Both the position numbers and the translations under genes were made by a program. From positions 186,001-250,000 of the forward strand of contig NZ_LR215979.1 in assembly GCF_900683735.1 (NCBI RefSeq): 64,000 nt of DNA, read 5' to 3'. Positions 1 through 64,000 of this stretch are shown one piece after another (within the stretch, counting starts at the first letter, position 1; each line of letters opens with the position of its first letter). The stretch comes from Fusobacterium ulcerans ATCC 49185. GTDB lineage: Bacteria > Fusobacteriota > Fusobacteriia > Fusobacteriales > Fusobacteriaceae. A model generated the notes under the pieces. That model had not been told where the DNA came from and ran no database searches. It was given only the letters and a program-made list of their open reading frames with translations.

Positions 1-1
1 T

Positions 2-544
2 TTTGTTGAAGATGACTGGGAATCACCAACTCTTGGAGCTTGGGGACTTGGTTGGGAAGTATGGCTTGATGGTATGGAAGTTACTCAGTTTACATATTTC
101 CAACAAGTAGGAGGATTAGAATTAGATCCTATACCTGTAGAAATAACTTATGGATTAGAAAGACTTGCTCTTTATATCCAAAATAAAGAAAATGTATACG
201 ATCTTGAATGGGCACCTGGAGTAAAATATGGAGATATGAGATTCCAGTTTGAATATGAAAACTCAAAATATTCATTTGAATTAGCAGACTTAGAAAGTCA
301 TTTCAAATGGTTTGATGAATATGAAAAAGAAGCAGCTAAAATTTTAGATGCAGGATTGGTTCTGCCAGCTTATGATTATGTATTAAAATGCTCTCATACA
401 TTCAACGTTTTAGATTCAAGAGGAGCTATATCTACAACTGAGAGAATGGCTTACATCTTAAGAGTTAGAAACTTAGCAAGAAGATGTGCTGAGGTTTATG
501 TACAAAATAGAAAGGATCTAGGTTACCCTCTTTTAAAAAAATAG
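2..544 (+). CDS. glyQ: Glycyl-tRNA synthetase alpha subunit, C-terminal part (5' truncated by window edge)
   Basis: This is the catalytic subunit of the alpha2-beta2 bacterial glycyl-tRNA synthetase, which charges tRNA-Gly in the cytoplasm. The open frame enters from the left edge (codons start at base 2) and continues through the first internal ATG at 74, so that ATG is not the start. Visible class II synthetase signatures are the [25 protein letters not shown] stretch, of which [10 protein letters not shown] and [12 protein letters not shown] are the diagnostic parts, followed by a conserved [11 protein letters not shown] segment and a C-terminal [13 protein letters not shown]. Roughly the first third to half of the protein is missing. 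The beta subunit gene follows after 59 bp, the usual glyQS arrangement. Confidence 0.96.
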
Positions 545-603
545 TTGATTTTTGAGAAAATTATTTTATTAGAGTGGATTGAAATGGAAGAGGAGGAAGA
601 ACA

Positions 604-2676
604 TTGAGATTACTATTTGAAATTGGAATGGAAGAACTGCCTGCAAGGTTTCTAAATCAGGCATTGAAAGATTTAAAAAATAATTTAGAAGCAAAACTTA
701 AAGATGGAAGAATTAGCTTTAAAGATATAAAAACTTATGGAACTCCTAGAAGATTGGTTTTAGATGTTCACGAATTAGGGGAACAACAGGAAGATCTAAA
801 TATAGTTAATATGGGACCAGCTAAAAATGTAGCTTATGGAAGTAATGGAGAAATATCAAGAGCAGGGCTTGGATTTGCTAAATCACAAGGAATAGAAGCA
901 GAAGATCTTGAAATAGTAAGCACTCCAAAAGGTGAATATATAGCTGCAAGAAAATTTATGAAAGGAAAAGAAACTAAAGAGCTTCTTCCTGAAATATTAA
1001 AAAGTCTTGTATTAGAATTAAACTTCCAAAAATCTATGACTTGGTCAGATAAAAAATTAAGATTTGCAAGACCTGTACAATGGTTCTTAGCACTTTGTGA
1101 TAACGAAGTGGTAAAATTTGAAATTGAAGGAATGGAAAGTGGAAATAAATCTAGAGGACATAGATTCTTTGGGAAAGAGTTTGAAGTAAATACCATAGAT
1201 GAATATTTTGAAAAAATAAGAGAAAATAATGTAATAATAGACATTGAAGAAAGAAAAGCTCTTATTAAAAAGCTTATCAATGAAAATTGCACAAACTCTG
1301 GAGAACAAGTACTTATAGAAGATGAGCTTTTAGATGAAGTAACTAATCTAATAGAATATCCATGTCCTATAGTTGGAAGCTTTAACTCAGATTTCTTGGA
1401 AGTACCACAGGAAGTACTTATAATATCAATGGAAGTACATCAAAGATATTTCCCTATACTTGATTCAAATGGAAAACTTCTGCCTAAATTTGTAGTTGTT
1501 AGAAATGGTGTAGAAACTTCTGAACAAGTAAGAAAAGGAAATGAAAAAGTATTATCTGCAAGACTTGCTGATGCTAGATTCTTCTATCAGGAAGATTTAA
1601 AATCACCTCTTGCTGACAATGTAGAAAAATTAAAAACAGTAGTATTCCAAAAAGATCTTGGAACTATCTATTCTAAAATAGAAAGAGCAACTGAAATAGC
1701 TAAATATTTAATAGATACTCTTGGATATAATGACAGAAAAGACAGTATTTTAAGAACTGTATTACTGGCTAAAGCTGACCTTGTTTCTAATATGATAGGA
1801 GAAAAGGAATTTACTAAACTTCAAGGATTTATGGGAGCAGACTATGCACTGAAATCTGGAGAGGGAGAAAAAGTTTCTCTTGGTATAAAAGAACACTATT
1901 ACCCAAGATTTCAAGGAGATAATCTTCCTACAGAATTAGAAGGAATAGTAGCAGGAATATCTGACAGAATAGATACATTAGTGGGATGTTTTGGTGTAGG
2001 AGTTATACCAAGTGGATCTAAAGACCCATTTGCTCTGAGAAGAGCGGCTCTTGGAATAGTAAATGTAATACTTAATTCAGGATTGGATATTTCTTTAAAA
2101 GCTTTAACTGAAAAAACACTAGACGCTCTTCAAGGATGTGGAGTATTAAAAAGAGATAGAGAAACTGTACTTGCAGAAGTACTAGAATTCTTTAAACAAA
2201 GAGAAATGAATATATTTACTGAAATGAAATACAGTAAAGACATAGTTACAGCAGTTCTTAATACTGATAGTGATAATGCTGTAGAAGCTCTTGAAAAAAT
2301 AAAAACTTTAGAGTCTTTTGTTAAAGAAGAAGTATTTAAAACACTTCTTCCAGTATTGAAAAGAGTTGGAAATATTTCTAAAGATCATGAAAAAGGTATT
2401 ATAAATCAAGACTTGTTTAAAGAGCCAATAGAAACTGAACTATATAATTTCTCATTGGAATTAAATTCAAAAGTAATAGATGCTTTGAATAATAAAGACT
2501 ATAATAGATATCTTCAAGCTATAGTTTCTGGAAAAGATATCATCAATAGATACTTTAATGAAGTAATGGTAATGGATAAAGATGAGGATGTTAAAAATAA
2601 CAGACTTTCTCAACTTAAATTCCTAGCTGATCTGTTTATAAAAATGGCTGATCTTAATCAGATAGAAGAAAGATAA
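604..2676 (+). CDS. glyS: Glycyl-tRNA synthetase beta subunit
   Basis: The 690-residue protein is the beta subunit that partners GlyQ and contributes tRNA recognition. It starts with TTG at 604, supported by a strong purine-rich ribosome site (GAGGAGGAAGA) just upstream and by the canonical N-terminus [14 protein letters not shown]. The C-terminal part carries the anticodon-binding signature [18 protein letters not shown] (about residues 648-666). The length matches the family. It is co-transcribed with glyQ, and a perfect 11-bp hairpin follows the stop codon. Confidence 0.97.
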
Positions 2677-2686
2677 TAAAATACTT

Positions 2687-2712
2687 GAAGAGCCTGAGAA
2701 ATCAGGCTCTTC
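2687..2712 (+). terminator. Perfect hairpin after glyS
   Basis: GAAGAGCCTGA pairs with TCAGGCTCTTC around a GAAA tetraloop (11-bp perfect stem). There is no clear U-tract after it, so it may be an attenuator or an RNA-stability element rather than a strong terminator. It lies before the true start of the next gene, arguing against the longer frame that begins inside it. Confidence 0.6.
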
Positions 2713-2738
2713 TCATAAAGAATATAAAGGGGAAGAAA

Positions 2739-3770
2739 GTGGAATCATTAAAAAATTTTTTTAAAAGGAAAAATATTGAGATAACAGTAAAAAGATACTG
2801 TATAGATGCTTTTAGCCACATGGCTTTGGGACTTTTTTCAACACTTCTAATAGGAACGATACTTAATACAATAGGTGGAAAATTGGGAATAACTTTTCTT
2901 ACAGATGTTATCTGGAAAATAGCAAGAGATATGACAGGGCCAGCTATTGGAGTAGCAGTTGCCTATGGACTTCAAGCACCTCATCTTGTATTGTTTTCAT
3001 CTACAATAACTGGAGCAGCAGGAGCTATTTATGGAGGACCAGTAGGAGCTTTCATAGGAGCAGTAGTTGGAGCAGAATTTGGAAAAATGGTATCTAAAGA
3101 AACAAAAATAGATATAATAGTGACTCCAGCAGTTACTATTCTTACAGGAGCATTAGTTGTATATTATGTAGGTCCTGGAGTAGCAAGATTTATGGAGGCA
3201 TTTGGAGCTTTCATAATGTATGCAACAGAGCTTCAGCCATTCTATATGGGAATAATAGTATCAGTAGTAGTAGGGATAGCATTGACACTTCCTATTAGCA
3301 GTGCAGCACTATGTATGATGGTAGGGCTGAGTGGATTGGCAGCAGGAGCTTCCACAGTAGGTTGTTCAGCACAGATGGTAGGATTTGCAGTGATGAGTTT
3401 TAAGGAAAATGGATGGGGAGGTCTTGTAGCTCAAGGACTGGGAACATCTATGCTGCAAATAGGGAACATAGTTAAAAACTGGAAAATATGGATACCTCCT
3501 ACATTGGCTTCAGCTATATTAGGACCAGTATCAACTGTAATATTGAAATATCAAAATATTCCAATAGCAGCAGGAATGGGAACAAGTGGGTTAGTAGGAC
3601 AATTTGGTACTCTTTCTACTATGGAAGGGTTAGGAAGAGGAGGAGCATCTCTTTATATAGGGATCCTAATGCTTCATTTTATTCTTCCAGCTGTACTTAC
3701 ACTTCTCATAGCTAATTTTATGAGAAAGAAAAATTGGATAAAAGATGGAGATTTGAAATTGGATCTATAA
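2739..3770 (+). CDS. PTS EIIC-type (PTS_EIIC_2 family) membrane protein
   Basis: This is a 343-residue polytopic membrane protein with many Gly/Ala-rich hydrophobic segments, such as AGAIYGGPVGAFIGAVVGAEFG and GGASLYIGILMLHFILPAVLTLLIA. It resembles the lone PTS sugar-transporter IIC family (PTS_EIIC_2). GTG at 2739 is preferred as the start because AAAGGGGAAGAAA sits directly upstream, whereas the longer frame from 2685 would begin within a hairpin. No IIA or IIB gene is near, so sugar phosphotransfer is not supported, and the substrate is unknown. It ends 15 bp before folE and is probably co-transcribed with the folate genes. Confidence 0.75.
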   Translation: MESLKNFFKRKNIEITVKRYCIDAFSHMALGLFSTLLIGTILNTIGGKLGITFLTDVIWKIARDMTGPAIGVAVAYGLQAPHLVLFSSTITGAAGAIYGGPVGAFIGAVVGAEFGKMVSKETKIDIIVTPAVTILTGALVVYYVGPGVARFMEAFGAFIMYATELQPFYMGIIVSVVVGIALTLPISSAALCMMVGLSGLAAGASTVGCSAQMVGFAVMSFKENGWGGLVAQGLGTSMLQIGNIVKNWKIWIPPTLASAILGPVSTVILKYQNIPIAAGMGTSGLVGQFGTLSTMEGLGRGGASLYIGILMLHFILPAVLTLLIANFMRKKNWIKDGDLKLDL

Positions 3771-3785
3771 TTTCAAAGGAGAAAA

Positions 3786-4346
3786 ATGAAAAAAATAGAT
3801 ATAGATAAGATAGAAAATGCTTTTAGAGATATACTAGATGCTTTAGGAGAAAATGCAAAAAGAGAAGGATTGGAAGATACACCAAAAAGAGTGGCACAAA
3901 GTTATGGAGAGCTTTTTTCTGGATTGCTTCAAAATCCTGAAGATGTGCTTAAAAGAACATTTGAAGTGGAAAAGAATGATCTCATAGTAGAAAAAAATAT
4001 AGACTTCTATTCTATGTGTGAACATCATTTTCTACCTATATTTGGGAAAATAGATATTGCATATATTCCAAATGGAAAAATAGTTGGATTTGGTGATATA
4101 ATAAAAGTAATAGATATACTTTCTAAAAGGCCTCAAATACAAGAAAGATTAGGAGCTCAAATAGCTGATGCAATATATGAGACTCTTAATTGTCAAGGGG
4201 TAATGATAGTCATAAAAGCTAAGCATATGTGTATGACTATGAGGGGAGAAAAGAGAGTAAACAGTGAGATAATAACCACTTCTTACAGAGGGGTATTTGA
4301 AGATGATGCTGTGAGAAGAATGGAAATTCTTTCACTGCTAAAATAA
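3786..4346 (+). CDS. folE: GTP cyclohydrolase I
   Basis: The enzyme converts GTP to 7,8-dihydroneopterin triphosphate, the first step of folate pterin synthesis. At 186 residues it has the normal length for a bacterial type I enzyme. The zinc ligands are visible as C78 and H81 in SMCEHHFLP and C149 in KHMCMTMRG, and the C-terminal VNSEIITTSYRGVF signature is present. The start ATG follows a clean AAAGGAG site. Six bases separate it from the folB-folK fusion, so the two form a folate operon. Confidence 0.97.
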   Translation: MKKIDIDKIENAFRDILDALGENAKREGLEDTPKRVAQSYGELFSGLLQNPEDVLKRTFEVEKNDLIVEKNIDFYSMCEHHFLPIFGKIDIAYIPNGKIVGFGDIIKVIDILSKRPQIQERLGAQIADAIYETLNCQGVMIVIKAKHMCMTMRGEKRVNSEIITTSYRGVFEDDAVRRMEILSLLK

Positions 4347-4364
4347 AATTTTATGGAGAATGTC

Positions 4365-5213
4365 ATGGATAAAATATATATCAACAACCTTGAATTCATA
4401 GCATATCATGGAGTATTTCCAGAAGAAAAGAAACTGGGGCAGAAGTTTCTTGTTTCAGCAGAGATGACAACATCAACAAGAGAAGCTGGGAAGACTGGTA
4501 ATTTGAAAAAGTCTACTCATTATGGACTTGTAGCTAATGATATAGGAGAAATATTTACTGGGAAAAGCATAGATTTAATTGAAACTTGTGCTGAAGATAT
4601 AGCAGAGATGATATTAAGTAAATATCCTTTGATTTCTGAAGTAAAAGTAACAGTGAAGAAACCTTGGGCACCTTTGCAGATGCATTTTGAAAATGTAGCT
4701 GTAGAAATAACAAGAAAAAGACATACTGTATATCTTTCTATTGGCTCAAATATGGGAGATAAGAAACAAAATCTTCTTACTGCTGTAGAAAAGATAAAAG
4801 AACTTAAAAATACAAGTGTTACAAAAATAAGTACTATCATTGAAACAGAACCTTTTGGAGTAATGGAACAGGATGATTTTCTCAATGCCTGTCTTGAAGT
4901 AAAAACACTTCTATCCCCTCATGAGCTTTTAGAAAAACTTTTGGAAATAGAAGAAGAGATGGGAAGAAAGAGAATAAAAAAATGGGGACCTAGAATTATT
5001 GATATTGATATACTCCTTTTTGATAAAGAGATAATAGAAGATGATGATCTAGCCGTACCTCACCCATGGATGTGTGACAGAAGCTTTGTTCTTGATCCAT
5101 TATGTGAAATAGCTCCAAATGTAGTTCATCCTTTAGAGAGAAAAAGCATTTTTAATCTGAAGAGAGCTTTAGATGAAGCCAAAGATGAGAAGGAAAATGA
5201 AATATTGAGTTAA
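4365..5213 (+). CDS. folBK: Bifunctional dihydroneopterin aldolase / HPPK fusion
   Basis: One 282-residue polypeptide joins dihydroneopterin aldolase (FolB, about residues 1-118, IYINNLEFIAYHGVFPEE) and 6-hydroxymethyl-dihydropterin pyrophosphokinase (FolK, about 122-270, VYLSIGSNMGDKKQNL and KWGPRIIDIDILLFD). It thus performs two consecutive steps of folate pterin synthesis. I place the start at the second ATG (4365) because GGAG at 4355-4358 is correctly spaced for it; an ATG at 4353 would have no ribosome site. folE lies directly upstream; folP lies about 8 kb away at 13.4 kb. Confidence 0.94.
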   Translation: MDKIYINNLEFIAYHGVFPEEKKLGQKFLVSAEMTTSTREAGKTGNLKKSTHYGLVANDIGEIFTGKSIDLIETCAEDIAEMILSKYPLISEVKVTVKKPWAPLQMHFENVAVEITRKRHTVYLSIGSNMGDKKQNLLTAVEKIKELKNTSVTKISTIIETEPFGVMEQDDFLNACLEVKTLLSPHELLEKLLEIEEEMGRKRIKKWGPRIIDIDILLFDKEIIEDDDLAVPHPWMCDRSFVLDPLCEIAPNVVHPLERKSIFNLKRALDEAKDEKENEILS

Positions 5214-5264
5214 AATAAAAAAGAGAGCTGTTCCAAGCTTAGAATAGTTCGATTATTATCATTA

Positions 5265-5300
5265 AAAAAGCTGACTTGAAGTTTTTCATGTCAGCTTTTT
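5265..5300. terminator. Bidirectional terminator between folBK and the IclR gene
   Basis: AAAAAGCTGAC pairs perfectly with GTCAGCTTTTT around a 14-base loop. A- and T-runs on both sides make it a terminator for both converging genes. Confidence 0.85.
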
Positions 5301-5351
5301 CTATTAAAGTAAAAGTTGGTAGAAATCTATAAAAGATTTCTATTTTTTATA

Positions 5352-6125
5352 TTAAATAATACTTTTTATATTTAAATTTTCTAATTCTTTTGAAATTAAT
5401 AATGAATGTTCTTTTAAAAGATTTTTTATTTTTAAAATATCTTCTTGATTAGCTCTAAAAATTGGCAGACTGACACCCATAGCAGCATTTATTTTATTAT
5501 TTATCATTATAGGAACAGCTATGCAGCATGCATCAGAAGTAACCTCTCCAAATTCTTCAGCAAATTTATTAATTTTAGCTTTTTTTACAATTTCAAGCAG
5601 TTCTTCTATATCTGTGACAGTATTTTCTGTAAATTGATTCATTCCATTGGAATATAAATTTCTTATCTCATCTTCTGAATACTCACAAAGAAGTACTCTT
5701 CCAAGTCCTGTACAATATAAAGGAAGATTTCTTCCAATAGAGGACATTAATTTTATAGGAAGGGAACATTCAACTTTTGTTAAATAAAGAACTTCATTAT
5801 TATGATTTATTCCTATTTGACAAGTTTCATTACATTGAGCAACTATTGATCTCATATGGGATTTTATAATTTCAAGACCATTTACATTTTCTAAATAAGC
5901 TTGTCCTATCTGAAAAGTAGCTAAACCAATAGAATAAGTTTGAGAAATAGGATCTAAAACTAGAAATTCAAGTTCAACTAAAGTTTTTAAAATTGGAGAT
6001 AAGGTACTTTTAGGCATATTAGTTAATTTTGAAATGCTTGAAAAATTTAATTTGTCAGAATTTTTAGCTATAATTTTTAAAATATTAGTGACCCTCTCTG
6101 TAGGATTATGTAATAAAGTTTCCAT
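5352..6125 (-). CDS. IclR-family transcriptional regulator (KdgR-like role)
   Basis: The 257-residue protein has an N-terminal winged helix (about residues 8-70, RVTNILKIIAKNSDKLNFSSISKLTNMPKSTLSPILKTL) and a C-terminal IclR effector domain (about 80-250, with GRNLPLYCTGLGRVLL). IclR proteins in this context, such as KdgR, bind uronate catabolic intermediates and repress transport and kdu genes. It is transcribed divergently from the TRAP/kdu operon across a 259-bp gap that contains a sigma70 promoter and a long palindrome. A KdgR-like function is inferred from neighbours, not from sequence identity. Confidence 0.9.
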   Translation of the reverse strand: METLLHNPTERVTNILKIIAKNSDKLNFSSISKLTNMPKSTLSPILKTLVELEFLVLDPISQTYSIGLATFQIGQAYLENVNGLEIIKSHMRSIVAQCNETCQIGINHNNEVLYLTKVECSLPIKLMSSIGRNLPLYCTGLGRVLLCEYSEDEIRNLYSNGMNQFTENTVTDIEELLEIVKKAKINKFAEEFGEVTSDACCIAVPIMINNKINAAMGVSLPIFRANQEDILKIKNLLKEHSLLISKELENLNIKSII

Positions 6126-6281
6126 CTTTTCCTTCTTTCTTAAAAATAATTCTATTTAATATCTTAACAAAAAAAATAAGAAAAAGCTATTAAAATTTAA
6201 AGTCTAAAAACTCATATAGAATTTTTGTGTTTTTATAGAACTTAAAATTCGTAATATGATGAAAAAAAATAAAAATAATAC

Positions 6282-6310
6282 TTGACTTATTAAAAAACTT
6301 AATGTATATT
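6282..6310 (+). promoter_or_regulatory. Promoter of the TRAP-kduID operon
   Basis: TTGACT (6282-6287) and TATATT (6305-6310) are separated by exactly 17 bp. This is a near-consensus sigma70 promoter upstream of the operon, with the palindromic operator immediately downstream. Confidence 0.85.
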
Positions 6311-6319
6311 TTATTTATA

Positions 6320-6347
6320 CTTATTTACGAACTTGTTCGTAAATAAG
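6320..6347. promoter_or_regulatory. Palindromic operator, probably for the IclR regulator
   Basis: The arms CTTATTTACGAAC and GTTCGTAAATAAG are perfect 13-bp inverted copies around a TT centre. The site lies just after the -10 box, where a bound repressor would block initiation or elongation. IclR proteins bind short palindromes of this kind; assignment to the adjacent IclR gene is inferred. Confidence 0.75.
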
Positions 6348-6384
6348 AACAAAACTGAGAAATAAATTCAGAGGGGGCTCACAA

Positions 6385-7389
6385 ATGAAAAAAATATTAT
6401 TTGCAGGAAGTTTGCTGCTTATAGGGATGTTTATTGGATGTTCAAAGGAAAAAGAAACTGCAGCTGAAGAAAAAGTTAAAACTCAAGTTTTAAAAGTTGC
6501 TTTTAATCAATCAGAAAACCATCCTCAATATAAAGCATTAACAAAATTCAGCAATCAATTGGAAGAACAGACAAAAGGAGCTTATAAATTAGAAATATCT
6601 CCAAATGCTTTATTGGGAGATCAAAGAGCAACAGCTGAACTGGTGCAAAATGGAGTTATTCAAATGTCAGTAGTAGGGAATCCAGTTGTTGAAAGTTTTA
6701 ATAAAGATTTTAGTGTTATAGGGCTGCCATATTTATATGATAATTTAGAGCATCAAAAAAAAGTTTTTTTATCAGATGTATTAGAACCATTATTTAAATC
6801 TGTTTCTTCAAGCGGATTTGAGGTAATAGGGGCATTTACAGCAGGAGCTAGATGTCTTTATACAGATAAACCAATGATGAAACCAGAAGATTTAAAAGGA
6901 TATAAATTTAGAGTAATGCAGTCAGATACAATGAAGAAAATGATAGATTATATGGGAGGAATAGGAACTCCTATGGGACAGGGAGAAGTTTATACAGCAG
7001 TTCAGCAGGGAGTTATAGAAGGTGGAGAAAATAATGAAGTAACTTATGTAGATTTAAAACACTATGAAATAGCACCTTATTTTTCTTATACTAATCATTT
7101 GATGGTTCCAGATTTAATTATTATTAATGAAAAATTATATAATGGAATGTCTTCAGAAAATAGAAAAATATTTGATGATTTAATGAAACAAACTATTGAA
7201 AATGAATTTGAAGTATGGAATGAAAATGTAGAAGCAGCTAAAAAAATTGCAATAGAAAATGGAGCAAAATTTATTGAAGTAGATATTAAACCATTTCAAG
7301 AAAGGGTAAAACCTTTACAGGAAGAAGTGGCTAATTCTTCTGAACTGACTAAAGAGATATATGCTAAAGTAAGAGAATTAGCAAAATAA
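6385..7389 (+). CDS. TRAP transporter substrate-binding lipoprotein (DctP family)
   Basis: This 334-residue extracytoplasmic solute receptor feeds a TRAP transporter that uses a sodium or proton gradient. A lipoprotein signal is visible (MKKILFAGSLLLIGMFIGC with lipid-accepting C19). DctP-type motifs follow, including NALLGDQRATAELVQNGVIQM and the segment around GYKFRVMQSDTMKKM that carries the carboxylate-binding Arg. It heads a five-gene operon with dctQ, dctM, kduI and kduD, which points to a hexuronate or unsaturated uronate substrate. That substrate is inferred from context. Confidence 0.93.
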   Translation: MKKILFAGSLLLIGMFIGCSKEKETAAEEKVKTQVLKVAFNQSENHPQYKALTKFSNQLEEQTKGAYKLEISPNALLGDQRATAELVQNGVIQMSVVGNPVVESFNKDFSVIGLPYLYDNLEHQKKVFLSDVLEPLFKSVSSSGFEVIGAFTAGARCLYTDKPMMKPEDLKGYKFRVMQSDTMKKMIDYMGGIGTPMGQGEVYTAVQQGVIEGGENNEVTYVDLKHYEIAPYFSYTNHLMVPDLIIINEKLYNGMSSENRKIFDDLMKQTIENEFEVWNENVEAAKKIAIENGAKFIEVDIKPFQERVKPLQEEVANSSELTKEIYAKVRELAK

Positions 7390-7412
7390 TCTTATTTAAG
7401 TAAGGAGATAAA

Positions 7413-7892
7413 ATGATGAAAAGAATAAAAAATGTTCTTGATAAGATTATAGAAATTTTTTGTATTGCGATAATGGGAATAATGACACTGTTGGTAACAT
7501 GGCAGGTTATAACTAGATATGTTTTTAATAAACCCAGTGTTTTTACAGAACAGACATCTCAGTATCTATTTGTTTGGCTAGTAATGTATGGATCAGCTTA
7601 CGTTTTTGGAAAAAGAGAGCATATGCAGATTTCTTTTATAAGAGATATGGCACCTGAAAATATAAAAAGAATAATTGATGTTATTCAAGAAATAATAATA
7701 TCAATATTTGTTTTGGGAGTAATGATATATGGAGGTTATTTTTCTTCTTTGAAGCAAATGGCACAGGTAGATGCAGTATTGCAAATGCCAATAGGGATTA
7801 TTTATTCTGCAATTCCAATTAGTGGAATCTTTATAGTCTTCTATGTAATATATAATATTAAGAAAATAATTTTTAATAAAGAGGAAGAATAA
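7413..7892 (+). CDS. TRAP transporter small permease subunit (DctQ family)
   Basis: This 159-residue membrane protein has four predicted transmembrane helices. The typical DctQ segment is near the N-terminus (TWQVITRYVFNKPSVFTEQTSQYLFVWLVMYGSAY), followed by GKREHMQI. It forms the membrane complex with the DctM protein encoded 13 bp downstream. AAGGAG lies upstream of two adjacent ATG codons (7413 and 7416), either of which could be used. Confidence 0.92.
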   Translation: MMKRIKNVLDKIIEIFCIAIMGIMTLLVTWQVITRYVFNKPSVFTEQTSQYLFVWLVMYGSAYVFGKREHMQISFIRDMAPENIKRIIDVIQEIIISIFVLGVMIYGGYFSSLKQMAQVDAVLQMPIGIIYSAIPISGIFIVFYVIYNIKKIIFNKEEE

Positions 7893-7905
7893 AAAAGGAG
7901 AAATT

Positions 7906-9213
7906 ATGGATTTAGCTTTGCAAATAGGAGTATTTATATTTGTTTCACTAGTTATCTTTTTAGCAATAGGAGTTCCAATAAGTATAAGTATAGGACTTTC
8001 TTCAACAATAGCTATGCTGGTTATACTGCCATTTGATGGGGCAATGGTAACATCTGCTCAAAGAGTATTTATAGGAACTAATTCTTTTTCATTATTGGCA
8101 ATTCCATTTTTTATTCTAGCTGGAAATATAATGAATACTGGTGGAATTGCAATAAGACTTATTAATTGTGCAAAACTTTTTGGAAGAAGATTCTATGGGC
8201 CGCTGGCCCAGGCTAATGTTGTTGCAAATATGCTTTTTGGGGCTATAAGTGGTTCAGGAGTAGCTGCAGCTGCAGCAGTAGGGGGAACAATTTCTCCAAT
8301 AGAAGAAAAAGAAGGATATGATAAAAGATTTAGTTCAGCAGTAAATATATCTTCAGCTCCAACAGGAATGCTAATTCCTCCAAGCAATACATTGATTGTA
8401 TATTCAACAGTAGCAGGGAGCGTTTCAATTTCAGCTCTATTTATAGCAGGGTATCTCCCTGGAATACTATGGGGATTGGGAGTAATGGCAGTTGCTGGAA
8501 TTATGGCTAAAAAGTTAAAATATAAATCAGAAGGAAATATAAATGTAAAACAAGTAGTAAAAACAATATTAGATGCTGTTCCAAGCTTATTATTAATAAT
8601 AATTGTAATAGGTGGGATTTTAAAAGGGGTTTTTACAGCAACAGAAGGTTCAGCAATAGCTGTTGTATATTCATTGATTCTTTCTTTGATATATAGAGAA
8701 ATGAAACTTAGTGATTTGCCTAAAATATTTTTAAGTTCTGCTCAAATGACAGCAATAGTAATATTTATGATAGGAGTATCATCTATAATGTCATGGGTAA
8801 TGGCTTTTGCAAATATCCCTCAAAAGATAGCTGAACTGCTTTTAGGGGTAACTGACAGCAAAGTAATAATATTAATAATTATGAATATAATACTTCTGGT
8901 AATAGGAACATTTATGGATCCTACACCTGCAGTTTTAATATTTACTCCAATATTTTTACCAATAGTAGAAAAATTTGGAATGACACCTGTTCATTTTGGA
9001 ATAATGTTGGTATTTAATCTATGTATAGGAACAATAACACCACCAGTTGGACCAATTTTATTTACAGGATGCAAGGTAGGGCGAGTTAGTATTGAAGAGG
9101 TATTTAAATGGCTGCTGCCATTTTATACAGTAACAATCCTTATATTATTTTTGGTAACTTTTATACCAGGATTTTCATTGGTATTACCACAAATGTTTGG
9201 ATTAATAAAATAA
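7906..9213 (+). CDS. TRAP transporter large permease subunit (DctM family)
   Basis: This 435-residue protein is the translocating subunit of the TRAP transporter, with about 12 hydrophobic segments. DctM hallmarks include the early IPFFILAGNIMNTGGIA, GAISGSGVAAAAAVGGTISP, and the C-terminal NLCIGTITPPVGPILF. The length is standard for the family. It lies between dctQ and kduI in the same operon, so it likely imports the sugar acid processed by KduI/KduD. Confidence 0.94.
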   Translation: MDLALQIGVFIFVSLVIFLAIGVPISISIGLSSTIAMLVILPFDGAMVTSAQRVFIGTNSFSLLAIPFFILAGNIMNTGGIAIRLINCAKLFGRRFYGPLAQANVVANMLFGAISGSGVAAAAAVGGTISPIEEKEGYDKRFSSAVNISSAPTGMLIPPSNTLIVYSTVAGSVSISALFIAGYLPGILWGLGVMAVAGIMAKKLKYKSEGNINVKQVVKTILDAVPSLLLIIIVIGGILKGVFTATEGSAIAVVYSLILSLIYREMKLSDLPKIFLSSAQMTAIVIFMIGVSSIMSWVMAFANIPQKIAELLLGVTDSKVIILIIMNIILLVIGTFMDPTPAVLIFTPIFLPIVEKFGMTPVHFGIMLVFNLCIGTITPPVGPILFTGCKVGRVSIEEVFKWLLPFYTVTILILFLVTFIPGFSLVLPQMFGLIK

Positions 9214-9247
9214 TAAGATTTAGGTCAATATAATTTTAGGAGGAGAA

Positions 9248-10078
9248 ATGGAAATTCGTTATGCTTCAAGTAATAAAGATGCAAAACATTATGATACAGA
9301 GAGATTGAGGGAGGAATACTTAATAGAAGATTTATTTGCAGCAGATAATATAAAATTAGTATATTCTCATATAGACAGAATTATAGTAGGAGGAGTTTGT
9401 CCTCATGAAGATGTATTAAAACTGGAAGGAAGCAAGGAATTAGGTTCTAACTTTTTCTTAGAAAGAAGAGAACTTGGAATTATCAATGTAGGAGGAGCTG
9501 GAGTAGTTGTTTTAGATGGAGAAGAATTTTCATTGAATAATAAAGATGCTATGTATGTAAGCATGGGTACTAAAGAAGTATTCTTTAAATCTGTAGACTG
9601 TGAAAATCCTGCAAAATTTTATCTAAACTCAGCACCTGCACACCATAAATATCCAACAGTAAAAATAAGTTTAGAAGATGCTAGAAAAGTAAAGCTAGGA
9701 AGTATAGAAACTTCAAATAAAAGAACAATAAATCAATATATTCACCCAGATGTATGTCAATCTTGCCAATTAGTTATGGGAATGACAATGCTGGAAGATG
9801 GGTCAGTATGGAATAGTATGCCAACTCATACTCATGATAGAAGAATGGAAGTATATTTTTATTTTGATATGAAGGAAGATACAAGAATATTTCATTTAAT
9901 GGGAGAACCAAAAGAAACAAGACACATTGTAATGAAAAATGAAGAAGCAGTAATATCACCATCTTGGTCAATTCATAGTGGCGTAGGAACAGCAAGCTAT
10001 ACATTTATCTGGGGAATGGTAGGAGAAAATCAAACATTTACAGATATGGATCATGTAGCAATGGAAGATATAAGATAA
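9248..10078 (+). CDS. kduI: 5-dehydro-4-deoxy-D-glucuronate isomerase
   Basis: KduI isomerises 5-keto-4-deoxyuronate (DKI, from unsaturated uronates of pectin or glycosaminoglycans) to 2,5-diketo-3-deoxygluconate. The 276-residue protein matches the family in length. It shows the N-terminal [14 protein letters not shown] block and the metal-binding [16 protein letters not shown] segment, whose histidines and glutamate are the zinc ligands in characterised KduI. AGGAGG precedes the ATG. The pairing with kduD 33 bp downstream is the classic arrangement. Confidence 0.96.
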
Positions 10079-10111
10079 AGGCAGAATATATATTTTATTA
10101 GGAGGCAGAAA

Positions 10112-10885
10112 ATGTTAAGTGAATTTTCAATGGACTTTTTCTCATTGAAAGGAAAAGTAGTGATTGTAACAGGGGGAAACACAGGGCTTGGACAGGCATA
10201 TGTTGTAGCATTTGCTAAAGCAGGAGCAGATCTCTTTGTTACCACTTATGATAAAGAATGGGAAGAAACAAGAAAACTTGTGGAAACTGAAGGGAGAAAA
10301 ATTCATTTTTTTCAAGCAGATTTAACAGATAGAGCCCAAGTTAGTGCAGCAGTAGAGGAATGTATAAGAGTCTATGGGAAAATAGATGTTTTAGTAAATA
10401 ATGCTGGAACTATAAGAAGAGCTCCTTTGCTGGAATATAAAGATTCTGACTGGGAAGCTGTAATGAACATTAATCTGAATGCAGTTTACTATATGAGTCA
10501 GGATGTAGCTAAAATAATGGCAGCTCAAGAAAGTGGGAAAATAATAAATGTAGCTTCAATGCTTTCATTTCAAGGTGGAAAATTTGTACCTCCATATACT
10601 GCAAGTAAGCATGGAGTTGCTGGTTTGACTAAGGCTTTTGCTAATGAACTTGCTTGTAAAAATATTCAGGTAAATGCAATAGCTCCTGGGTATATAAAAA
10701 CAGCAAATACAGCACCTATAAGAGCAGATGAAAAAAGAAATGCTGAAATACTAAGTAGAATACCAGCAGACAAATGGGCAGAACCATCTGATCTAATGGG
10801 AGCAATAGTATTTTTAGCAAGCAGAGCTTCAGATTATGTAAATGGACATATATTAGCAGTAGATGGTGGTTGGTTAGTTAGATAA
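10112..10885 (+). CDS. kduD: 2-dehydro-3-deoxy-D-gluconate 5-dehydrogenase
   Basis: This 257-residue short-chain dehydrogenase reduces 2,5-diketo-3-deoxygluconate to KDG. The Rossmann motif TGGNTGLGQ is at about residues 24-32, NNAG is present, and the catalytic Y-x3-K occurs in PPYTASKHG. AGGAGG precedes the first ATG; a second in-frame ATG is at 10130. KDG kinase and KDPG aldolase are not in the window, so the pathway must be completed elsewhere. A terminator follows directly. Confidence 0.95.
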   Translation: MLSEFSMDFFSLKGKVVIVTGGNTGLGQAYVVAFAKAGADLFVTTYDKEWEETRKLVETEGRKIHFFQADLTDRAQVSAAVEECIRVYGKIDVLVNNAGTIRRAPLLEYKDSDWEAVMNINLNAVYYMSQDVAKIMAAQESGKIINVASMLSFQGGKFVPPYTASKHGVAGLTKAFANELACKNIQVNAIAPGYIKTANTAPIRADEKRNAEILSRIPADKWAEPSDLMGAIVFLASRASDYVNGHILAVDGGWLVR

Positions 10886-10890
10886 AATTT

Positions 10891-10923
10891 AAAAAGAGCA
10901 GTCTTATTCAGATTGCTCTTTTT
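10891..10923. terminator. Bidirectional terminator between kduD and the AhpF-like gene
   Basis: AAAAAGAGCA pairs with TGCTCTTTTT around a partly paired 13-base loop. It serves the two convergent transcription units. Confidence 0.85.
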
Positions 10924-10932
10924 AAATATCAT

Positions 10933-12564
10933 TTATTTTAATACTTCAATTACTTCATCTATATTTTTCTGTCCAAAGAAGATATCTTTGTCATTGATTA
11001 TCATAGCTGGAACACTCATAATATCATATTTTTCTTTGAAGTCTGGGAATGTGAATACATCAATAACTTCAACATTTACATTCTTGTTTTCTATAGCTAT
11101 CTTCTGTGCTGCCTGAACAGTTTCTGGGCACTTAGTACAGCTGAGTGATATACCTATTTTTATATTTACAGGGGAAGAGATATTCTGAATATTCTTCATA
11201 GTATTATCAGATATTTTCTGTCCTGGTCCAGCTATATTATACATAGCAAGAATAAAAGAGTTCAGTTCATGTCCACTTGGAAGAGATGAGAATTTTATTC
11301 CAGAGAAATCTCTATTTTTATCTAAAATAGCTATTGTTGGGAATCTATCTGCTTTTATTTTCTTTTCAAGTTCAGGATTTTCACCTTTTTCAAAAGAGCT
11401 GAATTTCAATTTATCAGAAACAGAAGATATTTCTTTCACCATAGCTTCAATCATTGAAGATTTTTCCACAGCAGAATCTTTTATAACAACAAGCTCAATA
11501 TTGTTTTCAAATCTTGAAACAATATCTCCAAGCTGTTCTTTCAGACTGCTGTCAAGTAATTCTACATCTTTAATTTGAGCTTGAGAAGTATTTTCATTTT
11601 CTTTCTCCTCTTTTGCTAATCCAAGTTTTTCTCTCAAATCATGTACATATTTTTCAATATTTACAGCAGCAACAGCACCATCTGATACAGCAGTTACAAG
11701 TTGTCTAAGCTTTTTAGGTCTGATATCTCCAGCTGCATATACACCTTTTACATTAGTTTGTAAATCTTCATCAGTAGGAATAAATCCATATTGATCAAGC
11801 TCTATATGATTTTTGAAAAGTTTGCTTTGAGGCTCATATCCTACAAAGATAAATATTCCAAAAGATTTTCCATCTTTAGCTTTATACTCAGATATTTCTC
11901 CAGTTACATTGTTTTTGAACACAGCACTTCTTAACTGGATATCTCCTTTAGCTTCAAGGAGTTCAGTGTTGAATCTCACTTCTATTTTAGGGTGATTTAA
12001 AACCTTTTCAGCTATTGATTTAGCACAAGTAAATTCAGGTTCTCTTGCAATTATAGTAACTTTTGTAGCATATTTTGTAAGAAATATAGCTTCTTCAGCA
12101 GCAGCAAAGCCAGCTCCTACCACAAAAACTTCCATTCCAGTAAAAAATTCTCCATCACAAGTAGCACAATATGCTACACCTCTTCCAGTATATTCTTCTT
12201 CTCCTGGGAAATTTAGCTTTCTAGGAGAAGCACCAGTAGCAAGGACCACTGAAAGAGCTTTATATTCACCAGAAGATGTTTTTATAGTTTTTATATCTTG
12301 GGAAAAATCCATATCTTTTACTTCATCAGAAACAAATTCCACTCCAAAGTTTTCAGCTTGTTTTTTCAGCTGAGTTCCAAATTCACTTCCTGATATTTCA
12401 GTTATTCCAGGATAATTAACTATTTCATTAGTTAGACATATTTGTCCCCCAGCTTTATCCTTTTCTATGATAAGAACATCTAACATGGCTCTTCCAGCAT
12501 ATATACCTGCAGATAATCCAGAAGGACCTCCGCCTATTACTATTAAATCATAAATTTTTTCCAT
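10933..12564 (-). CDS. Thioredoxin-reductase-like flavoprotein with C-terminal AhpF thioredoxin folds (domain-permuted AhpF)
   Basis: The 543-residue protein starts with a complete TrxR module: FAD motif GGGPSGLSAG at residues 11-20, redox pair CATC at 133-136, and a C-terminal FAD site AAGDIRPKKLRQLVTAVSDGAVAA. After a linker (about 310-335) comes a double thioredoxin fold like the N-terminal domain of AhpF. The first fold lacks a CxxC but has the GHELNSFILAM motif; the second has CTKC at 476-479 and a cis-Pro segment SVPA. In classical AhpF this domain lies before the TrxR module, so the order here is reversed. The partner ahpC is immediately upstream, so it presumably passes NAD(P)H electrons to AhpC. 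Confidence 0.9.
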   Translation of the reverse strand: MEKIYDLIVIGGGPSGLSAGIYAGRAMLDVLIIEKDKAGGQICLTNEIVNYPGITEISGSEFGTQLKKQAENFGVEFVSDEVKDMDFSQDIKTIKTSSGEYKALSVVLATGASPRKLNFPGEEEYTGRGVAYCATCDGEFFTGMEVFVVGAGFAAAEEAIFLTKYATKVTIIAREPEFTCAKSIAEKVLNHPKIEVRFNTELLEAKGDIQLRSAVFKNNVTGEISEYKAKDGKSFGIFIFVGYEPQSKLFKNHIELDQYGFIPTDEDLQTNVKGVYAAGDIRPKKLRQLVTAVSDGAVAAVNIEKYVHDLREKLGLAKEEKENENTSQAQIKDVELLDSSLKEQLGDIVSRFENNIELVVIKDSAVEKSSMIEAMVKEISSVSDKLKFSSFEKGENPELEKKIKADRFPTIAILDKNRDFSGIKFSSLPSGHELNSFILAMYNIAGPGQKISDNTMKNIQNISSPVNIKIGISLSCTKCPETVQAAQKIAIENKNVNVEVIDVFTFPDFKEKYDIMSVPAMIINDKDIFFGQKNIDEVIEVLK

Positions 12565-12600
12565 ATTTTTTCCTTTCTATATATTAAAAAATTATATCTA

Positions 12601-12647
12601 AAAAAAGAGGAGACTTCTGAATAAATCTCTATCAGTCTTCCTCTTTT
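12601..12647 (-). terminator. Hairpin between ahpC and the AhpF-like gene
   Basis: On the minus strand AAAGAGGAAGACT pairs with AGTCTCCTCTTT with a one-base bulge, followed by a T-run. It probably terminates part of the ahpC transcripts, giving more peroxiredoxin than reductase. Confidence 0.7.
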
Positions 12648-12653
12648 ATATTT

Positions 12654-13214
12654 TTAAAGTTTTCCAACAAGGTCAATAGTTGGTTTTATAGTGTCACTAC
12701 CAGGCTTCCATTTTGCAGGACAAACTTCTCCATGCTCAGCTACAAATTTAGCAGCTTGAAGTTTTCTAAGTAGTTCTCCAGCTTCTCTTCCAATACCATT
12801 ATCATGTACTTCATAAGCAACGATAACTCCTTCTGGATTGATGATAAAGCTTCCTCTTAAAGCTAAACCTTCTTCTTCTATCATAACTTCAAAATCTCTA
12901 GCTAATTTTCCAGTAGGATCAGCAAGCATAGGATACTGAACTTTTTTTATTCTATCTGATGTATCATGCCATGCTTTATGTACGAAGTGAGTATCTGTAG
13001 AAACTGAATATACTTCACATCCCTCAGCTTTAAATTGCTCATAATGTTCTGCCAGATCCTCAAGCTCTGTAGGACATACAAATGTAAAGTCTGCTGGATA
13101 AAATACTACAGCTGCCCATTTCCCCTTCATAGATTCATTAGTTATTTCTTTAAAGTCTCCCATATGGTAGGCCATTGTTTTAAATTCTGATACTTTTTTT
13201 CCAATTAACGACAT
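12654..13214 (-). CDS. ahpC: Alkyl hydroperoxide reductase subunit C (typical 2-Cys peroxiredoxin)
   Basis: This 186-residue peroxiredoxin reduces hydrogen peroxide and organic hydroperoxides. The peroxidatic cysteine is C47 in FTFVCPTE and the resolving cysteine is C165 in GEVCPAKW. The length and C-terminal tail match AhpC1-type enzymes. TTAAGGAGGAAG precedes the ATG, and a consensus promoter lies about 75 bp upstream. The reductase-like gene follows after 89 bp with a hairpin between them. It is likely a main peroxide defence of this anaerobe. Confidence 0.97.
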   Translation of the reverse strand: MSLIGKKVSEFKTMAYHMGDFKEITNESMKGKWAAVVFYPADFTFVCPTELEDLAEHYEQFKAEGCEVYSVSTDTHFVHKAWHDTSDRIKKVQYPMLADPTGKLARDFEVMIEEEGLALRGSFIINPEGVIVAYEVHDNGIGREAGELLRKLQAAKFVAEHGEVCPAKWKPGSDTIKPTIDLVGKL

Positions 13215-13240
13215 AATTTTCTTCCTCCTTAATTAATTTG

Positions 13241-13277
13241 AATTACTTTATTTTGTAATTACTTTTAATTTGTAATT
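13241..13277. promoter_or_regulatory. Overlapping AATTAC/GTAATT inverted repeats in the ahpC leader
   Basis: AATTAC (13241-13246) faces GTAATT (13255-13260), and an overlapping AATTAC (13257-13262) faces GTAATT (13272-13277). The spacers are 8 and 9 bp. Their position between promoter and ribosome site suggests a regulator target, but the DNA is very AT-rich and the spacing does not match a known PerR box. Confidence 0.4.
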
Positions 13278-13288
13278 ATTATATTTTG

Positions 13289-13317
13289 ATTATATAATTA
13301 ATTACTTGCTATGTCAA
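13289..13317 (-). promoter_or_regulatory. Consensus sigma70 promoter of ahpC
   Basis: On the minus strand TTGACA (13317-13312) and TATAAT (13294-13289) are separated by exactly 17 bp. Both hexamers are perfect consensus, implying strong basal expression. Confidence 0.9.
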
Positions 13318-13418
13318 GAATTTTTTTTAGTATTTTCTTGTTTTTATTTTCTTTGTATATTAAAATCTATATGCAGAGGGAAAATTATTTTAAAAAACAT
13401 TTAAAAGAAAGGAGAAAA

Positions 13419-14237
13419 ATGTTACTAAAATGCAGAGATAAAAAAATTGAACTTGGAAAAAGAACTTTAATAATGGGAATACTTAATGTAACACCAGATT
13501 CTTTTTCAGATGGAGGGAAATACAATAATATAGAGATAGCTGTAAAACAGGCTGAAAAATTAATAAAAGATGGAGCAGATATAATAGACATAGGCGGTGA
13601 GTCAACAAGACCAGGACATGAGCAGATATCTGAGGAAGAGGAAATAGCAAGGGTAGTTCCAGTTATAGAAAAGATAAGTTCTGAACTTGATACAGTGATT
13701 TCTATAGATACATATAAGCATAAAGTGGCAGAAGCAGCATTGAAAGCTGGAGCACATATAGTCAATGATATATGGGGATTGCAGTATGATAAGGGAGAAA
13801 TGGCTGCTCTTGTAAAGAAATATGATGTTCCTCTCATAGCTATGCACAATCAAAATAATAAGGTATATGAGGAAGATATAATTTTAAGTATGAGAAAATT
13901 TTTTAAGAGAACATATGAAATAGCAGATAAGTATGAGATAGACAGAAAGAAAATAATACTTGACCCAGGGATAGGCTTTGGAAAGGATATAAATTTAAAT
14001 TTAGAGGTTTTAGGCAGAATGGAAGAATTAAGAGATATGGGAAGGATACTTTTGGGAGCTTCAAGAAAGAGATTTATTGGAACTATATTAAATGATGCTC
14101 CTGTAGATCAGAGAGTGGAAGGAACTATTGCCACAACTGTAATAGGAATAGAAAAAGGAGCAGATATAGTGAGAGTGCATGATGTTCTTGAAAACAAAAG
14201 GGCTGCCATGGTAGCTGATAGAATTGTAAGAAGATAA
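13419..14237 (+). CDS. folP: Dihydropteroate synthase
   Basis: FolP condenses p-aminobenzoate with hydroxymethyl-dihydropterin pyrophosphate to give dihydropteroate; it is the sulfonamide target. The protein shows the PABA/pterin-site signatures MGILNVTPDSFSDGGKY and DIIDIGGESTRPGHE, and a C-terminal GASRKRFIGTIL. The start is ATG 13419 (272 residues), because AAAGGAG is directly upstream; the frame is open back to 13311 but that hydrophobic extension has no ribosome site and overlaps the ahpC promoter. It is separated from folE and folBK by the kdu and ahp genes. Confidence 0.95.
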   Translation: MLLKCRDKKIELGKRTLIMGILNVTPDSFSDGGKYNNIEIAVKQAEKLIKDGADIIDIGGESTRPGHEQISEEEEIARVVPVIEKISSELDTVISIDTYKHKVAEAALKAGAHIVNDIWGLQYDKGEMAALVKKYDVPLIAMHNQNNKVYEEDIILSMRKFFKRTYEIADKYEIDRKKIILDPGIGFGKDINLNLEVLGRMEELRDMGRILLGASRKRFIGTILNDAPVDQRVEGTIATTVIGIEKGADIVRVHDVLENKRAAMVADRIVRR

Positions 14238-14326
14238 AGTAAAAGCAATGGTCTAAAAAATATTAGACAAAATAAATAATTCTATATATTTATTATTTCT
14301 TAATTAGTAATTTTTAAATAGTTTAT

Positions 14327-14357
14327 AAGGCTGGAAGGGTTAAAATCCTCTCAGCCT
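14327..14357. terminator. Terminator between folP and the FGGY kinase gene
   Basis: AAGGCTG pairs with CAGCCTT, with partial inner pairing of GAAGG and CCTCT and a short A-rich loop. The two flanking genes converge on it. Confidence 0.75.
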
Positions 14358-14406
14358 TTCTTATATAGAATTTTAAATTATGATATTTTTGAATAAAATA
14401 TTAAAT

Positions 14407-15915
14407 TTATTCCATTAAAGTTTTAGTTTTGCTATAGAGGTTATCATAAATTTTTCGATATTTCCTATATTTTTTATGAACTTTAATATCTGGATAAAAT
14501 ATTTTTTCTATTTTTATTATACTTTTTAATTCTTTGAAATTTTTAAAATGCCCTGTTCCTATTCCAGCCATTAAAGCATCTCCATAAGAAGCACCTATAG
14601 ATTCTTTCATCAAGTAAAGAGGTTCATTAATAATATTAGATATCATCTGCATCCATTGGGTATTTTTTGTTCCTCCTCCTGCAATCATTATTTTATTTAG
14701 TTTTAAATTATTTTCTTTAAATATATCTATATGCTGTCCAATTGAATAGCCAATTGATTCCAGCATTGAACGATAAAGATGTTTTTTAGTATGATTTAAT
14801 GTTAAACCAAATAATACTCCTTTAGCTTTGGGATTATTTATAGGAGTTCTTTCTCCAGCAAAGTATGGAAGTGTTATTAATCCATCACTTCCAGGAGGAA
14901 TTTTATCTATACCATCCATTAAAAATTCAAAAACATTTCTTCCATTTTTTTCTTGAGTAAAAATATCAAATATTTGTTCTTTATACCAATTCAATAATGT
15001 GCCACAATTATTTGTACCAGCTGCAACACTATAAGTTTCAGGAATAAGAAAGTTATTTCCTCGTACTCGAGTATCTTTGATTAGCTGTTCTGTACAGAGA
15101 TAAATAAAAACAGATGAACCTAACTGAATCATCATATCTCCAGCTTCTAGAACTCCTACACTTATAGCTTCTGCTGCTGAATCTCCAGTTCCTGTTATTA
15201 CTGGAGTTCCAGCAGGAATACCAGTTTCAAATTCAGCTTTTAAAGTTACATATCCAGCTATTTCTGTTACAAGCTTTCCTTGAGCAAGCTGTTCTGGTAG
15301 GCAAAAATCTTTGCAAATATCATTATTAATATTTCCATCAGTGTAATAAAGAGGTCTAAAAGATGCAATTCCTAAAAAACTGTCTATTATATAGTTGTCA
15401 GTCAATTTAGCCGTAATATAGGAGGAACCAGTTAGAAATTTATAAGTATTTTTATAAATCTCAGGTTCATTATTTTTAATCCAAAGTATTTTTGCAACAA
15501 CATCTCCAGAGCATACAGGACGTCCAAAAAGTTTGTCTATTTTTTCATTACCATACATTTGTGTTATTTCATCTATTTCAGCTTGACATCTAGCATCTAT
15601 TCCATAGAGAATGGCTTTTCTTAAAGGATTACATTTTTTATCAACAGGGAGACAGTCAGCACCAAGTGTGCTTGCTCCCACTCCAGAAATTTTAGTTTTA
15701 TCTATTTTGCTTCTATTGAGTAGTTCATTTGAAATTTTACAAAAATCATACCACCAAACTTTTTCTGCATCATGTTCAAAATAATTTTGTTTTGGATTTT
15801 CCATTTCATGAGAAGTTTGGCTGGAAATAATAATTTCCCCTTTACTGTTTATAATAACACCTTTACTTGAAAAAGTTCCAATATCTATTCCAATAAAATA
15901 TTTTTCTTCTGTCAT
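14407..15915 (-). CDS. FGGY-family carbohydrate kinase (xylulokinase-like)
   Basis: This 502-residue sugar kinase has the N-terminal ATPase signature YFIGIDIGTFSSKGVII, a GTGDSAAEAISVG segment (about residues 235-250) and the second signature IMIAGGGTKNTQWMQMISNI near residues 385-405. It is closest in style to xylulokinase/LsrK-type FGGY enzymes, but the substrate cannot be read from sequence. It is the last gene of a minus-strand operon with a BtpA/SgcQ protein, a broken GltS-like carrier, an FrlB-like deglycase and a cupin. A second kinase of a different fold (PfkB) sits in the same island. Confidence 0.88.
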   Translation of the reverse strand: MTEEKYFIGIDIGTFSSKGVIINSKGEIIISSQTSHEMENPKQNYFEHDAEKVWWYDFCKISNELLNRSKIDKTKISGVGASTLGADCLPVDKKCNPLRKAILYGIDARCQAEIDEITQMYGNEKIDKLFGRPVCSGDVVAKILWIKNNEPEIYKNTYKFLTGSSYITAKLTDNYIIDSFLGIASFRPLYYTDGNINNDICKDFCLPEQLAQGKLVTEIAGYVTLKAEFETGIPAGTPVITGTGDSAAEAISVGVLEAGDMMIQLGSSVFIYLCTEQLIKDTRVRGNNFLIPETYSVAAGTNNCGTLLNWYKEQIFDIFTQEKNGRNVFEFLMDGIDKIPPGSDGLITLPYFAGERTPINNPKAKGVLFGLTLNHTKKHLYRSMLESIGYSIGQHIDIFKENNLKLNKIMIAGGGTKNTQWMQMISNIINEPLYLMKESIGASYGDALMAGIGTGHFKNFKELKSIIKIEKIFYPDIKVHKKYRKYRKIYDNLYSKTKTLME

Positions 15916-15927
15916 ATAATACCATCC

Positions 15928-16740
15928 TTACAGAGTTTTACGATATTCAAAAACAACTTCCATAAATTCTCTTACTCTTTTCTTTTCAATAAAGTTTTCA
16001 AATTTACCTTCTTTTTTAAAGGCTGTACCCACACAAGCTCCATCAGAATAAGAAAGTTTTTCAATTATGTTCTCTTTTGTACAACCTGTATTACAAAAAA
16101 CAGGAGTATTATTTACTACACTTTTTACTCTTGTAATTAAGGAAGAATCTGTCTCAACCCCTGCAGAATTTCCTGAAACACATAAACCATCAGGAAAGCA
16201 ATGAAAAATAAGAGATTTAGTTGTTTTTTCTATGCTGCGTTCAGCTAAATAAATATCTGATTCAGGATTTACTTTATAAAAGAGTTTTAATTTGTTTAAT
16301 CCAAGAGCTTTTTTTCTTCTTAATGTTTCAGGTATATTTGTATCAGTTATTCCATTTTCTCCAACATATGCTCCAGTGAATGTACTTCTTACAAAATCAG
16401 CTCCAGTTGCAGCAGCTAGATCAATAGTTGCAAGAGGATTAGAAACAATATTTACACCAAAAGGAATCAAAATATCTTTTTTTAGTTCTCCAATTATTCT
16501 TCCCATAGCAGCCACAGTAACATAAGAAACATTTTTTTCATAAGGAAGACTAAATTCATTAGCTATGAGAATACCATCTACTCCTCCTTCTTGAAGGGAA
16601 ACTAATTCAAATCTAGCTTGTTCAATAATTTTCTCCATAGAACTTTCTTCTGAAAAAAGAGGATCTCCGGGGAGAGCACGCAAATGTAATAATGCAATTA
16701 TAGGTTTTTTAACTTTAAACATTTCTTTTATCCAATTCAT
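15928..16740 (-). CDS. BtpA/SgcQ-family TIM-barrel protein
   Basis: The 270-residue protein matches the BtpA/SgcQ family, whose biochemical role is poorly defined. Visible conserved blocks are PIIALLHLRALPGDPLF at the N-terminus, EGGVDGILIANEFSLPY, PFGVNIVSNPLATIDLAAATGADFVRSTFTGAYVG (central barrel strands) and a late CNTGCTKENI. The start is the second ATG (16740), because GGAGG lies 7 bp upstream of it, whereas the first ATG (16752) overlaps that site. The family recurs in uncharacterised sugar-catabolism clusters such as E. coli sgc. Function here is unknown. Confidence 0.85.
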   Translation of the reverse strand: MNWIKEMFKVKKPIIALLHLRALPGDPLFSEESSMEKIIEQARFELVSLQEGGVDGILIANEFSLPYEKNVSYVTVAAMGRIIGELKKDILIPFGVNIVSNPLATIDLAAATGADFVRSTFTGAYVGENGITDTNIPETLRRKKALGLNKLKLFYKVNPESDIYLAERSIEKTTKSLIFHCFPDGLCVSGNSAGVETDSSLITRVKSVVNNTPVFCNTGCTKENIIEKLSYSDGACVGTAFKKEGKFENFIEKKRVREFMEVVFEYRKTL

Positions 16741-16815
16741 AATTTCCTCCATAATTTATAATAAAAGAGAGAGTCAAAGCTGTTAAAATTGAACTCTCTC
16801 TTATTAATTTAAAAG

Positions 16816-18206
16816 TTAAGCATCTTGTGATTCATCATATACTGCTTTTGGATGGGGATGCCACCATTTGAAAATAAAAGGTATAATAATAAGAGCAGCC
16901 AAATACAACAGAACAGGGATTACTGCTATTAACCAGTTTCCTTGAACACAAGCTACAGGTATTGTAGCTAAGGCAAAAATTTCAATAATTGATTCTAATG
17001 GAGTTATTATTGCAGCATCATCCAGAGTACAGCTTTTATTTTCGGGATCAACTATACGAAGCAAGGCCATACCTATTGCAGTTACTCCTGTAGAATAACC
17101 ATAGACATATATTCCTCTTTCAAACCATTCTTGTTTCAGTAATCTTGGAGCTAATACTGTGAAATGGAATACTACCCATATCATTCCAAAAATCATAAGC
17201 AATCCAAATGGAACAGCATATTCAATAACAACAGGTATTTTAATAGAAGCTACACCAAAGAATACAAGAAAATCTGTACAGCAGCTTCCTATTCTTGAAA
17301 TAACTTTAGTATCCACATATTTTTCAGCACCCATTCCTTTTAAAATGAAATGGAAGATTATTGCTACAAGGAACCCTACTGAGAAACTAGGAACCCTACT
17401 GAGAAACTAGGAACCCCAAGTCCTGTTATATTTTGTATCCAATTTGTAAGCAGATATCCGATTCCAGTAGGAATTAAAACTATCATTAAATGCCATGCTA
17501 AAGGATCAATTGCCATTGGAGATACAGTTTCCATTCCCATAGGTTCTCTTTTATTAGGTTCAATAAGCCCAGTTTTCATATCAACAGGCAATTCTGTAAA
17601 ATCTGTTACATATTTTGTATAATGCTTTTTTGTTCCAAGTTTAATAAGAATAATTCCACCAAAAATTCCCATAAGTATTCCCATAGTTGCAGATGTCATA
17701 GCAAGATCTTGTGCATCAGCCCATCCTAATGATTCAAGAGTTGCCCCAAGAGCTGCAGCCGTTCCATGTCCTCCTTGGAATCCAGCAGGTATCAACATAC
17801 CAAATGCAGGATTAAGTTCAGGAACTAAAAATTTTAAAAATAACATAGAAAAGACTATTGGCATTGCGTATTGGAAAGCCCACCCAATATTCCTGAAACA
17901 ATAATAGCTTCCAATTCTATCTATATTTGTTTTAAATCCACCTTTTGAAAAATTGAACCCTCTTAAACCAATAGAAACAAATACTGCTATGATAAGTAAT
18001 CCAGCATATGAACCAAATTTATCAGAAAATTGAATAATATTAAATCCATTTTGTCCAAAAGCCAACCCTAAAAATCCACCTAAAAGGCTGACAGGTACAA
18101 ACATACTTTGTAAAAATTTGATCCTTTCCCTTAAAAATTTTGCAGCAAAAAGAAAGATACTTGCTAACATAAAATCAACTAATAGTGTATATGCATCAAA
18201 TCCCAT
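16816..18206 (-). pseudogene. GltS-type sodium/glutamate symporter-like carrier, frameshifted by a 20-bp tandem duplication
   Basis: Two open fragments (17376-18206, the N-terminal 276 residues, and 16816-17334, the C-terminal part) form one GltS-family carrier of about 456 residues. GltS marks include PAGFQGGHGTAAALGATLESLG and DLAMTSATMGILMG. At the junction a 20-bp unit occurs twice in perfect tandem (17371-17390 and 17391-17410). Removing one copy restores a continuous frame reading GVPSFSVGFLVAIIFHFILKGMGAEKYV across the break. With two copies the frame shifts and stops at once. Surrounding coding is otherwise undamaged, so the event is recent, reversible or a sequencing/assembly error. 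In the island it would be the importer. Confidence 0.9.
17371..17410. repeat. 20-bp perfect tandem duplication inside the GltS-like gene
   Basis: The unit GAACCCTACTGAGAAACTAG occurs twice head-to-tail, followed by a further GAACCC. Twenty is not a multiple of three, so copy number decides whether the carrier is read through. Confidence 0.97.
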
Positions 18207-18329
18207 ATAATTCTCCTTTTTTATATTTTATATTGTATTCCCTTTTTTATAATTTTATTAATTAGCTAATTGTATTGCTGCAGCAATTTTTATTTTAAAA
18301 TCTAGATTTAAATTATAAATTTATTTAAA

Positions 18330-19310
18330 TTAATATTCTACTTTCCACATATATCTTCTTTCATCCATAGAATGATTTCTTATTTCAGCCATTTGAGCTA
18401 CATAATGACGTTCAATTGGAATCATTATTACTGGATTAAAAAATTCTACTACACTGCTATCTATTTTATTAATTCCAAGTTCTCTTGGGTCAATTACTAT
18501 AAAGTTTTCAGCATATTTTTCTAAGAATGTTCTGCATCTTTCATCTAAAGCTCGAGTACGTCCCTCACTCATAAGTAAGATCATAGGAAGTTCTTTGGTT
18601 GTTGTTTCAAATGGTCCATGAAAATATTCACCAGTATGAATACAAATAGCATGTTTCCACTGCATTTCCATAAAATGGCAGAAAGTCATTGAATAAGCGA
18701 CCCCATAGTTAGAGCCAGAAGCCAATACATAGAATATGGGACAATCTTTATTTTTTTTAGCCCATTTTTGAGCTTCTAACAATACTTTTTCCTTAGCCTC
18801 AGCAATTATTTGATCAATATAATCATAAGCCTTCATTGCAGCATTATAATTTTCATAATTTTCAAATTGTTTTAGAATTTCAAATCCTATTCTTAAAGAA
18901 TTCGATTGATTTGAATCGCTGTAAATTTGATTGTCTCCATTAGAATAAACAACTACATATTGTCCCACTTCAGCCATTCCTGTTTTTGAAGAACCAGTCA
19001 TAGAAATTGTAACTGCTCCAGCAGCATTTGCTGTTTTTACTGCTTCAACAGTTTCAGGGGTAGCTTTTAATGAACATATAACTGCTATACATCTTTCATC
19101 TAGTTCCTTAGGTGTAGCGTGAACAAATTCATTACTAGTATATGTTGTGGCTCCAAATGTTTTTGCTTCACTCTGTAATAGGTAAAGTCCAGGAAAGATA
19201 GCTGCTTTGGATCCACCACATGCTATAAAATATACATGTTTCAATCCACCAGCTTTATCCATTTTTGTTTTAATTTCACTTATTATTTCTTTTACTTTTG
19301 ATGCTTCCAT
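18330..19310 (-). CDS. SIS-domain sugar isomerase/deglycase, FrlB-like
   Basis: The 326-residue protein has SIS folds as in fructoselysine-6-phosphate deglycase FrlB. Shared features are the start of the first SIS domain (VYFIACGGSKAAIFPG), the active-site block HTGEYFHGPFE (FrlB has ESGEFRHGPLE), and the C-terminus DERRYMWKVEY (FrlB ends DERRYYGGLVEY). FrlB splits a 6-phosphorylated Amadori compound into glucose-6-phosphate and the free amino acid. The ATG at 19310 is chosen because GAGGAGG precedes it. With a FrlD-like kinase and GntR regulator nearby, a glycated amino acid or similar substrate is inferred; the exact substrate is unknown. Confidence 0.85.
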   Translation of the reverse strand: MEASKVKEIISEIKTKMDKAGGLKHVYFIACGGSKAAIFPGLYLLQSEAKTFGATTYTSNEFVHATPKELDERCIAVICSLKATPETVEAVKTANAAGAVTISMTGSSKTGMAEVGQYVVVYSNGDNQIYSDSNQSNSLRIGFEILKQFENYENYNAAMKAYDYIDQIIAEAKEKVLLEAQKWAKKNKDCPIFYVLASGSNYGVAYSMTFCHFMEMQWKHAICIHTGEYFHGPFETTTKELPMILLMSEGRTRALDERCRTFLEKYAENFIVIDPRELGINKIDSSVVEFFNPVIMIPIERHYVAQMAEIRNHSMDERRYMWKVEY

Positions 19311-19365
19311 CTTGATACTCCTCCTCAATTTGTAACTATTTTTAAATTTTATTTTTTTATTTTTT

Positions 19366-19785
19366 CTAGTTTTTTAATAATTCTTCAGTCCTTTTTCTTA
19401 AGTCAGTCAGTTCTTTTTCTGTCATATTTATATACTCACTATTACCAGGTTCACCATTAGTTCCAGCATCTTGTACATAGATAAGTTTTGTATCTTTTTC
19501 TGTAATAGTATTAAACCATGTTCCTTGTGGAATATTATACACTTTCATTGGTTCCATTTTGATTATATCTATTTGAAATGAATTATTTTCTCTGGTTGCT
19601 GCAAGTAAGATTGCATTTCCTTTTAAAAGAATAAATTGCTCATCAGTTTTATAATGTACTTCAAGATATTGAATATTTTTTATATCGTTATTAGGTTTCC
19701 AATTTTTAATACATACCACCCATTTTTTATTGTTGTAGATACAATTAATTCCTTCACCCTCAAAAGAAAATACTTCAGCTTTCAT
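19366..19785 (-). CDS. Small cupin-like protein
   Basis: This 139-residue soluble protein has a beta-rich pattern that resembles a single-domain cupin: EVHYKTDEQFILLKGNAILL (sheet plus Gly turn) and MEPMKVYNIPQGTWFNTI (second cupin motif style). The ATG at 19785 is the start because AAAGGAGG lies just upstream; the longer frame from 19809 lacks one. It is the first gene of the minus-strand island operon, directly before the FrlB-like gene. A sugar-epimerase or sensing role is possible, but I do not recognise a specific function. Confidence 0.65.
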   Translation of the reverse strand: MKAEVFSFEGEGINCIYNNKKWVVCIKNWKPNNDIKNIQYLEVHYKTDEQFILLKGNAILLAATRENNSFQIDIIKMEPMKVYNIPQGTWFNTITEKDTKLIYVQDAGTNGEPGNSEYINMTEKELTDLRKRTEELLKN

Positions 19786-19807
19786 AAAATCCTCCTTTGT
19801 AAAATTC

Positions 19808-19859
19808 ATTATATAACATATTATAACATTATAATAAAATATATAAAAATAAATGTCAA
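19808..19859 (-). promoter_or_regulatory. Promoter and operator of the cupin-FrlB-like operon
   Basis: On the minus strand TTGACA (19859-19854) and TATTAT (19836-19831) are 17 bp apart. Downstream lies an AT-rich element (19830-19808) containing GTTATAATATGTTATATAATG. The GTTATATAATG part is repeated at the divergent PfkB promoter, suggesting a shared operator. Confidence 0.75.
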
Positions 19860-19968
19860 GAATTTTTTTGAAAATATTGAAAATAATTTAAAATTAGTTT
19901 TAAAATTATAGTTAAAGTTAATAAAAAGAACATTAAAAATTATAAACGTATATTTAAAATAAAAAAAA

Positions 19969-20028
19969 TTGACTTAAAATTTTCTCTCCTATATAATAAA
20001 ATCAACAATGATATAATGTTATATAATG
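19969..20028 (+). promoter_or_regulatory. Promoter and operator of the FrlD-like kinase gene
   Basis: TTGACT (19969-19974) and TATAAT (19992-19997) have a 17-bp spacer. Downstream, GTTATATAATG at 20018-20028 matches the element in the divergent promoter. The most likely ligand is the GntR/UTRA regulator encoded at 21.1 kb. Confidence 0.75.
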
Positions 20029-20049
20029 AGTTTTAAGGAGGATATTTTT

Positions 20050-20898
20050 ATGGTAAAAGTATTAGGAATTGGAGATAATGTTTGTGATAAATATATTCAT
20101 TCAGGGATAATGTATCCAGGAGGTCAGGCACTAAATTTTTCAGTCTATACAAAAATGCTAGGAGCAAATTCATCATATATGGGAGTATTTGGCAGTGATA
20201 AAGTAGCAGCACATATTATAAAAACATTGGATGAACTACAAGTTGAGCACAGTAGATGCCGTCAATATGAAGGAGAAAATGGCTATGCTAGAGTTAATTT
20301 AGTAAATGGAGACAGAGTTTTTCTAAATAGTAATAAGGGAGGAGTATTAAATAAATATCCTATTCAATTAGATGGAGAAGATATAAAGTATATAAAAGAA
20401 TTTTCTCTTGTTCATACAAGTAATAATAGTTATTTCAATTCACAGTTGCCCAAGTTAAAAGAATTGGGAATCGCAGTTTCTTATGATTTTTCTAATCGTT
20501 GGAATCAATTAGAATTGATAGAAGAAGTAGCTCCGTTTATAACATATGCTTTTCTTTCTTGTGGTTCTACTAAAGAAGATGAGGTAAAAAAAATATGTAA
20601 AAAGATTTTTTCTTATGGATGTAAACTAGTAATAGCAACAAGAGGGAGTTTAGGAGCAGTGGTATATGATGGAGAAAAGTTTTATTTTCAAAGCTCAAAA
20701 TTAGTGGAAGCTATAGATACTTTAGGAGCTGGAGATTCTTTTGCCTCAGCATTTCTTTTATCTATAACTGAGGATATTATAGAAAATTCTTATAATAGTT
20801 TATCTATAAAAAAAGCAATGGAAAAAGGGGTGGAGTTTGCTTCAAAAATTTGTATGAAAAGAGGAGCTTTTGGATATGGAATTTCTTTTTCTGAATAA
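20050..20898 (+). CDS. PfkB-family sugar kinase, FrlD-like
   Basis: The 282-residue ribokinase-fold enzyme resembles fructoselysine 6-kinase FrlD. It has an N-terminal GIGDNVCDKY (FrlD: TIGDNCVDIY), YPGGQALNFSVYTK, SYDFSNRWNQ (FrlD: FDFSDKWDS), and the PfkB signature with catalytic Asp, IDTLGAGDSFASAFLLS, near residue 235. It would phosphorylate C6 of an imported Amadori-type sugar adduct for the FrlB-like deglycase. The start ATG 20050 follows AAGGAGG; an upstream ATG at 20026 has none. It is divergent from the cupin-FrlB operon. The C-terminal end overlaps the first copy of an 85-bp tandem repeat. Confidence 0.87.
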   Translation: MVKVLGIGDNVCDKYIHSGIMYPGGQALNFSVYTKMLGANSSYMGVFGSDKVAAHIIKTLDELQVEHSRCRQYEGENGYARVNLVNGDRVFLNSNKGGVLNKYPIQLDGEDIKYIKEFSLVHTSNNSYFNSQLPKLKELGIAVSYDFSNRWNQLELIEEVAPFITYAFLSCGSTKEDEVKKICKKIFSYGCKLVIATRGSLGAVVYDGEKFYFQSSKLVEAIDTLGAGDSFASAFLLSITEDIIENSYNSLSIKKAMEKGVEFASKICMKRGAFGYGISFSE

Positions 20899-21065
20899 AA
20901 AAGGAAAGTTATCTTTAAAATAATATTTTTTCCATAAAGTTAGCTATTAAATTAAAAAATAGGTTATTTCTTTTTCTGAATAAAAAAGGAAAGTTATCTT
21001 TAAAATAATATTTTTTCCATAAAGTTAGCTATTAAATTAAAAAATAGGTTATTTCTTTTTTTGAA
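20881..21065. repeat. 85-bp perfect tandem duplication with partial third copy
   Basis: Copy 1 (20881-20965) covers the last codons and stop of the PfkB gene and the downstream spacer. Copy 2 (20966-21050) appears identical, and 21051-21065 begins a third copy with one mismatch. The duplication pushes the GntR gene away from the kinase gene. Perfect identity argues for a recent event. Confidence 0.95.
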
Positions 21066-21131
21066 GTATTATTATATAATATAAGTACGTTTTAAATTAT
21101 AGATATGGTAAAAACAAAGGAAGGGAAATAT

Positions 21132-21866
21132 ATGTTAGATGCACAGGCTGTAACACCACTGTATGTTCAGTTGATGAATAATATAGAAGAAAATATAAAT
21201 AATAGAGTATTTCTTCCTGGTGAAAAGTTAAAATCAGAAAATGAAATGGCTAAAGAATATGGAGTAAGTATAATCACTGTACGTAATGCTATTGGAGCCT
21301 TGATAAAAAAAGGACTTGTAGAAAGAAAGCAAGGAAAAGGGACTTTTATCAGTAAGCCTAAATATACAAGAAACATGAAAAAATTACAAAGTTTTAGTGA
21401 TATGTGTCATCAAATGGGAGTAGTACCAGGAGCTAAGACACTGGAAAATAAACTTATTATTCCTGATGAAAAGATTTCTAAAATGTTGGAGATCCCAGCA
21501 GGAACACAAATTGTATTTATTTCAAGAGTTAGATATGCTGATAATGAACCAATAGCCATTGAAAACAACTATTTTTCTCCAAAATATTCTTTTCTTTTAG
21601 GAGAAAAATTTGATGATAATTCATTGTTTGAATTTATAAAAAAGAAATTAAGAACTTCAGTAGCAGTTTCCACTTCTGAAAAAAGAATAGAGATATGCAA
21701 AGCAAATCAAAAAGAAGCAGATTTGTTAAATGTAAAAAGAAATTCCTCGATGCTTTTTGTCAAAAGTATAGCTTATGATAATGAGAATGAACCTATGTAT
21801 GTTGGAATACAGATAATAAATGGGGAACGCTTTTCTTTATATGTATATGAATCAGCTAATGAATAA
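21132..21866 (+). CDS. GntR/UTRA-family transcriptional regulator (FrlR-like)
   Basis: The 244-residue protein has an N-terminal GntR winged helix (PLYVQLMNNIEENINNRVFLPGEKLKSENEMAKEYGVSIITVRNAI, about residues 8-70) and a C-terminal UTRA ligand domain (about 90-240, with FISRVRYADNEPIAIENNYF). UTRA regulators bind sugar phosphates or Amadori compounds; FrlR has the same length and architecture. The ATG at 21132 is preferred for its AAGGAAGGG site. The palindrome TATTATATAATA at 21070-21081 lies upstream and could be an autoregulatory site. It likely controls the divergent island promoters. Confidence 0.88.
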   Translation: MLDAQAVTPLYVQLMNNIEENINNRVFLPGEKLKSENEMAKEYGVSIITVRNAIGALIKKGLVERKQGKGTFISKPKYTRNMKKLQSFSDMCHQMGVVPGAKTLENKLIIPDEKISKMLEIPAGTQIVFISRVRYADNEPIAIENNYFSPKYSFLLGEKFDDNSLFEFIKKKLRTSVAVSTSEKRIEICKANQKEADLLNVKRNSSMLFVKSIAYDNENEPMYVGIQIINGERFSLYVYESANE

Positions 21867-21871
21867 TCACA

Positions 21872-21904
21872 AAAAGGCAGTTAGAAAATTTTAAACTGCC
21901 TTTT
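21872..21904. terminator. Terminator between the GntR and SIMPL genes
   Basis: AAAAGGCAGTT pairs perfectly with AACTGCCTTTT around an 11-base loop, with A and T runs on both sides. It serves both converging genes. Confidence 0.88.
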
Positions 21905-21948
21905 ATTATAATACTAAATATTATATTTTAGTTTATTCACTTTTTTAG

Positions 21949-22776
21949 TTATTTTATTTTTTTTATCATGTCAAAAGAGCAAACTAAAGTTACAGAAATT
22001 TTAAAATCCTGAGCTACTGAAATAGGAATAGGAGCTTCGCTTTTACTCATTGATTCAGTGTTTTTAGCCCTCATATTGAAGTTTGCAATTCTGTTTTCAA
22101 CTCTGTTAACAGAGGCACCTTTATTTTCATAAATATTTCTAAGATCTCCAAGCTGGCTGTTTCCAGTTTTAGTAAGTATTTTAGCCTGATTGACAGCATC
22201 TTCCATAGCTATTTCATAAGCTTTTAATTTTGCCTCTTTTTTAGTCTTTTCTGATACTCCATAAACTATATCACCAATATATCTTATATCAGTAGGTTCA
22301 ATTTTTTTTAGAACTGCTCCAACATCTGTTGAAATATCAAATTTTACTTTTATCTCATGGTTAACACTTGCTGATTGAGATACCACTGATTTAGAAGCAG
22401 TATTAGAAGTGTATCTAGTTGTTGTTATATTTTCTGGTTTTACTCCAATTGAGATAAGATAATCTTTAAATTCTTTAATAGTTTTAGCATTTTCTTCAGA
22501 AGCTTTTATTTTATTCTCTTTGTCATTTCCAAAGGCTACTGAGCTTTCTTCAGTTTTTAGAGCGAAATTCATTGTGAAAAATTCTGGGTTTAAATTGACT
22601 GTTCCCTCTCCAATAATGTCGTTAAGTCTGCCAGTAATAACGTATTCACCTTTGTACTGCTCTTTTTCAATTTCATATTTTAACTTTTCTAATTGGTATA
22701 GAGAGTTGCTGTCTTCCCCATATGCTGTACTGCCTATGATGATAATCAGTAATAAGAACCAGTATTTTTTTATCAT
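21949..22776 (-). CDS. Exported SIMPL-domain (DUF541) protein
   Basis: This 275-residue periplasmic protein has a signal peptide (MIKKYWFLLLIIIIGSTAYG, cleavage near residue 20). SIMPL-type features follow: GRLNDIIGEGTVNLNPEFFTMNFALKTEE, the linker region SIGVKPENITTTRYT, and a late IPISVAQDFKISVTLVCSFDM. The family (YggE/Bp26-like) forms oligomeric periplasmic assemblies whose role is not well defined. It follows a small soluble ORF by 14 bp and is co-transcribed with it. Confidence 0.88.
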   Translation of the reverse strand: MIKKYWFLLLIIIIGSTAYGEDSNSLYQLEKLKYEIEKEQYKGEYVITGRLNDIIGEGTVNLNPEFFTMNFALKTEESSVAFGNDKENKIKASEENAKTIKEFKDYLISIGVKPENITTTRYTSNTASKSVVSQSASVNHEIKVKFDISTDVGAVLKKIEPTDIRYIGDIVYGVSEKTKKEAKLKAYEIAMEDAVNQAKILTKTGNSQLGDLRNIYENKGASVNRVENRIANFNMRAKNTESMSKSEAPIPISVAQDFKISVTLVCSFDMIKKIK

Positions 22777-22790
22777 TAAATTATTCCTCC

Positions 22791-23129
22791 TTATTCTATG
22801 ATCAAATTGTCTTTTGCATCTTCCACATCCAGTAATATTTTGATATTATCTAAGAGGCACTTTCTTTTTTCCTTCAGAGTTTTATAACCTGCATATTCCT
22901 GAGAAAAATAGATTTTTTGAGATTTTACTTTTGATAGTAATTCAATAACATCACCAACATAATATTCATCTTTTATTTCTTCTAACTCTAAAAAGTTAAG
23001 ATTAAAAAACTTTTCCAGTTCATAGAATATATTTTCTAATTCGTATTCCTGAAGTTCTTTTTCTGATTTTAAAACTTCATTTTGAAGAACCAAACTTTCT
23101 CTGAATCCATATTTAAAACTATATGCCAT
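22791..23129 (-). CDS. Small soluble helical protein, unknown
   Basis: This protein of about 112 residues is acidic and almost entirely helical (KSEKELQEYELENIFYELEKFFNLNFLELEEIKDEYYVGDVIELLSKVK), without a signal peptide. The start is the second of two near ATG codons (23129), because GGAGG sits 7 bp upstream of it and only 1 bp from the first. I do not recognise a family. It lies 14 bp upstream of the SIMPL gene in the same operon. Confidence 0.75.
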   Translation of the reverse strand: MAYSFKYGFRESLVLQNEVLKSEKELQEYELENIFYELEKFFNLNFLELEEIKDEYYVGDVIELLSKVKSQKIYFSQEYAGYKTLKEKRKCLLDNIKILLDVEDAKDNLIIE

Positions 23130-23367
23130 AATCATACCTCCAATCAGTGCTTTATAAGATTATACTTTGTTTTGCAAAGGGCAGTCAATCATATTATTTT
23201 CTCAGAAGTGATTTCTTTCTAAAATTGTAAGATAATTTATAAAAAATAAAATTTGCCTAATAGGCATTTTATTTTTTACTATATGGAATCAACAAAAGAA
23301 ATTACAAGAATAAAAAAATCAGATATGGTATACTTAAGTAAATATATTAAAGTAAAAGGAGGAAAAT

Positions 23368-24003
23368 ATGGAATGTAAAAGTATTGAGGAAAAATTAAAA
23401 AAATTGATAGAATTAGATAAAGATTTTTCTATTTTTGGTTCAGAATCACATGAATATATAATAAACTCAAAGCTTACAGAGGAAGAAATTCAAAATTTTG
23501 AAGCGAAAAATCAACTAACTTTGCCAAGTGAATATAGAGAATATTTAAAAAATATAGGAAATGGAGGAGCAGGACCGTTTTATGGACTCCTTGAATTAGA
23601 AGATAATGATAATAACTTAACAGATTTATCTATGGAATTTCCATATACATATGATAAACCTTTAAAATTGGTTGAAGTATATGAAACAATGGATGAGATG
23701 GGTGATGAAAATGAAGAGGAACAGGAACAATTTCTGAATGAGATATATGAAAAATCTGTAAGAGGAATTATTTTTCTGGCACATGAAGGATGTGGAATGT
23801 ATAGTGTTCTTGTAGTAAAAGGAGAAGAATATGGAAATGTATGGTATTTTGATTTTGCTAATGATGCAGGAACCTATCCTTTAACAAGTGAAAAAACTGG
23901 AAAAAGTATGAAGTTTTTTGAGTGGATGGAATTATGGATTGATAAATCTCTAGCTTGTATAGAAAAGGAAGAAGAGGAACTCAAAGGATATGCATTTATA
24001 TAA
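23368..24003 (+). CDS. SMI1/KNR4-family protein
   Basis: The 211-residue protein carries a SMI1/KNR4 (SUKH-type) domain. The typical core LTEEEIQNFEAKNQLTLPSEYREYLKNIGNGGAGPFYGLLEL is at about residues 32-76, and a later acidic stretch is followed by IIFLAHEGCGMYSVLVVKGEEYGNVWYF. In bacteria such proteins are often immunity proteins against polymorphic or contact-dependent toxins. No toxin gene is adjacent, so this is an orphan and its role is unproven. AAAGGAGG precedes the ATG. It is a monocistronic gene closed by a terminator. Confidence 0.88.
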   Translation: MECKSIEEKLKKLIELDKDFSIFGSESHEYIINSKLTEEEIQNFEAKNQLTLPSEYREYLKNIGNGGAGPFYGLLELEDNDNNLTDLSMEFPYTYDKPLKLVEVYETMDEMGDENEEEQEQFLNEIYEKSVRGIIFLAHEGCGMYSVLVVKGEEYGNVWYFDFANDAGTYPLTSEKTGKSMKFFEWMELWIDKSLACIEKEEEELKGYAFI

Positions 24004-24027
24004 AAGATATTGGGGAAGAATAATAAA

Positions 24028-24056
24028 AATGAGGATGTTTTTTAATCATCCTCATT
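24028..24056. terminator. Terminator between SMI1 and the coiled-coil lipoprotein gene
   Basis: AATGAGGATG pairs perfectly with CATCCTCATT around a T-rich 9-base loop. The flanking genes converge on it. Confidence 0.85.
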
Positions 24057-24073
24057 ATTTATTTTATTAGTTT

Positions 24074-24637
24074 TTAAGATTGACTTGCTGTTTCAGCATC
24101 AACAGTTTTGTTAAGAGATTCTTCAGTTTTTTGGAGAGCTTTTTCTTTTAGTTCATCTAATTTTTTAGAAGCAGCATCTTTAGTTTCTTCTACTTTTTGA
24201 TCAGCTTTCTCAGCAGTTTCTTTAACAGCTGTTTTAGCTTCTTCTACTTTTTTATCAGTTTCAGATTTTAAAGCTTCAGTTTTTTTAGAAGCGGCCTCTT
24301 TAGTTTCTTCCACTTTCTGAACAGCCTCATTTTTTAGAGTTTCAGCTTTTTCACTAGCTTCAGTTTTTATTTCCTCAGCTTTTTTAGAAGCAGCATCTTT
24401 AGTTTCCTCGATTTTCTGCTCAACTTTATCAGTTTTTTCAGAAACATTTTCTTTAGTTTCCTCGATTTTTTTATTAGCTTCAGTTTTAACTTCCTCTACT
24501 TTTTTATCAGTTTCAGTCTTAACCTCTTCCACTTTTTGATTGGCTTCATTTTTAGCACTTTCTATAGTTTTTTCACCACAACTTGCTAATAAAACTGTAG
24601 TTAAAAGTGCTAATGTAAAAATTGATATTTTTTTCAT
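24074..24637 (-). CDS. Coiled-coil repeat lipoprotein
   Basis: This 187-residue lipoprotein has the signal MKKISIFTLALLTTVLLASC (lipid-accepting C20). It continues as an almost uninterrupted charged helix made of repeats of the type KVEETKDAASKKAEE, EKAETLKNEAVQKVEE and KKTEALKSETDKKVEE. The repeat is also visible in the DNA as recurring TTAGAAGCAGCATCTTTAG-like blocks. The start at 24637 follows AAGGAGG; the longer frame lacks it. It is probably an envelope spacer or stabiliser anchored in a membrane. A smaller cytosolic protein of similar style lies at 31.0 kb. Confidence 0.85.
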   Translation of the reverse strand: MKKISIFTLALLTTVLLASCGEKTIESAKNEANQKVEEVKTETDKKVEEVKTEANKKIEETKENVSEKTDKVEQKIEETKDAASKKAEEIKTEASEKAETLKNEAVQKVEETKEAASKKTEALKSETDKKVEEAKTAVKETAEKADQKVEETKDAASKKLDELKEKALQKTEESLNKTVDAETASQS

Positions 24638-25355
24638 GATTGATTCCTCCTTATTTTTCATATATTACATATTACAAGTGTATTATTGTATTTCCTTTAA
24701 AAAATAGATGTTTTTATAAAGAGAATGTTTTTTTATTTTGTAATCATATTTATTATAAATCATTTTTTTAAGATTTAAGAGGATGAAAAGAAAACAGAAA
24801 AGACTATCAGAAAATATTGGCAAAAAACCAAAGGTTATAAAGAGAAAATATTCTCTAAAAAGGAAAAAAATGCCAAAATATAGAAGTTTTTTTTTATAAA
24901 ATGTGATATAATAAAAGACAATGGCTGTTTTATATTGTGTATATAAAATTAGATAACTATAATATAAATAATTAAATACCTTTCTATTATAGAAAGAGCA
25001 GTGGATAAAATTTATAAACCCAAAGAATAGATGAAGAAAATAGGCAATATTATTTATTAAAAAGATTATTGAAAAAATAGTTTTATTTTAAGAAATATTA
25101 TAAAAATAAATATTAAATAAAGGTTATCCTTTAACAGAATAGAATATTTTAATAAAGATATACTATAATAAATAGAAAAATATTGTTAAAAAATAAATTT
25201 TCTAAAAGAAAAATATATGTTACAATAAAAACAAAAAGGTTTAAATAATAAAAAAAGAAAATACTAACAAATATCATTTACGATATTGAGAACATTAATA
25301 TAAAAAATATAATAAAAAATAATAGAGATAGAAAGGTTCTTGAAGAAGGAGGATC
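24638..25355. other. 718-bp AT-rich gap
   Basis: The stretch holds the lipoprotein promoter region and very AT-rich DNA. One 38-codon basic frame (24783-24899) is too weakly supported to call. I see no RNA gene, mobile element or pseudogene here. Confidence 0.5.
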
Positions 25356-25574
25356 ATGAAGACAGAAAAAATTGCCAAGAAGGAAGCAGTAAAAAAGAAG
25401 GGAAAAACAAAAAAATATCGTTTCATGGATAGTAAATATAAAAAAGAAGATTACGAATTTATGGAAAAATATTTTAAAATTTTGAAAAAAAAGTATAAAA
25501 CCAATGGAGGAGTTATAGTAAAACTTCTTGAATTTTATGAGAAACATGTAGCTGATAAAAATAAGAAAAAATGA
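25356..25574 (+). CDS. Small basic ribbon-helix-helix-like protein
   Basis: This 72-residue lysine-rich protein has the pattern KYRFMDSKYKKEDYEFMEKYFKILKKKYKTNGGVIVKLLEFYE. It fits a short strand, helix A and helix B as in ribbon-helix-helix DNA-binding proteins. The same pattern recurs in the next gene and in genes at 50.8 and 52.0 kb, so it is a local paralogous family. AAGGAGG lies directly upstream. Function is unknown; DNA binding is inferred from fold pattern and charge. Confidence 0.75.
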   Translation: MKTEKIAKKEAVKKKGKTKKYRFMDSKYKKEDYEFMEKYFKILKKKYKTNGGVIVKLLEFYEKHVADKNKKK

Positions 25575-25615
25575 GGTAAAGAACTTATTTAAAACTATAA
25601 AAGGAATGGTAATAT

Positions 25616-26356
25616 ATGGTGGATAAAGCTAAAAAAACAGAGAAAGCAGAAACTAAATCAAAAAGCAAAGCTTCTTCAAAAATAAATACTAATTCTAAAA
25701 CAAAAACAAGTACAAAAACAAAAACTAAATCTCAAATAGCAGGAAAAAAGAACAGAAAACCAGTTGATGAAGTGAGAAAATATAGAATACTTGGAAGTCG
25801 TTTTACAGCAGAAGAATATGAATATGTAAAAAAGATGGTAAAAGAATTAAAAACTGTATATAAAAGCCAAAATAAAATATTATTAGAAATTACAAAAGAA
25901 TTTGTAAATAGTCCTCTAAATAATAAAATATTAAATAGATCTGGAAAAATATTTCTTGGGAAATGGTCAACTATATTTGGAGGCAATGATATAAAGAAAG
26001 TACTGACAGCATATCTTCAATTGACAAGAAATCTTTTTCCTGCACCTAGCAAAAAATGCAGTAAATATAATTTTGTAGATTTTGAAATGATTAATAAAGA
26101 GGGAGAAAGATTTGCCATTATAGTTAAAAGTGAAAATGATACAATAAATTTAGAAGATTTTGATAATATGATGAAAAAAGTAAAGGTAAAGCTAAAAACA
26201 TATTTATTTACAACTAATGGAGAAAATCAGGAGTTTGGAGATCGTGATATAGAGCATATTCCTTTAAAAGATGTCTTTAAACTTATAGAAAAATATAAAG
26301 TTATTCTTCCTGTTTCCATAATAAAAAAAATTAAAATGATAGATGGAATAAAATAA
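25616..26356 (+). CDS. RHH-like protein with low-complexity tail and unknown C-terminal domain
   Basis: The 246-residue protein has three parts. Residues 1-50 are K/S/T-rich and disordered. Residues 52-95 carry the RHH-like motif (KYRILGSRFTAEEYEYVKKMVKELKTVYKSQNKILLEIT). Residues 110-246 form an alpha/beta domain with FVDFEMINKEGERFAIIVKSENDTINLEDFDNMM and LKTYLFTTNG. The last segment vaguely recalls a nuclease-like core, but the key acidic residues are not convincing. It follows the 72-residue paralogue by 41 bp and is probably co-transcribed. I do not recognise the C-terminal domain. Confidence 0.72.
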   Translation: MVDKAKKTEKAETKSKSKASSKINTNSKTKTSTKTKTKSQIAGKKNRKPVDEVRKYRILGSRFTAEEYEYVKKMVKELKTVYKSQNKILLEITKEFVNSPLNNKILNRSGKIFLGKWSTIFGGNDIKKVLTAYLQLTRNLFPAPSKKCSKYNFVDFEMINKEGERFAIIVKSENDTINLEDFDNMMKKVKVKLKTYLFTTNGENQEFGDRDIEHIPLKDVFKLIEKYKVILPVSIIKKIKMIDGIK

Positions 26357-26711
26357 GGTTGATAATAAAAAAGGGATAAAATACTAAAAATTTTTTTGAG
26401 TAAATCAACCCAAACTTTTTAATTTTTTATAATATGACAATTTTCTTGAAACACATTTATATCTTTTTAATTTAAATTTTCAAATACTCAAAGATAAAGG
26501 TAGAGAAAAGTGAAAATCTAAAGAGTAAAAGTATTTAAAGTTATGAGCAACACTTTATTTCTTAAAAATGGTTTGGATAAATAAAAAATCATTTACTTCT
26601 TTATTACTGCTTAAAAATAAATATCAAAGTATAAATTAGTAAAAATCTATAATATAGAAAGAGGCTGTGCAAATTAGTTTATAAGTCACTAATTTGCACA
26701 GCCTCAATGTT
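26357..26711. other. 355-bp AT-rich gap with one long hairpin
   Basis: Apart from the 18-bp hairpin annotated separately at its right end, I see no supported gene or motif here. Confidence 0.5.
26661..26705. terminator. Very stable 18-bp hairpin terminator
   Basis: GAGGCTGTGCAAATTAGT pairs perfectly with its inverted copy around a 9-base loop. It lies directly after the ROK gene (minus strand), with a short T-rich tract on that side. Confidence 0.8.
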
Positions 26712-27848
26712 TTAAAATAATGAATCTACTATTGGAAATATAGCAGCTCCAATAAGACTTGAATTTTCTTCGAAAGAAGAGAACATTATAGTTTCTTTTC
26801 CACGATAGAAAATATGATCAGTGTATATTTCTTCTAAAAGTTTTTCTTTAATATATTTTTGCTGAAGACATATCTTACCTGATATTATAAGTTTTTCGGG
26901 GTTAGAAAAAAATAACAAATTTTTTATACCAATAGCAAGATATTTGATGTATTCATCTAATATTTTTTTACCTTCTTCAGTTTCCAGATATTCCTCTTGG
27001 AAAATATTCTCATATTTCTTTATTTTCTTAAATACTTTATGGAATTCTTCAACTAAAGCTTTGTTTGAAACATATGCTCCCCAACATCCTTTTGAAGCAC
27101 AGCTGCAAGATCTTCCTTCTGGATTTACTATCATATGATGCATTCTTCCAGCTTTAAAGTGAAAATCATTTTGATTTTTTTCTTTAGTAAAAGAACTTAT
27201 TCCAACATAGTCATTAAGAGTAAGAGCTGTAAAATTTGATAAAAGTGAATTTTCACTTAAAAAAGCTTCAGCAATTGCAGAAAGATTTGATTCATTTTCT
27301 ACAAGAACAGGAATATCAAATCTTTTTGTAATTTTTTCTATTATAGAGATATTAGTCTTGTTTTTAGAATTAAACTCTATAAATTTTCCCTCTTCATTTA
27401 CTATGCCTGGAACAGATATTCCAATTCCAATAATACTTTTAAAAATAGATTTAGACAGTCTGCTGAGGAAAAATTCTAATTCATCCATAAGAACTTCTGT
27501 AACAGATACATTGCTTTTTTGAAATGTTTTAGAATGTTTTTTTATTACAATTCCTTTAGCATTAGTAAGTATAATTTTAATTTTTTCTTCTGAAATCTGT
27601 ACCCCTACAGAATGGCAGAAAAAATCATTAAAGGAATATTCTCTGGCTTTTCTTCCTACTCCACTACCTACTTTGTCTTCTTCAATTACAATGTTTTTTT
27701 CCAGAAAAAAAGTTATTATTCTTTTTACTGTTGGAAAACTCATATCCATTTTTTCAGCAATTTCGTTGATAACAAAATTGTGATTAGAGTTGAAAACGTA
27801 TTCAAATATTTTGTTTTCATTGTTCTCTTTAATGTTTTTTTGATACAT
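26712..27848 (-). CDS. ROK-family transcriptional regulator (NagC/XylR type)
   Basis: The 378-residue protein has an N-terminal winged helix (about residues 15-70, FVINEIAEKMDMSFPTVKRIITFFLEKNIVIEE) and a ROK domain. The ROK zinc-binding block is visible as GRSCSCASKGCWGAY near residues 230-246, and GIGISVPGIV and NESNLSAIAEA occupy usual ROK positions. It is divergent from the AbgT/M20 operon with a 287-bp gap, so it may control that operon. ROK repressors usually sense sugars, which would be unusual for an AbgT system, so its ligand is open. Confidence 0.9.
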   Translation of the reverse strand: MYQKNIKENNENKIFEYVFNSNHNFVINEIAEKMDMSFPTVKRIITFFLEKNIVIEEDKVGSGVGRKAREYSFNDFFCHSVGVQISEEKIKIILTNAKGIVIKKHSKTFQKSNVSVTEVLMDELEFFLSRLSKSIFKSIIGIGISVPGIVNEEGKFIEFNSKNKTNISIIEKITKRFDIPVLVENESNLSAIAEAFLSENSLLSNFTALTLNDYVGISSFTKEKNQNDFHFKAGRMHHMIVNPEGRSCSCASKGCWGAYVSNKALVEEFHKVFKKIKKYENIFQEEYLETEEGKKILDEYIKYLAIGIKNLLFFSNPEKLIISGKICLQQKYIKEKLLEEIYTDHIFYRGKETIMFSSFEENSSLIGAAIFPIVDSLF

Positions 27849-28135
27849 AGTGACTCCCCCTTTATATTCCCCCGTTAAAAATTTGTTATAAGTTATTATA
27901 TAATATTTGTCTGTAAAAACAAAATAATAGTTTTTAAATTTAGCATTTTATTTTGAAAATGGATTTTATGATAGGAAAATTAGAGTTATATATTTAATAT
28001 ATTTGAGTTTTTCGTGTTAGAATAGTATATTTTAACATATGATAAAAATGTTTCAAAAAAATATTTTTTAAAAATAAAATTGTATGTTTTCTGAGGAAAA
28101 TACTGAGAAATTTAGCACAACAAGGAGGAAAGTAA

Positions 28136-29659
28136 GTGGGGAAAGTTGAAAAAAATGGAAAAAATTCAGAGGTAAAAACTCTGGATAAAATTTTAAATTA
28201 TTTTGAAGTGATTGGAAATAAGCTTCCAGATCCAGTATCAATATTTTTAATTTTATGTATAGCAATTTTAATAATATCTTTTATATGTAGTAAGGTTGGG
28301 GTAGCAGTGGAACATCCTCTTACTCACAATATGATAATAGCAGAAAATCTATTGAGCAAAGAAAATCTCAAACAAATGCTTATGAGCATGGTAATGGTAT
28401 TTCAGACATATCCACCTTTAGGAGTTGTACTTGTAGCAATGATAGGAATAGGACTTGCTGATAAAAGTGGCTTTTTAGAATGTCTTCTTACTGTTGTAGT
28501 AAAAAAAGTACCAAGCAATCTGATATATTTTACAGTTATATTAATGGGACTGATATTTACAGGAGTAGGAGATGCTGGATTTATAGTGCTTCCTCCTTTA
28601 GCAGCATTAATATTCCTTAATCTTGGAAAAAATCCAATAGTAGGAATGCTTTTATCATTTGCTGGAGCAGCCATAGGATTTTGCTCAGGATTGTTTGTAA
28701 GTTTAAATGATATACTTCTTACATCTTTTACTATACCAGCAGCACAGCTTTTATCTTCAACATTTACTAAAAGTCCTGCAATGACTCTTTACTTTAATAT
28801 AACAAATTCTATACTTCAAATGTTTGTTATTGCATGGGTAACAGTAAAATTTGTAGAACCTAGATTTCCTGTTCCAGAGAAAAAGCAGGGAGAAAATGAA
28901 GAAAAGGAAATGCTGGAGGTTGAAAAAAAGGGGCTTAGATATGCAGGAATTTCCTTTGCTTTGTATATGATGCTGATTATATTTTTAGCAGTAGGAAAAG
29001 GAGCTTTTTTGAAAGATGCTGCAGGTTCTCTTGTATCAACAAAATCTCCATTGATGGGAGGACTTATTCCTATAATGGCATTAGCATTTTTTATACCAGG
29101 ACTTGTTTTTGGAAAAATTACTGGAAAGATAAAAAGTGATAAAGATGTTGTAAAAATGATATCTCAGACTTTAGGAGAAATGGGTGGATATATATTTATA
29201 GTTTTTGTATCAGCTCAATTTTTAAGTTTTTTTTCAAAAAGTAATTTAGGAATAATTATGGCAATAAAAGGTGCAGATGGAATAAAAAGTCTGGGACTTG
29301 CAGGAATGCCTCTTCTTGTGGCATATATTCTTTTAGTGGCCTTTATAAATATATTTATAGGAAGTGCTTCTGCTAAATGGGCTATTCTTTCACCAGTATT
29401 TGTGCCAATGTTTATGCTGTTGGGATATGATCCAGCACTTACACAGATGGCATATAGAATAGGGGATGCTTCAACAAATATGCTGTCGCCGTTGTTCCCA
29501 TATCTTCCATTGGTATTAGCAGTAGCAAGAAAATATGATAAAAACTTTGGAATAGGAACTTTAATAGCAAATATGATTCCTTATTCAATAATAACACTTA
29601 TAGCAAGTATTGTTCTTCTTGCAGTTTTCTTTACTTGTGGACTTCCATTTGGACTATAA
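28136..29659 (+). CDS. AbgT-family transporter
   Basis: The 507-residue membrane carrier belongs to the AbgT family, whose founder imports p-aminobenzoyl-glutamate. Family features include an N-terminal KLPDPVSIFLILC, GVGDAGFIVLPPLAALIF, the region ending SLNDILLTSFTIPAA, and a C-terminal GSASAKWAILSPVFVPM and YRIGDASTNMLSPLFPYLPLVL. The start is GTG 28136 behind AAGGAGG. An M20 amidohydrolase gene follows after 25 bp, as in abg operons, so uptake and hydrolysis of an amide conjugate is likely. Some AbgT members act as drug pumps, which remains possible. Confidence 0.92.
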   Translation: MGKVEKNGKNSEVKTLDKILNYFEVIGNKLPDPVSIFLILCIAILIISFICSKVGVAVEHPLTHNMIIAENLLSKENLKQMLMSMVMVFQTYPPLGVVLVAMIGIGLADKSGFLECLLTVVVKKVPSNLIYFTVILMGLIFTGVGDAGFIVLPPLAALIFLNLGKNPIVGMLLSFAGAAIGFCSGLFVSLNDILLTSFTIPAAQLLSSTFTKSPAMTLYFNITNSILQMFVIAWVTVKFVEPRFPVPEKKQGENEEKEMLEVEKKGLRYAGISFALYMMLIIFLAVGKGAFLKDAAGSLVSTKSPLMGGLIPIMALAFFIPGLVFGKITGKIKSDKDVVKMISQTLGEMGGYIFIVFVSAQFLSFFSKSNLGIIMAIKGADGIKSLGLAGMPLLVAYILLVAFINIFIGSASAKWAILSPVFVPMFMLLGYDPALTQMAYRIGDASTNMLSPLFPYLPLVLAVARKYDKNFGIGTLIANMIPYSIITLIASIVLLAVFFTCGLPFGL

Positions 29660-29684
29660 TACTAATATATCAGGAGGAAATAGA

Positions 29685-30866
29685 ATGAAAGAAAAAATTG
29701 AACAGTTAGCAGAAAAGCATCTGGAAAGAATAATGGAGATGAGAAGAGAGCTTCATAAAGTACCAGAACTTGGATTTAAAGAATTCAAAACAGCAGAAAT
29801 AATAAAAAAAGAATTGGAAAGAATTGGAATTCCGTATGAAAGTGAGATAGCTGTAACAGGAATAGTGGGATTGATAAAGGGAAAAAAAGAGGGAAAAACA
29901 GTTTTACTGAGAGCAGATATAGATGCACTTCCTATTGATGAAGAGAGCAGATGTGAATTTAAATCTGAAATAGCAGGAAATATGCATGCATGTGGACATG
30001 ATGGACATGCAGCAGGGCTTTTAGGAGCAGCAATGATACTAAATGAATTAAAAGATGAAATAGCAGGTAATATAAAGCTTGTATTTCAGCCAGCAGAAGA
30101 AGGACCAGGAGGAGCAGACCCTATGATTAAAGCTGGCATACTTGAAAACCCAAAAGTAGATGCAGCATTTGGATGTCATATCTGGCCAGCATATAAAGCA
30201 GGGCAGATATTAGTGAAAGATGGGGATATGATGTCACACACAACTTCTTTTGATATTATGATACAAGGAGTAGGAGGGCATGGTTCACAGCCAGAAAAAA
30301 CAGTTGATCCTATTATAATAGGAAGTCAGATAGTAACTAATTTTCAAAATATAATAAGCAGAAATATATCTACACTTAAGCCAGCAGTTTTATCTTGCTG
30401 CAGTATAAAGGCAGGAGAAACATATAATGTAATTCCTGATAAATTAACTATAAAGGGAACAATAAGAACATTTGATGAAGAACTGACGAATGAGATTGTG
30501 GAAAGAATGGAAGGTATTATAAAAGGAATCACAAGTTCTTATGGAGCTTCTTATATATTTGATGTAAAAAGAATGTATCCAGCAGTAAAAAATGATCATG
30601 AGATGTTTGAGTTTTCAAAGGAAACATTAGGAAAAGTAGTAGGAGAGGAAAATATAATAGTAATGAAAGAACCATTAATGGGTTCAGAGGACTTTTCTTA
30701 TTTTGGAAAAAAAGTACCTTCTAATTTTTTCTTAGTGGGAGTGAGAGATACTCAGGAGGATATTGAGTCTATGCTTCATCATCCAAGATTGTTGTGGGAT
30801 GAAAAGCACTTGAAAATAAGTGCAAAAGCCCTTTCACAACTGGCAGTAGATTTTTTAAATAAATAG
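29685..30866 (+). CDS. M20-family amidohydrolase (AbgB/hippurate-hydrolase type)
   Basis: The 393-residue metallo-amidohydrolase has the M20D metal motif ACGHDGH at residues 102-108, QPAEEGPGGADPMI, GCHIWP, and a dimerisation-domain GVGGHGSQPEKTVDPI segment. Such enzymes cleave N-acyl or aminobenzoyl amino acids. The start is ATG 29685 after AGGAGG; the frame extends back into the AbgT gene without one. With the AbgT carrier it probably takes up and hydrolyses p-aminobenzoyl-glutamate or another amide, which could feed the folate genes of this window. A terminator follows. Confidence 0.92.
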   Translation: MKEKIEQLAEKHLERIMEMRRELHKVPELGFKEFKTAEIIKKELERIGIPYESEIAVTGIVGLIKGKKEGKTVLLRADIDALPIDEESRCEFKSEIAGNMHACGHDGHAAGLLGAAMILNELKDEIAGNIKLVFQPAEEGPGGADPMIKAGILENPKVDAAFGCHIWPAYKAGQILVKDGDMMSHTTSFDIMIQGVGGHGSQPEKTVDPIIIGSQIVTNFQNIISRNISTLKPAVLSCCSIKAGETYNVIPDKLTIKGTIRTFDEELTNEIVERMEGIIKGITSSYGASYIFDVKRMYPAVKNDHEMFEFSKETLGKVVGEENIIVMKEPLMGSEDFSYFGKKVPSNFFLVGVRDTQEDIESMLHHPRLLWDEKHLKISAKALSQLAVDFLNK

Positions 30867-30882
30867 AATAAATTAAGCTGTG

Positions 30883-30924
30883 AAAAAAGAGAACCTAAAA
30901 AATTACTATGAGGTTCTCTTTTTT
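30883..30924 (+). terminator. Terminator after the M20 amidohydrolase gene
   Basis: AAAAAAGAGAACCT pairs perfectly with AGGTTCTCTTTTTT (14-bp stem, 14-base loop) and the T-run continues. Confidence 0.9.
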
Positions 30925-31007
30925 ATAATTAAGAAAAAAATATAAAAAAGGAAAGATAAATTTGACCTAGAACTATATTAATAATCAAAAACATGGAGGT
31001 GGAAATT

Positions 31008-31292
31008 ATGAAAAAAATAAATGAGGATTTAAAAGAAGATTTAAAAGAAGTAAAAAAAGTAGTGAAGAAAACTAAAGATGATTTAAAAGAGGCAACAAAA
31101 GAGAAAGTTTCTGAAAAGAAAAAAGATATAAAAGAAGGAGCTGATTATCTCAAAGAAGATGTAAAGAATACAACTGAGGAGATAAAGAAAGACTTAAAAG
31201 AAAAAACAGAAAAAGTAAAAAGCAAGGTAAAAGAAAAGGTAGAAAAAGATAAAGAGAAATTAAAAGAAATAAAAGAAGTTATAAAAAAATAA
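31008..31292 (+). CDS. Small charged helical protein (YtxH/LEA-like)
   Basis: This 94-residue protein is rich in Lys and Glu without a signal peptide. It repeats short units such as KEDLKEVKKVVKKTKDDLKEATKEK and KSKVKEKVEKDKEKLKE. The pattern predicts one long amphipathic helix, as in stress-associated LEA or YtxH-like proteins. The start ATG 31008 is placed by GGAGG just upstream. It is a single gene closed by a terminator. Function is unknown. Confidence 0.75.
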   Translation: MKKINEDLKEDLKEVKKVVKKTKDDLKEATKEKVSEKKKDIKEGADYLKEDVKNTTEEIKKDLKEKTEKVKSKVKEKVEKDKEKLKEIKEVIKK

Positions 31293-31303
31293 AGAGTTAT
31301 TAG

Positions 31304-31345
31304 AATAGCCTTCTATGATAAAGTTAAAAATCATAGGAGGCTATT
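31304..31345. terminator. Bidirectional terminator
   Basis: AATAGCCTTCTATGAT pairs with ATCATAGGAGGCTATT with one mismatch around a 10-base A-rich loop. T-runs follow on the plus strand. Confidence 0.85.
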
Positions 31346-31417
31346 TTTATTATAAAATACTAATATTTTAGAAATCAATAATTTTTTATCATTAAAAGTT
31401 ATGATTTAAAGTTTTTT

Positions 31418-31822
31418 TCACACTTTTGGTTTTTCGTCTTCTAGTTTTTTAACAGATTTTTCATCTTCTAATTTTTCATAAAGCACTTTTTGAATATTTG
31501 TTTTTAGTTTTGCTTCAAGAAGAGCTATTTTTTCATTTTCTTCTTGGATTTTCTCCCAATTTACAGGTTTTTCTAAAAAAATTCTTTTAATTTTTAACTC
31601 TATTTCTTCTATATCAATTTCTATTTTTTTTATCTTTTTTTGTTGTTCTTTATTTGCCATATCTAAAACTTTATCTAATTCATGTTTTTTCAAATTTGGG
31701 TTTATTAAATTTATAGATGTCAAGTCTATTGGTTTTAACTTAGGAGAATGCAAGGGTTCTGCTCCTGCTATTTTAAATAAAGATACTAATATTAATGTAA
31801 ATATTATTTTTGTACTTTTCAT
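31418..31822 (-). CDS. Exported helical protein, unknown
   Basis: The 134-residue protein has a signal peptide (MKSTKIIFTLILVSLFKIAGA, cleavage before EPL). A helical mature part follows: KKHELDKVLDMANKEQQKKIKKIEIDIEEIELKIKRIFLEKPVNWEKIQEENEKIALLEAKL. The length and LxxxxLDxxx...I..LE.KL pattern loosely recall Spy/CpxP-type periplasmic chaperones, but the defining LTxxQ motif is absent. The C-terminal DEKSVKKLEDEKPKV is charged. It is likely periplasmic; I cannot assign a function. Confidence 0.72.
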   Translation of the reverse strand: MKSTKIIFTLILVSLFKIAGAEPLHSPKLKPIDLTSINLINPNLKKHELDKVLDMANKEQQKKIKKIEIDIEEIELKIKRIFLEKPVNWEKIQEENEKIALLEAKLKTNIQKVLYEKLEDEKSVKKLEDEKPKV

Positions 31823-32368
31823 ATTTTCCTCCTGTAAGAATTTATTTTAGATAAAAACTAATATATATTTATTGTAACATATTTAAATACTAAGCATCAA
31901 TTTTTTTTATCGTTACATTTTCTATTTTTCAACTTATAAATGTTGTTTTTTATTGTTTTTTCATCTATTCCTAGTTATATTTAAGAAATATAGATTTTTT
32001 TTATCTTTGTGTACTGAAAAATATGAATTTTTTAGAATATTTGTTATTAATTTTAGATATAAAAACCCCTCTTAGTTAGATATTACAACACTATTATATA
32101 TGTTTTTTTATGACTACCTAAAGAGAATTATATTACTTTTAAAAAAGGGTTCTTTTTTATTTTATATTCAGAATTTTTTATATTTTAAGTTATCTATCAA
32201 ATTATATAGTTCTCCTATTATTATATAAAGTTATTCATTATAAATTGCAAATTATATAAAGCAGTTAAAATTTATTCTGCAGCTATATTTTTTATTTTAT
32301 TATTAAAAAAAGAAAGAATTAATAGTAAAAATAAAAGTGAAAAAATATAAAAAATGAAAATAAAAAAC

Positions 32369-32402
32369 AAGAGTTCTCCTTTATGTATAAAGGCGAACTC
32401 TT
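32369..32402. repeat. Hairpin A of a related pair
   Basis: AAGAGTTCTCCTTTAT pairs with ATAAAGGCGAACTCTT with a single mismatch around GT. It is terminator-like. A diverged copy lies about 200 bp downstream. Confidence 0.7.
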
Positions 32403-32567
32403 ATAAAATTTTACTTTGTCTAAAATAATCTTTATTTCTATATAATTATATATATCATAAAAAAATAAAATAAGCAATTTTTATTTAAATAAAAACCTTT
32501 AATTCTAAAAAATATGAGGTGGAAACTTTGCATTTAAGATGATTTTAAAAAAAATAAAAAAATTACG

Positions 32568-32604
32568 AAAAGTTCTCTTTTATACATAAAGAAGAACACT
32601 TTTT
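32568..32604. repeat. Hairpin B of a related pair
   Basis: AAAGTTCTCTTTTAT pairs, with bulges, with ATAAAGAAGAACACTTT and a T-run follows. It resembles hairpin A at 32369-32402 in arm sequence and loop. Confidence 0.6.
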
Positions 32605-32638
32605 TGAATGCTTGTTTTTATATGGAATAGAGGTTATT

Positions 32639-32945
32639 ATGACAGAGGTAAAATTTTTTAAAATCTATAAAAAAAGAAGAAATTTAAAAAGTATGTATGA
32701 ATCAAAAGAAAAATTAGAACTTTTTTGAAAAGTAGTTTTTGCAGGACTTACACAGGAAAAAAAGTAATAATAAAAAATTTAGGAACTTTTGAAATGAAAG
32801 AACTTAAACCAAGAAAATATATGATATTTATCAAAATAATCTCTGCATGACAAAAGAAAGAACAGTAGTGAAATTCAGAGTAAAAAATAATTTTACAGAA
32901 AAAGTAAATAACTGTAACTTATCAGATGAAACTGGGATGAAGTAA
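32639..32945 (+). pseudogene. Decayed HU/IHF-family DNA-binding protein gene
   Basis: Reading from ATG 32639 gives an HU-like N-terminus (EVKFFKIYKKRRNLKSMYES) and, after an in-frame TGA at residue 30, VVFAGLTQEKKVIIKNLGTFEMKEL. The latter matches the HU core (VxxxGFGTF-type turn). A frameshift after about residue 65 moves the remaining homology to another frame, TKERTVVKFRVKNNFTEKVNN, which matches the HU C-terminus (VxFKAGKxLxExVN). One stop plus one frameshift make it non-functional. It lies just upstream of the first autotransporter. Confidence 0.75.
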
Positions 32946-32997
32946 AGTAGTCTGACAAAAAGTGCAGTTAAAATAAAATAATGGGAGGAATATAGTT

Positions 32998-35900
32998 ATG
33001 ATTAGCAATTTTAATGAGGTAGAGAAATCTCTAAAGAGATGTCTAAAAGAAAAGGTATCAATAACCACAGCTACAGTTGTAGGGTTTTTGATAGCAGGTA
33101 CAGTAGCATTTGGAAGAGAGGCTACAGTAACTAAAGAATACACTAATGAGAACTTTTCAACTGCAATAACTGAAAAGGTAATGAATAATCAATATGGATT
33201 AATGTTAAAAGATAATACAGGATTTAAAGGGGTTATATATGAATTTAAATTTGGTGAAGAAAAGCCTTCAGCCATTGAACGTCTTATAACAGTTAGTAAA
33301 GGAAAAACAACACTGGATAAAGGTACAAATCTTTCAACAAGTGAAGGAATGACTTTATTAAATATAGTTGGAGAAGATAAAAATGGTATTACAGAGGTAA
33401 TTAGTGAAGCAACTTTAATAAATAATAACTCTTCTTTAGAAGAAGAAAATGATCGTTTTTGGAGACCAACAGTTATTGTAAATAGTTTTCAAGGTAATAC
33501 TTCTTTTACAAATTCTGGAACAATAACTAAAACAGGACATCCAACATATAATTGTGCAGTTGATTTATCTGCTGGTAAAGATTATACAACAACTTTCACA
33601 AACAGCGGAATAATTAATGGACTTATAAAGTCAGATGCTGATAACAGACAATTAGGTAATATTGTTATAAACCTAAAAGATAATTCAAAAATAAATGGAG
33701 AGTTCTCTTTTGCTGGTGGTGGAACAAGAACAATAAATATTGACAATAACACAGATGATTTAACAATAAATAATACATCTGATAATGAAACTTTTGTAAG
33801 AACTAATAATAGTGATATTACATTAAGAGGAGAAATACATTCAAAAGGAACAACAGTTGAATTAAATAATAAAGATGGAATTAGCTGGGATGTTACTATT
33901 ACGGCTGGAAGCAATATTTTAACAAACAAAGGGCATATATTTGGAAAAATAGGAATAGGGGTAGAAGATGACTATCCGGATGTAGGTAGTGGTACTGGTT
34001 ATAATGTTAGAGAAATAAGAATAATAAATAATGGAAAAATCACAGCTTCATCTCGAGGAATATATAATGGAGATAGACTAAAATATAATAAAACATATAT
34101 AGAAAATGCTAAAGATGGAGAGATTCTAGTAAATCATTTGGAGGAAACTGCTGGTTGGGGTAAGCCTTATTACTATAATACAGGAATATATTCAACATCA
34201 GTACCAGGCACTGAAACTCCTGGAAAAGTAATTAATAATGGAAAAGTAACTATTGATTTAACAAAACAACAGGAAGAATTAAAAGGAAAATACCAAAGTA
34301 CAAATGGAGATATGTATATTGAGATACACGGATTAAAACTTAATGAACATACATGGGGATATAACAATGGAACAATTCTTGTAAATTCTTTTGGTGGTGT
34401 AGGAGTTGTACTTTCTAATGGACAGGAAAATGCAAATAATTTTAAAGGTAAATATGGATATTTTGAAAATAATGGAACTGTTGAAGTAAATGGGGATAAA
34501 GGAATAGGATTACAACTTATCACTAGTGGAGAAATAAATGCTGCAAAAGAAGCAATAAATACAAAAGAAGGAAACATTATAGTTTCTGGAGAGGGTGTTA
34601 CAGGTGTAAAAGTAGATGGAGCAACAACAACTTTCACAAATGATGGAACAATCACATTAAAAGAAGGAACAACTAATGGAGTAGGAATCTCTGTTGTTAG
34701 AGGAACTGCTACAAATAATGGAACAATTGCATTAGGGTTAGGAACAGAGAATACTTCTGGAAATATTGCTATTGCAAATGCAAATGGAACAGCTAAAAAT
34801 ACTGGTAAAATAAAAATAACAGATAAAACAGCTGAAGAATTAAAAGGATTTGATATTTCAACTCTATTTGCTGGAAACTATATTAACTCTGGAATGCTTG
34901 TAGATAAAAATGGAATAGCAATAGAAAAAGAAAATGATGCTCAAATTAGTGGTGATGTAAATACAGGTGATATAAATGAAGCTGGGAACCCAGAAAGCAG
35001 TATAGTTATTAAAGATAATACTACAATTAGTGGTTCTGATACAGCTATCGAAGTAGGATCTTTAAATGTTACAGGAACTGCCACTATTGCAAATGGAGAT
35101 GACTCTGCACCTGTAGAAATAAAAGGAACTACAACTAACCTAGATGCTACTGGAAGTCTAGCAATAGGTGGAGAGAGTAAAGCTGACTTAGTAATTACAG
35201 GCGGAACAGTAAATGGAGATAAAGAAGGAACAGCAGTAACATTTGAGAATACAGAATCAACTTTAACATTAGAGGGAACAAGCTTCAATGGAAATATAGG
35301 AGTTAATACTGACAATGGAACATTAAAAACAACAGGAACAGATGCAACAGTAATAACAGGAAATGTTAAAGCTAAAGAACTAGAACTAGCAGGAACAACA
35401 GCAATAACAGGAAATATTGAAACTAAATCAATGGCTGTAACAGCTGGAGAGACTAAAATAGCTGGAAAAATAACTGGAGCTACAACAATTAATATAGGAA
35501 CTACTCCTGTTCCAGTGGCAAGGATGGCTTTCTCTTTAGCAAATAATATAGCAACAGCCACTGATAATGTACCAAAAAATGCAACAGTTACATATTCAGC
35601 AGATTCAGCAATAATAGGAAATGCACAATCATCAAGTACTTTTAATAATACTTTTACTGGAACAACAGTAACTATTGCTGAGAATGGAGTACTTAAAGCT
35701 GAAGTGGATAATGATGGAAATAATCTATTTGGAAATTCTAAAAATGTAAACGTAACTGGAACTGGAACAGTTGAATATCTTACTTCAAATATAGACAAAC
35801 AAACAGTGACATTAGCCTTAGGTAACAATGTAAATTTAGCAAATGAGATTAACTTTACTACAAATAGTGATTTCTATTCATATAATAATGGAACTTTAAC

Positions 35901-36936
35901 ATATAAATTAGATAATGTAAATAATAAAATATTATCTGATATTTCTAACAAAGCTTTTGTAGTAAATACTGTACTTAGTCAAGACCTAGATGAAAGAGAA
36001 GCTCAGTTAGATAATATTTATTCAAATAATGTGTACTCAGAAACAGTAAAAATGGCTATGGATACTTTGAGAATGAATGAAGATGCAGTATTATCATTAG
36101 GTGGAAAACCAGAGGAAGGAAGATGGACAGCTCAAGGTAAAATGTTGTTCAGCAGAACTGAGTATGACAGAACTGGAGTAATAAGAGATTTTGGTGTAGA
36201 AACAAAAACAGCAGGTCTTTTAGGAACATTGGAATATGGAATTTCTGAAAAGTCATCAGTAGGATTTGCTTTCTCAGGAAGTAAACAAGAACTTGATATG
36301 AAAAATGCAAGCGCAGATGGAGATGCTTTCTATTTTGGAGTATATGGAAAACAAGATGTAAATAATTTCAAATTAACAGCAGGATTAGGATATCAATTAG
36401 ATAAAATAGATGCTGATAATAATGTAATGGTTTCTACAGGAGATAAATATGATTCAAAAGCATTCAGTGGATATGCTCAAGGAAAATATATAATAAATGC
36501 TGGAAATGATGTAACAGTAGAACCAAAATTAAAATTAGCATTAACAAGATTGACTCAAGAATCTGCAAAAGACAAACACTTTGAAATGGAAAAAGTAGAA
36601 GCAACAACATTTGATACAGAAGTAGGAGTAGACCTAGTAAAAACTGTAAAACTAGAAAGTGGAAAAATGAATCTATTAGCAGGAATCAGCTATACAAGAA
36701 GTATGGGAGATACTGATAATAAATTTAAAGGAAACTTTGTTGGAACAGATGGAACTAAGGGAGAAAGATTTGATGTACTAGGAGGAAACTTAGGAGAAAA
36801 TACTCTAAAAATTAATATAGGAGCTGAAGTAGAAAAAGATAATGGATTCTTCTATAATGGTGGATTAAACTATAAGTTTGATAATGAAGACAGAGAAACA
36901 TTTGGAGCAACAATAGGTGCAGGATACAAATTCTAA
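32998..36936 (+). CDS. Type Va autotransporter, 1312 residues
   Basis: This is a large outer-membrane autotransporter. It starts with an extended signal region (EKSLKRCLKEKVSITTATVVGFLIAGTVAFG, about residues 9-39) shared in style with the giant adhesin at 40.7 kb. A Thr/Asn/Gly-rich beta-helix passenger (about 40-1035) repeats NNGTI- and NSGTI-type turns. The last 270 residues form a beta-barrel domain (from about RWTAQGKMLFSRTEYDRTGV) ending in the terminal aromatic GAGYKF, as required for outer-membrane insertion. GGGAGGA precedes the ATG. A surface adhesin or self-association role is likely, but no specific ligand can be read. Confidence 0.93.
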   Translation: MISNFNEVEKSLKRCLKEKVSITTATVVGFLIAGTVAFGREATVTKEYTNENFSTAITEKVMNNQYGLMLKDNTGFKGVIYEFKFGEEKPSAIERLITVSKGKTTLDKGTNLSTSEGMTLLNIVGEDKNGITEVISEATLINNNSSLEEENDRFWRPTVIVNSFQGNTSFTNSGTITKTGHPTYNCAVDLSAGKDYTTTFTNSGIINGLIKSDADNRQLGNIVINLKDNSKINGEFSFAGGGTRTINIDNNTDDLTINNTSDNETFVRTNNSDITLRGEIHSKGTTVELNNKDGISWDVTITAGSNILTNKGHIFGKIGIGVEDDYPDVGSGTGYNVREIRIINNGKITASSRGIYNGDRLKYNKTYIENAKDGEILVNHLEETAGWGKPYYYNTGIYSTSVPGTETPGKVINNGKVTIDLTKQQEELKGKYQSTNGDMYIEIHGLKLNEHTWGYNNGTILVNSFGGVGVVLSNGQENANNFKGKYGYFENNGTVEVNGDKGIGLQLITSGEINAAKEAINTKEGNIIVSGEGVTGVKVDGATTTFTNDGTITLKEGTTNGVGISVVRGTATNNGTIALGLGTENTSGNIAIANANGTAKNTGKIKITDKTAEELKGFDISTLFAGNYINSGMLVDKNGIAIEKENDAQISGDVNTGDINEAGNPESSIVIKDNTTISGSDTAIEVGSLNVTGTATIANGDDSAPVEIKGTTTNLDATGSLAIGGESKADLVITGGTVNGDKEGTAVTFENTESTLTLEGTSFNGNIGVNTDNGTLKTTGTDATVITGNVKAKELELAGTTAITGNIETKSMAVTAGETKIAGKITGATTINIGTTPVPVARMAFSLANNIATATDNVPKNATVTYSADSAIIGNAQSSSTFNNTFTGTTVTIAENGVLKAEVDNDGNNLFGNSKNVNVTGTGTVEYLTSNIDKQTVTLALGNNVNLANEINFTTNSDFYSYNNGTLTYKLDNVNNKILSDISNKAFVVNTVLSQDLDEREAQLDNIYSNNVYSETVKMAMDTLRMNEDAVLSLGGKPEEGRWTAQGKMLFSRTEYDRTGVIRDFGVETKTAGLLGTLEYGISEKSSVGFAFSGSKQELDMKNASADGDAFYFGVYGKQDVNNFKLTAGLGYQLDKIDADNNVMVSTGDKYDSKAFSGYAQGKYIINAGNDVTVEPKLKLALTRLTQESAKDKHFEMEKVEATTFDTEVGVDLVKTVKLESGKMNLLAGISYTRSMGDTDNKFKGNFVGTDGTKGERFDVLGGNLGENTLKINIGAEVEKDNGFFYNGGLNYKFDNEDRETFGATIGAGYKF

Positions 36937-36971
36937 TTATAAAAGTAAAGTTTTATCATAACTAAATCCCA

Positions 36972-37003
36972 GCAGCTGCAGGTAATTACTTACCTGCAGT
37001 TGT
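36972..37003 (+). terminator. Hairpin between the autotransporter and MORN lipoprotein genes
   Basis: CTGCAGGTAA pairs perfectly with TTACCTGCAG around TTAC, and the stem extends outward with wobble pairs. There is no strong T-run, so it may attenuate rather than end transcription. Confidence 0.6.
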
Positions 37004-37026
37004 ACTTTGCACAAAAGGAGATATAA

Positions 37027-37386
37027 ATGAAAAAAATATTAATATTAGTGGCAGCTCTATTAATAATAAGCTGTGGAAATAATTCCAAAGAAATAGACCT
37101 TTCTCTATTGGAAAATAAAAATGGAGTTTTCTATGAAAAGGGAGCTGAAAAGCCATTTACAGGAAAAGTAACAGTTAAATATCCAGATGGAAAAAAAATG
37201 ATGGAGAGCAGCTGGAAGAATGGAAAACAAGATGGAAAGCAGACTCAATATTATGAAGATGGAGCAATAAAAATAGAGGGAATATTTAAAGATGGAAAGG
37301 CAGATGGAACAATAAAAGTATATGATCCATCAGGGAAAATAATTCTTCAGGAAGATTGGAAAGATGGAGAGAGAGTAAATAAATAG
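37027..37386 (+). CDS. MORN-repeat lipoprotein (YwqK-like)
   Basis: The 119-residue lipoprotein has the signal MKKILILVAALLIISC (lipid-accepting C16). It then carries MORN/YwqK-type repeats: PFTGKVTVKYPDGKKMMESSWKNGKQDGKQTQYYEDGAIKIEGIFKDGKADGTIKVYDPSG. Such repeats occur widely in fusobacterial genomes and are of unclear function. AAAGGAG precedes the ATG. It is downstream of the autotransporter, separated by 90 bp and a hairpin, and may be partly co-transcribed with it. Confidence 0.85.
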   Translation: MKKILILVAALLIISCGNNSKEIDLSLLENKNGVFYEKGAEKPFTGKVTVKYPDGKKMMESSWKNGKQDGKQTQYYEDGAIKIEGIFKDGKADGTIKVYDPSGKIILQEDWKDGERVNK

Positions 37387-37489
37387 GAGCAGAGAAAAAT
37401 AGAAAATTTTCTAGCAAGAGAATAATAATAGTTTACTCTAAGAAATAGTAAAAATCAGAGCAACAAAAATATAGTAAAGCAATTAAAGC

Positions 37490-37516
37490 AAGAGGCAGGA
37501 ATTATTCCTGCCTCTT
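37490..37516. terminator. Strong bidirectional terminator
   Basis: AAGAGGCAGGAA pairs perfectly with TTCCTGCCTCTT around TTA, with a T-run after it. It separates the MORN gene from the convergent amide hydrolase gene. Confidence 0.9.
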
Positions 37517-37563
37517 TTGTTTTATAAATTAAAATATTTAAAAAATATTTTTTGTTTAAAAAA

Positions 37564-38667
37564 TTATTTTATATCTATTTCTGAAATACTTTCTTCAAAG
37601 CTTTTATCTAAAGGGAGTATCTGATATTTTGTCTTTGAAAAATCTATTTTTTTCAAATCTATCTTTCTTATTTGACTGTTAGACATAGTTTTATAGTAAA
37701 TTTCTTTATCATTTAAACTGCATACTGATGTCCATTGAGTTGCAGTTAAAAGATTATCAGGAATATCTTTTTTATATTCTGAAGGATATTCAGCTCCAAT
37801 AGGAATATCAAAATTATTTAAAATATGAAAAGCTTCTTGTATTCCTTCTAGGGAAGTATTTGCAGGTTTCATTGTATTTAAATAATAAAAAGCTCTGATG
37901 AATCTAGAAGGAGGTGTTACATCTCCTGGTAATCCTAAAGCTCCTGTTCCAGCTCCAAATGAAAATATTTTGTGATTGTTCATAGTATAATCTTTTGCAT
38001 TTCCTGAATAAAGATTGATATAATTATTTAAATTTTTTAAATGCCATTCATAATCAGGGGAATTTGTTAAAACTCCTATTTCATTATCATATATCTTAAC
38101 CTCTCCATTATTAATTATTTCAAGAACTATATTTTTACCAGAAGCATCTGCAATTCTCCAGTGTGCTGTAGGCAGAGGAAGACCATTTTTATCATTTCCT
38201 ATATTTACCACTTTAATTTTTTTTAATCCTTCTTTTACTTCATCAACAGTTGAAAAATTGGAAAGTATCCAGGTTACTAGCTGCATATCTGTTACAGATT
38301 CTTTTGAAATTTTTTCATTGTATTTTGTAAGGCTTCCATAATGTGGAAAATAAAAAAGTCCTGCATTGAGTCCAGCTTCATTGATACCTTCTCCAATAAA
38401 TAAATCTGAGATAATAGCAATTCCAACAAATCCATATTTTGCTTTCCATTTGTGTCCATTCATTTTTCCATCAGAAGTTAAAGATTGAAACTCTTTTTCT
38501 TTAGGTGATATGACGATCTTACTATTCAAATCTCCCTCTCCATACTCTATTGTTCTGGCTTGAATCATTTTATCATCATTAGTTTTTATAGTTATTCCTG
38601 TACAGGCATAAGAAAATGTAGAAATCAGCATAAAAATGATTCCAAACATTATGATACTTATTCTCAT
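37564..38667 (-). CDS. Exported Ntn-hydrolase of the choloylglycine hydrolase / penicillin V acylase family
   Basis: This 367-residue protein hydrolyses linear amides such as bile-salt or acyl-amino-acid conjugates. A signal peptide (MRISIIMFGIIFMLISTFSYA) ends directly before C22. Cleavage would therefore expose the N-terminal nucleophile Cys of the family (CTGITIKTNDDKMIQARTIEY), with the expected Arg at ART. The Asp that usually follows is Glu (RTIEY). Other family blocks are GINEAGLNAGLFYFP, the tetramer-loop region, and NSPDYEWHLKNLNNY. The signal peptide and length point to a periplasmic Gram-negative form. Substrate (bile salt, penicillin V or N-acyl lactone) cannot be told from sequence. 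Confidence 0.87.
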   Translation of the reverse strand: MRISIIMFGIIFMLISTFSYACTGITIKTNDDKMIQARTIEYGEGDLNSKIVISPKEKEFQSLTSDGKMNGHKWKAKYGFVGIAIISDLFIGEGINEAGLNAGLFYFPHYGSLTKYNEKISKESVTDMQLVTWILSNFSTVDEVKEGLKKIKVVNIGNDKNGLPLPTAHWRIADASGKNIVLEIINNGEVKIYDNEIGVLTNSPDYEWHLKNLNNYINLYSGNAKDYTMNNHKIFSFGAGTGALGLPGDVTPPSRFIRAFYYLNTMKPANTSLEGIQEAFHILNNFDIPIGAEYPSEYKKDIPDNLLTATQWTSVCSLNDKEIYYKTMSNSQIRKIDLKKIDFSKTKYQILPLDKSFEESISEIDIK

Positions 38668-39583
38668 GATTTCCTCCTTAAATATTTATGATTTTTATGA
38701 GTTGAATATATAAAATAATATATTTATTATATCATCTTTTTATTTCTAAAAAAAGGCATACTTTAAATGATTTTTATTATAAAATGAATATTTTGTTTTA
38801 ACATTCTAAATTTATTTTAATTTTTTTCTATTCTTTTTTATATTCTCATATATTTCACAATTTCTGATATGTAATAAAATGCTAGAATATTTTCTTTTTG
38901 TTATCTATAAAATATCTTTTTAGTAAGTTTAGGCTTATCATATAAAAATTTTCTAGAAACTTTTTTATAAAATTTACTTAAAAAATTACTATATTCAACT
39001 TAAAAATTTGAGTTTGTTTTTACCAAATGTATAGTACTAAGCAGATTTTATTAAAACCTGAAATTGAAAAAATAAAATTAAATAAATTTATTAGGTTTTA
39101 ATAAAAAATATATTGAATACAATCGAATTTATTTTATCAAGCATAAAAAATACAAATTTATTGTGTTGTAAAAGTGTAAATTGCGTGATATTATCTGTTG
39201 TATTTTACAAATATATAAAAAACAAATATAAAAATATACTTTTTATATTGATAAAATTTTATAGAATTATAGAAAATAATCGATTTTTTATATGCTGATG
39301 TAATATGTCTTGTTTGAAAAAATAAGAACTAATTTTCTAAAAAGTATTCTCTAAAAAAGACAACAAAATATTTGATAATAACCTATAACATTATAAATAT
39401 ATAAGCTGTAACAAACTATTTATTACAGATAAAAATATAAAAAAAATATACATAAAATAGAACTTAAAAATTAGGATTTACCTGTATTATTAAAAACTGT
39501 AATATGCAGTATAATAATAATATTAAAACTTTAAAAGTTTCATTTTGAAAATAAGTTTTATTTTATGATCTGGGAGGAAAATT
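38668..39583. other. 916-bp AT-rich gap upstream of the adhesin operon
   Basis: No supported gene is seen; a 61-codon frame at 39113 looks random. A 14-bp perfect inverted repeat is annotated separately. The gap probably holds the adhesin-operon promoter and leader, but no clear promoter hexamers stand out. Confidence 0.5.
39046..39106. repeat. 14-bp perfect inverted repeat with 33-bp loop
   Basis: TTTTATTAAAACCT (39046-39059) and AGGTTTTAATAAAA (39093-39106) are exact inverted copies. No gene lies within. It may be a regulator site, an RNA hairpin in the leader or the remains of a small mobile element. Confidence 0.75.
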
Positions 39584-40084
39584 TTGAAAGAAAAAATTAA
39601 AGTTGCAGTTCCTGAGTTCGTATTAAAGACTTTAAAGGAGGATCAAAAACATTTTGATATCACTAAAGAGAAACTTTGTAATGAAATTTTGTTGAAATTC
39701 TCAAGAGAAAATTTAAATTGTTATTGCGATATTCAGTTTAACAAAAATGAGTATCTCCAATTTAATTTAAATAAGACAAACAAAATTTATTATGAAGAAT
39801 TAAGTAAAAAAATAAATGGAAAAAATGATTCTGAAAAAATTAGAAAAATATTTTCTGAATATGCTATTCTTCAACCATTTGTCAGAGAGGCTATTTTATT
39901 TCGAGAAAATATTATATGTATAAATTCTTTTGAAAAAAGTAAAAGGAGTTTAAAAGTATGTACAAATGGTGAAATATATGAAGGGAAAGTAGAAAAAATA
40001 TTTATAGATGAAGTGAAAGGATATTTAATGGCAACAATAAATAAATCTAGTCATTATATTAGTGAAATAAAAATTTTAAATTAA
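39584..40084 (+). CDS. RHH/WYL-like regulator at the head of the adhesin operon
   Basis: The 166-residue protein starts at TTG (39584), supported by GGGAGGA just upstream. Its N-terminus (KIKVAVPEFVLKTLKEDQKHFDITKEKLCNEILLKFSRE) fits a ribbon-helix-helix DNA-binding fold. The C-terminal half (LQPFVREAILFRENIICINSFEKSKRSLKVCTNGEIYEGKVEKI, ending in YISEIKIL) resembles a WYL-type sensor domain, although the W-Y-L triad itself is not clear. It is 32 bp upstream of the next gene and probably regulates the adhesin operon. The WYL assignment is tentative. Confidence 0.7.
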   Translation: MKEKIKVAVPEFVLKTLKEDQKHFDITKEKLCNEILLKFSRENLNCYCDIQFNKNEYLQFNLNKTNKIYYEELSKKINGKNDSEKIRKIFSEYAILQPFVREAILFRENIICINSFEKSKRSLKVCTNGEIYEGKVEKIFIDEVKGYLMATINKSSHYISEIKILN

Positions 40085-40116
40085 AGATATTTAAGAATGA
40101 AACAAAGGGAGGATTT

Positions 40117-40698
40117 ATGAGAAAAATAATGATAGGAGTTTTTCTTTTATCTAGTTTAGGATCTGTTCTTTATTCACAGGAAATAAATGAAAAAGAAGGG
40201 ATGAAAGTTTTAGAACAGATAAGAAAAGAAATTCAAGCTGAGGAAAAGGCTAAACAAAAAGCTATTGAGGAAGCTGAAAAAGCAAAAAAAGAAGAAGAGA
40301 AAGCAAGAATAGTAGAAGAAAAAAACAAAGAGAAAAAGGGGAAAAAAATAATTGAAGAAATAAAAAGAGATATGAATGAATCTCTTGAAGAGAAGGTATT
40401 CAGAAGTGAAAATAGTCCTGAAGCTAGAATAGCGGCAGCTGGAGCAGCTTTTGAAATAGGAAAAGAGAGAATAGCATTTTTAAAAGTTGAAGAAGAGGAA
40501 ATTATAAAACTTGAAGAATCTTTGGGGATAGAAGCTAATGAAAATAGGATATTTTTAGGACAAAAATTTGATGAAGTATATGACAAATTTAATTCAAATA
40601 ATAATGAAATTGAATTACTTTTATTAGAGAATGAAAAGTTAAAAGAATATTTAACTAGATTAGACAAAATGGAACAAAAAGTAAAAGCAGGAAACTAA
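40117..40698 (+). CDS. Exported coiled-coil protein in the adhesin operon
   Basis: This 193-residue protein has a signal peptide (MRKIMIGVFLLSSLGSVLYS) and a highly charged helix rich in KAxEEAEKAKKEEEKARIVEEKNKEKKGKKIIEEIKRDM (residues 30-90). A second helical domain follows (ESPEARIAAAGAAFEIGKERIAFLKVEEEEI, spelled SENSPEARIAAAG at its start, through LLLLENEKLKEYLTRLDKMEQKVKAGN). It lies 14 bp upstream of the giant autotransporter. Small exported proteins also precede RadD in F. nucleatum operons, so a role in adhesin transport or display is plausible. I do not recognise a named family. Confidence 0.75.
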   Translation: MRKIMIGVFLLSSLGSVLYSQEINEKEGMKVLEQIRKEIQAEEKAKQKAIEEAEKAKKEEEKARIVEEKNKEKKGKKIIEEIKRDMNESLEEKVFRSENSPEARIAAAGAAFEIGKERIAFLKVEEEEIIKLEESLGIEANENRIFLGQKFDEVYDKFNSNNNEIELLLLENEKLKEYLTRLDKMEQKVKAGN

Positions 40699-40712
40699 AG
40701 GGGAGAAGATGT

Positions 40713-43700
40713 ATGAGAAAAAATGATATTGAAAAATCTTTAAAAAGATTTTTAAAAAGAAAAGTTAGTTATTCTCTTTCACTTTTGATAGCCTTCATGA
40801 TAACAGGAGGAATATCTTTTGGTGAAGGAATAACAGCAGAGGAGATACAGGAAACTAGAGGAGATCTTTTAACTAGAATACAAACAGAGCGTGAAGAAAT
40901 AAAAAGAAAAATAGCAGAAAATGAAAGACTTATAAAAGAATATAATTCAGACTTTGTAGAACTTGTAAGAAAGGGAGATTTTTATTCTAAACCTCTAATT
41001 CCAAGTACACAAGTTTTTTTTAGTTATCAATATTTAGATAATGGAAAAATGAAAGATAGAACAGAGAAAGAATTTAAAGAAACTATAGATGCTGTTAATA
41101 AACATTATGGAATAACAAGTGGAGAAAGTTTATTAAAATCTACAGGAAATGTTGGAAAAGATAAAGTGATGGCTGGAAATGGGGTAGTAGTTGATAATGA
41201 AGTATTTAGAGAAACAATAGAAGTTGGAGCTAATATTAAACCTGTTGAACCTGAACTTCCTTCAATTAATCCAAATGTATCAGTAAATGTGTCAGCACCA
41301 GTGGTAAGTCTTGGAGCATTACCTGGAACAGTAAGTCCTACAATGCCGTCAATATCAACAGTAACAGCACCAGTGGTAGCACCACCAACAGCACCAGGAA
41401 ATTTAAGTGTAAATGTATCAACTCCATTAGCAGTTGATAAAATAACAGTAACACCACCATCAATACCAACAATAGCAGCACCTGCAGAAAAAAGGATAGA
41501 AGTAAATACACCAACAGCACCAGGAGGATTTGAACCAACTACAGTAACAGCACCAACAGCACCAGAAACTCCAACTGTAATAATACCTGATATACCTGAT
41601 ATGATAATAGGTTCTAGTACAACAGGAACTGGAGATAATGCTTGGTACTGGAAATCTGATGGAGATCTAGGGCCAATCAATCAAATTAACTTAACAGGAG
41701 GAACTTTCTCTGCAAGGAGTGCTTCATCTATAGATAATATTTATATTACTAACTATGCAGGAACAACAACTACTACTAATGGAACAACAAATTATACTTC
41801 AGATGCTGGAGATACAAGAGATGTGGTAAATGGAACAGCAACTTCAAGTGTAGGATTTTATAAGTGGTGTGGTGCACCTATTATAAGAATGGGAAGTGCA
41901 GTTACTATAAACTGGGAAGGAGCTGGCTCAAACAGAAGGGCCTTATTAAAAAATGATGTTCATGGAGATAATGCTACAGCATTAAATACTCTAAAAAACG
42001 GAAGTTCAGCTCAAACAATAACAACTGCTGAATATAACTATATTGCAAGTAATATTTATCCATATCATAACCATACTAATGCTGGAAATACTGATGGTAA
42101 TGGTTCGCTTACAGCAACTAAAATTATGTATGGAGCTAACTATGGAACATGGAACTTATCAGGAGATTATATCAATGGTTATGAAGCTGATGGACATGCT
42201 GATTCTTCTAATAACCGTGCTACTGTTTTTCAGAATTATGGAACAATTCAAACATTAGCAAATAGTTCAAGAATTGCTTTGCTAGCCTATGGAAGTGAGA
42301 ATAGTGGCTATCGTACTTTTACAAGTGTAAACTCAGGAACTATGATAATTAATGGAAAGACAAGTGCTATATTTGCTCCTAATAGATCAGGAACAAATCA
42401 TGAAATAAATTTTTTGAATTATGGAAAATTAGTAATTAATGGAGGAAATAATGTAGGATTATACATTAATGGATCTTCAGATGGTGGATCAACTTTATTT
42501 ATGGATAAACCTTTAGAAATATATGGTGATAATAATATAGGAGCTTATTTTCTTACAAGTGGTTTTAACCTTAATGGAACTAATAGTGAGCTGAAAATAA
42601 ATATTGGAGTAAGCGATACAAATGTTACTAATATTGGTCAAAGTACAATAGGAACAGGAAATAACACTATATTAGGACAAGTTTCTGCTTTAATAGAGGG
42701 AAATGTTGGTATTTCTTCTAAATTTGCAAAAGCATTAAAAAACCATGAGATAAAAATAGGAACAGAAACTAAATCTAATATTGGATTTTATGGTGGACAT
42801 ACAACTGGAATTTTTTCTCTTGGAACAGGAAATATTACAATCTATGGTGGAAAGAGTAATATAGGAATATATACTGATAAGGGAGACATAACATCATCTG
42901 GAGATATAACATTGTCAGGTGGTATAGGAAATATGGCTGTTTATTCTACAGCAGCTGGAAAAACTGTTCAAGTAAATAAAATAAATACTGCAGATATAGA
43001 AGATTCAGTAGTTGTTTATGGGGAAAATGGAGCTAAAATTATAGCAAAGGAATTAAATGTAGTTTCAAAGATAGGAGATAATCCTACAGCTGCAGATAAG
43101 AACGATACAGGAGCTGCCTTTGCAAAAGGAGCAGGAACAACTATCACAATAACTAGAGTATCACCTGCTATTGAAGCCAATATAAATATAACTGGGGCAA
43201 AGTTAACTGATGCAGACAGATATGTTGGATTTGGATTAATGGCAGCAGAAGGTGGAGTTATTAATGCTAAAAATAACTATATAAAAGTAACTGATGGTTC
43301 AACAGCAGCAGCCTCTATAGGAACAAACTCTAATATAGATTTATCAGGAGGGACAGTAGAATTCAATGGTTCAGGATATGCTGTTTATTCAGATGGAGTA
43401 GGAAAAATAAATTTAAGTAATTCTAATATTATTCTAAAAGGAAAATCTACAGCATTTGATCTTACCCTTGGAGCAACCTCTCCAATCACATTAGATTCAA
43501 ATTCAAGAATACATGTAGAATCTAATGATGTTGTTGTATTTAATTTAAAAAATGCAACAGGATTAAATACAAATAATTTGGAGGCTAGTATAACCACAGC
43601 TCTTGGATCAGCTTTGGGAGGAACAAGTCTTTCATCTCTTATAGTTGCAGGAGAGGGAATTGATAAATATAAAACTGCAGCTGTTGATGGTGGAACAATT

Positions 43701-46700
43701 ATTATTGGAAATTTAGATAAAACTGGAATAGGGGCAGCTGGTGAAACTCAAGAACAGAAAGATGGGAATTTCTACTATAATAGATTCTTGGGGCAAAGAC
43801 TTGTAGCCACAGCTACAAACAGTACTGTTTCTGCAGTTCTTAATAATACTCAGGCTTCTAAATTTAATAATCAAGTAGTTGGATTAGAAATGAATTCAAG
43901 TAAATTAGCTGCTTCTAATGCAGAAGCAGGAATAAATTTAGTTAATTCAACTATTATAGCTGATAGAGATGGAGCAGGTGCAGGAGCAATAGGAGCTTTT
44001 ATAAACTATGGAGTTGTAAATATAGATGGAACTAGCTTGATAAAAGTTGAAAAAGAAAATAATACAGTAAATGATAAGGCAGTAGGTATTTATGCAGTAA
44101 ATGGAAGCAAAGTTTCCAATAATGGGGATATTGAAGTAGGAGGAAAAGAATCTATTGGAATTCTTGGAATGGCATATAGAGAAACTGTTGATGGAACAGT
44201 AGTAGTAGCTGAATATGGCTCATCAGCACAAGATCAGGGGAAAATTGATATAACTAATAGTAAAAATATAACACTTGATGGAGAGGGAAGTATTGGTATA
44301 TATGCATATAATAATAATCCTTCTGGAACAAATGCAGATGCAAATGTAAGCAATACAGCAAATATAACAGTTGGAAATTCAGGAGATTCTGCAGCTATAG
44401 GTATATATGGAAAAAAAGCTAAAATTTCAAATACTGGTAATATAACAGTAGGAAATGGTGGAGTAGCTATATATGCAACTAAAAAAAGTGAAATAACAAA
44501 TCTTGGGACTTTAAATCTTAGTTCAAATGGAATAGGAGTTATAATTGATGGAACATCAACTATTGCAACTACAGTTACTAATATTGTTTTAAACAGTGTT
44601 GGAGAAGCAGATACTAGTGGGAAAACTGGTATCTTCTATAAAGGGGATTCAGGGACAGAAAGTAAAACTATAGGTGTAGCAGTAAATGCTTCGGCTCTTG
44701 ATAAAGGAACTGCTATATATGTTGAAAATATGAATGTCACTTCTTCTGGAACTTTAAATGTAGGTAAAGAAGGGGTAGGTATTTTTGTAAAAGGAAATTC
44801 AACTCAGACAGGTACAAATACAGGAAATATTGATCTTACATCTGGAAAAACAGGTGCAGTAGGTATGTATACAAAAACTGCCAATATTCTTAATGGTACA
44901 GGTGGGGTTATAAATGTAAACGATGTTTCTCAAATAGGGATGTATGCAGAAGGAGCAGGTAGTAAAGCAACAAATAAAGGAAAAATAAATCTAAATGTAG
45001 ATAAAACAATAGGTATCTATGTAAAATCAGGTGCTGTTACAGAGCTTGATGTAGGAAATACTATAGTATTTAATGGAAAATCAAGTGTAGGAGTTTTTGC
45101 TGAAAATGCAGCAGTAAAGTTTAAAGATAATTTGACTTTTAAAAATAATAATGAAAATAAAAATATCTATATTTATGGTAAAGGTACAACAGTTGGAATA
45201 GAAGCAGGTAAAGTAGTAACAGTAGATGGTGGAACTTTAACAACAACAGGAAATAAGACTGTAGGAATTTATCTTCAAAATGAAGGTACTGGAAGTACAT
45301 TTACAAGTAATACAACAGGGCAATTAAATGTTGTAAATGGAGCAATAGGTATTTACTCAAAGGGGAATAATACTTTAAATGTAAATGCAAATGTAACAGC
45401 AGCAGGAGAAAAAACTACAGGAGTGTTTATTGAAGATGGATCAACTATAGCGGGAACTGTAACTATCGTAGGGGCATCAGGAGTAGGAGCAGTAGGAGTA
45501 TATGGAAGCGGAGGAGCTGTAACAATAGGTGCAGGAGAACTAGCTCTTAATACAAATACAGATGAAGGAACAGGAATGTATCTTACTGATGGAGCTTATG
45601 CATCAGGAGGAAAAATCACTGTAAATAATACAGCAGCAGCTGAGAACATAGGAGTATACTACAGTAAGGGAACAGCTTTAAAAACTATAACAAATGAATC
45701 TGAAATTGAGCTTGCAGGAAATAAAAGTATAGGAATATATGCAGCAGATGGAATAAATCTTGTAAATACTAAAAATATAACATCTACAGGATTAAATAAT
45801 AATATAGCTTCATATGTAGGAGAAAACTCAGCACTGACTTCAAATGGAGACATAACTATGACAGGAACAGACAACATAGGTATATATACAGGAAAAGGAA
45901 GTGGAGTAAATAATGGAACTATTAATTTAATTGGGGCTACAGGAATATCATCAGCAGGAATGGTAGCTAAAACTGATACAGCATCAGATACAGCTTCTGT
46001 AGAAAATAAGAATACAATAACTGTAGGAAATAATCTTGGAATGTATATAAAAGGTGATGGAGCAAGTTCAGGAAAAAATACAGGAAGTATAGTTGCTACA
46101 GGAGGAACAGGAGTATATGTAGATGGTGGAGGAAACAGCTTTGATGGAACAGGAGGAAGTATCACATCAAATGCAGTAGGAATCTATCTAAAAGATACAG
46201 ATGCTTATAAAATTACTGCTGGAACTTTGAATATAGGTTCAGGAGGAGTAGGAGTATTTGGAGAGAATGCTAAGATAGACTTTGCAGTAAATGTTGTAGG
46301 AACAGGAGCAGTAGGAGTTGCAGCTAAAAGAGGAACAGTAATATCAGGAAATATAACAACAGGACAGGGTTCTGTAGGGGCATATGTATTAGATAATACA
46401 GTATCATTTAATGGTGTTGATATAACAACAGGTACAAATTCAACAAATAGTTCAATTGGAATTCTTTTAAACAGTGCAGTAGGGACATATACAATGAGTA
46501 ATGTAACTGTAAGTGCTCAAGATGGAGTAGGAATTTATTTAGATGGAACTACCCCAGGAATAAATCTTACTCATAATGGAACTATAAATACAACAGGTGG
46601 AATAGGAATCTATGTAGATGCTGGAACTACTCTTACAACTGGAATAAGTGAATTCAATATAAATGGGGGAACAGGAGTATATATAGATGGAGGAACTGCT

Positions 46701-49700
46701 AACCTTGGAACAACAGGAAACCTTACATTCAATTTCCTTGTAGGTGGAATAGGAATTTATAACAATGGAGGAACTCTTAATCTTGGAAATAATACAACTG
46801 CAACAGGTCCAGGTTCTGTTGCAGCAACAGTAAATGGAGACTTAAATTCATCTGGAAATTTAAATATAAGTTCAGGCGGAACAGGATTTCTTGGAATATA
46901 TGATAATGGAACTACAACAGCTAAGAGTATAAGCAATACTGGAAATATTACAGCTGTATCAGGCGGAATAGGACTGGCAGCTATAAAAGGAACAAGTGAT
47001 CCAACAGGCGCAATTACAATAAATAATGGAGGAACTATTATTGTTAGTGGAAAAGCAAGCGTATCTCCTTTTGCTCCTTCTATTGGAATATATACAGATA
47101 TAGCTAATGTAGTAAATACTGGAAATATCAGTGTAGGAAGTAGTGGAATAGGAATTTATTCTAATTATAATGGAGTTCTTACATCAGTCCAAAATGATAA
47201 TATGAAAATAACAGGAACAGATGGAATAGGAGTATATCTAAAAGGTGCAACAAGTGGAATTGTATCAAATAACATAACTTCAACAGGAGGAAAAGGAAAC
47301 ACAGGATTGGTTCTTGATGGAGTTAATTCAGTAAATATAAATGCAGGAAGTATTACTCTAGGAGATGAAAGTGTAGGAATATTAACAACAAATGGAACAG
47401 CTTCTCTAATAGATGGAATTATTTCAATTGGAACTTCAAGTGATACTAAGAGTGCAATTGGAATAGTTGTGAATGCAGGTTCTAATGTAACTGTTGCAGG
47501 AACAGCAACTATTACAACTGGAAATAGAGGAATAGGAGTATATTCTGATGGAGCTGGAACAACAGTTACAGTTGCAAATGCAGGAAATATTTCAGTAGGA
47601 ACAGATGGAATATATATGTACTCTAAAGGAGCTGCTTTGACTTTCACAGGAGATATTACAGCAGATAATCAAATAGGAATAGTAGCAGATAGTGGAAGTG
47701 TGACTGCTAATGGAAGTTCAACTATAACAGTTAAGAATGGCGGAATAGGAGCATATATAAAAAATGCAGCACCATCATTTACAGGTTTAAGTATTGTAGT
47801 TCAAGCTGGTATTTCTGAAACAAGCTCTAATCAAGCAAAATATTCTGTGGGAGTCTATTATGAGGCTGCAGGAAATATAGGAACACTGCCAACAGTAACA
47901 CAAACAGGAAGCTATACAATAGGAACAGTATTAAATAAATCAACAGGAACTACAGCTACTGGAATTAATATTGGAACTTCTGAAAGTAATCAGGTAGGAG
48001 TAATGGTAAAAGGAGGTTCTACTCTTAATGTAACATCAGGAGGAATTGCAGTAGGAAATGGAGACAGCAATATTGGTATATATGGAGAAAACAGCACAAT
48101 TAATGTAACTGGAAATATACTAGTTGGCGCAGCTAGTTCACTTAAAAATTCATCAATAGGAGTTTCTTTAAAAGGAGGTTCACATACAGGAACTACAGGA
48201 AATCTTTTAGTAGGAAGTAACAGTATAGGAATCTATGGAACAACTATGACTGAAAATATTAGTCAAAATGGAACAACTATGACTGTAGGAGATAATGGAG
48301 TAGGTATCTATGGTTCTGGAACTGGGAATATCAACCTAAATATGGCAACAATAGGTCTTGGGAATAACAATTCTGTAGGAATATACGCTAAAGGAATGAA
48401 TGCGTCAATAACAGGAGACATAGGAGTTGGCACAAATACAAGTATAGGAATAGTAAGTGAAGGAAATGGAAATGTAACATATACAGGGGATATGACTATT
48501 GCAGACAAAGGAACTAACAAAGGAGATACAGGCTCAGTAGGAATCTATAAACTGAATGGGACAGGAACTATAACAACTACATCAATGAATAACTGGACTG
48601 TAGGAAATAATGGGTATGGAATCTTTGTGAAGCAAGAAAAAGAACAAATAGCAACAATCAATAATGGTGCTGATATGAATCTGGGAACAGCAGCAGTAGG
48701 AATTTATTCAAGTGGAGCAAACATAATAAATAATACAGGAAATATAACAGTAGGAGCTACAGATGTAAAAGGTGATCATGATAAGGTAGAAAATCATCTT
48801 AACTCAATAGGAATGTATGCAACAGCTGGAACTACTGTAAATAATACAGGAAATATAACTGTAAATTATGACCACTCAGTAGGAATGTATGGAGAAGGAA
48901 CTGAAACAAAGATTAAAAATACTGGAACTATCAGTGTTGATGGTGGAGGGGTAGGAATCCTTGTAAGAGATGGAGCAGTAGCTGTAAATGCTGTTGGAGG
49001 AAATATCATATTAGGAAGTACATTAACCCCAGATCCTTGTACAGCAACAACAGTAGGAATGGCAGCATATTCAGGGGCTAGAATAGAGAATGCAGGAACA
49101 ATAACTGTTAATGAAGGTATTGGAATGCTCATAGGACAAGGAGCAACATTTGCTAATAGTGGAACTATTTATTTAAAAAATGGAATAGGAATAGAAGGAC
49201 CAGGAGCAGTAAATAACTATGGAAATATAATTATTATTTCAGGAGGAAGTGGAACTCCAGGAGCAAATGTAGGTTTATCTAATGCTGAAGTAGGAAGTGT
49301 AAAAATTGAATCAAATGGAACAATAACAATTAATGATAAATATGTATCTATTGGAGGAACACTTTCAACAGCAGGTAATATAGTAGTAAATGGAGCACTT
49401 GTAGATGTAACAACAGGAACACCTTTGTTTAATGCAAACAGTGTAAGTGGAGAGGTAAGAATTCTTCCTAACTTTGCAACAACAGGAAATGGAATTTCAT
49501 ATGAGATAGAAGGTTTTGTTAATACTGCAATGGGAACAATAACAGGAAATAAATTGACTCCTGTAACCTCTCCTCTATTTATTGCAAAAGTAACAGATAA
49601 TGGAAACCTTGTTATAGCTAAAAGACCATATGCAGATATTACAGTAGGAGAACAATTTGATGCATTGGATAAAGGATTGGATAATATTCTGAAAAATAGT

Positions 49701-50768
49701 GGGGGAGTAGGAAAAGATGCTGATATCTTAAAAGGATTGAATAAGTACTTGGAAGGGCTGCCATCAGATCAGTTTGAAAGAGAAGCATCATTAAAACTAG
49801 CTGAAACAAGAGGAGATATTTATGCAACTATTCAAGGAAGAATGCAGGATATCAACAGAGCTTTTGATAATTCATTCTATGAACTTGAATCTTCATATAA
49901 TCTGACTAAAGACAGCAGCAAATACAGTGTTATCTATACTGATGGAAACTATAAAGATTCTACATTAGGAATAGATGACTATGATTACAAAGTAATGGGG
50001 CTTCTTTATATGAAAGAAAAAGAAGGAACAGAATATGGAAGCAAGTATGGATATACATTAGGATTTACTGGATCAAAATTTGATTTTGATGATGGTGGAT
50101 CAAAAGAAGATGTATACTCATTGAGAGTAGGAACACATAGAGTTAAAAATCTAAGTGAAGAGCATAAAGTATCATGGCTGTCAAGAATAGAACTTGGATA
50201 TAACAGACATATTGCTAAGAGAAAGCTTAATCTTCAAGAAACTTATGAGAATAAGGGAGAGTACAATACTTACTCTGTAGCACTTGATAACAGACTTACA
50301 AAAGTAATCTATACAGACTTGTCTAGACAGTTGGATGTATATGCTGATTTAGATTTAGAATATGGAAAAGTAGATGACTTTAAAGAAAGCGCTGGAAGTA
50401 AAGGTGGACTTGAAGTACAGATTAAAGATAATGACTACTTAAGTACACAGGTAGGAGCAGGAGTGAAAGCATCTCAAAGAATCTATGCAGGAAATGATAT
50501 ATCAGTAAAAGTAACAGCAGATGTAAAATATGCATATGAATTTGGAGATAACTATGATGGTAATAAAGCAAGACTTAAAAATGGAGAAGAGGGATATTAC
50601 AGCTTGATAACTCCAGAAGAGAGGGAAGGAAAATTAACAGGAAAAGCCGGACTTACAGTAGAAAAAGCTAACTACATGGGAGTAACATTTGAAGTGGAAG
50701 CAGCAGATGAGGGAAGTAGAAAAGGTTCATCAATTAAATATGGAATGAGATTCAATTATAAATTTTAA
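40713..50768 (+). CDS. Giant type Va autotransporter adhesin (Fap2/RadD-like), 3351 residues
   Basis: The protein starts with the fusobacterial autotransporter N-terminal region: signal EKSLKRFLKRKVSYSLSLLIAFMITGGISFGEG, then a coiled coil (EEIQETRGDLLTRIQTEREEIKRKIAENERLIKEY). Residues about 185-295 are rich in Pro, Thr and Ala (PTAPETPTVIIPDIPDM). The passenger to about residue 3000 is a long beta-helix of NTGNI/GVGIY-type repeats. The last 280 residues form the outer-membrane barrel (from about GLPSDQFEREASLKLAETRGDIYATIQ) ending in FNYKF. Fap2 and RadD share this size and plan and mediate co-aggregation and host or immune-cell binding; the ligand here is unknown. Few cysteines occur. Confidence 0.95.
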   Translation: MRKNDIEKSLKRFLKRKVSYSLSLLIAFMITGGISFGEGITAEEIQETRGDLLTRIQTEREEIKRKIAENERLIKEYNSDFVELVRKGDFYSKPLIPSTQVFFSYQYLDNGKMKDRTEKEFKETIDAVNKHYGITSGESLLKSTGNVGKDKVMAGNGVVVDNEVFRETIEVGANIKPVEPELPSINPNVSVNVSAPVVSLGALPGTVSPTMPSISTVTAPVVAPPTAPGNLSVNVSTPLAVDKITVTPPSIPTIAAPAEKRIEVNTPTAPGGFEPTTVTAPTAPETPTVIIPDIPDMIIGSSTTGTGDNAWYWKSDGDLGPINQINLTGGTFSARSASSIDNIYITNYAGTTTTTNGTTNYTSDAGDTRDVVNGTATSSVGFYKWCGAPIIRMGSAVTINWEGAGSNRRALLKNDVHGDNATALNTLKNGSSAQTITTAEYNYIASNIYPYHNHTNAGNTDGNGSLTATKIMYGANYGTWNLSGDYINGYEADGHADSSNNRATVFQNYGTIQTLANSSRIALLAYGSENSGYRTFTSVNSGTMIINGKTSAIFAPNRSGTNHEINFLNYGKLVINGGNNVGLYINGSSDGGSTLFMDKPLEIYGDNNIGAYFLTSGFNLNGTNSELKINIGVSDTNVTNIGQSTIGTGNNTILGQVSALIEGNVGISSKFAKALKNHEIKIGTETKSNIGFYGGHTTGIFSLGTGNITIYGGKSNIGIYTDKGDITSSGDITLSGGIGNMAVYSTAAGKTVQVNKINTADIEDSVVVYGENGAKIIAKELNVVSKIGDNPTAADKNDTGAAFAKGAGTTITITRVSPAIEANINITGAKLTDADRYVGFGLMAAEGGVINAKNNYIKVTDGSTAAASIGTNSNIDLSGGTVEFNGSGYAVYSDGVGKINLSNSNIILKGKSTAFDLTLGATSPITLDSNSRIHVESNDVVVFNLKNATGLNTNNLEASITTALGSALGGTSLSSLIVAGEGIDKYKTAAVDGGTIIIGNLDKTGIGAAGETQEQKDGNFYYNRFLGQRLVATATNSTVSAVLNNTQASKFNNQVVGLEMNSSKLAASNAEAGINLVNSTIIADRDGAGAGAIGAFINYGVVNIDGTSLIKVEKENNTVNDKAVGIYAVNGSKVSNNGDIEVGGKESIGILGMAYRETVDGTVVVAEYGSSAQDQGKIDITNSKNITLDGEGSIGIYAYNNNPSGTNADANVSNTANITVGNSGDSAAIGIYGKKAKISNTGNITVGNGGVAIYATKKSEITNLGTLNLSSNGIGVIIDGTSTIATTVTNIVLNSVGEADTSGKTGIFYKGDSGTESKTIGVAVNASALDKGTAIYVENMNVTSSGTLNVGKEGVGIFVKGNSTQTGTNTGNIDLTSGKTGAVGMYTKTANILNGTGGVINVNDVSQIGMYAEGAGSKATNKGKINLNVDKTIGIYVKSGAVTELDVGNTIVFNGKSSVGVFAENAAVKFKDNLTFKNNNENKNIYIYGKGTTVGIEAGKVVTVDGGTLTTTGNKTVGIYLQNEGTGSTFTSNTTGQLNVVNGAIGIYSKGNNTLNVNANVTAAGEKTTGVFIEDGSTIAGTVTIVGASGVGAVGVYGSGGAVTIGAGELALNTNTDEGTGMYLTDGAYASGGKITVNNTAAAENIGVYYSKGTALKTITNESEIELAGNKSIGIYAADGINLVNTKNITSTGLNNNIASYVGENSALTSNGDITMTGTDNIGIYTGKGSGVNNGTINLIGATGISSAGMVAKTDTASDTASVENKNTITVGNNLGMYIKGDGASSGKNTGSIVATGGTGVYVDGGGNSFDGTGGSITSNAVGIYLKDTDAYKITAGTLNIGSGGVGVFGENAKIDFAVNVVGTGAVGVAAKRGTVISGNITTGQGSVGAYVLDNTVSFNGVDITTGTNSTNSSIGILLNSAVGTYTMSNVTVSAQDGVGIYLDGTTPGINLTHNGTINTTGGIGIYVDAGTTLTTGISEFNINGGTGVYIDGGTANLGTTGNLTFNFLVGGIGIYNNGGTLNLGNNTTATGPGSVAATVNGDLNSSGNLNISSGGTGFLGIYDNGTTTAKSISNTGNITAVSGGIGLAAIKGTSDPTGAITINNGGTIIVSGKASVSPFAPSIGIYTDIANVVNTGNISVGSSGIGIYSNYNGVLTSVQNDNMKITGTDGIGVYLKGATSGIVSNNITSTGGKGNTGLVLDGVNSVNINAGSITLGDESVGILTTNGTASLIDGIISIGTSSDTKSAIGIVVNAGSNVTVAGTATITTGNRGIGVYSDGAGTTVTVANAGNISVGTDGIYMYSKGAALTFTGDITADNQIGIVADSGSVTANGSSTITVKNGGIGAYIKNAAPSFTGLSIVVQAGISETSSNQAKYSVGVYYEAAGNIGTLPTVTQTGSYTIGTVLNKSTGTTATGINIGTSESNQVGVMVKGGSTLNVTSGGIAVGNGDSNIGIYGENSTINVTGNILVGAASSLKNSSIGVSLKGGSHTGTTGNLLVGSNSIGIYGTTMTENISQNGTTMTVGDNGVGIYGSGTGNINLNMATIGLGNNNSVGIYAKGMNASITGDIGVGTNTSIGIVSEGNGNVTYTGDMTIADKGTNKGDTGSVGIYKLNGTGTITTTSMNNWTVGNNGYGIFVKQEKEQIATINNGADMNLGTAAVGIYSSGANIINNTGNITVGATDVKGDHDKVENHLNSIGMYATAGTTVNNTGNITVNYDHSVGMYGEGTETKIKNTGTISVDGGGVGILVRDGAVAVNAVGGNIILGSTLTPDPCTATTVGMAAYSGARIENAGTITVNEGIGMLIGQGATFANSGTIYLKNGIGIEGPGAVNNYGNIIIISGGSGTPGANVGLSNAEVGSVKIESNGTITINDKYVSIGGTLSTAGNIVVNGALVDVTTGTPLFNANSVSGEVRILPNFATTGNGISYEIEGFVNTAMGTITGNKLTPVTSPLFIAKVTDNGNLVIAKRPYADITVGEQFDALDKGLDNILKNSGGVGKDADILKGLNKYLEGLPSDQFEREASLKLAETRGDIYATIQGRMQDINRAFDNSFYELESSYNLTKDSSKYSVIYTDGNYKDSTLGIDDYDYKVMGLLYMKEKEGTEYGSKYGYTLGFTGSKFDFDDGGSKEDVYSLRVGTHRVKNLSEEHKVSWLSRIELGYNRHIAKRKLNLQETYENKGEYNTYSVALDNRLTKVIYTDLSRQLDVYADLDLEYGKVDDFKESAGSKGGLEVQIKDNDYLSTQVGAGVKASQRIYAGNDISVKVTADVKYAYEFGDNYDGNKARLKNGEEGYYSLITPEEREGKLTGKAGLTVEKANYMGVTFEVEAADEGSRKGSSIKYGMRFNYKF

Positions 50769-50778
50769 TTTAGGAAAG

Positions 50779-50798
50779 CTGTCCCTGAAAAGGGACAG
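50779..50798 (+). terminator. Short hairpin after the giant autotransporter
   Basis: CTGTCCCT pairs perfectly with AGGGACAG around GAAA, followed by TTTATT. It probably ends some transcripts while allowing readthrough into the small downstream genes. Confidence 0.7.
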
Positions 50799-50824
50799 TT
50801 TATTAAACTAAAGGTGGAAAGAAT

Positions 50825-51148
50825 ATGGAAGAAAAGACAGAAAGAAGAGGTAGACCTTTAGGAAGTGGAAATAAAAAAGATGTTATCTTAGGTATAAGAG
50901 TAAGTAATGAAGAATTTAATATAATAAAAGAAGGTCTTGCTAAATTAAAAAATAAATATAAAACAAATAAAAAAATAATTTTGTATCTATTTGAGAAATA
51001 TAATATTTCTGAAGAAAACAAGAAAAAATCAAATAAAGCATTTCTTAAAACAGTAATTGAAGAAATGAAAAAGAAAAAATATACAAAGGAAGAAAAAGAG
51101 CAGTTAATAAAAGAAATATATAAAACTATGGAAGAGAAAAATAAATAA
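50825..51148 (+). CDS. RHH-like protein with AT-hook-type N-terminus
   Basis: This 107-residue basic protein begins KTERRGRPLGSGNKKD, which contains the AT-hook core RGRP. It continues with the RHH-like pattern VILGIRVSNEEFNIIKEGLAKLKNKYKTNKKIILYLFEKY. The C-terminal third (FLKTVIEEMKKKKYTKEEKEQLIKEIYKTM) is helical and shares the motif KKKYTxEEK with the next gene. Upstream purines (AAGGTGGAAAG) precede the ATG. It is probably a DNA-binding regulator of the adhesin cluster. Paralogues are at 25.4, 25.6 and 52.0 kb. Confidence 0.75.
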   Translation: MEEKTERRGRPLGSGNKKDVILGIRVSNEEFNIIKEGLAKLKNKYKTNKKIILYLFEKYNISEENKKKSNKAFLKTVIEEMKKKKYTKEEKEQLIKEIYKTMEEKNK

Positions 51149-51181
51149 TATTTTTTAAAAGTATTTAACTAAGGAGAAAGT

Positions 51182-51598
51182 ATGCAAATTAAATTAACTA
51201 AGGAAGAGATAGAAAAATTAGGTGGAAATAAAGATGGAATAGCTCAACTTTTAGTAAGAAAGGCTATTCTTGCAGAAATGGAAAAGAAAAAATATACAGA
51301 AGAAGAAAAAAAATATCTTGAAGAAATGAAAATAAATATAGAAGTTGAATTTTATCTTAATTCAATAGCACAAAAATCAGTTCAAATATATGATTATGAA
51401 CTATTAGAAATATATAAAAACAATACTGAGGTATTGAAGGATAAAAATACAGTGGAAATATATCCACAACTTCAACAAGCTTTATTCAATCAGAAACTTG
51501 GAGAAGAAAAAGTAAAAGTAATAAATGAAATAGTTGAAAAATATAAAATAAATAATATATTAAAAGAGTATATAAAACCAGAAGAGGAAAGAAACTAG
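51182..51598 (+). CDS. SurA-like helical protein without signal peptide
   Basis: The 138-residue protein has no signal peptide or PPIase domain. Its pattern resembles the N- and C-terminal helices of SurA/parvulin chaperones. The N-terminal part is LLVRKAILAEMEKKKYTEEEKKYLEEMKINIEVEFYLNSIAQKSV. The middle is DYELLEIYKNNTEVLKDKN. The end is VEIYPQLQQALFNQKLGEEKVKVINEIVEKYKINNILKEYI, close to the typical SurA ending. It may be a cytosolic holdase for adhesin precursors, or only share the helical layout. It ends 8 bp before the FadA-like gene. Confidence 0.7.
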   Translation: MQIKLTKEEIEKLGGNKDGIAQLLVRKAILAEMEKKKYTEEEKKYLEEMKINIEVEFYLNSIAQKSVQIYDYELLEIYKNNTEVLKDKNTVEIYPQLQQALFNQKLGEEKVKVINEIVEKYKINNILKEYIKPEEERN

Positions 51599-51606
51599 GG
51601 GGAAAA

Positions 51607-51969
51607 ATGAAAAAAATATTAATAGGATGTATTTTAGCAGTATCAGCAGTATCATATTCAGCAACAGATGTAATGTCAACATTTGAACAGCTTGAACTTA
51701 ATCTTCAACAGTTAGAAGCTGAAGAAAGAGCTATGTATAATCAAAGAAAAGCAGAGGCTGAAGAAGCTGAAAAAACTCTGGCAGCTCAAAGAAAAATGTA
51801 TGCAGAGATTTCAGAAAAAGAAAAGAGAATAATAAGTGTGAAAGATAATAAATTTTATAAAGATCAATATCAAGAATTAGCAAGAAAATATGGAGAGGCT
51901 AAAAAAGAATTGGAAATAGATATGGGGAAACAGGAAGAAATAATAAAAATGTTTGAAGTTATAAAATAA
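51607..51969 (+). CDS. FadA-family adhesin
   Basis: The 120-residue protein closely follows FadA of F. nucleatum: signal peptide MKKILIGCILAVSAVSYSA, then TD at the start of the mature chain. Helical repeats LEAEERAMYNQRKAEAEEAEKTLAAQRKMYAEISEKEKRI follow. The FadA hallmark block KFYKDQYQELARKYGEAKKELEIDMGKQEEIIKMFEVIK (FadA: RFYKSQYQELASKYEDALKKLEAEMEQQKAVISDFEKI) closes the protein. FadA forms helical-hairpin filaments that bind cadherins and is central to invasion. The operon position beside an autotransporter suggests joint expression. The exact receptor is not inferable. Confidence 0.9.
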   Translation: MKKILIGCILAVSAVSYSATDVMSTFEQLELNLQQLEAEERAMYNQRKAEAEEAEKTLAAQRKMYAEISEKEKRIISVKDNKFYKDQYQELARKYGEAKKELEIDMGKQEEIIKMFEVIK

Positions 51970-51998
51970 AAAATATTGGAGATAAAAAAGGGAAAAAG

Positions 51999-52190
51999 AT
52001 GAATACAAAAGATTATAGAATATATGGATGCCATTTTACAAAAGAGGAATATAGTTTTATAAAAAGAAAGTTAAAAAAATTATGTAGCCAAACAGATGAA
52101 ACAAAAAAAACTAACACTGAAGTATTATTAGACCTTTTTAAACTTGCATTAAAAGAAGAAAAAAATAGAAAAAATACCAAAAATGAATAA
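51999..52190 (+). CDS. Small RHH-like protein, last gene of the adhesin operon
   Basis: This 63-residue basic protein has the family pattern KDYRIYGCHFTKEEYSFIKRKLKKLCSQTDETKKTNTEVLLDLFKLALKEEK. The first 13 residues fit a DNA-contacting strand, followed by two helices. Upstream AAAAAGGGAAAAAG is a weaker ribosome site. It follows the FadA-like gene by 29 bp. A terminator follows about 70 bp downstream. A regulatory role is inferred from the fold pattern only. Confidence 0.7.
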   Translation: MNTKDYRIYGCHFTKEEYSFIKRKLKKLCSQTDETKKTNTEVLLDLFKLALKEEKNRKNTKNE

Positions 52191-52264
52191 AATAGTATTT
52201 AAACAAGGAAAAGCATTAAAACAAAAATTTAATGAAGAAATATAAAAAGAATAGAAATTTTATA

Positions 52265-52300
52265 AATAATGGGGCAGAGAATTTTTTCTGTCCCATTATT
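52265..52300 (+). terminator. Terminator of the adhesin operon
   Basis: AATAATGGGGCAGA pairs with TCTGTCCCATTATT (one G-T wobble), with an 8-base loop and T-run. Confidence 0.88.
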
Positions 52301-52504
52301 TTAAAGAATAAACTTTCTCTTATTTAATCTAAATGAGGAATGTTAAAATTTTTTTGTTATATATAATATATTTTATTTAATAATTTTAGTACATGGAATA
52401 TATTCATAGATTTTAAACTATGATACAATTCATTAAAATAGTTAGTTTCGTTTTACAATAAGTGCATTTGTACTAAATATAGATATGAAATATATTGTTT
52501 ATAG

Positions 52505-52514
52505 TGTTATAACA
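52505..52514. promoter_or_regulatory. Palindrome TGTTATAACA, operator candidate in the GntR leader
   Basis: A perfect 10-bp palindrome in the context TAGTGTTATAACAGTAATT. The same core with similar flanks (AAGTGTTATAACAGTTATA) sits 33 bp upstream of the TAXI gene, pointing to one regulator acting on both. Confidence 0.6.
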
Positions 52515-52547
52515 GTAATTTCGAAAATAACCAAAGGAGTGAGTATA

Positions 52548-53192
52548 GTGGTAGAAGAGAATTTCCAAACCGCATCAGATATAGCTTATAGAATAATTTC
52601 ACAAAAAATTTTAGATGGAGAATTTTCTCCTGGAATGAAATTATCAAGGAGAAAAATGGCAGAAGTAGCAGGAGTTAGTGTAATTCCTGTAATAGAAGCT
52701 TTAAAAAAATTGGAAGAAAACTATTTGGTTGAATCAAAACCTCAATGGGGATCTTATGTTATAGTTCCAACAAAAGAAAAAATTATAGAAAATTATCAGC
52801 TTAGAGAAGCAATAGAATGTCAATCAGCAAGAATATTATCTAAGACTATGACTAAAGAACAGTGTGAAGAATTAATGATAATAGCTACAGAATTAGATAC
52901 TATACCCTATACTGCAGAAACAGTTTTTGATAGCAGAAATTCTCACATTTTATTTCATGCAAAACTTACTGAATTTACAGGAAATAGTTTGTTGATAAAT
53001 ACTTTAAAAAAAATAAATATGTTCTGGATTTTATGTAAAGCAATAGGAACAAATGCACCTAAGGCTACTTATCCAAGATATTGGCATAGATATTTAATTG
53101 ATACTATTGCAAAAGGAAATCCTGATGAAGCAGAAAAATTAATGAGAGTACATGTGAATGATTCTTTAGAATTGATAATAGCAAATTTGTAA
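52548..53192 (+). CDS. GntR-family regulator with FCD domain
   Basis: The 214-residue protein has an N-terminal winged helix (about residues 8-70, TASDIAYRIISQKILDGEFSPGMKLSRRKMAEVAGVSVIPVIEALKKLEENYLVE) and a C-terminal helical FCD ligand domain (about 80-210, ending HVNDSLELI). FCD regulators bind carboxylates through a metal with Asp/His ligands; HxxxH-like residues occur in FHAKLTEFTG and YWHRYLID. The start is GTG 52548, 8 bp after AGGAG; the frame upstream is open but lacks a site. It precedes a TAXI-TRAP and dehydrogenase operon, which it likely controls. Confidence 0.88.
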   Translation: MVEENFQTASDIAYRIISQKILDGEFSPGMKLSRRKMAEVAGVSVIPVIEALKKLEENYLVESKPQWGSYVIVPTKEKIIENYQLREAIECQSARILSKTMTKEQCEELMIIATELDTIPYTAETVFDSRNSHILFHAKLTEFTGNSLLINTLKKINMFWILCKAIGTNAPKATYPRYWHRYLIDTIAKGNPDEAEKLMRVHVNDSLELIIANL

Positions 53193-53232
53193 AAATGGGT
53201 TTAAATGGTTATCAAATTTTATTTAACATAAG

Positions 53233-53242
53233 TGTTATAACA
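53233..53242. promoter_or_regulatory. Palindrome TGTTATAACA upstream of the TAXI gene
   Basis: Identical 10-bp palindrome to the one at 52505-52514, inside the 82-bp GntR-TAXI gap and before the ribosome site. It is probably an operator of the FCD regulator. Confidence 0.65.
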
Positions 53243-53274
53243 GTTATATTATCTAATGAAAGTGGAGGTATTTT

Positions 53275-54255
53275 ATGAAAAACTTTAAAGTTTCAAAGGT
53301 CGTTAGCAGTTTTGTTTTATTGTTAGTATTGGGAATATCTACATATGCAGCTGGGGTGAAATATATTTCTATTGCCACATCAAGTGCAGGGGGAGCTTTT
53401 TCTATTATTGGAACAGCAATGTCTGATATCATAAATAAAAATGATTCAAATGTTTCTGCTAATATAGAAATAACTGGAGGCTCATCAGAGAATATTTTAC
53501 TGGCTAGAAATAAAAATGTGGAGTTAGCTATGACAGCTTCAGATGTATTGGCTCTTGCATTGGAAGGTAAGGGAAGTTTTGAAGGTAAAAAAATAGATAA
53601 AGATGATCTAAGAGGTGTAATGGGTGGACATATGACAACATTACAGGTATATACACTAAGAGATGGGAAAATAAAAAGTTTTAAAGATTTGAAAGGAAAG
53701 AAAATAGCTGTAGGTCCTGCAGGAAGTGTTGCTGGAGATGCAATGAAAACTATAATGGATGCTTATGGATATGAAATAAATAAAGATTGGAAACCAGAGT
53801 ATCTATCTCATGGGGATGGGGCAGAGGCTTTAACAGATGGAAATGTAGATGCAGTATGTATAATGAGTACTTTACCTGCTTCACCAGTTACAACAGCAGC
53901 AGCTTCAAGACCTATTCGTTTGCTAGGATTAGAAAAAGAATATTTTGATAAAATAATGACAGAATGCCCATATTATATTCCAGCTAAAATAGCTGCTAAT
54001 GTATATAATGGACAAGATGAAGAAATAGAATATACTTTTGGAAGTGCAAGTATTTTAATAACTTACAGAGATATGCCAGAAGAAGATATTTATAATATGG
54101 CAAAAGCTTTATTTGAAAACAATGAGCTATTAGTGGCAGCTTATCCTCAATGTAATGAGTGGAACATTGAGAATGCTACTAGAGGGTTAGAAGGATTGGT
54201 AGAAATGCATCCAGGAGTTATAAAATATCTGAAAGAAAAAGGGATTATGAATTAA
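53275..54255 (+). CDS. TAXI-family TRAP transporter substrate-binding protein
   Basis: The 326-residue exported receptor has a signal peptide (MKNFKVSKVVSSFVLLLVLGISTYAAG) and a TAXI-type fold. Typical parts are YISIATSSAGGAFSIIGTAMSDIIN, GGSSENILLARNKNVELAMTASD, and KIAVGPAGSVAGDAMKTIMDAYG. TAXI receptors serve fused TRAP permeases such as the next gene. Known or proposed substrates include glutamate and other small acids, but none can be inferred here with certainty. GTGGAGG lies upstream of the ATG. Confidence 0.93.
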   Translation: MKNFKVSKVVSSFVLLLVLGISTYAAGVKYISIATSSAGGAFSIIGTAMSDIINKNDSNVSANIEITGGSSENILLARNKNVELAMTASDVLALALEGKGSFEGKKIDKDDLRGVMGGHMTTLQVYTLRDGKIKSFKDLKGKKIAVGPAGSVAGDAMKTIMDAYGYEINKDWKPEYLSHGDGAEALTDGNVDAVCIMSTLPASPVTTAAASRPIRLLGLEKEYFDKIMTECPYYIPAKIAANVYNGQDEEIEYTFGSASILITYRDMPEEDIYNMAKALFENNELLVAAYPQCNEWNIENATRGLEGLVEMHPGVIKYLKEKGIMN

Positions 54256-54276
54256 AGTATATAAAGGGGTGTAAAA

Positions 54277-56163
54277 ATGGAGGGGAAAAACAAAAATAGT
54301 CAATTCAGTAAAATATTGTTTTTTATAATTGGGTTAGCACTAGCATTATTTCATATATATACTTCATATTTTGGAGCATTGCCATCTTATCAGCATAGAG
54401 TAGTACATTTGGCACTTAGTATGATGTTAGTACCATTATGTTATAATCTATTAAATATGAAAAATGAGAAAATAAAAAATGTAATTTCTATTGGAATAAT
54501 TGCTGTAGTGTCAGTTATTGGGCTATATTCATATTCTATAGCAGATACCATGTGGAAATCAAGTGGAACTATGTCTAGTTTAGAAATTGTATTGGCAACA
54601 ATCCTTTTAATTCTATTACTTTCTTTTACATGGAAAACAGTTGGAGCAGCAATGCCTATAATAGCTATTTTATGTATTCTGTATGCACTTTTTGGACCTA
54701 ATCTTCCTAGAAGTATTGCACACAGAGGATATACATGGATAAGAATTACAGAGGTTTTGTTTAAGGGAACAAATGGAATATTTAATACACCTTTAGGGGT
54801 TTCTTCAATATATGTATCTATCTTTGTAATATTTGCAGGGGTTTTGGAAGCTTCAGGAGCAGGGGATATATTTATAAGATTGACTCAGTCACTGCTTGGA
54901 GGATTTAGAGGAGGACCAGCTAAGGTAGCAGTAGTTGCCAGCAGTTTGTTTGGAACTATCTCTGGAAGTGCTGTAGCAAATGTTGTGGGAACAGGTTCAT
55001 TTACTATTCCCTTAATGAAGAAAAGTGGATTTGATCCAGAATTTTCTGGTGCTGTAGAAACTGCTGCATCTAGTGGAGGACAACTTATGCCACCAGTTAT
55101 GGGAGCTGCAGCCTTTATTATGGCTGATTATATTGGTTCATATCAAGAGGTGTTGACAGCTGCTATAATTCCAGCAATCTTATTCTATATTGCACTATTT
55201 ATAATGATTGATTTAGAAGCATTGAAAAAGGATTTAAAAGGACAAAATAAAGATGAATTGCCTAATTTTATGGAAGAGCTGAAAAAAGGATGGCTTCTTT
55301 TGATGCCATTAGTACTGCTGGTGTTTCTATTAGTTGGAGTAAGATATTCAGCTCAGAAATCAGCTTTCTTTTCTATAATATTTTTGGTTATAATAATGCT
55401 GGTATATCCAGGGAAAAAAAGATCTGTTTCTGAAATACTGCATCTTATTGCGGGGTCATCAAAAGGAATGGTAAGTGTTGCTCTTACAACAGGTACTGCT
55501 GGTATAATAGTTGGAATGCTTATGCTTACAGGGATAGGGTATAAATTATCTTCTCTTCTTATAAGTTTATCTCAAGGAAATGTAATGCTGTTGCTAGTTC
55601 TTACTATGGTGACATCTGTAATATTGGGAATGGGAATGCCTACATCAGCAGCTTATGTTTTACTAGCTACTTTGATTGTTCCAGCATTGGAAAATCTTGG
55701 AATAGCTAAGATTGCTGCTCACTTCTTTGTATTTTATTTTGGAATCATGGCGAATGTTACTCCACCAGTGGCAGTAGCAGCGTATACAGCAGCTGGAATT
55801 GCAAATGGAGATGCCATGAAGACAGGATTTGTAGCATGGCGTCTCAGTTTGGCAGGATTCCTAATGCCATTTATGTTCTGCCTGAATCCAGCACTACTTG
55901 GAAAAGGGACAAATGGAGAAATTATTCTTGCTATTATAAGTGCCTTAATAGGAGCTTATGGATTGGCAACAGCAGTTCAAAGATACTTTAAAGGAAATTT
56001 ATCTTGGCCAAAAACAATAGTTGTTCTTTTAGGAAGTGTTGCTACAATGATGCCAGGAATTAAATCAGACATATTTGGACTTGTGTGTCTAGGAACAATA
56101 TATGCTCTTCAAATAATAAAATCTAAAAAAAGCTATAGTAAGGGTGAAGTAAATGTCATATAA
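54277..56163 (+). CDS. Fused TRAP transporter permease (4TM/12TM)
   Basis: The 628-residue protein joins the DctQ-like and DctM-like membrane parts in one chain, as usual for TAXI systems. DctM-type regions are SLFGTISGSAVANVVGTGSFTIPLMKKSGFDPEFSGAVETAASSGGQLMPPVMGAAAFIMA and the late GMGMPTSAAYVLLATLIVPALENLGI and FYFGIMANVTPPVAVAAY. It follows the receptor by 21 bp and overlaps the next gene by 11 bp, so the three are one operon. It would import an organic acid driven by an ion gradient. Confidence 0.94.
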   Translation: MEGKNKNSQFSKILFFIIGLALALFHIYTSYFGALPSYQHRVVHLALSMMLVPLCYNLLNMKNEKIKNVISIGIIAVVSVIGLYSYSIADTMWKSSGTMSSLEIVLATILLILLLSFTWKTVGAAMPIIAILCILYALFGPNLPRSIAHRGYTWIRITEVLFKGTNGIFNTPLGVSSIYVSIFVIFAGVLEASGAGDIFIRLTQSLLGGFRGGPAKVAVVASSLFGTISGSAVANVVGTGSFTIPLMKKSGFDPEFSGAVETAASSGGQLMPPVMGAAAFIMADYIGSYQEVLTAAIIPAILFYIALFIMIDLEALKKDLKGQNKDELPNFMEELKKGWLLLMPLVLLVFLLVGVRYSAQKSAFFSIIFLVIIMLVYPGKKRSVSEILHLIAGSSKGMVSVALTTGTAGIIVGMLMLTGIGYKLSSLLISLSQGNVMLLLVLTMVTSVILGMGMPTSAAYVLLATLIVPALENLGIAKIAAHFFVFYFGIMANVTPPVAVAAYTAAGIANGDAMKTGFVAWRLSLAGFLMPFMFCLNPALLGKGTNGEIILAIISALIGAYGLATAVQRYFKGNLSWPKTIVVLLGSVATMMPGIKSDIFGLVCLGTIYALQIIKSKKSYSKGEVNVI

Positions 56164-57115
56164 AGTATTAATACCACAAGCAGTGGCAAAAGAGGGAGTA
56201 GAGATACTAAAAAACTCAGGCTTTGAAGTAAAATATGGTTCAGGAGCAACAGAAGAAGACCTGATAAAGGATGTAGTAGATTGTGAAGCTATTTTGTTAA
56301 GAACAGCTCCATGTACAGAAGCGGTACTAAAAGCAGGTAAAAATTTAAAAATTGTAGCAAGGCATGGTGCAGGATACAATAATGTTGATTTAGAAGCAGC
56401 AGCTAAACTAGGAATTTGGGTGACTAATGCACCAGATTCTACCACTAATACAGTAGCAGAGTTTGTATTGGGAGCTATCTTGTCAATTTCTAAAAGAATC
56501 TTTTTAATGAATAAAAAGATAAAAGATGGAGATTTTTTCTTTAAAAATAATCATAAAGGAATAGATTTAGCAGGGAAAAAATTGGGAGTTGTTGGATTTG
56601 GTCGTATAGGAAGAAAAGTAGCTTATAAAGCTTTTCATGGATTAGAAATGGAAATACTTGCTTATGACCCATTTTTATCAGAAGAAAATTGTCCTGACTA
56701 TGTAGCTATTTGTGATTGGGAAAATATATTTAAAGAAGCAGATATTATATCATTGCATATGCCTCTTATTAAAGAAAATATTGGATGTGTAGGTAAGAAA
56801 GAATTTGATAATATGAAAAAATCAGCTTATCTTATAAACTGTGCTCGTGGAGAAGTAGTAAATGAGAAAGAACTTATTGAAACATTAGAAAAACAGAATA
56901 TTGCTGGAGCATTTTTAGATGTATTTGAACAAGAGCCACCATCAAAAGATAATCCACTCTTATCAATGGAGAATGTAATTGTCACTCCACATATGGCTTC
57001 AAATACAGAAGAGTGCATGATACTCATGGCAGTACAGGCAGCTTCTGAAATTGTTAAAGTTTTATCAAATGAAAAACCTTGCTGGCCAGTTAATAACCCA
57101 ATAAAAAATAAGTAA
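56153..57115 (+). CDS. D-isomer-specific 2-hydroxyacid dehydrogenase (phosphoglycerate dehydrogenase-like)
   Basis: The 320-residue NAD-dependent enzyme has the Rossmann motif LGVVGFGRIGRKVAYKA (about residues 145-160). The catalytic Arg is in INCARGEVV, the Glu in DVFEQEPP and the His in TPHMASNTEE. It is shorter than SerA proteins with ACT domains, so it is probably a catabolic hydroxyacid dehydrogenase. The start codon lies inside the last codons of the TRAP permease gene, so expression is tightly coupled. This implies that the transported substrate is a hydroxy- or keto-acid; which one is unknown. Confidence 0.88.
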   Translation: MSYKVLIPQAVAKEGVEILKNSGFEVKYGSGATEEDLIKDVVDCEAILLRTAPCTEAVLKAGKNLKIVARHGAGYNNVDLEAAAKLGIWVTNAPDSTTNTVAEFVLGAILSISKRIFLMNKKIKDGDFFFKNNHKGIDLAGKKLGVVGFGRIGRKVAYKAFHGLEMEILAYDPFLSEENCPDYVAICDWENIFKEADIISLHMPLIKENIGCVGKKEFDNMKKSAYLINCARGEVVNEKELIETLEKQNIAGAFLDVFEQEPPSKDNPLLSMENVIVTPHMASNTEECMILMAVQAASEIVKVLSNEKPCWPVNNPIKNK

Positions 57116-57121
57116 AGAAGC

Positions 57122-57147
57122 ATGGGCAGGGAATTTTCTCTGCCCAT
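57122..57147 (+). terminator. Terminator after the TRAP/dehydrogenase operon
   Basis: ATGGGCAG pairs with CTGCCCAT, extended inward by GAATTTTC-type pairing, followed by ATATTTATATT. Confidence 0.8.
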
Positions 57148-57329
57148 ATTTATATTATAGAGCCTCAAAAATGTTTTTTAAAATTTATGAATAAAAATAA
57201 AATTTAATGTATAAATAAAGGAATAAAAAAGTAGAAATAAAACATGTTATAAAAATTGTATATTAGATTATATATTTATTATATTAGACTTTTAATAAAT
57301 TAACATGCTAATCTATTATTAGATAAAAT

Positions 57330-57352
57330 ATTATTAAAATGTTTTTAATAAT
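57330..57352. promoter_or_regulatory. 23-bp palindrome, copy 1, upstream of hut
   Basis: Arms ATTATTAAAA and TTTTAATAAT flank TGT. An identical element lies 65 bp downstream. The pair looks like tandem operators for the hut operon. Confidence 0.65.
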
Positions 57353-57394
57353 TATTTTTGAAAAAATCAAAAAATTATTATTTTATTTTAACAA

Positions 57395-57417
57395 ATTATT
57401 AAAATGTTTTTAATAAT
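57395..57417. promoter_or_regulatory. 23-bp palindrome, copy 2, upstream of hut
   Basis: Arms ATTATTAAAA and TTTTAATAAT flank TGT, identical to copy 1. The 65-bp period is close to six helical turns, so a dimeric regulator could bind both on one face. Confidence 0.65.
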
Positions 57418-57439
57418 TTGAAATAAAGTTTTTTATAAA

Positions 57440-57449
57440 AACCTAGGTT
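57440..57449. promoter_or_regulatory. Palindrome AACCTAGGTT in the hut leader
   Basis: This is a perfect 10-bp palindrome, unusually GC-containing for the surrounding DNA, between the 23-bp repeats and the hut transporter gene. Its role is unknown. Confidence 0.4.
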
Positions 57450-57563
57450 CAAGTTTTATTTTATGTCGCGATATCACAAAACAATATTAAGAAGGAAAAT
57501 TGATATTTCATTAAGATTATTCTAACATGTAAAATAAGATTTTATAACTTAGGAGGTTTTTTT

Positions 57564-58862
57564 ATGCTGCTTAATCCAGTAATACTTTCCGTTTTAACTA
57601 TGATAATTCTTTGTTTATTAAAATTAAATGTAATTTTTTCTATGCTCATAGCGGCTTTGATAGCAGGAATAACTTCTGGGATAGGAATGCCTGGAACTAT
57701 GAAAATTTTGATAAGTGGTATGGGAGGGAACTCTGAAACTGCACTCAGCTATCTCTTGCTTGGAACATTGGCAGTAGCCATAAACAGTACAGGAGTAGCC
57801 AGTATAATTTCTAAAAAAATAGCAGGTATAGTAAGTGGAAGAAAACAGGTACTTCTTTTATTAATAGCAGGTTTAGCTTGTTTCTCACAAAATCTTATAC
57901 CAGTCCACATAGCATTTATTCCTATATTAATTCCACCTTTATTAAAGTTAATGAACAAACTGAAGTTGGACAGAAGGGCAATGGCATGTTCGCTGACATT
58001 TGGATTAAAAACTCCATATGTTGTTTTACCAGTAGGATTTGGATTGATATTTCATACAATAGTAAAAGATCAGATATCAGCCAATGGCTATAATATAGAA
58101 CTTGGAGAAGTCTGGAGATCTACATGGATATTAGGATTAGCTATGGTTATAGGATTACTTACAGCAATATTTATCACTTACAGAAAGGATAGAGAATATC
58201 AAGATCTTCCTTTAAAAGGAATGGAAGAAATAGACAGTGAAAAAATGGAAAAAAAACACTGGATAACTTTGATTGCAGCACTAACAGCTTTTGGGATACA
58301 ACTATATAGTGGTTCTCTTCCATTAGGAGCTTTGGCAGCTCTTGGTATAATGATAATTTTTAAAGTAGTAAAATGGAATGAATTAGATAGTGTTTTAAAT
58401 GATGGATTGCTCATAATGGGACTGATAGCATTTATCATGCTTGTAGCAGCGGGATATGGGAGAGTAATCAGAGAAACTGGAGCCATAGAAACTCTTGTTA
58501 CAGGAGTAGTTGGAATATGTGGAGGAAATAAAGTAATTGCTTCTTTAGCAATGCTTACAGTAGGTCTTTTTATTACAATGGGGATTGGGACATCTTTTGG
58601 AACTGTACCTATACTTGCTACAATCTATGTTCCTCTTACAATAGAAATGGGATATTCTCCAGCAGCCATGATAGTTTTAATTACAGCAGCTTCCATCATA
58701 GGAGATGCAGGATCACCAGCTTCAGATTCAACGTTGGGACCAACATCAGGATTAAATGCAGATGGACAGCATGAACATATAAGAAATACCTGTATGGCAA
58801 CATTTTTACATTTCTGTATACCATTATTTATAGCAGGATTTATAGGAAGTTTAATATTTTAA
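57564..58862 (+). CDS. Na+/H+ antiporter-family (NhaC-like) permease, probable histidine transporter
   Basis: The 432-residue membrane protein has about 11 hydrophobic segments. Na_H_antiporter-type features are IAGLACFSQNLIPVHIAFIPILIPPLL, and GTSFGTVPILATIYVPLTIEMGYSPAAMIVLITAASIIGDAGSPASDSTLGPTSGLNADGQHEHI near the C-terminus. The AGGAGG ribosome site is 8 bp before the ATG. Because it is the first gene of a hut operon (36 bp before hutH), it is inferred to import histidine or urocanate rather than act as an antiporter. The alternative is a general amino-acid or cation transporter. Confidence 0.85.
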   Translation: MLLNPVILSVLTMIILCLLKLNVIFSMLIAALIAGITSGIGMPGTMKILISGMGGNSETALSYLLLGTLAVAINSTGVASIISKKIAGIVSGRKQVLLLLIAGLACFSQNLIPVHIAFIPILIPPLLKLMNKLKLDRRAMACSLTFGLKTPYVVLPVGFGLIFHTIVKDQISANGYNIELGEVWRSTWILGLAMVIGLLTAIFITYRKDREYQDLPLKGMEEIDSEKMEKKHWITLIAALTAFGIQLYSGSLPLGALAALGIMIIFKVVKWNELDSVLNDGLLIMGLIAFIMLVAAGYGRVIRETGAIETLVTGVVGICGGNKVIASLAMLTVGLFITMGIGTSFGTVPILATIYVPLTIEMGYSPAAMIVLITAASIIGDAGSPASDSTLGPTSGLNADGQHEHIRNTCMATFLHFCIPLFIAGFIGSLIF

Positions 58863-58898
58863 AAAATAGATATAAAATAACTTAGGAGGCGATTTTTA

Positions 58899-60434
58899 AT
58901 GAGATTGGTAATAGGAGATAGAAGACTTACATTAGAAGATCTGATTAATGTTACAAGAAAAGGATATAAGGTAGAAATCTCAAAAGAAGCATATAAAAAG
59001 GTAGCAGAAGCTAGAGAGCTTGTAGATAGATATGTAAAAGAAAAGAAGGTATCTTATGGAATAACAACAGGATTTGGAAAATTTTCTGATACAGTTATTT
59101 CAGAAGAGCAGACTGGATTGCTTCAAAAAAATCTAATAATGAGTCATTCATGTGGAGTTGGAAATCCTCTTCCAGTAGATATGGCAAAAGGAATAATGCT
59201 TCTTAGAGTAGTAAATTTATCAAAGGGATATTCAGGAGTAAGAAAAATAGTTTTAGATACATTAGTGGATATGCTTAATAAAGATATAACTCCATTTATT
59301 CCAGAAAAAGGATCATTGGGAGCTTCAGGAGATTTGGCACCATTATCACATATGGTATTGGTAATGCTTGGAATGGGAAAAGCATATGTAAATGGAGAAC
59401 TTTTAGATGGAGCAGAGGCTATGGAAAAAGCTGGAGTTCCTGTTCTTGAAGAGCTTTCGTCAAAAGAGGGACTAGCACTTATTAATGGGACACAGGTAAT
59501 GACATCAATTGGGGCTCATGTAACATATGATGCAATCAATCTTATGAAACATTTGGATATAGCTGGGGCACTTACTATGGAAGCTTTGAATGGAATAACT
59601 TGTGCATTTGATCCTAGAGTTCATGAAGTGAGAGGACATCAAGGGCAGATAAGAACTGCTGAAAATTTCAGAAATATTCTTAAGGAAAGTAAATGTACAA
59701 CTAAACAAGGAAAAATGAGAACTCAAGACCCATATACATTGAGATGTATACCTCAAATACATGGAGCTAGTAAAGATGCACTTGAATATATAAGAGAAAA
59801 AGTGGAAATAGAAATGGATGCAGTAACTGATAATCCAATAATTTTCTGTGACACTGATGATGTTATTTCAGGAGGAAACTTTCATGGACAGCCTATGGCA
59901 CTTCCATTTGACTTCTTAGGAATAGCAATATCAGAAATGGCAAATGTTTCTGAAAGAAGAATAGAAAGACTTGTAAATCCTCATCTTAATTGTGGACTTC
60001 CAGCATTTCTAGTTGAGAATGGAGGAGTAAATTCAGGGTTTATGATAGTACAATATAGTGCTGCATCTCTTGTATCTGAGAATAAAGTTTTGGCTCATCC
60101 AGCTTCTGTGGATTCTATACCTTCATCAGCAAATCAGGAAGATCATGTATCTATGGGAACTATAGCAGCAAGAAAAGCAGGAGAAATATTGAAAAATGCA
60201 AGAAAAGTGATAGCTATGGAAATATTATCAGCTTGTCAGGGAATTGATCTTAAAAAAGTAAATAAAGTTCTAGGAATTGGAACTGAAAAAGCCTATACTG
60301 TAGTGAGAGAATCAGTATCATATTATGATAAAGATAGAGTGATGAATCTTGATATTAATGCAGTGGAAGAATTAATTGAAAGAAATAGCATAGTAGAAAA
60401 TGTAGAAAAAGTTATAGGGGAATTAAAGATATAA
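58899..60434 (+). CDS. hutH: Histidine ammonia-lyase
   Basis: HutH removes ammonia from histidine to give urocanate, the first step of histidine degradation. The 511-residue protein has the autocatalytic MIO cofactor triad A142-S143-G144 inside GSLGASGDLAPLSHM, at the same numbering as in the Pseudomonas enzyme. YGITTGFGKF near residues 53-62 and a late SIPSSANQEDHVSMG segment confirm it. AGGAGG lies upstream. It leads the hutHUI genes. Confidence 0.98.
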   Translation: MRLVIGDRRLTLEDLINVTRKGYKVEISKEAYKKVAEARELVDRYVKEKKVSYGITTGFGKFSDTVISEEQTGLLQKNLIMSHSCGVGNPLPVDMAKGIMLLRVVNLSKGYSGVRKIVLDTLVDMLNKDITPFIPEKGSLGASGDLAPLSHMVLVMLGMGKAYVNGELLDGAEAMEKAGVPVLEELSSKEGLALINGTQVMTSIGAHVTYDAINLMKHLDIAGALTMEALNGITCAFDPRVHEVRGHQGQIRTAENFRNILKESKCTTKQGKMRTQDPYTLRCIPQIHGASKDALEYIREKVEIEMDAVTDNPIIFCDTDDVISGGNFHGQPMALPFDFLGIAISEMANVSERRIERLVNPHLNCGLPAFLVENGGVNSGFMIVQYSAASLVSENKVLAHPASVDSIPSSANQEDHVSMGTIAARKAGEILKNARKVIAMEILSACQGIDLKKVNKVLGIGTEKAYTVVRESVSYYDKDRVMNLDINAVEELIERNSIVENVEKVIGELKI

Positions 60435-60446
60435 GGGGGATGTAAA

Positions 60447-62474
60447 ATGAAAAACAAAGATATATTTAATGCAATGACAATAAAACTGACAGCTCAGGAT
60501 ATACCAGAAAAAATGCCTGAAATGGACTTAAAGATAAGAAGAGCTCCTAAAAGGGTGGTTCATCTGGAGAAGGATGAAATTGAACTAGCATTAAAAAATG
60601 CTTTGAGGTATATACCAGAAGAGTATCATGAAATGCTGGCACCAGAATTTTTAAATGAATTGATGGAGCATGGAAGAATATATGGATATAGATTCAGACC
60701 AGAGGGAAGAATTTATGGAAAACCTATAGATGAATATACAGGAAGATGTACAGAAGCTAAAGCCATGCAGGTAATGATAGACAATAATTTAGACTTTGAA
60801 ATAGCACTTTATCCTTATGAATTAGTAACTTATGGAGAAACAGGACAGGTATGTCAAAACTGGATGCAGTACAGGCTTATAAAAAAATATCTTGAAAATC
60901 TTACTCAAGATCAGACTTTGGTAGTAGCGTCAGGACACCCTACAGGATTATTCAGATCAAATCCATATGCACCAAGAGCTATTATAACTAATGCGCTTAT
61001 GGTTGGAGCATTTGATGATTATGATAACTGGGCAAGAGCAGCAGCTATTGGAGTAGCTAACTATGGACAGATGACTGCTGGGGGATGGATGTATATTGGA
61101 CCTCAAGGAATAGTTCATGGAACTTATTCAACAATACTTAATGCTGCAAGACTTTTCTGTGGAGTGCCTAAAGATGGAGATCTTACAGGAAAACTATTTG
61201 TTACTTCTGGACTTGGAGGAATGAGCGGAGCTCAAGGGAAAGCCACTGTAATAGCTAAAGGGGTAGGAATAGTAGCAGAAGTAGATATTTCTAGAATTCA
61301 TACAAGACTTGAACAAGGGTGGGTAGATAAAATAGCTTGGACTCCAGAAGAAGCATTTAACATAGCAAAGAAAAAACAGGAAGCTAAAGTTCCATATGCA
61401 ATAGCATTTCATGGAAATATTGTTGATCTTCTTGAGTATGCAGATAAGAATAATGTGCATATAGATCTTCTTTCAGATCAAACATCTTGTCATGCTGTGT
61501 ATGATGGAGGATACTGTCCAGCAGGAATAACTTTTGAAGAAAGAACAAGATTACTGGCTGAGGACAGAGAAACTTTTAATAAACTTATAGATAAAACATT
61601 AAGAAGACACTATGAAGTTATCAAGAAGCTTACATCTAAAGGAGTATATTTCTTTGATTATGGAAACAGTTTCCTTAAAGCTATATATGATATAGGAGTT
61701 AAAGAAATTTCTAAGAATGGGAGAGATGATAAAGGTGGATTTATATTCCCTTCATATGTAGAGGATATATTAGGACCAGAATTATTTGACTATGGGTATG
61801 GACCATTCAGATGGGTATGTTTGTCTGGTAAAAAAGAAGATTTATTAAAAACTGACCATGCAGCTCTTGAACTTGTAGATCCAGAAAGAAGATACCAAGA
61901 CAGAGATAATTATATGTGGATAAAAGATGCTGATAAAAATGGACTTGTAGTGGGAACACAGGCAAGAATATTCTATCAAGATGCAATGAGCAGAACAAGA
62001 GTAGCTTTAAAATTTAATGAAATGGTAAGAAATGGAGAAATAGGACCAGTTATGCTGGGAAGAGATCATCATGATGTATCAGGAACTGACTCACCATTTA
62101 GAGAAACATCAAATATAAAAGATGGAAGTAATATAATGGCAGATATGGCAACTCAATGTTTTGCAGGAAATGCAGCAAGAGGAATGACTATGATAGCTCT
62201 TCATAATGGTGGAGGAGTGGGAATAGGAAAATCTATCAATGGAGGATTTGGAATGGTTCTTGATGGGAGTCATAGGGTAGACGAAATACTTATGCAGGCA
62301 ATGCCTTGGGACGTAATGGGAGGCGTAGCAAGAAGAGCATGGGCTAGAAATCCTCATTCAATAGAAACAGTAATTGAGTATAACAACAATAATAAAGGAA
62401 CAGATCATATTACACTTCCATATATAGCCAGTGATGAATTAATAAAAAAACTTGTTGCTGAAAAAATAAAATAG
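60447..62474 (+). CDS. hutU: Urocanate hydratase
   Basis: HutU converts urocanate to imidazolonepropionate, using tightly bound NAD. The 675-residue protein is the longer urocanase form seen in fusobacteria and some other bacteria (the classical enzyme is about 555 residues). Conserved parts include TGQVCQNWMQYRL, VASGHPTGLFRS, the NAD-site region FVTSGLGGMSGAQGKATVIAKG, the DQTSCHAVYDGGYCPAG segment carrying catalytic-site cysteines, and HNGGGVGIGKSINGGFG. AGGGGG precedes the ATG, and hutI follows after 25 bp. Confidence 0.97.
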   Translation: MKNKDIFNAMTIKLTAQDIPEKMPEMDLKIRRAPKRVVHLEKDEIELALKNALRYIPEEYHEMLAPEFLNELMEHGRIYGYRFRPEGRIYGKPIDEYTGRCTEAKAMQVMIDNNLDFEIALYPYELVTYGETGQVCQNWMQYRLIKKYLENLTQDQTLVVASGHPTGLFRSNPYAPRAIITNALMVGAFDDYDNWARAAAIGVANYGQMTAGGWMYIGPQGIVHGTYSTILNAARLFCGVPKDGDLTGKLFVTSGLGGMSGAQGKATVIAKGVGIVAEVDISRIHTRLEQGWVDKIAWTPEEAFNIAKKKQEAKVPYAIAFHGNIVDLLEYADKNNVHIDLLSDQTSCHAVYDGGYCPAGITFEERTRLLAEDRETFNKLIDKTLRRHYEVIKKLTSKGVYFFDYGNSFLKAIYDIGVKEISKNGRDDKGGFIFPSYVEDILGPELFDYGYGPFRWVCLSGKKEDLLKTDHAALELVDPERRYQDRDNYMWIKDADKNGLVVGTQARIFYQDAMSRTRVALKFNEMVRNGEIGPVMLGRDHHDVSGTDSPFRETSNIKDGSNIMADMATQCFAGNAARGMTMIALHNGGGVGIGKSINGGFGMVLDGSHRVDEILMQAMPWDVMGGVARRAWARNPHSIETVIEYNNNNKGTDHITLPYIASDELIKKLVAEKIK

Positions 62475-62499
62475 AAAGTCATACAAGGTGGAGGAAAAA

Positions 62500-63765
62500 A
62501 TGAAAGCAGATTTGCTATTATATAATATTGGAACTCTGGTAACTTCCAGAGAATTAGACAAAAAAGACTTTGGTAATACTATGGAAAATATAGAAATATT
62601 AAAAAATGCTTATCTGGCTGTAGAAGATGGAAAAATACTTCAAATTGGAATAGGAGATGTTCCCCAAAATTTAAAATCAGAATGGACAAGAGTTATAGAT
62701 GCAGAAGGAAAAGTAGTAACTCCTGGAATAATAGATTCACACACACATCTTGTACATTATGGGTCTAGAGAAAATGAACTTCCTATGAAATTAAAAGGAG
62801 TGCCTTATCTTGAAATATTGAGAAATGGTGGTGGAATTCTCAGTACAGTAAAGGCTACAAGAAAGGCTACAAGATATGAACTTTTTGATAAAGCATATGA
62901 AGTGTTAGACAGAATGCTTTGTTTTGGAGTAACTACAGTAGAAGCAAAAAGTGGATATGGACTTGATTTGGAAAATGAAATAAAGCAATTGGAAGTAAAT
63001 AAAAAGCTTGATGAAAAACACCCTATTGATATAGTTTCAACATTTATGGGGGCACATGCTATACCAGAAGAATTTAAAGGAAATACAGAAGGTTATATTG
63101 AAGAAATAATAAAAATGTTTCCTGTAATAAAGGAAAAGAAACTTGCAGAATTTTGTGATATTTTTTGTGAAGATGAAGTATTTTCAGTAGAAGAAAGCAG
63201 AAAAATATTGAATGAAGCTAAAAAACAGGGGTTTATGTTGAAAATACATGCTGATGAAATAGTATCTCTTGGTGGAGGAGAGCTAGCAGGAGAGGTTGGA
63301 GCTGTTTCTTCAGAGCATCTTATGGCAGTAAGTGATGAAGGAATAAAAAGTTTGGAAAAAAATGGTGTAATTGCTGATATTCTTCCTGCTACATCTTTTA
63401 ATCTAGGAAAAGCCTATGCTCCAGTAAGAAAGATGATTAATGAAGGAGTGAATGTAGCTGTTTCAACTGATTATAATCCAGGTTCATGTCCTTGTGAAAA
63501 TATGCAGCTGGTAATGCAGATATGCTCTTCCCAACTTAGAATGACTCCACCTGAAATATTTAAAGCTGTAACTCTTAATGGAGCAAGGGCAGTAAAAAGA
63601 GAAGACAGTATAGGGAGTCTTGAAATTGGAAAAAAGGCAGATTTTGTAATATTTGATACAAATAACCTAAATTATATATTCTATAATTTTGGAATAAATC
63701 ATGTGAAGGATGTATTTAAAGAAGGGAAACAAGTAGTAAAAAACAGACATATCTGCTATAAATAA
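62500..63765 (+). CDS. hutI: Imidazolonepropionase
   Basis: HutI opens the imidazolone ring to N-formimino-L-glutamate. The 421-residue metal-dependent amidohydrolase has the metal pair in GIIDSHTHLVHYGSRENE, an internal MGAHAIPEEFKG, LKIHADEI, and the late STDYNPGSCPCENM. The start is ATG 62500 (GGAGG directly upstream); the longer frame would start within that site. hutG or a formiminotransferase is not in the window, so the last steps probably lie to the right or elsewhere. A terminator follows. Confidence 0.97.
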   Translation: MKADLLLYNIGTLVTSRELDKKDFGNTMENIEILKNAYLAVEDGKILQIGIGDVPQNLKSEWTRVIDAEGKVVTPGIIDSHTHLVHYGSRENELPMKLKGVPYLEILRNGGGILSTVKATRKATRYELFDKAYEVLDRMLCFGVTTVEAKSGYGLDLENEIKQLEVNKKLDEKHPIDIVSTFMGAHAIPEEFKGNTEGYIEEIIKMFPVIKEKKLAEFCDIFCEDEVFSVEESRKILNEAKKQGFMLKIHADEIVSLGGGELAGEVGAVSSEHLMAVSDEGIKSLEKNGVIADILPATSFNLGKAYAPVRKMINEGVNVAVSTDYNPGSCPCENMQLVMQICSSQLRMTPPEIFKAVTLNGARAVKREDSIGSLEIGKKADFVIFDTNNLNYIFYNFGINHVKDVFKEGKQVVKNRHICYK

Positions 63766-63820
63766 AAAAAATTTTTTATTGTAGAATATCTTTAAAACAA
63801 AAAAATATCCATTATAATAA

Positions 63821-63854
63821 AAAAGGAGAATCAAAAGTTATTGGTTCTCCTTTT
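63821..63854 (+). terminator. Terminator after hutI
   Basis: AAAAGGAGAA pairs with TTCTCCTTTT around a 14-base loop, followed by ATTTTA. Confidence 0.85.
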
Positions 63855-63904
63855 ATTTTAGTGTAAAATAGAGAAGGGAGGAACAATATCAAGGGGATGA
63901 TTAT

Positions 63905-64000
63905 ATGTGGATATTTATTTTAATAATAAGTAATATGATAAATTTAGTACTGGGGTTTATTCTGCAGCCTTGGATGGAACTTTCATTTAGAACTATTAAT
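63905..64000 (+). CDS. N-terminal fragment of a membrane protein (cut by window edge)
   Basis: An open frame from ATG 63905 (AAGGGGA 7-8 bp upstream) runs to the right edge and encodes 32 residues: MWIFILIISNMINLVLGFIL followed by QPWMELSFRTIN. It begins with a strong hydrophobic segment, so a membrane or exported protein is likely. Too little is present to name it. Confidence 0.6.
   Translation, partial: MWIFILIISNMINLVLGFILQPWMELSFRTIN

Follow-up and report, generated by a model that had tools for sequence, protein, structure and literature searches.

Probable inactivation of the GltS-family carrier gene of an acquired fructosamine-type islet by a recent spontaneous tandem duplication in Fusobacterium ulcerans

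In Escherichia coli K-12, an 8-bp insertion breaks the permease gene phnE and reverts by spontaneous slippage (PMC6469041). Phase variation is defined by high-frequency reversible switching without selection (PMC11868660). In Salmonella lacking the deglycase of the fra system, loss of the transporter FraA or of the kinase FraD protects against the toxicity of the phosphorylated intermediate (PMC12755824); 86 of 96 resistant insertions obtained in fraB mutants fell in fraA, and such mutants also arise in mice (PMC12755824). Here, we analyzed a window of 64,000 nucleotides from F. ulcerans ATCC 49185 (bases 186001-250000; the genome is one contig of 3.84 Mb with a completeness rating of 100%), in which a GltS-like carrier gene is interrupted by a perfect tandem duplication. 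Probably, a recent spontaneous tandem duplication guided by microhomology knocked out the importer gene in a fructosamine-type catabolic islet that had been gained horizontally. The carrier duplication is an ordinary event that belongs to a general mutational class.

Structure of the duplication and its effect on the carrier gene

The repeat search showed that the unit AGGAACCCTACTGAGAAACT recurs at 17369-17416 with a period of 20 bp, a 100% match and 2.4 copies over 48 bp, and that this maximal extent comprises two full copies and a further 8 bp. The initial annotation had described two perfect 20-bp copies at 17371-17410; the copies were confirmed, while that span falls slightly short of the maximal one. 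The identity run for the 20-bp period is 28, which gives shared ends of 8 bp (AGGAACCC, at 17369, 17389, and 17409). Ten 64-kb sequences simulated with a first-order Markov model contained no perfect tandem unit of at least 16 bp, so a chance origin of the 20-bp repeat is excluded. If breakpoints fell at random, ~5e-4 of duplications would be expected to share ends of at least 8 bp. Shared ends like these are what slipped mispairing between short direct repeats usually leaves behind, and the locus has the form of a microhomology-mediated tandem duplication, a direct tandem copy with short matching bounds, here of 8 bp. We infer that the 8-bp match predated the duplication: two direct repeats of 8 bp, spaced 20 bp apart, would have let replication slip, or the strands mispair, so that the 20-bp stretch was copied an extra time.

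The carrier gene lies on the minus strand, and its frame from ATG 18206 stops after 276 aa at a TAG (17376-17378) within the repeat. The net gain of 20 bp is not divisible by 3 and shifts the frame, and the 3' part (16816..17406, minus strand, 196 codons) lies in a different frame from the 5' part (17376..18206, minus strand). The ribosome would therefore meet the stop inside the repeat, and the full carrier would be absent. The 5' part matched the Glt_symporter family (PF03616) above the gathering score, with 55.1 bits against a cut-off of 26 (E 6.9e-15, profile 8-256 of 368), whereas it reached 35.1 bits on TIGR00210, the equivalog of the GltS sodium/glutamate symporter, against a cut-off of 310.75. 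Judged from these profiles, the carrier is a relative within the family and not necessarily GltS itself. An intact orthologue from a different genus within the window's family (L049) gave 69.6 bits with PF03616 over profile 8-335; the profile did not match the full-length proteins of Clostridium fessum (L047) and a Clostridium MAG (L048), and the N part of L047 alone gave 47.2 bits. A sequence search of solved structures returned none that matches the carrier, and an AlphaFold model built on a four-row alignment had a pLDDT of 35.5, too low for interpretation. A second carrier of the same family, intact and 39% identical, is encoded at 2.08 Mb of the same genome.

We also considered that the split gene still yields a working carrier, through two polypeptides or ribosomal frameshifting, a reading to which we give almost no credence. 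A start codon does lie ~40 nt past the stop (ATG 17334, giving 172 aa). However, the AAAGGA motif abuts this ATG with zero spacing, a restart there would leave ~10 conserved residues, part of a hydrophobic stretch, missing from both pieces, and the orthologues are all fused. Programmed frameshifting was examined as well; the sequence leading up to the stop contains no slippery heptamer of the -1 type, which makes recoding unlikely.

Intact orthologues and the age of the event

The contig scan for the locus returned two Clostridium loci only, with a same-species strain absent among them. The intact orthologues of C. fessum, the Clostridium MAG, and the other genus of the window's family are 80%, 78%, and 79% identical to the carrier, respectively. 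In all three, the segment VPSFSVGFLV occurs once, and the reading frame runs unbroken through it. The N part of the split gene is 78-80% and the C part 79-85% identical to the orthologues, and neither gene part contains further stops. The event is taken to be recent because the copies are identical, both parts are about equally conserved, and no decay is visible. These results bear out two earlier proposals: that the duplication breaks an otherwise undamaged GltS-family carrier, both parts being conserved with no further stops, and that the event is recent, the copies being identical and the parts 78-85% identical to intact orthologues.

At the corresponding sites, all three orthologues share only 3-4 bp at that spacing, which argues that there is no maintained repeat tract and that the 8-bp match came from codon choice in the carrier's own lineage. 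As far as these alignments tell, the shared 8 bp would thus stem from that codon choice and not from a conserved device. It was also proposed that loss of one copy could restore the frame. The same process that duplicated the stretch could drop one copy, so the lesion would be revertible in principle; slippage reversal is plausible, and phnE of E. coli K-12 may serve as the precedent by analogy.

The good conservation of the rest of the carrier would equally be expected if the real gene were intact and the duplication an assembly or sequencing error. We hold such an error to be highly improbable, since the genome is a single contig rated 100% complete, common reads are all longer than the 48-bp array, and a perfect 20-bp gain would be atypical of base-calling error.

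The fructosamine-type islet and further tandem duplications

The carrier belongs to a seven-gene cluster within an islet of ~7.6 kb between folP and the next gene (14265..21916, ends approximate). Five genes lie on the minus strand, encoding an FGGY-family carbohydrate kinase (xylulokinase-like, 14407..15915), a BtpA/SgcQ family protein (15928..16752), the carrier, an intact SIS-domain sugar-phosphate deglycase-like protein of the fructosamine-6-P deglycase type (18330..19328), and a small conserved protein (19366..19809) that is cupin-like by eye, has no Pfam match, and is 67-70% identical to orthologues adjoining intact carriers. Two genes lie on the plus strand and encode a PfkB-family kinase (20026..20898), whose best model is fructoselysine 6-kinase with a score under its cut-off, and a GntR/UTRA regulator (21105..21866). 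The SIS protein matched solved deglycase-like SIS proteins (9otj, E 9e-76; 3eua, E 1e-73) and keeps the residues that are altered in the PDB point-mutant entries 9otu and 9ou6 (FMEMQW, HTGEYFHGPFE). As in fructosamine operons of the frl/fra type, an SIS deglycase and a PfkB-type kinase stand in one cluster; the scores for the equivalogs of FrlB (NF008481, 87.2 bits against a cut-off of 430) and FrlD (NF007321, 179.6 bits against 247) stayed below threshold. Searching the literature for BtpA together with either Amadori or GltS returned nothing relevant.

In three sister species, the genes that flank the islet are adjacent and the insertion site is empty, which suggests that the islet was acquired. 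In C. fessum the intact carrier is accompanied by the same islet genes, and in genome G031 by some of them; with related clusters in Clostridium, the islet was likely obtained by horizontal transfer. In C. fessum (L047, 9366-11196), two extra genes that the window islet does not have lie between the carrier and btpA, and by eye they encode TIM barrels resembling sugar-phosphate isomerases/epimerases.

We counted perfect tandem repeats with a period of 16 or more in 1.66 Mb of the genome (43%), leaving out the repeat-rich stretch L089, and found three, with units of 20, 85, and 17 bp. The 85-bp unit is present twice at 20881..21060, with shared ends of 10 bp (ATTTCTTTTT), and extends from the last codons of the kinase gene into the space that precedes the GntR gene, leaving the coding sequence unshifted. 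This duplication could alter the expression of the regulator. The 17-bp duplication, with shared ends of 3 bp (genome 1409788-1409824; L090 9788-9824), frameshifts a small membrane-protein-like gene, a paralogue of which in the same genome (72% identical, L090 13090-13512) is single-copy and open. Two sister species, sampled over 0.8 Mb, yielded one 18-bp perfect tandem repeat. The stretch left out of the count (L089, 3993-4180), with periods of 15, 30, and 45, resembles pentapeptide-repeat coding and is a separate kind of tandem repeat. The further perfect duplications in the genome suggest a general mutational process. We regard the 20-bp duplication as a mutation that probably arose by accident, with no switch being maintained.

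The explanation that we prefer has one point against it: one islet holds two of the three duplications, at a distance of 3.5 kb, which is unexpected for a purely random process (~1.2% by chance, counted post hoc). This pairing mildly suggests relaxed selection on the islet or active selection against it. It is a ground for supposing that import by the carrier was harmful or useless, that the slippage mutant was favored, and that the 85-bp duplication in the same 7.6-kb islet is a second such change. By analogy, the Salmonella fra system, in which loss of the transporter or the kinase relieves poisoning when the deglycase is missing (PMC12755824), would lend this some plausibility. However, the deglycase-like gene here is intact and both of its motifs are kept, so a cause of poisoning is not visible; the remaining islet genes all keep open, conserved reading frames, and the 85-bp duplication harms no coding sequence. 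We consider such selected loss of function unlikely.

The initial annotation had further raised a slippage switch that turns transport off in part of the population. Such a phase-variable gene would be on with one copy and off with two, with high-frequency toggling. The perfect direct repeat of frame-shifting length fits this, and copy loss is a known outcome of slippage; phnE has been termed reversible phase variation in the title of Iqbal et al. 2004, as cited in PMC6469041. Under a broad definition of a phase-variable gene, a frame-shifting repeat with variable copy number, the locus would be included, having two copies against one in the orthologues, whereas a supportive but not strictly defining feature, a tract kept in related loci, was missing from the three single-copy orthologues. 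Gaining the second copy would need slippage on 8 bp, yet many 8-bp repeats in the window (~6.6 per given spacing) stay unduplicated. With just two copies, orthologues that match over 3-4 bp without a tract, and similar duplications elsewhere in the genome, one of them breaking an unrelated gene, the proposed switch was not upheld, and we judge it very unlikely. It is extremely improbable that the whole fructosamine-type islet is under recurrent reversible silencing, with the carrier duplication and the one next to the regulator toggling so that part of the population stops importing a substrate with a potentially toxic phosphorylated form.

Comparison with described systems

The locus offers a clean case in which a slippage-type duplication has silenced a nutrient importer; annotation would call the gene a pseudogene, yet it may be revertible. 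It also shows a fructosamine-type islet, common to Clostridium and the window's family, whose apparent importer is a GltS-family carrier. The islet resembles the Salmonella fra locus and frl-type operons in that an SIS deglycase, a sugar kinase, and a regulator are clustered together and a dedicated importer goes with them. It differs in that the importer is of the Glt_symporter family, whereas fra/frl systems use the DcuA-type FraA or an ABC importer, and in its extra BtpA, FGGY kinase, and small protein.

As to the lesion, the resistance genes of Staphylococcus aureus (PMC6819657) are likewise otherwise intact, frameshifted, and potentially able to revert, but their silencing is mostly by single-base loss in poly(A) tracts and not by a 20-bp duplication in a nutrient carrier. 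Microhomology-mediated tandem duplications such as that of ssp1 (reviewed in PMC13207564) share with the carrier a direct tandem copy with short matching bounds, a premature stop, and reversibility in principle; ssp1 is a fission yeast gene and the carrier a bacterial one. In phnE of E. coli K-12, as here, a short frame-shifting insertion lies in a permease gene; the intact phnE allele is found in other strains (PMC6469041). The cryptic phosphonate permease gene belongs to another transporter family and another pathway; its unit is 8 bp against 20 bp in the carrier, and reversal has been demonstrated for phnE and is plausible for the carrier.
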